The notes beneath the pieces are model-generated. The model worked only from the letters and a program-made list of their open reading frames with translations, was not told the DNA's origin and ran no database searches. Shown one piece after another: positions 1 through 32,056 of a DNA stretch of 32,056 bases (positions within the stretch are counted from its first letter, which is position 1; each line of letters opens with the position of its first letter). The DNA comes from Pseudofrankia coriaricola (lineage in GTDB: Bacteria; Actinomycetota; Actinomycetes; Frankiales; Frankiaceae), in contig NZ_MBLO01000220.1 of NCBI RefSeq assembly GCF_001854805.1, forward strand, positions 162,833-194,888, read 5' to 3'. Position numbers and translations under genes: made by a program.

Positions 1-1730
1 CCCGGCTGCGCCACCGGATCGAGGCGTCGCCGCTGGCCGACGAGGAGCTCGCCGCCGATGTGGCCGCCGAGGCCGCCGGCCAGGCGCGGGCGGGCAGGTG
101 GGCGGCGGCCGCCGAGCTGTGGCTCGCCGCCACGCGGCTGACGGCCGACGGGGCCGGCCGCGACGAGTACCTGACGAACGCGGTCATGGTCGGCGTCTAC
201 GGCGGGCAGGTCGAGGCGGTGACCCGCGCGGTCGCCGCCGCGGGCCCGCCCGCGGACCCGGCCCGCCGGCACTTCGTGTCCGGGGCGCTCGCGCTGGTCC
301 ACGGCGACTTCCCCAGCGGCACCGCCGCGCTGCGGCGTGCCTGGGCCGAGCTCGAGCAGACCCCGCGGGCGCCGCTGGCCCGGCTCGTCGCCGAGTCCCT
401 GGTGATCGCCATGATCCGGCACGGCAGCTACGACGCGGCCGCCACCTGGGCCGAGCGGGCCGCCGACGCCGACGAGGGCGCGGCGCTGCACCCCCCGTAC
501 GTGCTCGGCCATCTGGCCGTCACCGCCAACCTGAGCTGCGGTCGCATCGACCAGGCCCGCGCCCTGGTCGACGCCGCCGCGGCGCGGCTCGGCCCGGGCC
601 AGGCCGACGGCGAGGCCGCCGGCGCGGTCCGCCTGATGCGCGGCAACCTCCTGCTGGCCCTGGACCAGCCGGTCGCGGCTCTGGGCGAGCTGCGGGCGGC
701 CGCGGCCCTGCTGCGCCGCGGCCAGCCCACCCTCGGCATCGGACTGTCCGCGCTGCTCAGCCTGTCGATCGCGGAGTACCAGCTGGGCCACTGGGACGAC
801 TCGGTCGCGCACGGCGCGCTCGGCGCGTCCATCGCCCTCGACAGCGAGCAGGGCTGGCTCGCCGGCCCGCTGCTCTGCTGGACCGTGATACCGCTCGCGG
901 GGCGCGGGGCCGCCGAGACGGCCACCTACCTGCGGCAGGCGGAGACCGTCTTCGCGGCGAGCATCGACGCGCCGGCGGAGACGCTGGCGATCACGCGGGC
1001 GCGGATCGCGCACGCCGCCGACGACCATGCCGCGATGGTGGCCGCCCTCGCCTGGTTCGACGGCGCGCCCGCCGGCGGCCAGGACCCGATCGAGCCGAGC
1101 GCGCTGCCGTGGCGACCGCTGTACGCCGAGGCTCTCGCCCATCTCGGCCGCCCCGACGAGGCCCACCGGGTCCTCGTCCCGTGGGAGAACGCGGCCGCGG
1201 CCCGACGGCACCGCTCCGCCCGGCTCGCCGGCCTGCGGGTCCGCGCCGCCGTCTGGCGGGCCCGGGGCGACCGCGCGGCCGCCGCCCGCGCCTACCGGCA
1301 GGCCGCCGAGCTGGCCGCCGGCCTGCCGCTGCCCTTCGAACGCGCCCTGCTGGAGTACGACCACGGGACGTTCCTGCTCGCCGAGGGCCGGTCGGCCGAA
1401 GCCGTCGCCGCGCTGCGCGCCGCCCGCGAGCGGTTCGCCGGCCTCGGCGCCGTTCCCCACCTGACGCGCTGCGAGGCCCGGCTGGCCGACCGCGACGCGC
1501 CCGGCGCGCCCGCGCCGGCCCGGTCCACCCTCCCGACCAGCCGCCTCACCGCCCAGGAGCTCAACGTCGCCCGGCTGGCCGCCGAGGGCCTGTCGAACAA
1601 CGAGATAGCCGACCAGATGGTGCTGTCCGTACGCACCATCGAGTTCCACCTCAGCAACGTCTACGCGAAGCTCGGCCTGCGCCGCGCCCAGCTCGCCACC
1701 GCGCTTCTGCAGCGGCCGCCGGCCGGCTGA
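1..1730 (+). CDS. LuxR-family transcriptional regulator, large LAL/MalT-like type (5' end outside window)
   Basis: The frame is open to the left edge, so the true start lies outside; the GTG at 60 is only an internal codon. The visible part is about 575 codons. Most of it is Ala/Leu/Arg-rich helical repeat sequence resembling the TPR-like region of LAL regulators. The last 57 residues (nt 1545-1715) are a typical GerE/LuxR helix-turn-helix, with LTAQELNVARL, the recognition segment SNNEIADQMVLSVRTIEFHL and NVYAKLGL. LAL proteins normally begin with an AAA/STAND ATPase domain, which would lie upstream. The product is probably an ATP-dependent transcriptional activator acting in the cytoplasm; its target is not visible. 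The next gene follows after 149 bp. Confidence 0.9.
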   Translation, partial: RLRHRIEASPLADEELAADVAAEAAGQARAGRWAAAAELWLAATRLTADGAGRDEYLTNAVMVGVYGGQVEAVTRAVAAAGPPADPARRHFVSGALALVHGDFPSGTAALRRAWAELEQTPRAPLARLVAESLVIAMIRHGSYDAAATWAERAADADEGAALHPPYVLGHLAVTANLSCGRIDQARALVDAAAARLGPGQADGEAAGAVRLMRGNLLLALDQPVAALGELRAAAALLRRGQPTLGIGLSALLSLSIAEYQLGHWDDSVAHGALGASIALDSEQGWLAGPLLCWTVIPLAGRGAAETATYLRQAETVFAASIDAPAETLAITRARIAHAADDHAAMVAALAWFDGAPAGGQDPIEPSALPWRPLYAEALAHLGRPDEAHRVLVPWENAAAARRHRSARLAGLRVRAAVWRARGDRAAAARAYRQAAELAAGLPLPFERALLEYDHGTFLLAEGRSAEAVAALRAARERFAGLGAVPHLTRCEARLADRDAPGAPAPARSTLPTSRLTAQELNVARLAAEGLSNNEIADQMVLSVRTIEFHLSNVYAKLGLRRAQLATALLQRPPAG

Positions 1731-1879
1731 GCGTCCGGGCGTGTGCTCGGGGCGCGGCCCCGTGGAAAAGCCCGTGCAAATCCCGGTGCCGGCGGCGGGT
1801 CCACGGGGCTACCGTCAGACCTTCCCGTCGGCCTCGCGGCACAGGTCGACCTCCGTGCCCTGCCAGAAGGAACCTCACG

Positions 1880-2044
1880 ATGCGGGTCATCGTCACGCTG
1901 CACCGCGCCGCCGACGGCCGCCCCCATGGCGACGTCCAGCTCGACGGCGACCAGGACACCCACCCGTTCTCCGGGTGGATGGAGCTCCTCCAGCTCCTCG
2001 AGCAGGCAGCCGCGCCGGCACCGCCCCCTGGCACCGCCGGTTGA
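1880..2044 (+). CDS. Small hypothetical protein (54 aa)
   Basis: This is a short ORF that starts ATG and ends TGA. A good ribosome binding site, AGAAGGA, lies about 8 nt upstream (1864-1870). The protein begins MRVIVTLHRAADGRPHGDVQ, then has a predicted short helix around FSGWMELLQLLEQAA and a Pro/Ala-rich end. The layout suggests a small beta-alpha fold with no membrane segment and no cysteines. The RBS and the clean protein-like composition make it a likely real gene, but I do not recognise the family. It lies 149 bp after the LuxR gene on the same strand and might be co-transcribed with it. Confidence 0.6.
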   Translation: MRVIVTLHRAADGRPHGDVQLDGDQDTHPFSGWMELLQLLEQAAAPAPPPGTAG

Positions 2045-2134
2045 CGGGACGGTCCGCGCCGGTGGTCGCGCCGCGGGCGGCGAACGACGCGGTCGCGGCA
2101 CGACGTCGACTCACGAGCGACCGGTGGCTGCTTT

Positions 2135-2448
2135 CCCACCGGCGGCCGGACAGCCGCCGCGAGTTGCTATGTTCCTGGAATTTTGTTTTCGTGTTGCTGG
2201 CACGGTCGCGGTCGATTCGAGGTTCGCCGGTCGCGTGCCGTTCTGTGCTACACAGTAGGATCAGGGCGCGTCGGGGTGGACGCCATCTTGACCGGTAGCG
2301 AGAGTCGACGGAAACGAGGGTCGGCAGTACCGCGTCCACCGGACGTCGCATTCTCCGTCCGCACGAATACTTTCGCCGGCGCCGGTGGGCGCGGCGCCCG
2401 CAGACCACGCCGCGCGAGAGCCGGCGGCCTCGTCGCACGGGGGGCACC
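2135..2448. repeat. Upstream part of the tandem duplication, copy A (promoter region of the kinase-less FN3 protein)
   Basis: This gene-free stretch is similar to 4093-4404. Shared blocks include CCACCGGCGGCCG, CGAGTTGCT followed by an AT-richer patch (2161-2200 against 4135-4180), GCGCGTCGGGGTG, a CACCATCTTG-like block, a CGCATTCT..GTCCG block and GCACGGGGGGCA just before the start. The similarity runs directly into the coding sequence, so the duplication took the promoter region with it. The T-rich patch at 2177-2200 stands out in this GC-rich DNA and is a plausible promoter location, but I could not fix a -10/-35 pair. The stretch 2045-2134 shows nothing recognisable. Confidence 0.65.
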
Positions 2449-3852
2449 ATGAGCGAGACCCAGTCCGAAGCCACGACGATCGCGGACGCCGCCGCCGGGG
2501 ACCTCGACTCCGCTTCCACGGGCCAGGACACCGCTCAGGAGGAGCCTGCCGCCGCCGAGGCGGTGACTCCAGGCGGCGAGTCCGCTCAGACGGACGCGGA
2601 CGTCGCGGGAGCGGTTTCCGCGAAGGCGGTCGTGGCTGAGGCGGAGCCTGTCCTCGCGGACGGGGCCAGCCCAGTTGTCGATGACGCCGAAGTACCGGCG
2701 CCGAGCGAGGACCTGGCCACCGATCTGTCCGGGCTGGAGCCGATCGCCGCGTGGCAGGGCAGTGGCTCCTCCCCACCCTTCGCCGGACGGCGCGGCCCGC
2801 GCCGCGGCACGGCATGGTTCGCGTCTGGCCGGTCGAAGCGCCCTGTGCTGCCGGTGCCGGCGATCATCACGCTTGTCGTTCTGGTGACACTGGCCGGCGT
2901 CACGGTTCCCCTCGCCCTGCGCACCGCCGACCGGAACGCCTATCTGACATCCAGCGGACCTGACGTCACCGATGGCGGCGCGACCGTGGCAGCTCCGCCG
3001 GGCAGGGCCGAGGACGCGGCCGGCGGGTCGGTCACCCTCCCGGGACAGAGTTCTGCACGGTCCGGCCAGAGCCCGCCCAGCACCGGGGCCACCGTCCGGG
3101 GAAGCGGCACCTCGCCGTCCGGTGGCGGCACGCGCCAGCCGAACGGCCCGGGTACCCAGCAGCCCGGTGGCAACGGCGGCTCTGACGGCTCGGGCGTGGG
3201 CGCCAACCCCCAGAGCAACGCGGGCGCCCCGGCGCCGCAGGTGCCCGGTGCGCCAGGGATGCAGGCCCGCCCGGTGCCGGGCGGCGTCGAGGTGACGATC
3301 ACCGAGCCGACGGGTGGCGGGATCGCGTCGAGCTACGTCGTCACGGCCGACCCGGGCGGCACCACGTCGCTGTCAGCTCCGGGCACGGTCACCATTCAGG
3401 TCGACAGCTGCGCGCAGACGGCTGTCAGCGCACGCGCCACCAATGCCGCCGGCACGTCGGCCGCGGCCAGTCGCACGCTCGTCGGCTGCGTCGCGCCCTC
3501 AGTGCCTCGCAACGTCACTCTGACCAAGCTGCCGCCACAGGCGAGCGATCCCACCGGGCACAACCTGGTGTCCTGGACCGCTCCGACGGAGACGGGCGGC
3601 ACGGGTGTGGCGGTCGACTACATCGTCCGGGTCTACATATCGTCGGAAAACGTCACCTCCGTGAGTAGCTATACGGTGACGGGTACCAGCTATCTGCGGA
3701 GCAACGCGTCCGGTCGCGACCCATACATCAAGATCACCGTCGCGGCGCGCAATCCCGCTGGTGAAAGCGCTGAGGTAGTCGTTTACCGCGGCAGCGGCCC
3801 CACGGACGTCACCAGCGTGACGCCCCTGACTCCGGGCCCACCCGAAGCCTGA
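2449..3852 (+). CDS. Membrane-anchored FN3-repeat protein, kinase-less paralog of the downstream Ser/Thr kinase
   Basis: This 467-residue protein has four parts. Residues 1-88 are Ala/Glu/Asp-rich. A basic stretch (RRGPRR..GRSKRP) is followed by one hydrophobic segment at about 133-156 (IITLVVLVTLAGVTVPLAL). A long Gly/Ser/Pro/Gln linker covers about 165-262. Two fibronectin-III-like modules cover about 264-445; the second contains VPRNVTL, VSWTAP and VDYIVRVYI. The positive charges before the membrane segment predict a cytoplasmic N-terminus and an outside C-terminus. Every part aligns with the next gene except its kinase domain, which is absent here (junction near nt 2690-2720). It probably acts as a cell-surface binding or adaptor protein. 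A regulatory partner or decoy for the kinase is inference. The start is ATG preceded by a GGGGGG run. Confidence 0.8.
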   Translation: MSETQSEATTIADAAAGDLDSASTGQDTAQEEPAAAEAVTPGGESAQTDADVAGAVSAKAVVAEAEPVLADGASPVVDDAEVPAPSEDLATDLSGLEPIAAWQGSGSSPPFAGRRGPRRGTAWFASGRSKRPVLPVPAIITLVVLVTLAGVTVPLALRTADRNAYLTSSGPDVTDGGATVAAPPGRAEDAAGGSVTLPGQSSARSGQSPPSTGATVRGSGTSPSGGGTRQPNGPGTQQPGGNGGSDGSGVGANPQSNAGAPAPQVPGAPGMQARPVPGGVEVTITEPTGGGIASSYVVTADPGGTTSLSAPGTVTIQVDSCAQTAVSARATNAAGTSAAASRTLVGCVAPSVPRNVTLTKLPPQASDPTGHNLVSWTAPTETGGTGVAVDYIVRVYISSENVTSVSSYTVTGTSYLRSNASGRDPYIKITVAARNPAGESAEVVVYRGSGPTDVTSVTPLTPGPPEA

Positions 3853-4404
3853 GATACCGAACATCCAATCCGTTGTGATCGCCCAGCACCGACGCCGCTG
3901 TCGCGGAGCCCGGCGCCGACCGCGGCTGTCAACGACCCGGCGCGGATCGCCCACCAGCCCGCCATGACGTCGATCAACACCGTGCCCTGGATCGACCTGC
4001 GCGCACAGGCGAACGGCAGTAACCTCGCCGTCCCCGGACGGAGGCCACCCGCCGGGCTGCACCTGTCGGCCGCCCGCGGCCGGTCCCGGGGCCACCGGCG
4101 GCCGTCGGCCTGGACACAGGCGAACACCCATCTCGAGTTGCTGTTTTCTTGGATTGTTGTTTCCGCGTTGCCAACATGGCCGTGAGCGCCCCGTGGTGCG
4201 CCGTTCCTGCGCCGTTCCGTGCTGCACACTGAGATCCGAGCGCGTCGGGGTGCGGACACCATCTTGGCTGGAAACGGGGGCGACGGGGGTCGCGTTTGCC
4301 GGACGCCGCATTCTTCGTCCGTAAACATACTTTTCCAGTGCCGGTGGGTGGCGCACGCAGGAGGCGCCACATGGAGCCGGCGGTCTGGTTGCACGGGGGG
4401 CAAG
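3853..4404. repeat. Intergenic region between the paralogs; 4093-4404 is copy B of the duplicated upstream region
   Basis: This is 552 bp without a convincing gene. The first 240 bp show nothing I recognise. From about 4093 it repeats the DNA upstream of the first paralog with small indels; the distance from the shared GAGTTG block to the start position is 270 bp here and 288 bp in copy A. An AT-richer patch at 4135-4180 matches the one at 2161-2200. A GTG at 4219 opens a frame into the kinase, but the 62 codons it adds lie in DNA that is noncoding in copy A. Confidence 0.6.
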
Positions 4405-6972
4405 ATTAACGAGATCCAGTCCGAAGCCGCGACAAGCACGGACGCCGCCGCGGACGTCGCCGCCACGGGCGCGGGCTCCGACCAGGCGGATGCCGCCTCT
4501 ATGAAGGCGGAAACCGCCGACACAGACGTGGTCCTGTCGGACGCGGTTTTCGAGAAGGCGGCCGCCGCGGAGGCGGAACCCGTCCCCGCGGACAGCGCCG
4601 GTCCTGTTATAGATGACGCCGAGACCTCCGCCGAGCCTGGGTTTTCGCTGCGTGGCGGGGATCCGGAGCTGATCGGCAGGTACCGCGTTCTGCGGCTGCT
4701 CGGCGAGGGCGGGATGGGGTCGGTGTTCCTGGGCGAGTCGCCCGAGGGGCGCCGGGTCGCGGTGAAGGTGATCCGCTCCGACTACGCGCGGGTGCCCGAG
4801 TTCCGGACGCGGTTCGGCCGGGAGACGGCGCACGTGCGGCGGGTGGCCAAGTTCTGCACCGCGGAGGTGGTCGACGCCGACCCGGACGCGAACCTCCCCT
4901 ACCTGGTCACCGAGTTCATCCCCGGGCCGACTCTGGGGGAGGCCGTCGCCGCGGACGGCCCGCTGGCCGAGAGCGACCTGGAGCGCCTCGGCGTCAGCAT
5001 GGCCGCGGCGTTGACCGCGATCCACGCGGCCGGCATCGCGCACCGCGACCTGAAGCCGTCGAACGTGCTACTCGGGCCGTCCGGGCCACGGGTCATCGAC
5101 TTCGGCATCGCCTCGACGCTCGGCGCGACGACGATGGTCAGCCAGGACGTGACCCGGATCGGCACCCCCGCCTACATGGCCCCCGAGCAGATCCGTGGCG
5201 GCAAGGTGGGAGCGGCCGCCGACATCTTCGCGTGGGCCGGCGTGATGCTCTACGCCGCCACCGGCCGGCCCCCGTTCGGCGAGGCCGAGCCAATCGCGCT
5301 GCTCTACCGGGTCATCCATGACGACCCGGACCTGACCGGCGTGCCGGACGGCATCGTCGAGTTGGTGCGCCAGGCGTTCCGCAAGAACCCCGACGAACGC
5401 CCCACCGCGACCGGCCTGCTGCTGCGCCTGCTCGGCGACGCGGAACCCATAGCCGACCAGCGCTCGGCCGTCGCTCGCGCCCTCGACGGCTGGCACGCCG
5501 GCGCGGCGGGCGTCGGCGTCGGCGTCGGCGTCGGCCAGAGCATGGGCGGTTCTGGTGACACCGCGATGGCGGTCGGCGCCGGCTCCGCCGCGGCGGCGCC
5601 TGGGGGCATACGGCTCACGAAGCCCGCGACGGGGCCGGGGACCGCGCGACGGGCGGTCTCGGCCGACGCGCCGGCCGGCGTGGGCACGGGCGCGACCCTG
5701 TCCGACTACCCGACGTTGGTCGCCGGGTCCGCGCCGTCCGGCGCGTCTGGCGCCGCGGCGCCGTACGACGATCCGGCCGGCGACCTGTCCGGGCTGGAGC
5801 CAGTCGTCGCGCTGCCCGGAGGCGGGGAGCCGCCATCTCTTACGAGACGGCGTGGGTCACGCGTCCTGCCACGCCGGGGAGCCGCCCAGAGGTCGGCGGA
5901 CCGGTCGAAGCGCCTCGCGCCGGCGATCGTCGCGCTTGTCGCGATGGTGGCGCTGGCCGGCATCACCGTCCCGCTCGCCCTGCGCGCCTCCGACCGCGAC
6001 ACCTACCTGACGTCCGACGGGCAGGACGTCACCAACGGCGCGACCGTCGACGCGCCGTCGGGCAAGGACAGGAACGCCGGGGGCGACGGGGGCACGACCG
6101 GAGGCGGCGACGTCTCGTCGCCGGGCGGTGTGGACGCGATCGGCGCCGCGGGGCGGGGCCCGGTACGCACGGGACAGAGCCGGCCGGCCGGCGGGACCAC
6201 CTCAGGCCGAGGCGGTGCCCCGTCCTCAGGCGGCAGCGCGGGCCAGTCAGATGGCTCGGACCAGTCAAACGACTCAGGCCAGTCAAATGGCGTCCAGCCG
6301 GGCGGAGGCACCGGGAACACGGGCGGCACGAGCACCGCCCCGCAAGGCGATGCACCGACGCTACAACCACCCGGCACGCCGGGTATGCGGGTCGTATCGG
6401 TGTCCGGCGGTGTGCAGGTGACGATCAGGGCGCCCACCAGTGGCGGCGCGCCGACGACCTACGTCATCACCGCCGACCCGGGTGGCACCAAGTCGCTGCC
6501 TTCCCCCGGAACTGTCACCATCCAGGTCGACGGCTGCGCCCGTTCCACGGTCAGCGCCCGCGCCAGCAACGCCGCAGGCACGTCTCCCACCGCGACGGCC
6601 GCGGCCCTTGGATGTGTTACTCCCTCCGCCCCAAGTAACGTCACGATCCGCGCCGACTCATACAAGTCGTACACCGCCAGATGGAGCCCGGCGGCTCGGA
6701 CCGGCGGCACCGGGGTGGTCGTCGACTATGTTGTCCGGATCTACCTCTCGCACAGCATGTCGAGTTGGGTGAGCGAAATCATCATGACGGGGACGAGTTA
6801 TACGTTTGAATACAACGCCGGCAACGTCCTTAACAAGGTCACGATCGCGACGCGTAACCCAGCCGGGCAGAGCGCGGAGGTCACCGCCTATAGGGAACCT
6901 TCGCCAGACCCCAGCACTACTCCGCCCGACCCGTCGACGTCGGCTCCAGCACCATCGACGTCCAAGACCTGA
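4405..6972 (+). CDS. Transmembrane Ser/Thr protein kinase with FN3-like extracellular modules
   Basis: Counting from the ATT at 4405 gives 855 residues. After an acidic Ala-rich stretch (1-88), the Hanks-type kinase spans about 90-345. It has the glycine loop GEGGMGSV, VAVK (K121), HRDLKPSN (D215), DFG (D232) and APE (259-261), so all catalytic residues are present. A VG-rich, Ala-rich linker leads to one membrane segment (about 504-527), a Gly/Ser/Gln linker and two FN3-like modules. The kinase faces the cytoplasm and the FN3 part lies outside; it should phosphorylate Ser/Thr targets in response to an external signal. No PASTA repeats are present. The start is uncertain. The paralog's ATG aligns with ATT 4405; in-frame alternatives are GTG 4219, GTG 4348 and ATG 4501. 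It converges with the acyl-CoA synthetase 97 bp away. Confidence 0.88.
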   Translation: MNEIQSEAATSTDAAADVAATGAGSDQADAASMKAETADTDVVLSDAVFEKAAAAEAEPVPADSAGPVIDDAETSAEPGFSLRGGDPELIGRYRVLRLLGEGGMGSVFLGESPEGRRVAVKVIRSDYARVPEFRTRFGRETAHVRRVAKFCTAEVVDADPDANLPYLVTEFIPGPTLGEAVAADGPLAESDLERLGVSMAAALTAIHAAGIAHRDLKPSNVLLGPSGPRVIDFGIASTLGATTMVSQDVTRIGTPAYMAPEQIRGGKVGAAADIFAWAGVMLYAATGRPPFGEAEPIALLYRVIHDDPDLTGVPDGIVELVRQAFRKNPDERPTATGLLLRLLGDAEPIADQRSAVARALDGWHAGAAGVGVGVGVGQSMGGSGDTAMAVGAGSAAAAPGGIRLTKPATGPGTARRAVSADAPAGVGTGATLSDYPTLVAGSAPSGASGAAAPYDDPAGDLSGLEPVVALPGGGEPPSLTRRRGSRVLPRRGAAQRSADRSKRLAPAIVALVAMVALAGITVPLALRASDRDTYLTSDGQDVTNGATVDAPSGKDRNAGGDGGTTGGGDVSSPGGVDAIGAAGRGPVRTGQSRPAGGTTSGRGGAPSSGGSAGQSDGSDQSNDSGQSNGVQPGGGTGNTGGTSTAPQGDAPTLQPPGTPGMRVVSVSGGVQVTIRAPTSGGAPTTYVITADPGGTKSLPSPGTVTIQVDGCARSTVSARASNAAGTSPTATAAALGCVTPSAPSNVTIRADSYKSYTARWSPAARTGGTGVVVDYVVRIYLSHSMSSWVSEIIMTGTSYTFEYNAGNVLNKVTIATRNPAGQSAEVTAYREPSPDPSTTPPDPSTSAPAPSTSKT
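5509..5532 (+). repeat. Four 6-bp GGCGTC repeats inside the kinase gene
   Basis: Four perfect tandem GGCGTC units encode alternating Gly-Val in the linker just after the kinase domain. The repeat is in frame, so copy-number changes would alter linker length without breaking the gene. It is absent from the kinase-less paralog, which lacks this part of the protein. Confidence 0.85.
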
Positions 6973-7069
6973 CGACCAGCCCCATAAATGGCTGTCGGCC
7001 GGCCTGCTCGCCGAGGACCGCGCGGTCTGGAGCCGTGAATCCCATGGCGCACCGCGGGTACCGACGGCG

Positions 7070-8647
7070 CTATTTCAGGGAGCCGTCGGCGATCAGGGCG
7101 TGCAGGCCGCGGCGGTTGAGCTTGCCGGAGGGCAGCGTGGGGATCTCGGCGCTGGTCGCGAGGATCCAACGGGTGGGGACCTTGTAGCTGGAGAGCTGCT
7201 CGCGGGCGCGGGCCGCGAGCGACTCCACGTCGACATCGACGGCCTCGGACGCCGAGACGACGACGGCACACACCTCCTCGCCGCGGGACGGGTGGTCGAC
7301 GCCGAGGACGACGCACTGCGCGACGTCGTCGAAGGTCTCGATCACGGCCTGGACCTCCAGCGGCGAGACGTTGGCGCCGGCGGCCTTGATGAGCTCGCTG
7401 GTCCGGCCGACGTAGAACAGGCGCGGGTCGCCGTTCTTGCGGTAGACCTTGTCGCCGGTGTGGTACCAGCCGTCCGCGTCGAAGACGTCGGCGCGTTCGC
7501 GCTTGTTGTAGCCGGCCATCACACCGATGCCACGGATGAGCAGCTCGCCCATGGTGCCTGTCGGCGCCGGGCCGCCGTCGTCGAGGACGATTCGGGTTTC
7601 GGTGAACGCGAAGCTGCCGGCGGTCTCGGTGAGGCTGCGGTGGGTCGGGAAACCGTCCGGAACGTTGTTCATCGCGAGGTCCAGCGGGCCGCTCGTCAGC
7701 ATGGGGGCGCTGCTCAGGTCCCGGTCTGGGAACGTCGGGTGTTCACGCAGCTGCTGGGTGAAAGCCGGCCAGCCGACGATTCCGTTGGCCCGTTCGCGCT
7801 CGGCCAGGTCGAGCGCGGCCCCGGCTTCCAGCCGCGGGAGCACCAGCAGGGTGGCCGGCTCGTGCAGCGCGCCGGTCGCGGCCAGCACGCCGCCTATCCA
7901 GAAGAACGGCATCGCGCAGAGGACCTTCGGCGCCCAGTCGATGCCAGTGAGGCCGCGGATGGCGGCGGACCAGGTGGAGGTCTGGCGGACGACCGTGCCG
8001 TGGGTATGCAGCACGCCTTTCGGGTCCGCGGTCGAGCCCGAGGTGTGGATCATGATTGCCAGATCCGCCGGGGTGACCTCGGCCTCGACAGCCGAGAGAA
8101 TCTCGGGGCCGACCAGGGTCGGGCCCTCCTCACCCCAGGAGTCCGCGTCCCAGGCATCTGCCCACGGCCGGTCGGACGCCGAGGTGAGCACGATACGGCG
8201 CAGGTAGGGCGCCGAAGGCATTTGAAGGCGCCCGGGCTCCTGCCCGGACAGGCCGGGAAGCGCCGCCTCAAGCCGTTCGGCCACGTCGATCCTGAGCACC
8301 TGGGTGGGCGCGACCAGCAGGCCGACGTCGGCCAGGCGCAGCACCTTCCCGATCTCGGCCGGGGTGTACAGCGTGCTGAGCGGCACGGCGACCGCGCCTA
8401 TGCGGGAGGCGGCGAGCCACCAGGTGACCCACTCGGTGTCGTTGGTGAAGAACAGGCCGACCCGCGAGCCCTTGCCCATCCCGGCGGCGAGCAGCCGGCG
8501 CGCGGCGAGCGCGGAACGCCGATCCGCCTCGGCGTAGGTGAGGCGGTCGGTCGGCGTGACGACGTACGGCGTCTCGCCGAACTCGCGCACCGCGCGCCCG
8601 AGCAGCTCGGGAATGGTCGGCCGCGGCGGCGGCCCCGATGACACCAT
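7070..8647 (-). CDS. AMP-dependent acyl-CoA synthetase / ligase (ANL superfamily)
   Basis: The 525-residue protein has the ANL adenylation motifs in order. The P-loop is HTSGSTADPKG at about 201-211. LTETAG replaces the usual YGxTE. GWYHTGD and GRTSELIKAAGANVSPLEV form the hinge and A8 region, and LPSGKLNR near the end supplies the catalytic lysine (about K509). It should activate a carboxylic acid with ATP to an acyl-adenylate and transfer it to CoA; the acid is not deducible. Length fits fatty- or aryl-acid CoA ligases. The ATG at 8647 is chosen because GGGGAGAG lies about 8 nt upstream; the open frame extends much further but without coding character. It is divergent from the DUF1353 gene (267 bp gap). 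Confidence 0.92.
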   Translation of the reverse strand: MVSSGPPPRPTIPELLGRAVREFGETPYVVTPTDRLTYAEADRRSALAARRLLAAGMGKGSRVGLFFTNDTEWVTWWLAASRIGAVAVPLSTLYTPAEIGKVLRLADVGLLVAPTQVLRIDVAERLEAALPGLSGQEPGRLQMPSAPYLRRIVLTSASDRPWADAWDADSWGEEGPTLVGPEILSAVEAEVTPADLAIMIHTSGSTADPKGVLHTHGTVVRQTSTWSAAIRGLTGIDWAPKVLCAMPFFWIGGVLAATGALHEPATLLVLPRLEAGAALDLAERERANGIVGWPAFTQQLREHPTFPDRDLSSAPMLTSGPLDLAMNNVPDGFPTHRSLTETAGSFAFTETRIVLDDGGPAPTGTMGELLIRGIGVMAGYNKRERADVFDADGWYHTGDKVYRKNGDPRLFYVGRTSELIKAAGANVSPLEVQAVIETFDDVAQCVVLGVDHPSRGEEVCAVVVSASEAVDVDVESLAARAREQLSSYKVPTRWILATSAEIPTLPSGKLNRRGLHALIADGSLK

Positions 8648-8914
8648 GCGACCACTCTCCCCATGTCTGGAGCAGTGCTCCGGGCGCGAGGCCCCGCCGT
8701 CGCCGCGCGGCCTTCGGCCCCGGCCCGCTTTCGTCGCGCCCGGTCGATCCGAGGCTCGACACCGTCCAGCAGCGAACCACAGGGAACGGCTCCGGTGCAC
8801 GGTCTCGTGCCGCCTGGGGCCGGCCGCCGAGGTCGGGCCGCGCGCGTCGACGGAGCGTGCCACGATCGCCAGGAAGCCGGAAAACGTCGTCTGGTTCGTC
8901 AGGGGGAGTGTCAG

Positions 8915-9799
8915 GTGGCCGGGCGGGTGGGATTCTTCGACGTGGAGACCGGCGGCGAGATGGTGCTGGTGCTGCGGCGCTACGGGAACGAGTTCCAGGT
9001 CATCCGCCAGTTCGGCTACTGGGACCCGAGGTACGACGAACCCTTCGTCGTACCCGCCGACCCGGAGACGTTCCTGACCGATCTGGCCTCGATTCCCTCG
9101 GTGTTCGCCTGGCTCGTGCCCGGCCTGGGCTCCCACCTGCCCGCCGTCCTGCTGCACGACGGCCTGGTGATCGCCGATGGCGAGCTCCCCACCCACCTCG
9201 GCCCGCCGGTCACCCGCGAGGAGGCGGACCGGATCCTGCGGGGCGCCATGAAGGAGCTCGGCACGCCGGTCATCCGGCGCTGGCTGATCTGGACGGGCGC
9301 GGAGCTGGGGACGGTGTGGGTCACCCGGCGGCACCGCTGGTGGTGGCGGGTCCTTGCCGCGCTCACGGTCACCGCCGTGGTCGCGCTCGGCAGCCTCGCG
9401 ACGCTCGACCTGTTCGACGTCTGGAACGTGTTGCCCTGGATGGGAAACCGTCCGTGGTGGGAGGAGCTGCTGTTCGGCGCGGTGGCCGCGGTCGCGGTGC
9501 CGGTGGTGCTGTCGGCCTTCTGGGCGCGTTACTGGCGGGCCGCGGCCATCACCGGCATCGCGATGGCGGTGTTGCTGCATGTGACCCTGGCGGTGATCCT
9601 GCTCTCGGGCGTCTACTGGGTTCTGGAGAAGCTCGTCTCCTGGCCCGAGGGCCTCGCCCCCAGCGTCGCCAAGAACCTCGCCAACGTGCCCGATGGAGCG
9701 CACGACGCCGGTGAGCCGCCGAACACGACCGACGTCGCTCTCACCTTCTCGGCCCGGCCGGAACGGCCGGCGGAGTCCTCGGAGTCGTCGCCTTCCTGA
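8915..9799 (+). CDS. DUF1353 protein with C-terminal transmembrane segments
   Basis: The 294-residue protein starts at GTG with AGGGGGAG about 6 nt upstream; a longer in-frame reading to 8663 adds low-complexity sequence. Residues about 15-110 match the DUF1353 pattern: TDLASIPSVFAWLVPGLG, then a conserved HD (LLHDGL), then REEADRILRGAMKELG. Three hydrophobic segments follow at about 146-168, 186-205 and 209-238, then a polar tail of about 55 residues. DUF1353 proteins I know of are mostly short and soluble, so the membrane part is unusual. Function is unknown; the HD pair could bind metal, which is inference. It converges with the putative lipoprotein gene. Confidence 0.8.
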   Translation: MAGRVGFFDVETGGEMVLVLRRYGNEFQVIRQFGYWDPRYDEPFVVPADPETFLTDLASIPSVFAWLVPGLGSHLPAVLLHDGLVIADGELPTHLGPPVTREEADRILRGAMKELGTPVIRRWLIWTGAELGTVWVTRRHRWWWRVLAALTVTAVVALGSLATLDLFDVWNVLPWMGNRPWWEELLFGAVAAVAVPVVLSAFWARYWRAAAITGIAMAVLLHVTLAVILLSGVYWVLEKLVSWPEGLAPSVAKNLANVPDGAHDAGEPPNTTDVALTFSARPERPAESSESSPS

Positions 9800-9830
9800 T
9801 GACCCAACGACGGGGATCAGCCACTCGGCC

Positions 9831-9866
9831 GGCGAGGCCGGCGAGGAGGGCGAGGCCGGCGAGGAG
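9831..9866 (+). repeat. Two perfect 18-bp tandem repeats in a convergent intergenic region
   Basis: The unit GGCGAGGCCGGCGAGGAG occurs twice without a mismatch, followed by a decayed third partial copy (AGCGAGGACGGCGA). Each unit is itself two related 9-mers. It lies 31 nt after the DUF1353 stop and about 80 nt before the stop of the convergent lipoprotein gene, so it is outside both genes. Confidence 0.85.
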
Positions 9867-9946
9867 AGCGAGGACGGCGAACACCAGATGGCCCGCGGCG
9901 CCGGCGGAGGCGATGCCACGGGCCTTCTGGCGGTTCGGCAGAGGTG

Positions 9947-10717
9947 CTACTGGTCGGTGAGCTTCCCGGCGATCTGGTCGATCAGGCCCTGCTCGGTGGT
10001 GGGAGGAGGGACGTCCTGGACGTTGGTGACCTGCAGCTCCACGGCCACCTGGCCGGCGTAGAAATACACCGTGTCCAGGACGTAGCCGTAGGTGCCGTTC
10101 GCGTCGGTGACGCCCATCGAGGTCCGGACGAACGCCGTGGCGCCACGCGGCGGGGCGGGCGTCTCGACCGCGACGATCTCGTAGGTGAAGCCATTGGCGT
10201 CCTCACCCGCGAGCGCCTCCTCGAGCGCGGCGCGGTAGCAGTCACCGAACCGCGGGCTGCTCACGATCCGCGCGTTCTGGCGGATCTGCTCGGCGGGAAG
10301 GATCTTCGCCCGGCTGGAGGCCTGGAACTCTGATTCCTCGGTGCTGACGAAGGTGTCGCCGTTGGTCTCGTCGGACGGCGCCGGCGGGTTGAAGTCGTTC
10401 ACGCCCACGCACGCGGCGATCTCGGCCCGCATCGCGCTGTTGCCCGGGTCCTCGTCCTCGACGCCGCCCGAGCTCTCGAAGCCCTCGGTCTCCGGGCCCG
10501 CGGTGAGCACGTAGTCGCCCGCGCGCAGCTGGCGGGCCGGCACGGCGGTGGGCGACGCCGACGGGCTCGCCGGCGCGGTCACCGCCGGGGATGCCGCGGC
10601 CGGGTCGGCCACCACCGCGCCGTCCTGACACGCCGTGCCGACGACGGCCAGAGCCGCCGCGACCAGCCCTCCGCATACCGCCCGGCGCACCCGCCGGCCA
10701 TCTCCGATGCTGTGCAC
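9947..10717 (-). CDS. Putative secreted lipoprotein, unknown function
   Basis: The 256-residue protein starts at GTG 10717, with GGAGG about 7 nt upstream. The N-terminus has arginines, a hydrophobic core (GLVAAALAVVGTA) and then Cys, which reads as a signal peptide with a non-ideal lipobox (GTAC; the -3 residue is Gly rather than Leu). An Ala/Pro/Ser-rich linker follows. The mature domain (about 55-256) contains two cysteines (IAACVG and FGDCYRA) that could form a disulfide, and a beta-rich C-terminal half. I do not recognise the family; the fold could resemble extracytoplasmic sensor-like domains of actinobacterial lipoproteins. It probably sits on the outer face of the membrane. Confidence 0.75.
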   Translation of the reverse strand: MHSIGDGRRVRRAVCGGLVAAALAVVGTACQDGAVVADPAAASPAVTAPASPSASPTAVPARQLRAGDYVLTAGPETEGFESSGGVEDEDPGNSAMRAEIAACVGVNDFNPPAPSDETNGDTFVSTEESEFQASSRAKILPAEQIRQNARIVSSPRFGDCYRAALEEALAGEDANGFTYEIVAVETPAPPRGATAFVRTSMGVTDANGTYGYVLDTVYFYAGQVAVELQVTNVQDVPPPTTEQGLIDQIAGKLTDQ

Positions 10718-11218
10718 CGCGACCTCCGAAAGTCGGTCCAGCCGCCACCCGCGGCCGGTGATAACCCCTGTTATCGATGGCCACACAATGCCTGAAGAAT
10801 CGGCGCCAGAGCCAATATAAGGAATGTCATCCGCCAGACACAGGAAAGCGCGTTGAACGGCGTCGGCAGAATTCCTCCGGCCAGCCTGTCGCCGGGTTTC
10901 AGGGTGCCACCCTTGACACCGCTGTAGAAGCCGGTGAGGCCGCGGCGCCCGGCCCCGCCGCGGCCGGCGGCGACGTCCGCGCAGGTCGCGGGCCCGGCGA
11001 GCTGTCGGGCGGGCGACGAGGCCGCGGCGAGTCGGGCCTCAGAGGGGATGCGCGGCCATGCCGGCACGGCCGACGGGCGGCCGATAGATCGAGTACGACG
11101 GGCCGTGTAGGTTCTCCGTCCCGGCCGTGCGGAATCGCCGCGTCCGGACGGAATTCAGTCCAGCCCATGGCGTGCCGCATTTCCCGGCCGATTAGCCAGG
11201 GGCGCGGCGGGCGTCGCG
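10718..11218. promoter_or_regulatory. 501-bp gene-free region with a small inverted repeat (10760-10775)
   Basis: This region lies upstream of the lipoprotein gene and downstream of the decarboxylase gene. ORFs on both strands have no RBS or protein-like composition. It contains the inverted repeat GATAAC-CCCT-GTTATC at 10760-10775, about 45 bp upstream of the lipoprotein start. An AT-rich patch (CCAATATAAGGAAT, 10812-10825) reads TTATATTGG on the lipoprotein strand. Together these suggest a promoter with an operator for the lipoprotein gene. The rest, to 11218, shows nothing recognisable. Confidence 0.35.
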
Positions 11219-12829
11219 TTAGAGAGCGGCGTGCTGCGGCTGGGTCTCCACCACGATCACGGTGGGGGTGCTGGTCTCGAGCGCGACGGTAAGCTCTTTC
11301 TCCAGTTCCCCGGTGGTCTCGACGTCGACGCCCCGGCAGCCGAAACCGCGCGCGAGCGAAGCGATATCCAGCCCCGGCAGGTCAAGACCCGGAACGCCGG
11401 GCGTGTCCTCCAGCTCGGCGAAGGACTTGAGAACCGAGTACTCCCGGTTGCGCAGGACGACGTACGCGATGGGCAGCGCGTGCTGCGCGGCGGTCCAGAC
11501 CGCCTGCACGGAGTACTGGAAGGAACCATCCCCGATCATGCCGATGACCGGCCGGCGCACGCCGCGGGCCCGGTCGCCGAGCGCCACGCCGACCGCGGCC
11601 GGAACCGCCCATCCGATACCGCCGCTGGCCGTCGCGAAGAACGAGTCGGGCTCGACGGTCGGCAGCCATTCGACCTGCTGGGCCATCGTCGAGGTCGACT
11701 CGTAGACGAGAACGGCGTGCGCCGGGCGTGCCTCACCGACGGCGGCGTGGACCTCCGCCGCCGTAAGTGGCCTGCTGGGAGTCGTGGGCAGCGTCCTCGG
11801 GCGGGGCATCGGCGCGGGGGGCGTGCGCTGGGCGTCCTGCGCCACCAGCTCGGTGAGGAGCTCGATGACGGTCCGGGGGTCGCCGAGAATGCTGTCGCCG
11901 ACGCGCGCCGACGCCGCCACCGCCGGGTCCGCGGTGACATGCAGCAGTGAGGTACCGGGAGGCAGAATGTCGCCGGGCACGTAGGGGTAGTAGCGGAACA
12001 CCTCCGCTCCGATGACGACCACGAGGTCATGCCCGGCCAGCCGGTCGCTGACCGCTTTCGGGGAAAGACCCAGCGGGCCCTGGTACAGCGGATGGTCTTC
12101 CGGGAACGAGACCCGGTCCGGCAGCGGCGCGCCGTACACCGATGCCCGTAGCTTCTCCGCTAGCGTGACGGCGGCATGCCAGCCGCCCGCCCGGTCGACG
12201 TCGGGACCGAACACCAGCGCGGGACGCCGGCTCGCGGCCACGCGCTGGGCGAAGCCGCGCAGCCGCTCGATGTCCGGCGCGACGACGGTGCTCACGCCGC
12301 GCACGACGGCCGGACCGGCAACGGGAACATTCCAGTCGTCGAGCGGTATGGACAGGTGGACCGGGCCAGCCGGCGGCTGCAGCGCCATCGCGTAGGCACG
12401 CATGAACGCCTCGGGAACGTCCTCGGCGCGGGCGGGCTCATAGGACCACTTCACCCACGGCTTCGGCATGGTCGTCGCCTCGCGGTTGGCGAGGTAGGGC
12501 TCGCCGATCACCAGCTCGCGGTGTTGCTGACCCGAGGTGACGACCAGCGGGGTGTGGCCGTGGTAGGCCGTGACCAGGTTGCCGAGGGCGTTTCCGAGGC
12601 CCGCGGAGGAGTGCAGGTTCACCAGCGCCGGCCGCCGGGTGGCCTGCGCGAAGGCGTCGGCCATGGCGATGACGGACGCCTCCTGCAGGCCGAGGACATA
12701 GGTGAAGTCAGGCGGAAAATTCTGGAGGAACGGCTCCTCCGTCGACCCCGGATTGCCGAAGACGGTGGTCATCCCCAGCGACCTCAGCAGGTCGTACGTC
12801 ACGGAGCGAACAGTTGATCCGTGGCTCAT
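11219..12829 (-). CDS. mdlC: Thiamine-diphosphate enzyme, benzoylformate decarboxylase-like
   Basis: The 536-residue protein matches Pseudomonas putida benzoylformate decarboxylase (recalled sequence) along its whole length. NPGSTEEPF carries the substrate-binding Ser (S29). LGLQEA contains the Glu that activates ThDP (E50), and NLHSSAG contains the His equivalent to H70 (H73). [14 protein letters not shown]-like and [17 protein letters not shown] mark the cofactor domain. One active-site residue differs: FRYHQYDPG of the model enzyme reads FRYYPYVPG here, so H281 is Tyr (Y281). The expected reaction is decarboxylation of benzoylformate or a related 2-oxo acid to the aldehyde; the substrate may have shifted. 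The ATG has only a weak GAGGCGGG upstream. It is divergent from the DUF1348 gene. Confidence 0.85.
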
Positions 12830-12848
12830 CGACTATCAGCCCGCCTCG

Positions 12849-12906
12849 GCTCGATGGACGCTCGATGGACGTCAGTGCGGTCGGTCGCCAGTACGGTCGG
12901 TCGCTG
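12849..12906 (+). repeat. Two sets of direct repeats in the divergent decarboxylase/DUF1348 promoter region
   Basis: GCTCGATGGAC occurs twice in tandem (12849-12859 and 12860-12870; 11 bp, one helical turn). Then a 16-bp unit beginning GTGCGGTCGGTCGC occurs twice with small changes (12875-12890, 12891-12906). They lie 20-77 bp upstream of the decarboxylase start in the 338-bp divergent region 12830-13167. They could be regulator binding sites. The remaining part of the gap holds nothing I recognise. Confidence 0.6.
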
Positions 12907-13167
12907 CGCGACGGGCCACGGCGGGCCGGCGCACCGGATGCTGCCACGCCGTTCTCCCCGTCGCCACGCGAGCCAGGATCCAAGGTGACCGGAAACAGGA
13001 TGGCGGGGTCGGCTCCGCGGCGCGGACGATTCGTGCGCGGGCCGGTCGCCACGGGGCGGTATCTCCCCCGCCGCCGGGGTAACAACTCCGGAAAAACAGT
13101 GGCGGCTCCCCGAGCCTACCCGCGAGTGGCGGCACGCCAGGACAACACAGATCGGGTTGGAGAGAAT

Positions 13168-13635
13168 ATGACGGCAAAACCTCCGGTGCCTCCCTTCAAT
13201 GCGGACGGCGCTCGCGAGAAGGTACGCCTCGCGGAGGATGCCTGGAACACTCGGGACCCGGCCAAGGTCGCGCTCGCGTACACCGTCGACAGCCGGTGGC
13301 GCAACCGGGCGGAGTTCATCCGTGGGCGCGAGGAGATCGTCGCGTTCCTCACTCGGAAGTGGTCCCGCGAACTCGACTATCGGCTCATCAAGGAGCTGTG
13401 GGCATTCGGGGGGAACCGCATCGCCGTCCGCTTCGCCTACGAGTTCCACGACGATTCGGGGAACTGGTCCCGGTCCTACGGGAACGAGAACTGGGAGTTC
13501 GACGACGACGGGCTGATGCGCGTTCGCCACGCCTCCATCAACGACCTCCTGATCGGGGAGGAGGACCGGAGGTACCACTGGCCGCTGGGTCGCCGCCCGG
13601 ACGGCCATCCGGGACTGAGCGATCTGGGCTTCTAG
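13168..13635 (+). CDS. DUF1348 (SnoaL/NTF2-like) family protein
   Basis: The 155-residue protein starts at ATG with GGAGAG 4-9 nt upstream. It is recognisable as DUF1348 from [50 protein letters not shown] and YGNENWEF. These proteins have the NTF2-like alpha+beta barrel with a central pocket; none I know has a proven reaction. Length is normal for the family. It is divergent from the decarboxylase gene and shares its promoter region, so a role linked to that pathway is possible but unproven. It is probably cytoplasmic. Confidence 0.9.
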
Positions 13636-13779
13636 CGCTGGTCCCAGCGTCGTCCGGGCTCGTCGCGGTCAGGATGCCGGCTGGAGACGCGCCGCTTCGC
13701 GGGTGCCGGATGGATGGTTGGCCGACCGCCGCCCGGGCAGACCTGACCGGGGGCATGGTGGTGACGCGATGGTGACGTG

Positions 13780-14976
13780 ATGATGACGACGTTTGGGCCG
13801 CGCGCGAAGGTGATCGCACCGGACAGGAAGGTCACAGACCTGCTCGACGTGCTACGCCTGCACATGGACATGGATGTCGCGGTCCTCGGCATGTGGGACG
13901 ACGACCTGCTGGTCGTCCAGGTCATCGCCGGCGACGGAAAGAGATTCAGCCTGGCGCCCGGCACCACCATCCGGCACTGCAGGGATCTCAACCTCGGGGT
14001 CGAGAACGGTTCTTTCCCGCCCATGTCCCCCGATGTCTCCCAGGACCCGCGGACGAGGAACGCGACCATTCTGGCCTGTCTCAAGGTCAGCGCCTACGCG
14101 ATGACAGCTCTCACCGACCCGGCTGGCGAGTCCTACGGGATGCTGCTCTGCATGGCCCGTCGGCCTCGACCGGCGCAGCAGGAACGCCACAGCCAGTTCC
14201 TGCGCCTGACGGCCGCGTTCCTCGGCGACTCCCTGCTCGACCTCCGGCACATGTGGGAGGCACGCAGCCAGGTGTGGTCGACGATCAGCGATCTCATCGA
14301 CGCCGGCGGCCCGAGAATCGTGTACCAGCCCATCGTCCGGCTCGACACGGGCGGCGTCACCGCGGTCGAGGCACTGGCGCGTTTCCCCAACCGGTGCTGC
14401 GGTCGGCCTCACAACACGGAGGACTGGTTCCTCGATGCCCATCTGGTCGGGCTGTCCGTGGAACTGGAAATGGTCGCGATCAGGCGTGCCGTCGCCGTGC
14501 TCCCCCAGCTCACCGATGACATGAAGCTCGCGGTCAACGCCTCGCCCAGTACGATCGCGGCGGGCCTGGTCGACTTCGTCCACGACCTGCCCGGCCACGA
14601 CCGCCTGACCATCGAGATCACCGAACACGAGAACTCTCTCGCCAGGCCGGACGCCATGCGGGCCATCCGCCACCTCCACGAACTCGGCATCCATATCGCG
14701 ATCGACGACACCGGCACCGGATACTCCGGCCTGGAACAGCTCGTCAAGCTCCGCCCGGACATCATCAAGCTCGACCACATCCTCACCCGCGGCATCAACC
14801 GCGACCCCGCTCGTCGCGCTCTCGCCGCCGGCCTGGTCCAGCTGGCCCGCGAGATCGACGGAACGGTTGTCGCCGAGGGGGTCGAGACTTCCGCTGAACG
14901 CGACGCCATAGTGAGCGCCGGCATTTCATACGGCCAGGGATACCTGCTCGGGAAACCAGCGCCCACCCTGCCGTGA
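13780..14976 (+). CDS. GAF-like sensor + EAL domain c-di-GMP phosphodiesterase
   Basis: Of 398 residues, about 10-155 form a GAF-like sensor (DLLDVLRLHMDMDVAVLGMW and similar) and about 170-395 an EAL domain. Catalytic positions are present: EAL with E197, N253 (AVNAS), E279 (EITE), D309-D310 (IDDTGTGYSGL), K330 (IIKLD), E366 (VAEGVET) and Q386 (GQGYLLGKP). It should therefore hydrolyse cyclic di-GMP to pGpG in the cytoplasm, controlled by a ligand or redox signal at the GAF part. No GGDEF domain is present in it or in the window. The DDFGTGYSSL loop reads DDTGTGYSGL, a mild variation. Start choices are GTG 13777, ATG 13780 and ATG 13783; the RBS is weak. Confidence 0.9.
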   Translation: MMTTFGPRAKVIAPDRKVTDLLDVLRLHMDMDVAVLGMWDDDLLVVQVIAGDGKRFSLAPGTTIRHCRDLNLGVENGSFPPMSPDVSQDPRTRNATILACLKVSAYAMTALTDPAGESYGMLLCMARRPRPAQQERHSQFLRLTAAFLGDSLLDLRHMWEARSQVWSTISDLIDAGGPRIVYQPIVRLDTGGVTAVEALARFPNRCCGRPHNTEDWFLDAHLVGLSVELEMVAIRRAVAVLPQLTDDMKLAVNASPSTIAAGLVDFVHDLPGHDRLTIEITEHENSLARPDAMRAIRHLHELGIHIAIDDTGTGYSGLEQLVKLRPDIIKLDHILTRGINRDPARRALAAGLVQLAREIDGTVVAEGVETSAERDAIVSAGISYGQGYLLGKPAPTLP

Positions 14977-15064
14977 GTGCCTCCCGGCGGAGGTCGAGCC
15001 CGGCGTCCGACCTCCCCGCGCGTCCCGGTCCACGCCCTGGCGAGACCGGGCCCGGCGATCGCGT

Positions 15065-16288
15065 TCAGTCGCGGCCGACTGCCTGTGGCGCGGCCAGTGG
15101 CGGGTCCGCGCGGGAGACGGCCGGGGCGGCGGTGGTTCGTCGTAGCCAGACACTCAGCATGCCGCAGATCACGGCGAGCCCGAACAGCAGAACGGGTACC
15201 GCCCGGACACCGGACTTGTCGATCGTCGCGCCGAGGAGCGGGGGAAAGGCCACGCCACCGATCATGGAGGCGGCGATGACGAACGCACTGGCCGAGGCGA
15301 CCGTCGGGGCCGCCCTGCTGAGCCAGGGCAGGGCGGTGGGGAAGATCGGCGCGATGAAGAGGCCGACTCCCAGGTAGGCGTAGGGAGCGAGGGCGGCCAC
15401 GGGCGCCATGATCAGGCAGGCCGCCATGCCGAGGCAGCTCACGGTCACGATCAGGGGCGCCGGGAATCGCAGGCTGAGAGGCACGGCCAGGAAACGGCCC
15501 ACGGTCATCGCGAGCCAGTACCCCGAGGTGGCGACCGCGGCGGCGGAGGCGCCGTAGCCGACCGCCGCCAGCTGGGTGGGTTCCCAGCCACCCACTCCCG
15601 TCTCGATCGCCACGTGCAGCACGTAGATGACGATGAACGCGGCGACGACGGGTACCAGCCTGGACGGCGCGGCCGCGGATCCGGAGGTGACGACCGCCTC
15701 GCTGTCCCCGGACCGCACACCGCCCAGGCTGGGCAGGAGGAAGAGGCAGAGGACCGCCAGGGCGACGAAGAGCCACGGGTAATTCCGGGCACCCAACCAG
15801 CCGACCAGCGCCGGCCCCGCGACCGCGCCGATGCCGAAGTGGGCGTTGAGCAGGTTGAGCATCGCGGTGCTTCGTCGTCCGAACCCGGTGGCGAACAGCT
15901 GGTTCAACCCGTAGTCGATCCCCCCGAAGCCGAGGCCGACAACCGTGGCCGCCGTCAGTGCGACCGGCCAGGTGGGCGCGGCCGCGAATGCCAGCGATCC
16001 GGCGGCCATGAGGCCATAGGAGACGCCGAGCAGTAGCCGGGTGCCGATCCGGCGGCGCAGGCGGAAGAAGAGCAGGACGCCGAGCAGCGCGCCGACGAAG
16101 TGGGCGGACAGGCCAAGGCCGGCCGCTCCCGACGCCACGCCGTACTTCGCGCGGATCTCGGGGATCACGGGGCCGTAGAGGGCCTGGAGCGCCCCGATCA
16201 CCACGAAGCCGACGCAGGAGGCGACCACCGCCACCGCGCTGACCAGGCTGGGCGGCTCCGTTGCCCCGCGGGAGGACAGGACGGTCAC
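15065..16288 (-). CDS. Major facilitator superfamily permease, fucose-permease (FHS)-like
   Basis: The 407-residue protein is strongly hydrophobic with about 12 membrane segments. YGPVIPEIRAKYG follows the first helix, and GGIDYGLNQLFATGF with LNLLNAHFGIGAVAGPALVGW resembles the conserved N-domain pattern of the FHS sugar-porter family. A polar loop (GGVRSGDSEAVVTSG) separates the two halves. The GTG at 16288 is chosen because GGGGGA lies about 8 nt upstream. It is divergent from a DeoR-family repressor, which suggests a sugar or related substrate that the repressor senses; the substrate cannot be named. It should sit in the cytoplasmic membrane. Confidence 0.88.
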   Translation of the reverse strand: MTVLSSRGATEPPSLVSAVAVVASCVGFVVIGALQALYGPVIPEIRAKYGVASGAAGLGLSAHFVGALLGVLLFFRLRRRIGTRLLLGVSYGLMAAGSLAFAAAPTWPVALTAATVVGLGFGGIDYGLNQLFATGFGRRSTAMLNLLNAHFGIGAVAGPALVGWLGARNYPWLFVALAVLCLFLLPSLGGVRSGDSEAVVTSGSAAAPSRLVPVVAAFIVIYVLHVAIETGVGGWEPTQLAAVGYGASAAAVATSGYWLAMTVGRFLAVPLSLRFPAPLIVTVSCLGMAACLIMAPVAALAPYAYLGVGLFIAPIFPTALPWLSRAAPTVASASAFVIAASMIGGVAFPPLLGATIDKSGVRAVPVLLFGLAVICGMLSVWLRRTTAAPAVSRADPPLAAPQAVGRD

Positions 16289-16409
16289 GAACGTCCCCCG
16301 ACGCCGATCAGGCGCCACGGGCCGTCCTGGACGACGCCACCACCGGGACCGAGATCGGGACCGGAACCGGACATGGACAAGTGACATCGCACAAACACAT
16401 CGTGCATAC

Positions 16410-16426
16410 GAACATCTAAGATGTTC
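16410..16426. promoter_or_regulatory. DeoR/GlpR-type palindromic operator overlapping a -10 box
   Basis: GAACATCTAAGATGTTC is a perfect 17-bp palindrome (8+1+8) that ends 2 nt before the deoR ATG. Its halves, CGAACAT and ATGTTC, match the half-site reported for E. coli GlpR (WATGTTCGWT, from memory). It overlaps TAAGAT (16417-16422), a good -10 hexamer placed so that transcription would start at or near the ATG. That fits autorepression of a leaderless mRNA. The divergent MFS start is 122 bp away, so the same site may control both genes. Confidence 0.7.
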
Positions 16427-16428
16427 AC

Positions 16429-17292
16429 ATGTCAACAGATCGCTCGTCGAGCGACCCGGACCGCGCAGGGTCGGGTACGACTGATCCCGCGTGCGGCCAG
16501 GGGCGAGCCCCGTCCGTGCAGAATCGAGCCGTGAACGCTGCCGAGCGGCATCGGCTGGTCCTGACGGTGCTGGGCGAGCGCAACCGCGCCTCGGTCGCGG
16601 AGCTGGCCATGGTCACCGGGACGTCCGAGATGACGGTGCGACGCGACCTGGAGCAGCTCGAGTCCCAGGGCGCGCTGCGCCGAGTGCACGGCGGCGCGGT
16701 CAGCGCACTGCTCAGCGGGGTCGAGCCGCCCTATGCCGTGCGCGCCCTCGCCGGCGCCGAGACCAAGGCCAGGCTCGGCGTGGCCGTCGTGGAACTGCTC
16801 AGGGACGGAGAGACGGTCGCGCTGGACACCGGAACGACCGCCGTCGCCGTCGCCGCGGCCATGGCCGACCGGCAGCTGACCGTCACGCCCCTCTCGCTGC
16901 ACGCCGCCACGCGCCTCGGCGCGTATGACGGCATCCAGTTGCTCATGCCCGGCGGCCAGGTCCGCAGGGGCGAGCTGTCCTTCCACGGCGCGCTAACCGT
17001 GCGCACCTTCGAGGAACTGCGCTACGACACCTTCATCCTGTCCTGCTGCGGAGTCGACGCCACCACCGGCGCCACCGCGTACGACCTCGACGACGTCCAG
17101 GTGAAACGCGCCGCCGTCCGCGCCGCCCGGCGCACTCTCCTCGTCGCCACCGCGGACAAGCTCGGTCACGTCACCTTCGGCCGCATCTGCCCGCCCGACC
17201 AGATCAGCCTGCTGATCACCGACGCTCCCCGGACCGCCGCCCCCGTACGAGAGCTCCTCGCCGCCGGCGTCGAGGTCGCCACCATTTCCTGA
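16429..17292 (+). CDS. DeoR/GlpR-family transcriptional repressor
   Basis: The 287-residue protein has an N-terminal DeoR winged HTH (about 36-92: AERHRLVLTVLGERNRASVAEL, then MTVRRDLEQLESQGALRRVHGGAV). A DeoRC sensor domain follows (about 105-285: VALDTGTTAVAVA, FHGALTVRTFEEL, VATADKLGHVTFG). This family senses phosphorylated sugars or polyols and releases DNA. The first 35 residues are an unusual polar extension. The ATG at 16429 has no RBS but fits a leaderless transcript from TAAGAT at 16417; GTG 16516 or 16531 would give the usual N-terminus. It is divergent from the MFS gene, its probable target. A monooxygenase remnant follows directly after the stop. Confidence 0.88.
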   Translation: MSTDRSSSDPDRAGSGTTDPACGQGRAPSVQNRAVNAAERHRLVLTVLGERNRASVAELAMVTGTSEMTVRRDLEQLESQGALRRVHGGAVSALLSGVEPPYAVRALAGAETKARLGVAVVELLRDGETVALDTGTTAVAVAAAMADRQLTVTPLSLHAATRLGAYDGIQLLMPGGQVRRGELSFHGALTVRTFEELRYDTFILSCCGVDATTGATAYDLDDVQVKRAAVRAARRTLLVATADKLGHVTFGRICPPDQISLLITDAPRTAAPVRELLAAGVEVATIS

Positions 17293-17590
17293 CCCGCATG
17301 GCGGCCTGGGTGTCGTCAACCACCAGGAGATGGCGACCCGGCTCCTGCTCGACTGCGTCAAGGAGCTCCTCCGCACCGGGAAGCGCTTCGTCAAGGTGAC
17401 CGAGGAGGCGTACTGGCGATACAACGACCAGCTCGACGAACGCGAGAAGTTCAAGATCCACAAGGGCCCGCGCGCGAACAGCTACTACCGCAACGACTAC
17501 GGCCGTTCGGTCACGAACTGCCCGTTCCCCGGCAACGAGATGTGGCACCGCCTGCGCGGGCCCAACTTCGACGACCTGATCGTGAGGTAG
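17291..17590 (+). pseudogene. C-terminal fragment of a flavin-containing / Baeyer-Villiger monooxygenase
   Basis: About 99 codons read DPHGGLGVVNHQEM, then FVKVTEEAYWRYNDQLDE, SYYRNDYGRSVTNCPFPG and MWHRLRGPNFDDL, then a stop. These are the typical last residues of 4-hydroxyacetophenone/cyclohexanone-monooxygenase-like enzymes (ID..YN..LD, YYRN..GR..TN.P, YW..). The intact enzymes are over 500 residues with two dinucleotide-binding motifs, which are absent here. The similarity begins exactly at the deoR stop codon, so the 5' part was lost by deletion or recombination. The internal ATG at 17330 has AGGAG directly against it, so translation is unlikely. Confidence 0.7.
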
Positions 17591-17749
17591 CCACCGCCGC
17601 GGGTAGGGGTGCCGGACGAGTACGTCACGCTCGACAGTGAGCTACGTCCAGTAACGCACTGTTACGATGGTCTCGGTCCGGCACCCCCCGGAGGGTATGG
17701 CGATATGTCGTCCGCGGCCGTGTAGAGCTCGCGCCGAGGAAGGCGGGTC

Positions 17750-19129
17750 ATGGGGAACCTGGGGCGGGCCAAGCGGCCCGCGACGGAGGACAGGCCGGTA
17801 CTCGGCGACCCGGTCGGCGACGTGGCGGCCCCCAGGCGTGACGCCCCCGTCGCCCGGGCAAGACCACCCACCGCCGACGAGCTGATCTCGTCGCTGTCGC
17901 AGGCACTGGTGCGGTCTCGCCGGCTGCTGGCGGCCACCAGCGCCCTGGGCACGGTCCTGACCGTCGACGACGTGGCCGACGTGGCCTTCCGGACCGCCGC
18001 CGCGGACGCCGCCGTGACCTTCGCCGGCTTCGTCCTGTTTGGCGAGGACGACTCCCCCGACCGCGTCCTGGCCTGGCCCCGGCTTACCACGCCGGTGTTC
18101 ACCGACGTCTGGGTGCGCGCCCGCAACCCCGGCCCGGCCGCCACCGGTGAGGTCGTGCGGACCGGGCAGCCACGCTTCGACCCGACGCGGGTGGGCTACC
18201 TCAACGACTATCCGGACCGCCGCGCGGTCTTCGCCGCGATCGGTATCGATGCGTCGGCGACCCTGCCGCTCACCGTGTCCGGCCGCATCATCGGGGTCCT
18301 GTCCCTGGCCTGGTCCGGGCCGCGTTCCTTCAACGAGGAGGAACGCGCGTACCTGCGCACGCTCGCCGGCGTCTATGCCCAGGCGATCGAACGGGCCAGG
18401 TTGCATGAACGGCAGCGGTCCGTCGTGGAGACGCTGCAACGCGCGATTCTCCCGCGGACGTTGCCCGAGCTGCCCGGGATGGAGCTCGTCGCCCGATATC
18501 TGCCGGCCGGCCGTGACGTGGAGGTCGGCGGCGACTGGTACGACGCCGTCGTCCGTCCGGACGGCTCCGTCACCCTGGTGGTCGGCGACGTCGGCGGCCA
18601 CGGGCTGCCCGCCGTCTCGGCCATGGCCGAGCTGCGGCACGCCGCCCGCGCGTACGCGATCGAGGGACGCGCTCCGGCCGCCATCACCACGCGGCTGTCC
18701 GCCCACCTGCTCGCCGCGCAGGACGACACCCTCGCCACCGCGATCGTCGCGACGGTCGAGCCGAACACCGGCCGGCTCACCTGGTCGTGTGCCGGTCACC
18801 CGCCGCCGCTGCTGCTCACCAGCACCGACGCCCGCTACCTCGACGACGTGCACGGCCCGATGCTCGGCGTCGTGCCCGGGTACGACTACGGTCAGCGAAC
18901 CATGACCCTGCCGCCCGCGAGCAGCCTCCTGCTCTACAGCGACGGGCTGGTGGAGCGCCGAGGCACCTCCCTCACCGACCGGCTGGCGACCCTCGCCGCG
19001 GCCGCGGCGCAGGGGCCGAACGCCGACGCCCCCGGCCTGGACGCGCTCTGCGACCGGCTCCTCGCCGACGTCGCCGGCCCCTCGACCCGCGAGGACGACC
19101 TCTGCCTGCTCGCCGTCCGCGGCTCCTGA
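17750..19129 (+). CDS. GAF-SpoIIE (PP2C-type) serine phosphatase
   Basis: Of 459 residues, about 60-225 are a GAF-like sensor (TFAGFVLFGED, SGRIIGVLSLAWSGPRSFNEEERAYL) and about 240-457 a PP2C/SpoIIE phosphatase. The metal-binding aspartates are visible in VGGDWYDA (D262) and GDVGGHGLPA (D280). SDGLVE and a final REDDLCLLAVR complete the set. Such proteins dephosphorylate anti-sigma-factor antagonists, controlling alternative sigma factors. The start is ATG with GGAAGG about 7 nt upstream. A sigma-B-like -10 (GGGTAT, 17693-17698) lies 52 bp upstream, but no clear -35 matches it. No kinase or antagonist gene lies next to it. Confidence 0.93.
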   Translation: MGNLGRAKRPATEDRPVLGDPVGDVAAPRRDAPVARARPPTADELISSLSQALVRSRRLLAATSALGTVLTVDDVADVAFRTAAADAAVTFAGFVLFGEDDSPDRVLAWPRLTTPVFTDVWVRARNPGPAATGEVVRTGQPRFDPTRVGYLNDYPDRRAVFAAIGIDASATLPLTVSGRIIGVLSLAWSGPRSFNEEERAYLRTLAGVYAQAIERARLHERQRSVVETLQRAILPRTLPELPGMELVARYLPAGRDVEVGGDWYDAVVRPDGSVTLVVGDVGGHGLPAVSAMAELRHAARAYAIEGRAPAAITTRLSAHLLAAQDDTLATAIVATVEPNTGRLTWSCAGHPPPLLLTSTDARYLDDVHGPMLGVVPGYDYGQRTMTLPPASSLLLYSDGLVERRGTSLTDRLATLAAAAAQGPNADAPGLDALCDRLLADVAGPSTREDDLCLLAVRGS

Positions 19130-19401
19130 GCTCGTACCCACTCGCCACCGCCCTCCACCACCTCGGCGCAAGGCCGGACCCGACTGATCGGCGACCGCCG
19201 CCCACCTCGACCACCGGCGCGACGACGACCGGCAGTGATGCGGGCCGGCAGTGGTGCCGGCCGCGCCTCCGTGTGCCTTCCTGATGACCAGCCGTCGATC
19301 GGCAGGGCTGTGACCCGCGCCGAGGCGTGCCGCGGCCCGGCCGCAACGACGCGGAAACAGCGTGGACACGGCCGGCTGGAAGTTTGCGGAAGGAGTTCGC
19401 C

Positions 19402-20433
19402 GTGCCAACTGCGCCCGTCCTGTCCGACCACGTCGCCCGAAAGGCAGGGCACATGAGCCAGATCCCCGTCGTCAACCTCGGTCCGGCGCTGACCGGCGCC
19501 AGCGCCGGTGCCGGAGCCGCCCCGGTCGTGGCCGAGCTGCGCCGCGCCCTCGCCGACGTCGGCTTCCTGCAGGTCGTCGGGCACGGCGTCCCCGCCGCTC
19601 TCGTCGACGCCGCGTACGCCACGATGGACCAGGTCGCGGCGCTGCCGGATGACGAGCGGCGCGCCCTGGTCCGGCCACGGGCCAGCCAGCGCGGCCTCTT
19701 CGAGCAGATCGACGGCCAGGGCCGCGTCCTCAACCGGGCGCTGCAGTTCATCACCTACGACGACCTGACCGCCGCCGAGGCCGACGGCGCCGTCGGCGGG
19801 CACCCCGACTACTTCGTGCCCAACGTCTGGCCCGAGCAGCTGCCCGGCTTCAAGGCCACCTGGCAGCGGTACGCCGAGGCCACGCGGGAGCTCGCGCGCA
19901 CCCTCATGTCGCTGTTCGCCCAGGCGTTGGAGCTGCCCGCGGACTACTTCGCCGCGCCGTTCGCCAAGGACGTCACGCTGTTCTCCGCGAACTTCTACCC
20001 GCCCCAGCCCGCCGACGCCGACCACGAGGACGTCCTGCTCGTGGCGCACGCCGACTCCGGCGGGCTGACGGTGCTGCACCAGCGGGGCGACTACGAGGGC
20101 CTGCAGCTCCGCGGCCTCGACGGCGAGTGGATCACGGTGCCGGTGCGTGCCGACGCCTTCGTCATCAACATCGGCCACCTGCTCAGCCGGTGGACCAACG
20201 GGCGCTACCCGGCCACCGTCCACCGGGTCGTCGCCGGCCCGGCCCCGGCCGACCAGCGGCAGTCGATCGCCACGTTCTTCCTGCCGAACGTCGACACGGT
20301 CGTCACCCCGGTGCCCACGATGGTCGGCGCGGAAGGCTCCCGGTTCGAGCCGATCACCGCGTACGACTGGCAGCGCCAGTTCATGGAGAAGTACGTCCTG
20401 ACCAAGACCTACGCCGAGCCGGCAACCGCCTGA
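19402..20433 (+). CDS. Isopenicillin-N-synthase-like Fe(II)/2-oxoglutarate-dependent oxygenase
   Basis: Numbered from GTG 19402 (343 aa), the iron ligands are H216 and D218 (VAHADSGGLTVL) and H274 (VHRVV). The 2-oxoglutarate-type R286-x-S288 motif reads RQS. The N-terminal DIOX_N pattern is IPVVNLGPAL, then LADVGFLQVVGHGVP. It should couple O2 and 2-oxoglutarate to oxidation of a small molecule in the cytoplasm; the substrate is unknown. The GTG start has an excellent GGAAGGAG 6 nt upstream; ATG 19453 is the alternative and gives a more usual N-terminus. The 272-bp gap before it shows nothing clear. Its stop runs directly into 9-bp tandem repeats. Confidence 0.9.
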   Translation: MPTAPVLSDHVARKAGHMSQIPVVNLGPALTGASAGAGAAPVVAELRRALADVGFLQVVGHGVPAALVDAAYATMDQVAALPDDERRALVRPRASQRGLFEQIDGQGRVLNRALQFITYDDLTAAEADGAVGGHPDYFVPNVWPEQLPGFKATWQRYAEATRELARTLMSLFAQALELPADYFAAPFAKDVTLFSANFYPPQPADADHEDVLLVAHADSGGLTVLHQRGDYEGLQLRGLDGEWITVPVRADAFVINIGHLLSRWTNGRYPATVHRVVAGPAPADQRQSIATFFLPNVDTVVTPVPTMVGAEGSRFEPITAYDWQRQFMEKYVLTKTYAEPATA

Positions 20434-20468
20434 GCCACCTCAGTCATCTCAGCCACGTCAGCCACCTG
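20433..20468 (+). repeat. Four imperfect 9-bp tandem repeats starting at the stop codon of the oxygenase gene
   Basis: The units AGCCACCTC, AGTCATCTC, AGCCACGTC and AGCCACCTG are arranged head to tail. The first begins at the last base of the TGA stop, so the array is noncoding and lies between two convergent genes. The unit length of 9 equals that of the array in the 3' end of the facing MscS gene. Confidence 0.85.
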
Positions 20469-20513
20469 AGCCCGCCCAGCGGGCGCGCCTTCCGGCTCAG
20501 GGCTAGGCGCGCC
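20465..20513. terminator. Candidate bidirectional terminator between convergent genes
   Basis: CCTGAGCC (20465-20472) pairs perfectly with GGCTCAGG (20494-20501). Inside it, CGCCC-AGC-GGGCG (20473-20485) forms a second stem. A pair of GGCGCGCC blocks (20482-20489, 20506-20513) could form an alternative stem. There is no U-run, as is common for actinobacterial terminators. The position, 32 nt after the oxygenase stop and before the MscS stop, fits termination from both sides. A 12-bp palindrome ACCCCTAGGGGT follows at 20584-20595. Confidence 0.5.
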
Positions 20514-20656
20514 AGGACTGGATCCGGTGGTGGTCAGGCGCGAATCCATGGTTGACGCCCCACAGCAGGGCCTGGGGCTACCTACCCCTAGGGGTGCTGC
20601 ACCATCCTCGCCGCTTGGTCGTCCTGCGCCGTCAGCCCTGAGCCCCAGGGCGGTCG

Positions 20657-22012
20657 TCACGGGCGTCGACGGCCGGCGGCCTCGCTGGTCTCACGGGGTT
20701 CCCCGGTTTCCCCGGTCTCGCTGGTCTCGCTGGTCTCGCTGAACGCCCGCGACCGCCGTTCGGCCTCGAGGTTGCCGCCGAACAGCCGGGTGTCGTTGCC
20801 GTCGGGTGCGCCCGCGCGGCGCGGCCGCGTGGCTGCGCCGTCGTCGCCGTCAGGCTCGGGGCCCGGGCCGGCGGCCACGCGCTCGCCGGCGCGGCGCTCG
20901 TCGTTCGAGCTTCCGTCGCCACGGCGTGGACCCGTCCAGTCCTGCTTCTGGAAGAGGTCCGGGTAGGGCGGCTCGATCCGGGTCCGCGGCAGCGCCGCGG
21001 GGCTGTTCTTCCGTAGCCAGCCCACCAGCGCCTCGCGCACCAGGCAGCGCAGGTCGAAGACCGTCGGACCGTCCTTGCCGCTGACCAGGACGCGGATCCG
21101 CACGTATCCGGCGACCGCGTCGGTCACCTGCAGCACGGCGACCCGGCCGTCCCACAGCTCTGTATCGGCCAGGACCGCGTGCAGCTGCGTGCGCAGGTCC
21201 TCCGTCGGCACGCTCCAGTCGAGGTCGAGCTCGACGGCACCCAGGACGGCGGACTCCCGCCGCGTCCAGTTCTGGAACGGTGTCGTCGTGAAGTAGGTCG
21301 ACGGCAGAATCATCCGGCGGTCGTCCCAGATGTGCACGACGACGTAGGTGAGGGTGATCTCCTCGATGCGTCCCCACTCGTCCTCGACCACGACGACGTC
21401 GTCGACCCGGATCGCGTCGGTGAACGCCAGCTGCAGGCCGGCGAAGACGTTGGCCAGCGAGGTCTGCGCGGCAAGGCCCGCGACGATGCCCACGACGCCG
21501 GCGGACGCGAAGATGCTCGCGCCGGCGACCCGGACGCTCGGGAAGGTCATCAGCATCGCCGCGACCGCGATGACCGTGATGACCGCGGTGGTGATCCTGC
21601 GCAGCAGAGTGACCTGGGTGCGGATCCGGCGGGCGTGCCGGTTGTCGGCGACGTCGGTCCGGTAGCGGGCGAGCGCGAGGTCCTCGAGAACGAACGCGGC
21701 GACCGTGGTCAGCCAGGCGAACCCCCCGATGAGTGCGAGGCCGAGGACCCGGATCAGTGCCACGGTCCAGTCCTGGCGCGGCGCCGCGTTCGCCGCGACG
21801 AGCAGGCCGAGCAGGACGGCGGTGATCCGCAGGGGCCGCCGGCCGCGCCGGGACATGTCCGCGGCGATCTCGTAGCGTCGCCCGGCGCGCCGGGCGAGCC
21901 AGTCGACGACGAACGCCAGCAGGAAGCCGGCGGTGGCGGCCGTGGCGAGGATGACGAGTACCGCGGGCGTCGAGTCGGTGGAGGGCAGGGACATCGCGGA
22001 TGGGCTGCTCAC
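20657..22012 (-). CDS. MscS-family mechanosensitive ion channel
   Basis: The 451-residue protein has several hydrophobic helices in the first half. It then has the MscS pore-helix and beta-domain signature: AGVVGIVAGLAAQTSLANVF, AGLQLAFTDAIRVDDVVVVE, WGRIEEITLTYVVVHIWDDR and ILPSTYF. It should open under membrane tension and release solutes after osmotic downshock. After the cytoplasmic domain (about residue 345) comes a low-complexity charged tail ending in a repeated (S/G)-E-T tripeptide. Start choices are GTG 22012 (GGGAG 8 nt upstream, used here), ATG 21994 and ATG 22051. The gene converges with the oxygenase gene. Confidence 0.92.
   Translation of the reverse strand: MSSPSAMSLPSTDSTPAVLVILATAATAGFLLAFVVDWLARRAGRRYEIAADMSRRGRRPLRITAVLLGLLVAANAAPRQDWTVALIRVLGLALIGGFAWLTTVAAFVLEDLALARYRTDVADNRHARRIRTQVTLLRRITTAVITVIAVAAMLMTFPSVRVAGASIFASAGVVGIVAGLAAQTSLANVFAGLQLAFTDAIRVDDVVVVEDEWGRIEEITLTYVVVHIWDDRRMILPSTYFTTTPFQNWTRRESAVLGAVELDLDWSVPTEDLRTQLHAVLADTELWDGRVAVLQVTDAVAGYVRIRVLVSGKDGPTVFDLRCLVREALVGWLRKNSPAALPRTRIEPPYPDLFQKQDWTGPRRGDGSSNDERRAGERVAAGPGPEPDGDDGAATRPRRAGAPDGNDTRLFGGNLEAERRSRAFSETSETSETGETGEPRETSEAAGRRRP
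20687..20740 (-). repeat. Six 9-bp tandem repeats in the 3' end of the MscS gene
   Basis: On the plus strand the units are GGTCTCACG, GGGTTCCCC, GGTTTCCCC and then three perfect GGTCTCGCT. On the coding strand they give the SETSETSETGETGE-type tail. Three identical neighbouring copies indicate recent expansion; changes by whole units keep the frame open. Confidence 0.9.
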
Positions 22013-22273
22013 GGGCACGGCTCCCGGGGTTGGTTTCCGCCTGCAGGGCATGGCCTGCCGATATGAACCGACTCCTCAGCCCTGCCCCGGTTTGCTCCGG
22101 ACCAACAGGTGACAGCCCTCACAGCCGAACTGGCGGTTGTGGGGGCAGACCCACGCGACGCGCGATCAGGGGGCGGGTGAACGGATCGCCGTGGACGCGG
22201 ATATGCGTGCCGGCTCGCGACGTATGACCTTCGCGCTGACGAACCCGCCGTTGTGGACTGGTGTCGCGGCGGC

Positions 22274-22897
22274 TCACGGCCGGGCCGCGAGCCGCTGCTC
22301 GCCCGCGCGCAGGACCGCCAACACCCGCTCGACGGTCTCCTGCTTCTCCCCCACCGGGGCCACGTAGTCGATCGCGGCGCGGGCGGGCGCCTCGCCCAGT
22401 GTCCGGCTGACCACCCAGGCGGCGAGGTACTGCGACGCCAGACAGCCGCCGGCCGTGGCGATGTTCCCGACCGCGCGGAACGGCGCGTCCACCACCTCGA
22501 CGCCGCACGCCTCCACCCACGGGCGGCTGGTGGCATCCGTGCACGCCTGGACCGATGCCAGCAGACCCAGCCGGGCCAGAACCAGGGCGCCGGAGCACTG
22601 CGAACCGATCAGCTGCCGGGTCGCGTCCAGCGAGAACGAGCCGAGCAGGTGGTCGTCCTGGATGACGTCGCGCGTCCTGACTCCGCTTCCGACCAGCACG
22701 ACGTCGGCCTCCGCGGCGAAGGCGAGCGGGCGCTGGCCGGTCACCTCGACGCCGTTCATCGAGGTGACGACGGGAGTCGGGGTGGTGATGTAGGCCGTCA
22801 GCCCGTCACGACGGCAGCGGTTGATGATCGCGGCGGCGATGAAGCTGTCCAGCTCGTTGAACCCGTCGAACGTCAGCACGGCGACCTGCACGACCAT
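22274..22897 (-). CDS. DJ-1/PfpI family (glutamine amidotransferase-like) protein
   Basis: The 207-residue protein has VAVLTFDGFNELD near the start (conserved acidic residue about E15). The nucleophile-elbow cysteine is C101 in GSQCSGALVLARLG. Next come TDATSRPW and a late AGGCLASQYLAAW segment, as in DJ-1/PfpI and isonitrile-hydratase-like proteins. Family members include glyoxalase III, proteases, amidases and chaperones, so the reaction cannot be fixed; it is probably cytoplasmic. The ATG has GGAGG 6 nt upstream. It is divergent from the TIR gene with 212 bp between. Confidence 0.88.
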   Translation of the reverse strand: MVVQVAVLTFDGFNELDSFIAAAIINRCRRDGLTAYITTPTPVVTSMNGVEVTGQRPLAFAAEADVVLVGSGVRTRDVIQDDHLLGSFSLDATRQLIGSQCSGALVLARLGLLASVQACTDATSRPWVEACGVEVVDAPFRAVGNIATAGGCLASQYLAAWVVSRTLGEAPARAAIDYVAPVGEKQETVERVLAVLRAGEQRLAARP

Positions 22898-23109
22898 CCC
22901 CTGCCTCCGCTGTAGGTGGTCGGCACCGGCACCCGGACCGTACCCGGCCCCACCATCCCATCCCGTCCTGTCGGCCGCTGGTCATTTATCCCTGGTCTGT
23001 ACGCCGCGAACGCGGCGAACGCCGCGGCCAGCGGATGCCGACCGAAACGGCCCGCCGGGTGGGCCGCCGGCCGGCCCGGCGCGGACCGTGGCGGTGGCAC
23101 ACTGTTAGC

Positions 23110-23601
23110 GTGACTAACGATGGCGAGCCGGACAACGCGGCGAGCGGCGGCGCACAGTGGGATTTCTTCGTGTCCTACACGCAGACGGACCGGCCGTGGG
23201 CGGAGTGGATCTCCTGGACGCTGGAGGAGGCCGGCTACCGGGTCCTGGTGCAGGCGTGGGATTTCGTGCCGGGGTCGAACTGGCTCGCCGGGATGCACAA
23301 CGGCGTCCAGTATTCGGTTCGCACCGTCGCGGTGCTGTCCGACGCGTACGCGCGGTCGGTTTACGGAACGGCGGAATGGCAGGCGGCGTGGGCGGCCGAC
23401 CCGGACGGCGCGAAGCGGAAGCTGCTGGTGGCCCGGGTTGCCGACTGTGCCCGGCCGGGCCTGCTCAACCAGGTGGTGTCCATCGACCTTTTCGTCATGT
23501 CGCCGGACCAGGCGAAGGCGGAGCTGCTGCGCACCGCCGGGCTGGCGATCTCCGGCGCGCGGGCCAAACCGACGACCGCGCCGCCATTCCCGGCCGCGTA
23601 G
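23110..23601 (+). CDS. Stand-alone TIR-domain protein (FxsT-like TIR)
   Basis: The 163-residue protein starts at GTG 23110 with no strong RBS. Residues 17-145 are a TIR domain: DFFVSYTQTDRPWAEWI, LEEAGYRVLVQAWDF, VPGSNWLAGM and VAVLSDAYARSVYGTAEWQAAW. E89 in the last block sits where TIR NADases keep their catalytic Glu. This wording is very close to the N-terminal TIR domain of actinobacterial FxsT-type proteins, which continue into NB-ARC and TPR domains. Here the reading stops after a short Pro-rich tail (PTTAPPFPAA). It may be a free TIR effector or adaptor, or a truncated FxsT-like gene. A small inverted repeat, GTTAG..CTAAC, spans the start (23104-23118). Confidence 0.85.
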   Translation: MTNDGEPDNAASGGAQWDFFVSYTQTDRPWAEWISWTLEEAGYRVLVQAWDFVPGSNWLAGMHNGVQYSVRTVAVLSDAYARSVYGTAEWQAAWAADPDGAKRKLLVARVADCARPGLLNQVVSIDLFVMSPDQAKAELLRTAGLAISGARAKPTTAPPFPAA

Positions 23602-23668
23602 CTGGTCGAAGCCCCCGCGGCGGGCACCGCCGGCGCATCAGGCCTCGGCAATCCCCACGAACCGGACG

Positions 23669-25603
23669 ATGGAACCTTCTAGCATCCGGAGGGTGCCCGG
23701 AAGAAGGCTGGTGACCGCCTGGTCGCGCGCGGCGGCCGCGAGAAGTCCGTTGGCGGAATACCCGCGCCCGCATCTCGTGCGATCGTCCTGGCTGTCGCTG
23801 AACGGCCGCTGGGAGTTCTGGGGAGGACGGGGACCGGCGGCACCAGCCGCCCTTCGTGGTCACAGCGGTCCCGATGACCATGGCGGTCCCGATGACCATG
23901 GCGACCCGCCCATCGGCCGGCGGCTGCCGCGGCGCGTTCTGGTCCCGTTCCCGGTCGAGTCGACGCTGTCCGGCATCGGGGCGACGCATGAGCGGATGTG
24001 GTATCGCCGTACCTTCCACGTGCCACCGGACTGGGCCGTCGGCCGGGTTCACCTCCATTTCGGCGCGGTCGACTGGGCATGCCGGGTATGGGTCAACGGG
24101 GTCGCGGTCGGCGCGCACCGGGGCGGTTACGACGCTTTTAGCTTCGACATCACTCCCTGTCTGACCTGGCGCGAGGAGGAGGTACTCGTCCATGTCTTCG
24201 ACCCGACCGACGGTGGTGGGCAGCCGGTGGGCAAGCAACGCCGCCACCCGGGCGGGATCTTCTATACCTCGGTCTCCGGGATCTGGCAGACGGTCTGGCT
24301 GGAGCCGACCCCGTCCTGCCACGTCTCCGGGCTCACGCTCACTCCGGATCTGGCCGCCGGCGCCGTCCATGTCGTGGTGAACGCGGTCGCGGCGGATGCT
24401 CGGTCGGCCCCGGACGCGAGCACCGGGCACGCGGGGGCCGCGGCCCCCGACGCCGCGGTGCCGGTCCGGGTCGAGGTGCGGGCCGGGACGGCGGCCGGGA
24501 CCGCGACGGTGGCGGCCGGGACGGGGATCAGCGGCCGGCCGTTCACGGTGGAGATCCCGAACGTCCGTGCCTGGTCGCCCGAGGACCCCTTCCTGTACGG
24601 GGTGACCGTGACGCTTGCCGACGGGCGGCCCGACCCGTCCGGCACGCACGACCGGGTGGACACCTATGACCGGGTGGACAGCTATGTCGGGATGCGGTCG
24701 GTCGAGGTGGCCGAGGTATCCGGCGAGCCGCGGCCGCTGCTCAACGGCCGGTTCGTCTTCCACCTCGGGCTACTGGACCAGGGCTACTGGCCGGACGGCG
24801 TGTACACCGCGCCGACGGACGACGAGCTCCGGCGCGACATCGAAATGGCGAAGGAACTCGGCTTCACCTGCATCCGCAAGCACGCGAAGGTCGAACCCGC
24901 GCGCTGGTACCACTGGGCGGATCGGCTCGGCATGCTCGTCTGGCAGGACATGCCGTCCATGCCGCATGACCGGGAGCCGGACGAAGCCGCCCGCCGGCAG
25001 TTCGAGACCGAGCTGCGGGCGCTCGTCGAGCAGTGTCGCGCCTTTCCGTCCGTCATCGGGTGGGTCCCGTTCAACGAGGGCTGGGGGCAGTACGACGTCC
25101 AGCGCATTACCGAGACGGTCCGGGCCCTCGACGCGACCCGCCTGATCAGCGAGAACAGCGGCAGCGCGGACCCGGGAAACCACTGGATCGACGCGGGAGC
25201 CGGCGACGTCGCCGACCTGCACGCCTATCCTGGCCCAGCCGTCGTCCCGGCCTCGCCCGGTCGCTGCCGCGCGCTCGGCGAGTTCGGCGGCATCGGGCTG
25301 CCTGCGACGGGCCACGCCTGGGACGCGGCCGACGGATTCAGCTACGAGTGGGCCACCTCGCCCGGCGGGCTCACCGACCGCTATCTGGGAATGGTCGACG
25401 AGCTGCGCGTACTCGCCCGGGAACAGGGCCTCAGCATCGCCATCTACACCCAGGCGACGGACGTCGAGGGTGAATACAACGGCCTGGTGACCTACGACCG
25501 CGCCATTCTCAAGGTGGATCCCGACCGGGTGCGCGCCGCTCACCGGCAGCTGTACGACGACGCCCGCGCCATCTCCCCTGTCACCGGGAGCGACGCGGGA
25601 TGA
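23669..25603 (+). CDS. Glycoside hydrolase family 2 protein
   Basis: Numbered from ATG 23669 (644 aa), it contains the GH2 sugar-binding domain (SLNGRWEFW, VPFPVES, WYRRTFHVP, FGAVDWACRVWVNG, GYDAFSFDIT). A beta-sandwich domain with low-complexity Ala/Gly insertions and then a TIM barrel follow. The acid/base is E470 in PFNEGWGQYD and the likely nucleophile E538 in LGEFGG. It should cleave a terminal beta-glycoside (galactose, glucuronate or mannose type); specificity is not readable. No signal peptide is seen, so it is probably cytoplasmic. The start is uncertain: GTG 23711, with GAAGAAGG nearby, is an alternative. Two in-frame 18-bp duplications lie inside it. It follows the TIR gene by 67 bp. 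Confidence 0.92.
   Translation: MEPSSIRRVPGRRLVTAWSRAAAARSPLAEYPRPHLVRSSWLSLNGRWEFWGGRGPAAPAALRGHSGPDDHGGPDDHGDPPIGRRLPRRVLVPFPVESTLSGIGATHERMWYRRTFHVPPDWAVGRVHLHFGAVDWACRVWVNGVAVGAHRGGYDAFSFDITPCLTWREEEVLVHVFDPTDGGGQPVGKQRRHPGGIFYTSVSGIWQTVWLEPTPSCHVSGLTLTPDLAAGAVHVVVNAVAADARSAPDASTGHAGAAAPDAAVPVRVEVRAGTAAGTATVAAGTGISGRPFTVEIPNVRAWSPEDPFLYGVTVTLADGRPDPSGTHDRVDTYDRVDSYVGMRSVEVAEVSGEPRPLLNGRFVFHLGLLDQGYWPDGVYTAPTDDELRRDIEMAKELGFTCIRKHAKVEPARWYHWADRLGMLVWQDMPSMPHDREPDEAARRQFETELRALVEQCRAFPSVIGWVPFNEGWGQYDVQRITETVRALDATRLISENSGSADPGNHWIDAGAGDVADLHAYPGPAVVPASPGRCRALGEFGGIGLPATGHAWDAADGFSYEWATSPGGLTDRYLGMVDELRVLAREQGLSIAIYTQATDVEGEYNGLVTYDRAILKVDPDRVRAAHRQLYDDARAISPVTGSDAG
23867..23902 (+). repeat. 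Perfect 18-bp tandem duplication inside the GH2 gene (first)
   Basis: GGTCCCGATGACCATGGC occurs twice in direct succession and encodes GPDDHG twice, in a loop between the first strands of the sugar-binding domain. It is in frame, so it only lengthens the loop. Confidence 0.92.
24647..24682 (+). repeat. Imperfect 18-bp tandem duplication inside the GH2 gene (second)
   Basis: CACGACCGGGTGGACACC is followed by TATGACCGGGTGGACAGC (15 of 18 bases match), encoding HDRVDT then YDRVDS. It lies just before the conserved VGMRSVEV strand leading into the TIM barrel. Confidence 0.88.
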
Positions 25604-25780
25604 TCCCGCGGGCGGCCCGGAATCCGTCGGCGGGACGGAAGCACGACGGCAGGCGTGATCTCTGGGGCGGAGTCCCTTGACCAGGAGCTCATGACCGCCA
25701 CCGACCTGCTGGCCGCCGGGCCCGAATCGGCTGACCGGCCGGGCCGCCCGGGATCTCCCTGGGGCGGACAGTCGGGCTGG

Positions 25781-26932
25781 CTAGGCCGACAACAGTGCGA
25801 GGGCGTCCAGGTCGCGGATCGCCGCGCAGGCGTTGGCGGCCATCGACAGGAACATCCGGTCGGCGCCGGCGGTGCGCTCGGCGCTCGCGTAGACGGCGCC
25901 GATCATGGTGATCAGCGGTCCCTGCAGCAGCCCGCGCCGGTAGTCCTCGAAACAGAGGTCAACGGGATAGTCCGGGACGCCGTACTCGACGAGCCGCTGG
26001 TGGTAGGCGGCGACGAGCGCCCGCTCGTGGGCGCGCCGCTCGGCGGGAGCCAATGCGGTGGACAGGAAATAGGCGAGGTCGCGGCCGGGGAAGGCCACCT
26101 CGACGGTCTGCCAGTCGACCGCCCGCACCTGCGTGTCGCCGGAGAACAGCAGGTTGTCGAGCCGGTAGTCGCCATGCACCAACGAGAAGCGATCCGACGT
26201 GTACTTCCCCCAGCCGGCCACGAGCTCCGCCGCACGCAGCAAGGTGTCGACGTCCCGCGGCCCGAGGCCTGCCCGATATCGCTCAGTGAACTCGGCGGCC
26301 GCCGATGTCGCGACCTTGCCCAGAAAACTCATCCCGGCCTCGTCGAGCCGGGCCGGCCAGTCGGTACCGTCGGTGACGCTGTCGTCGTTCCAGAACGGCG
26401 CGTGCAGACCAGCGAGGTTGCGGATGGCAAGGGCGGCCTGCGCGACCGTGCAGCTGTCGACCTGGTTGCCGGCCCGCGCCGGGTGGGCGTCCTCGAGCAC
26501 GAGGGTGAAGCGGTACTCGTCGTCACTGAGCTCGGCGCTCCAGCACCGGGGCACCCGGACCCGCGCACGCCCCGCGAAGGTCCGGTAGAAACCGACCTCG
26601 TTGCGGTAAGCCACCCGCAACCGCCGACGGACCTCAGGGGCACCACCGGCCATCTTCACCACCACGCTCACCGGCCCGCGCCCGGCGTCCCCCGGCGCGA
26701 GGTCAAGGTGGAAGCGATAGCTGACCGCGGTCTGCCCGGTGCCGACCGGCTCGAAGCGCACGCCGACGACCTCGACATCGGTGCCACCCGCGCGCAGCAC
26801 CTCGGTCAGCCACGCCGGGGTGACGTCAGCCGGGTCGTCGACGATCCGGTGTGATCCGTCCACGTCTCGTGGTCCCGCCGCCTCGGCCCGCGTATCCGAG
26901 TCTGGCGCTAAGTCCGTCCCGTCGTTCGTCAT
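25781..26932 (-). CDS. Aminoglycoside-phosphotransferase-fold (APH/EcKinase-like) kinase
   Basis: The 383-residue protein has the APH catalytic loop VHGDYRLDN (H253, D255, N260) and the metal-binding VDW motif (D273). An ATP-binding lysine candidate is K93 (VVVKMAGG), with E112 in YRNEVGFY. LEDAHPARAGNQV, LAGLHAPFWND and FPGRDLAYFL are typical of the ecdysteroid-kinase-like/DUF1679 branch. It should phosphorylate a small-molecule hydroxyl group; the substrate is unknown, and antibiotic resistance should not be assumed. ATG 26932 is chosen because the longer frame adds atypical sequence. The gene converges with the GH2 gene (177 bp apart). Confidence 0.88.
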   Translation of the reverse strand: MTNDGTDLAPDSDTRAEAAGPRDVDGSHRIVDDPADVTPAWLTEVLRAGGTDVEVVGVRFEPVGTGQTAVSYRFHLDLAPGDAGRGPVSVVVKMAGGAPEVRRRLRVAYRNEVGFYRTFAGRARVRVPRCWSAELSDDEYRFTLVLEDAHPARAGNQVDSCTVAQAALAIRNLAGLHAPFWNDDSVTDGTDWPARLDEAGMSFLGKVATSAAAEFTERYRAGLGPRDVDTLLRAAELVAGWGKYTSDRFSLVHGDYRLDNLLFSGDTQVRAVDWQTVEVAFPGRDLAYFLSTALAPAERRAHERALVAAYHQRLVEYGVPDYPVDLCFEDYRRGLLQGPLITMIGAVYASAERTAGADRMFLSMAANACAAIRDLDALALLSA

Positions 26933-27209
26933 GCCGCCCGCCCAGGGTTCGCGGGCAGGCCGCCCGGGTAGGCCGGCGGAGTCAGCGGGGTCATCAGCGA
27001 CACGCGCGGACCATAGCCCGATCACAACTTCGAGGTCAATGTCGAGATCGCCAGCTTTGGCTCGATGCGACAGACTCCGCCGATTCCCGGCACGGACCGC
27101 CGCCACGGCCGGCCGGGACAGATCCCATGGACGGTGCGCGGGCTCGCGGCCGCGAGAACCGCGAGGGAGCGCGGGAGACGGTCCGGAGCTCTGGCGGGCC
27201 GTCTGGACG

Positions 27210-27575
27210 TCACATGCTTAGTTCGCGTTCGATCGTCCGGAGGCCATGGCGGGCCAGGGCGAGGTTGGCCCGGGCGCGGTCCAGGGCGAGGTACAGGAAC
27301 AGCCGGCTGCCGCCCCTGGTGAGCAGGCGGATGACGTGGTACTGCCGGTCCACGGTGATGAGGATGTCCTCGATCCCCTCCCGGATGCCGAGCGCCTCAA
27401 GTGTCCTCGCCTTGGCGCGGACCACATCGGTGTTGCCCGCCGCGGCGATCTCGAGGTTGAGCGCGCGGCCGCCACCGGCCGAGCCCAGCATCATTCCGCT
27501 CTCGTAGTCGACCAGCGCGGCTCCCAGCGCACCGTCGAGCGCCATCGCTTCCTTCAACGCGGTATCGATGTCCAT
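27210..27575 (-). CDS. Roadblock/LC7-type small regulatory protein
   Basis: The 121-residue protein begins at ATG 27575 with GGGAAGGA 5 nt upstream. It has the roadblock order of elements: an N-terminal helix (TALKEAMALDGALGAALVDYESGMMLG), a long middle helix (NLEIAAAGNTDVVRAKARTLEAL) and beta strands (EDILITVDRQYHVIRLL, RLFLYLALDR). Roadblock proteins bind and regulate small GTPases, for example MglB with MglA, or are paired with histidine kinases in actinobacterial conservons. No GTPase gene lies in this window. It is divergent from a PATAN/DUF4388-like gene, separated by a 170-bp AT-richer region, so the two probably work together. Confidence 0.8.
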   Translation of the reverse strand: MDIDTALKEAMALDGALGAALVDYESGMMLGSAGGGRALNLEIAAAGNTDVVRAKARTLEALGIREGIEDILITVDRQYHVIRLLTRGGSRLFLYLALDRARANLALARHGLRTIERELSM

Positions 27576-27745
27576 ACAATCCTTCCCCGATTCAACGGAC
27601 AACTTGTCATTGTGCCCGGGTTGATTTTTACTCCGACCGGTCTACCACCGTTTGCGCGGACGTCGCACGGGCTGGTAGCACTTGGTCGCAACGCACCATA
27701 TCCTTCCCCCTGTTCGCTGTCACTGGGATGAGGGGGTGGAACGCG

Positions 27746-28606
27746 ATGGGCGTGGGCACCGCGGCGGATGGTTATGTTCTTCTAAACGTATTGTCCCGGC
27801 TGGCCGAGGAACGTTTCTCCGGGACGCTGTGGACCGAAGGAGCGCTGGTCGAGGGAACGGTCGTCCTGAGTTCTGGCCTGCTGGTCGCCGCCGACACCCC
27901 GGTCGCCCCGGGTGTGGAGTCCCTGCTGCTGCGGTCGGGGCGGGTATCCCGCGAGGACTGGACCGACGCCCTTGCCGAGGCCGCCCCCGAGGGCAGGCTG
28001 CGCGCCGAGCTGGTCGAGCGCGGCCTGATCGGCGACGCGTCGGTGCAGGTGGTGACGCAGACGGCCGCGATGGACGCCCTGTTCGCGTTGACGCTCGCGG
28101 ATGTCTTCGCGTGCGTGCCCAATCCAGGCGTCGCCGACCCGCTCATCCCGCTCGTCCCGGGGATGGACGCCGGCCGGGTGGTCCGGGAGACCCGGCGCCG
28201 GCTGGCGGTCGCGTCCGGGTGGCGTGAGCTGGGCCTGCACGCGCGGGCCCACCCGCGGACCACCTCGGCGGCCCCGCCGATCGACGAGGGCCGCGCGGAG
28301 CTCCTGGTACAGGTGAACGGCCGGCGGACGGTCAGCGACCTGGCCTTCCTGCTCGGGCGCGGCCTGTTCGCCGTGATGTTCGATATGGCGCTCCTCCACC
28401 GAGATGGCCAGATCGCCTTCGATCAGCCCCAGCCGGCCGCGACGAGCGCCCTCTCATGGCCCGGTCACCCCGACGACGGGCCGCCGCTGGTCGTCTCGAG
28501 GCTCCCGAGCGGCGAGGCCGAAGACCTGGGCACGCCCGCGGACTCCGCCGATTCACCTCCCCGCCGGCGGCTGATTTCCCGGCGAGGAGCGCGCGGCGCC
28601 CGGTGA
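27746..28606 (+). CDS. PATAN/DUF4388-like protein
   Basis: The 286-residue protein starts at ATG 27746 with AGGGGGTGGA upstream; ATG 27728 has no RBS. The N-terminal part (RFSGTLWTEG, VEGTVVLSSGLLVAADTPVAPGVESLLLRSG, VSREDWTDAL) resembles DUF4388/PATAN domains: a beta-sheet module, then a helical part about how a signal-dependent output is read. Residues about 190-235 (ELLVQVNGRRTVSDLAFLLGRG) look like the winged-helix segment that often follows. The C-terminus is polar, Pro/Arg-rich. PATAN proteins take part in bacterial signalling and motility complexes, often with roadblock proteins, which agrees with the divergent neighbour. The exact role is unknown. Confidence 0.65.
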   Translation: MGVGTAADGYVLLNVLSRLAEERFSGTLWTEGALVEGTVVLSSGLLVAADTPVAPGVESLLLRSGRVSREDWTDALAEAAPEGRLRAELVERGLIGDASVQVVTQTAAMDALFALTLADVFACVPNPGVADPLIPLVPGMDAGRVVRETRRRLAVASGWRELGLHARAHPRTTSAAPPIDEGRAELLVQVNGRRTVSDLAFLLGRGLFAVMFDMALLHRDGQIAFDQPQPAATSALSWPGHPDDGPPLVVSRLPSGEAEDLGTPADSADSPPRRRLISRRGARGAR

Positions 28607-29079
28607 CTATCCGACCGCGCCAAAACAGGCGCAAGGGATGACTAACAGAATGACTAAATTTCCACCCGTTGGTTCTGAAAGCCCAGGCCGACGTCCGTAA
28701 CCCCATTCTCGCGCCCATGGGAAACCGGAACTCTGCGAACGGCGCGAACGGTAGGCCCAGACCGGCGGACCGTCACGGCGACGCATCACAGGTTGACGCA
28801 TCACGGGTTCATGCCCCAGGCCGACCAGCCCGGGCACGCGGCCGAGGCAGGCCGAGGAATCAGGCACTCGAGCCAGGCCGGTGGCGCCCGCTCAGGACGG
28901 ACTCATCGGCCCGGGTCGTCGACGGATGTCAGAGGGGCGGCGACCCATGAGGAGTGCTCAGCGTGGAGCACCGCCGGTCGCCGTCGGCTGATCCTCGGAC
29001 CCGCCAGGGCCTCCGCATGCCCCGGCTCTCCGAACGCAACGGATCCCACAGGTCCGACTTCGTCTAGTCTGCTGGACTT
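28607..29079. repeat. 473-bp gene-free region with two direct-repeat pairs
   Basis: No ORF here has coding character. ATGACTAA occurs at 28638-28645 and 28650-28657 (12-bp period) in an AT-rich patch just after the PATAN-like gene. A 15-bp unit, GACGCATCACAGGTT, is repeated in tandem with one mismatch at 28780-28809. Near the right end TAGTCT (29065-29070) is a possible -10 placed 9 nt before the GTG of the phosphatase gene, consistent with a leaderless transcript. The rest shows nothing recognisable. Confidence 0.45.
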
Positions 29080-30825
29080 GTGACCCGTGATGGCGCCGTT
29101 GAACGCCCACGCCCGGATCGTTCCCATGCCGGCGAGGGACCGGCGCCGGAGGTCGGCACCGGGGTGAGCCGACCGCATCGGCGTTCTCTCCTGCTTGGCG
29201 GGCTCGGCCTCGGGGGCGCGGCGCTGGCCGCGGCGGGCCTGGCTGCCTGCGGCGGCTCCGATGACGCCACGCGGCCCGCGGCCCCGACCCTGCGTGCGCC
29301 CACTCCCATTCCCGGAGTGACGGACGGGGTCTTCGGCCTCGGCGTGGCGAGCGGCGATCCGCTGCCCGACGGCGTGATCCTCTGGACCCGCCTCGCGCCG
29401 AAGCCCACCGAGGGCGGTGGGATGCCGGCCCGCGACATCCCCGTCGACTGGCAGATCGCCACCGACACGGACTTCCGCTCAGTGGTGCGGGCCGGCACGG
29501 AGACCGCGCGGGCGGCGCTCGCGCACTCCGTCCACGTCGACGTCCATGGCCTCGAGCCGGGGCGGGACTACTACTACCGTTTCCGCGCCGGCACGGTGCA
29601 GAGCCCGGTCGGCCGCACCCGGACGGCGGCGGCGCCGGGATCCGGCCCGGAAGCGGCCGGCGGGTCGCTGGCGTTCGCGCTCGTGTCCTGCCAGGACTTC
29701 CAGAACGGCTACTGGCCGGCGTTCGACGCGATCGCCGCGGACCGGCCGGACCTCGTCGTGCACGTCGGCGACTACATCTACGAGTACGACCCGGACAGCA
29801 AGTTCCCGGACCGGCGGCACACCACCCCGCAGACCCCCGGCCTCGACCAGCTCCAGACCCTCGCCGACTACCGCAACCGCTACGGCCAGTACAAGGCGGA
29901 CCCGGCGTTGCAGGCCGCCCACCTGGCCGCGCCCTGGGTCGTCACCTGGGACGACCACGAGGTCGAGAACAACTACGCGAGCCTCACCGACGAGCTCGGC
30001 GACACCGGCCCACGGCACCAGGACCCCGCGGCGTTCGCCCGCCAGCGCGCCGCCGCCTACCAGGCGTACTACGAGCACATGCCGATCCGCGCCAGGCTGA
30101 ACCCAGGCTCCCCCGATTTCCAGATCTACCGCCGGCTCGCGTTCGGCAGCCTGGCGACGCTCAACGTCATGGACACCCGGCAGTACCGCACGCCCGCGCC
30201 GGGCAGCTCTCCGAGCGCCATTGGCGCCGCCGCCCTGGGCGGCGCCAACGCGGGCGGCACGATGGCCGGCGCCGAGCAGGAGCGGTGGCTACGGACGGGG
30301 CTGGATGCCTCCCGCACCCGGTGGAACCTGATAGCGCAGCAGACGATGATGGCGCAGCTCGACGGCCAGCTGCCGGGCGGGGACGGGCAGACGCTGACGA
30401 ACCTCGACCAGAACGACGGCTACCGCCCCTACCGGCGCCGTGTGCTGGCCGGCGTGCGCGACAGCAAGGCCCGCAACCCGGTCGTGCTGTCCGGCGACCT
30501 GCACTGCGCGTGGGTGAACGACCTGCGCGTCGACTTCGACCAGCCAGAGACGCCCGTCGTCGCCACCGAGTTCGTCTGTACCTCGATCAGCTCGGCGTTC
30601 TTCCTCATCAGCGACGACTTCGTCCGGGACAACAACGCCCGCTTCAACCCGCACGTCCGGTACTTCCGCGGCGACCGCCGCGGCTACACCCGCATCCGCG
30701 TGACACCCGAGGAATGCCGCGCCGACCTGCGGATCGTCGCCGACCTCTCCCGCCGCGACTCCCCGGTCACCACCGACACGACCTGGGTTATCGAGGACGG
30801 CCGCCCCGGCGCCCAACCGGCCTGA
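29080..30825 (+). CDS. phoD: PhoD-like alkaline phosphatase, Tat-exported lipoprotein
   Basis: The 581-residue protein has a twin-arginine signal (PHRRSLLLGG, R34-R35), a hydrophobic core and lipobox LAAC with C57, so it should be exported folded and lipid-anchored outside the membrane. A PhoD N-terminal domain follows (GVASGDPLPDGVILWTRLAP). The metallophosphatase domain has SCQDFQNGYWPAF, HVGDYIYEYD, WDDHEVENNY and LSGDLHCAWVND, which supply the metal ligands. It should release phosphate from phosphodiesters and monoesters, useful under phosphate limitation. Start choices are GTG 29080 (used; possibly leaderless) and GTG 29164, close to the Tat motif. No Pho box was identified with confidence. 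Confidence 0.92.
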   Translation: MTRDGAVERPRPDRSHAGEGPAPEVGTGVSRPHRRSLLLGGLGLGGAALAAAGLAACGGSDDATRPAAPTLRAPTPIPGVTDGVFGLGVASGDPLPDGVILWTRLAPKPTEGGGMPARDIPVDWQIATDTDFRSVVRAGTETARAALAHSVHVDVHGLEPGRDYYYRFRAGTVQSPVGRTRTAAAPGSGPEAAGGSLAFALVSCQDFQNGYWPAFDAIAADRPDLVVHVGDYIYEYDPDSKFPDRRHTTPQTPGLDQLQTLADYRNRYGQYKADPALQAAHLAAPWVVTWDDHEVENNYASLTDELGDTGPRHQDPAAFARQRAAAYQAYYEHMPIRARLNPGSPDFQIYRRLAFGSLATLNVMDTRQYRTPAPGSSPSAIGAAALGGANAGGTMAGAEQERWLRTGLDASRTRWNLIAQQTMMAQLDGQLPGGDGQTLTNLDQNDGYRPYRRRVLAGVRDSKARNPVVLSGDLHCAWVNDLRVDFDQPETPVVATEFVCTSISSAFFLISDDFVRDNNARFNPHVRYFRGDRRGYTRIRVTPEECRADLRIVADLSRRDSPVTTDTTWVIEDGRPGAQPA

Positions 30826-30914
30826 CCCACCACCAAACTGGATCAGTTCCGGCGCTCGGCCACCGGGACGGGAGAATCCGAGCCGCCGGCCCGGCTGTCA
30901 CCGGTCGAGTGGAT

Positions 30915-31325
30915 TCATTGATCGGAGTGGCAGCAGACCTCCAGTTCCATCCCGTCCGGGTCGCGGAAGAACAGCGACCACTCGGACCCGAGCCGCTGGA
31001 TCTCCCCGATGTCGGCCCCCAGTTCGCGTAGCCGGTCGCGGGTGGCCTCGAGGGTCTCCAGGGAGTCGACCGCCAGGCCGAAATGGTCGATCGGGCCCCG
31101 TCCGCCCTGGCGACGCCTGTCCCCGATGATGTCGTCGGTCGACGTCTCGAAGACGTTGAGCGCGGCACCCCCGCCGAGGTCGAGGATCACCATGCGTGGA
31201 TGATCATCCCGCGCATCCATCTCAAACGTCACCTCTGCGCCGAACGCGTCGGCGTAGAACTTCACGATCCTGTCCATGTCGGCGGTCAGTGTGGCGATGT
31301 GGTTGAACCCGACTGTGGTCGGCAC
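30915..31325 (-). CDS. VOC-family (glyoxalase/dioxygenase-like) protein
   Basis: The 136-residue protein has two beta-alpha-beta-beta-beta modules. Candidate metal ligands are H9 (FNHIATL), E60 (LNVFE), H81 (DHFGLAV) and E129 (DGMELEV). Spacing is close to the H5/E56/H74/E122 set of E. coli glyoxalase I. The ligand set is complete, so it is probably a metalloenzyme such as a lyase, dioxygenase or thiol-transferase; the substrate is unknown. It starts at GTG 31325 with GAGG 6 nt upstream. It lies just downstream of a broken ABM gene on the same strand and could be transcribed from that gene's MerR-type promoter. Confidence 0.9.
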   Translation of the reverse strand: MPTTVGFNHIATLTADMDRIVKFYADAFGAEVTFEMDARDDHPRMVILDLGGGAALNVFETSTDDIIGDRRRQGGRGPIDHFGLAVDSLETLEATRDRLRELGADIGEIQRLGSEWSLFFRDPDGMELEVCCHSDQ

Positions 31326-31329
31326 CTGT

Positions 31330-31659
31330 GTCCTCGATTCGGCTTACATCGGCCTCGATATCGTCTGCCAGGTCCGCATCGGTCCCGGCCCGCTCGAGCC
31401 GACTCCGGCGGCTGGTGGTCGGTCGCTTGGTGTGAGCTGTCGACGACCTCGCGGACGCCGGCAGGGTCGTCGACAGACGACCATTTCTCCACGGTCATGG
31501 CGTTGAAGCGCCCCGCGCCAAAATTCTTCTCCGCCGGGACGGCGTCCAGGAAGCCCGGCTGCTCTCCTCAGCACCGCGCGGGCACGGGGACGAGGATCCG
31601 GACTCCTCGCGAGCGTCACCCGGCACGACGAACGTGTCAATCCGGTAGACGGCCGGCAT
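31330..31659 (-). pseudogene. Frameshifted antibiotic-biosynthesis-monooxygenase (ABM)-like gene
   Basis: Reading from ATG 31659 (GAGGAGGGAG about 5 nt upstream) gives MPAVYRIDTFVVPGDAREE, the usual start of ABM-like proteins. The expected continuation then appears in a second frame (RARAVLRR). A third frame gives QPGFLDAVPAEKNFGAG, RFNAMTVEKWSSVDD and VREVVDSSHQA, and the end changes frame again (RLERAGTDADLADD). At least three frame changes make it a pseudogene, unless sequencing errors are clustered here. The intact protein would be a heme- or cofactor-free monooxygenase-like protein of about 105 residues. Its promoter appears intact. Confidence 0.72.
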
Positions 31660-31697
31660 CACGCTCCCTCCTCGCTTCGCACGAGACCCGGGATACG

Positions 31698-31728
31698 ACG
31701 CTAGGACCTCAAGTCACCTTCAGGTCAA
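31698..31728 (-). promoter_or_regulatory. MerR/SoxR-type promoter with operator in a 19-bp spacer
   Basis: On the minus strand, -35 TTGACC (31728-31723) and -10 TAGCGT (31703-31698) are separated by exactly 19 bp. The spacer holds most of an imperfect dyad, GACCTGAAGG..GACTTGAGGTC (31705-31726; 8 of 11 pairs match). It differs at only 3 of 18 positions from the SoxR box CCTCAAGTTAACTTGAGG. A 19-bp spacer with a central dyad is the hallmark of MerR-family activated promoters. It is placed to drive the broken ABM gene and the VOC gene. No merR-type gene is in the window. Confidence 0.72.
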
Positions 31729-31742
31729 CCCGCCAACCGCCA

Positions 31743-32056
31743 ACCCGTCAGCGGGTCTAGTCCAGGAGGCCGCTCTGGCGGCCGATGCTCGTGATCGGGC
31801 GCGGGACGTGTCGTCGTGGCGTCAGCCGAGGGTGGACCCGGTGACCGACGCGGAGCGACGGGCCCGACCATTCCTCTCTCACGTTGTGGCAGGCACCTGG
31901 GAAGCCGGACGTCCTGTCAGACGTCAGGGCCACGAAACGGTGCTGGTCGTGGCCCTGACGTCTAGACCGAACTTGCGAGTGCTCGAAGATCGCTACGCGC
32001 ACAGCCTGGCACTTTGGCCTGTGTTGTCCGAAGTGTAGTCAGTAGGTTGCTTGATC
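31743..32056. other. Lower-GC tail with no assignable gene
   Basis: GC content falls visibly compared with the rest, most clearly after 31860. A minus-strand frame ends at 31757 (final residues GRQSGLLD) and is followed at once by a small hairpin, ACCCG-TCAG-CGGGT (31743-31756). This could be the end of a real or degraded gene, but the frame is crossed by a perfect inverted repeat and matches nothing I know. The region may be the edge of a transferred segment or of a neighbouring gene's terminator. Confidence 0.3.
31919..31963. terminator. Perfect 16-bp inverted repeat (strong hairpin, possible terminator)
   Basis: AGACGTCAGGGCCACG (31919-31934) is followed by a 13-nt spacer and its exact reverse complement (31948-31963). 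The stem is very stable and symmetric, so it would work on either strand. There is no U-run. It lies in gene-poor, lower-GC DNA, so a bidirectional terminator is most likely; a protein-binding or element-end palindrome is possible. Confidence 0.55.

Follow-up and report, generated by a model that had tools for sequence, protein, structure and literature searches.

An FN3-bearing receptor kinase gene and its adjacent kinase-less paralogue in Pseudofrankia coriaricola

What might a membrane protein do when it has the anchor and outer modules of a neighbouring receptor kinase but no kinase of its own? The question is raised by two adjacent genes of the soil actinobacterium Pseudofrankia coriaricola (G000), a receptor kinase gene (B) and its kinase-less paralogue (A). 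Both lie in the window, the whole 32,056-nucleotide stretch of DNA that was analysed. The pair is also found in G001 and G004 of the same genus, giving three species in all. The features of the locus are:

2147-2448, + strand: upstream region of gene A, copied along with the gene; 70% identity to 4121-4404.
2340-2361, + strand: inverted repeat CGGACG-N10-CGTCCG upstream of A, found before all six genes of the three genomes.
2449-3852, + strand: gene A, an ORF for a kinase-less membrane protein of 467 aa, with orthologues in G001 and G004.
2722-2742, + strand: DLSGLEP block of A, with a preceding Thr (ATDLSGLEP) in 3/3 orthologues.
2863-2919, + strand: membrane segment of A, aa 139-157; hydropathy 2.55.
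3247-3495, + strand: inner module of A (FN3-1), FN3-like; 63% aa identity to B.
3496-3789, + strand: predicted membrane-distal FN3 tip of A (FN3-2); profile A5 against titin FN3, 3.4e-28.
4121-4404, + strand: upstream region of gene B; duplicate copy of the 2147-2448 region.
4300-4321, + strand: inverted repeat CGGACG-N10-CGTCCG upstream of B.
4405-6972, + strand: gene B, predicted receptor kinase with FN3 modules; translation from ATT gives 855 aa, and the mechanical ORF is 4219-6972.
4681-5418, + strand: protein kinase domain of B (Pfam PF00069), E 8.5e-36.
5782-5802, + strand: DLSGLEP block of B (DLSGLES in G001, ELSGLEP in G004).
5926-5982, + strand: membrane segment of B; hydropathy 2.59.
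6373-6621, + strand: inner module of B (FN3-1), conserved across genomes; 82-85% DNA, 83-87% aa.
6622-6909, + strand: predicted membrane-distal FN3 tip of B, replaced or hyperdiverged across genomes; 49-57% DNA, 34-47% aa.

A and B are paralogues over their whole common length, including ~300 bp of upstream DNA. BLASTP with masking and composition correction off aligns the proteins at 45% over 477 columns (321 bits, E 1e-104). With both on, the FN3 part (2.2e-29) and the membrane part (2.9e-6) remain significant, while the N-terminal tail reaches only 0.11. At the DNA level the two are 70% identical over 562 columns from 2147 and reach 76% in two further blocks (170 and 215 columns) that cover membrane and FN3 sequence; they are also paired by six direct-repeat families. 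A 48-nt row of 100% DNA identity was discarded as a mere overlap between the two compared ranges. These alignments confirm the tandem pair with common parts described in the original prediction. A lacks only the kinase and its following linker: the absent stretch runs from ~4640 to 5770, close to the ~4625-5775 first proposed, and Pkinase is found only in B. In each protein a single hydrophobic segment exceeds the threshold (A 139-157; B 508-526, numbered from 4405), and A keeps the basic stretch, the membrane segment, and the DLSGLEP block. A has no Pfam or NCBIfam match. The supposed matching ectodomain is real for the inner modules, but the distal modules of A and B are only 44-47% identical.

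Homology between A and B begins ~300 bp before each start codon, which indicates that the upstream DNA was duplicated too. A six-way alignment of these regions has a mean column identity of 73%. The inverted repeat before all six genes has one mismatch, in A of G001, and its full consensus has exact matches in G000 at these two sites only. As the upstream regions are separate and 550 bp apart, co-transcription is not implied. Scans of 1750-7200 gave no sigma-70-like promoter and no terminator, and Rfam had no match in the whole window. An upstream RNA element is unsupported, as the covariation term of the consensus fold is unfavourable (+2.31); 17 of the 91 predicted pairs are changed on both sides. 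An upstream leader peptide, considered from sequence only, was likewise unsupported.

The start of B is most likely ATT at 4405, as both orthologues have ATG at that position. GTG at 4219 was rejected because of these ATG codons and an in-frame stop 54 bp upstream of that position in G004. Pkinase matches residues 155-400 of the 917-aa ORF, and the PF00069 cut-off of 31.7 bits is exceeded by both B (124.1) and its G001 orthologue (119.6). The catalytic Lys, HRD, DFG, and APE motifs are present in both (VAVKV, HRDLKPSN, DFGIA, APEQ). By domain score and motifs, B is a predicted Hanks-type Ser/Thr kinase. The 25 listed of the 35 PADLOC matches of B all lie over the kinase domain, with one extending to residue 640. 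A possible lesion is present in two of the three B genes: G000 has the ATT start, and G004 has a frameshift within the kinase. Production of the kinase may therefore be poor in these genomes. Both lesions may be sequencing errors. In G001, B has an uninterrupted frame from its ATG; one codon is ambiguous.

Profile similarity to known structures points to an FN3 domain in the distal module: the best 60 of the 77 matches of profile A5 at 0.1 include titin and further chains with FN3 domains. As a single sequence, the distal module of B scores 13.6 of 25 bits, below the Pfam cut-off, and that of A has no Pfam match. The evidence that the inner module alone is FN3-like is weak: the profile of A has fibronectin as its best PDB match at a weak E of 0.076, and the inner-module profile gave no confident match to the distal module. 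A two-module profile spans both modules of the prolactin receptor, a two-FN3 receptor (2-149, 3e-7).

The B tip has been replaced or hyper-diversified between genomes, while the A tip is nearly constant. B orthologues share 34-47% aa in the tip versus 83-87% in the adjacent inner module, and 49-57% versus 82-85% at the DNA level. The divergence includes synonymous sites, and a permutation test gave 0 of 100000. The GC of the B tip is 0.61. Conservation within A is highest in its tip, at 82-89% aa among three orthologues. This difference between the tips weakens ligand sharing, which in the simple form first suggested is not supported, as the B distal module is unlike that of A and varies between genomes. 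Across 35 family genomes, the B tips of G000 and G001 share no more than 50% aa with their best matches. These are each other and the A tips, so an origin from propeller-like proteins or from K-long, the name given here to the FN3 kinase present throughout the genus (G000:C25 with its orthologues), was rejected.

A comparable divergence of the tip within conserved DNA, in a further FN3 protein from the family (G018 versus G019 and G011), would, if the recognition reading given below is true, make exchangeable FN3 tips general in Frankiaceae surface proteins.

A search of related genomes for the same adjacent pair found it in two relatives. The order A-B occurs in three of eight Pseudofrankia genomes (G000, G001, G004), and the pair was not found in the remaining five. 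In the FN3-1 tree A and B form a group (98/98); A of G004, which has lost the inner module and kept the distal one, was excluded. The B kinase groups with K-long in a tree of 16 hand-chosen kinases (87/92), with support falling to 84/77 (30 kinases) after 20 more were added. This grouping, of modest support, makes kinase loss in A the likely direction. Together the trees agree with the predicted single duplication followed by kinase loss. The 30-kinase tree places B of G001 and G004 together (92/84), at odds with the K-long FN3-2 tree, in which G000 and G001 pair (93/93). FN3-tailed kinases are common within the genus; the FN3 ectodomain, originally thought undescribed in bacteria in such a layout, is in that respect not special.

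Constraint on A is weak. Its omega (NG86, without correction for GC bias or transitions) is 0.63, 0.64, and 0.78 across three pairs, and whole-gene codon-position bias gives p values of 0.22, 0.023, and 0.85. By segment, only FN3-2 falls below 0.05 in G000/G001 (p 0.014, uncorrected for five segments), with an omega of 0.24 and codon-position counts of 9,4,17. For the same genomes the B kinase has an omega of 0.23 and counts of 16,5,38, and B FN3-1 has counts of 9,3,30. Indels in A are multiples of three in 4/4 (G000/G001), 9/9 (G000/G004), and 5/9 (G001/G004) cases, the remaining four summing to multiples of three. The corresponding figures for its upstream region are 0/4, 0/4, and 1/4. A plain pseudogene decaying by stops, the contrary case raised at the outset, is not what was found, as the three orthologues have no stops and their indels are mostly in-frame.

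The preferred reading, put forward tentatively, makes B a receptor kinase of AfsK-like type whose recognition tip varies, with A next to it as a modulator that lacks the kinase. Receptor-type bacterial STKs are activated by dimerisation. B would be a single-pass Hanks-type receptor, with the AfsK-like kinase inside and the FN3 tandem outside. A would have arisen when the whole gene was copied together with its upstream DNA and the copy then lost kinase and linker in frame. The distal FN3 modules may bind something extracellular, and ligand-driven clustering of B would let the kinases phosphorylate each other; activation by dimerisation is described for PknB (PMC7464533). A, fixed in the membrane through the anchor and juxtamembrane block that it shares with B, would tune B. 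It could dilute B dimers as a dominant negative, or act as a docking or phosphorylation partner via its acidic tail and conserved ATDLSGLEP block. The B tip would be the changing specificity part and the A tip the constant part. The modulator model draws on the order kept in three genomes, the duplicated upstream region with its common inverted repeat, the maintained frame of A with FN3-2 at 0.24, the B kinase at 0.23 with intact motifs, and the basic stretch and membrane segment retained in A. It is weakened by the weak constraint on A, the lost inner module in G004, the B lesions, the separate upstream regions, and the unlike tips.

Less likely, A is an independent membrane-anchored FN3 surface protein, for adhesion or ligand display, that is uncoupled from B and in which only the distal FN3 matters. 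That module is the sole A segment with a codon-position p below 0.05 and survives in G004 where the inner one is lost. FN3-tandem proteins with another front part and without a same-frame kinase match also occur elsewhere in the family, outside this genus (G019, G026, G028). However, A adjoins B and shares its upstream sequence in 3/3 pair-bearing genomes, and it has kept DLSGLEP, the basic stretch, and the membrane segment. Decay of the locus, in which a deletion in A was the first loss of kinase output and point lesions in B are now the next, is unlikely. The ATT start, the G004 frameshift, the module loss in A of G004, the A omega of 0.63-0.78, and the presence of the pair in only 3/8 genomes would fit it, but the B kinase omega and the B kinase and FN3-1 counts do not, the frame of A is maintained, B of G001 is open, and both B lesions may be artefacts. 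Less likely again is a strain-specific recognition device, in which the B tip would be an exchangeable specificity domain on a kinase and A an invariant-tip partner or set-point. It is improbable that A is mainly a donor of tip sequence through A/B recombination, as the A-like B tip of G004 (80-83% DNA to three A tips versus 57% and 49% to other B tips; same-residue codons agreeing with G004 A in 57/71 in the tip versus 50/83 elsewhere, p 0.008) is a single case and may be simply ancestral, and no A sampled exceeds 50% aa identity to the B tips of G000 and G001.

Among known systems, K-long resembles B in its N-terminal kinase (~61% identical), C-terminal FN3 tandem, and basic-flanked membrane segment (seen by eye). 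It differs in a linker of roughly 800-900 aa between kinase and membrane segment and in an FN3-2 conserved equally to FN3-1 in 21/21 pairs; seven ~10 kb stretches read around K-long held no second FN3 match. The best NCBIfam match of the B kinase domain is AfsK of Streptomyces (NF053615), at 233.5 bits against a whole-protein cut-off of 1300 bits. The sensor part of AfsK is a PQQ-type propeller, which in B is replaced by the FN3 tandem. The PASTA kinases PknB, PrkC, and StkP have the same receptor layout of kinase, membrane segment, and repeated outer modules. However, B scores 196.1 bits against the class cut-off of 450 (NF033483), and its Pfam matches include no PASTA module.

The variable tip recalls the polymorphic receptor TraA of myxobacteria, which is not known to carry a kinase. 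One outer domain of TraA is likewise highly variable between strains, and its specificity is reported to have been shown by allele replacement (PMC3820747), whereas the B tip is represented by three sequences from three species only. For these filamentous actinobacteria, a variable FN3 tip attached to a kinase would mean a surface specificity that can change and is tied to phosphorylation signalling.

Bacterial receptor kinases are usually viewed as lone molecules. In eukaryotes, plant receptor-like proteins exist beside receptor-like kinases, and BAMBI is a kinase-less TGF-beta pseudoreceptor. Like A, these are kinase-less membrane paralogues of receptor kinases; unlike A, they are unrelated eukaryotic proteins with known interactions, where that of A with B is inferred. 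A has the predicted layout of such a partner, with the same anchor and outer part and no kinase, although its distal module is only 44-47% identical. A conserved kinase-less neighbour that keeps its receptor's anchor would be a bacterial parallel to the plant receptor-like proteins.

The window (G000:C220:162833-194888, in a genome of 11.2 Mb) carries two genes identified as paralogues by sequence comparison, a kinase-less membrane protein (gene A) and an FN3 receptor kinase (gene B), each preceded by an inverted repeat:

2340-2361, inverted repeat upstream of A
2449-3852, gene A, 467 aa
4300-4321, inverted repeat upstream of B
4219-6972, gene B as the mechanical ORF, 917 aa (855 aa counted from ATT 4405)

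As the original prediction claimed, the two proteins share an acidic N-tail, the DLSGLEP block and a basic stretch; each also has a single membrane segment, a low-complexity linker, and two outer modules, the inner FN3-like FN3-1 and the membrane-distal FN3-2 (the tip). The kinase is found in B alone (Pfam E 8.5e-36), with its catalytic motifs present, and the stretch missing from A is as first described. When the six A and B genes of the three genomes carrying the pair are aligned, five start with ATG after a G-rich stretch and the B of the window has ATT at 4405. Given this alignment and an in-frame stop in G004, a related Pseudofrankia genome, 54 bp upstream of the matching point, ATT 4405 is the likely start of B. 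Both orthologues have ATG there, and the ATT may be a weak start codon, a lesion in the gene, or an error of sequencing. The B of G004 also has a single-base frameshift inside the kinase domain (L028, a stretch of this genome, about 6305-6320), with open frames on both sides.

The adjacent pair recurs in relatives, with a search using A finding the order A-B in 3/8 genus genomes (G000, G001, G004); several of the five without a detected pair are drafts. In G001 the pair is flanked by an AMP-binding ligase and a gene which we take to be purL-like. The same ligase adjoins the pair in the window, which has a LuxR-type gene on the left side instead. The pair is absent from the purL-ligase gap of ~1.4 kb in G002, G003, and G006. 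In G002 this gap contains a 407-aa ORF, and in G003 it contains two short ORFs, presumably HTH and PIN proteins. A ligase search at 1e-120 gave no match in G005 and G007. The pair is either a clade-specific gain or was lost elsewhere. In G004 a further FN3 kinase adjoins the pair (L028:8038-10089, minus strand; Pfam fn3 E 1.4e-16, two stretches). Elsewhere, the window encodes an EAL domain protein (13777-14976), a GAF-SpoIIE phosphatase (17750-19129), and a PhoD-like phosphatase (29080-30825).

The two copies become similar ~300 bp upstream of their start codons (from 2147 and 4121), and the similarity stops near the stop codons, with the 150 bp that follow A not matching those that follow B. 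The upstream regions of the six genes are 55–86% identical and all contain a CGGACG-N10-CGTCCG inverted repeat, which has a single mismatch upstream of A in G001. Exact matches of its 22-base consensus occur in G000 at the two listed places only; four more sites have three mismatches, and a reversed control pattern gave one match. A looser form (any loop, one free base) has one further occurrence in the window, at 14648. As the window contains 32 inverted repeats of such size, a repeat of this kind is not rare in itself.

The FN3 tandem also occurs in another protein, present in 8/8 genus genomes. In 7/8 this is a long kinase-FN3 protein, K-long, and in G005 it is split over two overlapping frames. 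For G007 the reading covered only a C-terminal part, located at the start of a contig; a kinase piece from a different G007 contig groups with K-long. Kinase trees place B beside K-long (87/92 with 16 kinases, 84/77 with 30 kinases), and in the FN3-1 tree A and B group together (98/98). Both fit the proposed direction of duplication followed by kinase loss in A. In the simplest history suggested by these sequences, a K-long-like ancestor would have given rise to B, which was duplicated before A's kinase was lost.

The FN3 tandem profile matched 15/35 genomes of the order at 1e-10, these being the same 35 as in the family. At 1e-20 it matched at least 13/345 genomes of the class, all 13 within this family, a lower bound given that nine candidates were scored per listed genome. 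In other family members the tandem is fused to DUF6777 or to propeller-like fronts, which were named by eye and have no Pfam hit, and further FN3 kinases also occur. With this spread FN3-tailed kinases are ordinary in the family, unlike the kinase-less twin. G000 has a large AfsK-like kinase set, with 32 places, including B, matching the kinase of B at E ≤ 1e-60. G003 encodes a DUF6777 and FN3 tandem protein without a kinase (L067:4621-7059, minus strand) near a NERD-domain gene (1691-3538, minus strand) with a kinase-like stretch just under the Pfam cut-off. The former is possibly another kinase-less partner.

Decay of A into a pseudogene with stops finds no support, as none of the three A orthologues contains one. 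Indels in A are in frame in 4/4 (G000/G001), 9/9 (G000/G004), and 5/9 cases (G001/G004, the rest compensating), compared to 0/4, 0/4, and 1/4 in its upstream region. Across three pairs, however, the omega of A is 0.63, 0.64, and 0.78 (NG86) and codon-position bias over the whole gene gives p 0.22, 0.023, and 0.85. By segment (G000/G001 only), FN3-2 alone has p < 0.05 (p 0.014 from counts 9,4,17, with no correction for the five segments compared). Counts for B in the same pair indicate strong constraint on the kinase (16,5,38) and FN3-1 (9,3,30). Thus A keeps the tip, and B keeps the kinase and stalk. In A of G004 (L028:4002-5318) the inner FN3-like module is gone through an in-frame deletion.

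The tip of B is highly divergent. Across 3/3 orthologue pairs, amino acid identity is 83–87% in FN3-1 and 34–47% in FN3-2, with DNA identities of 82–85% and 49–57%, respectively. Between G000 and G001, B has 1.38 differences per codon in the tip vs. 0.56 in the remaining C-terminal half, an excess seen in 0/100000 permutations. Unchanged residues in this pair use the same codon in 154/208 cases outside the tip and 16/42 inside (p 1.6e-5; other two pairs p 0.012 and 0.0006; with FN3-1 alone as yardstick, p 0.0015, 0.062, and 0.015), indicating that synonymous sites of the tip have diverged too. Replacement by a distant allele would fit this divergence better than amino-acid selection alone. Similarity of the window to G001 returns near the B stop codon (block from 6956; 29-bp stretch at 83%). 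No source above 50% aa for the G000 and G001 tips was found among 35 family genomes. Two B tips have a GC of 0.61 and 0.595 vs. 0.71; low GC is partly a module trait, since it is also seen in the A tips (0.64, 0.67) and in the G004 B tip (0.65). The latter is A-like (80–83% DNA), a condition that may be ancestral or may have arisen by gene conversion (p 0.008 for conversion).

Other FN3 proteins served as controls. In K-long, FN3-2 is at most 0.03 below FN3-1 in 21/21 pairs of seven genomes (G007 left out), and in the sole testable pair of A identity rises from 0.80 to 0.89. In a second kinase group the distal module is up in three pairs and down by ~0.2 in the three pairs with G005. Of ten pairs of propeller-like proteins, one is level, one falls by 0.07, those of G018 with G019 and G011 (other family genomes) fall from about 0.82 to 0.53–0.55, and six between-genus pairs fall from 0.50–0.60 to 0.26–0.27. 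Fast distal modules are thus not confined to B. The synonymous test was not significant for the G018 tip (L065:434-748; p 0.34, 0.19), although this tip is embedded in a 4.8–4.9 kb alignment of 82–85% with L060 of G019 and L061 of G011. The protein carrying this tip has no kinase match, and in G019 the front is propeller-like.

Receptor-type bacterial kinases undergo dimerisation and autophosphorylation. This suggests that B may signal when clustered through its outer part. A shares the anchor and juxtamembrane block of B, lacks the kinase, and may tune B by mixed assembly. Alternatively, A could act as a docking or phosphorylation partner of B. The residue before DLSGLEP is Thr in 3/3 A and Gly in 3/3 B.

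Among the literature matches listed, no title or abstract start described a bacterial receptor kinase with FN3 modules next to a kinase-less neighbour, though such a pair may still exist in print. In PMC2877116 the main text contains neither 'fibronectin' nor 'FN3', and the commonest domains on prokaryotic kinases are given as TPR, PASTA, WD40, GAF, PD40, and APH. TraA is the subject of PMC3820747. For PknB, dimerisation and autophosphorylation are described in PMC7464533.
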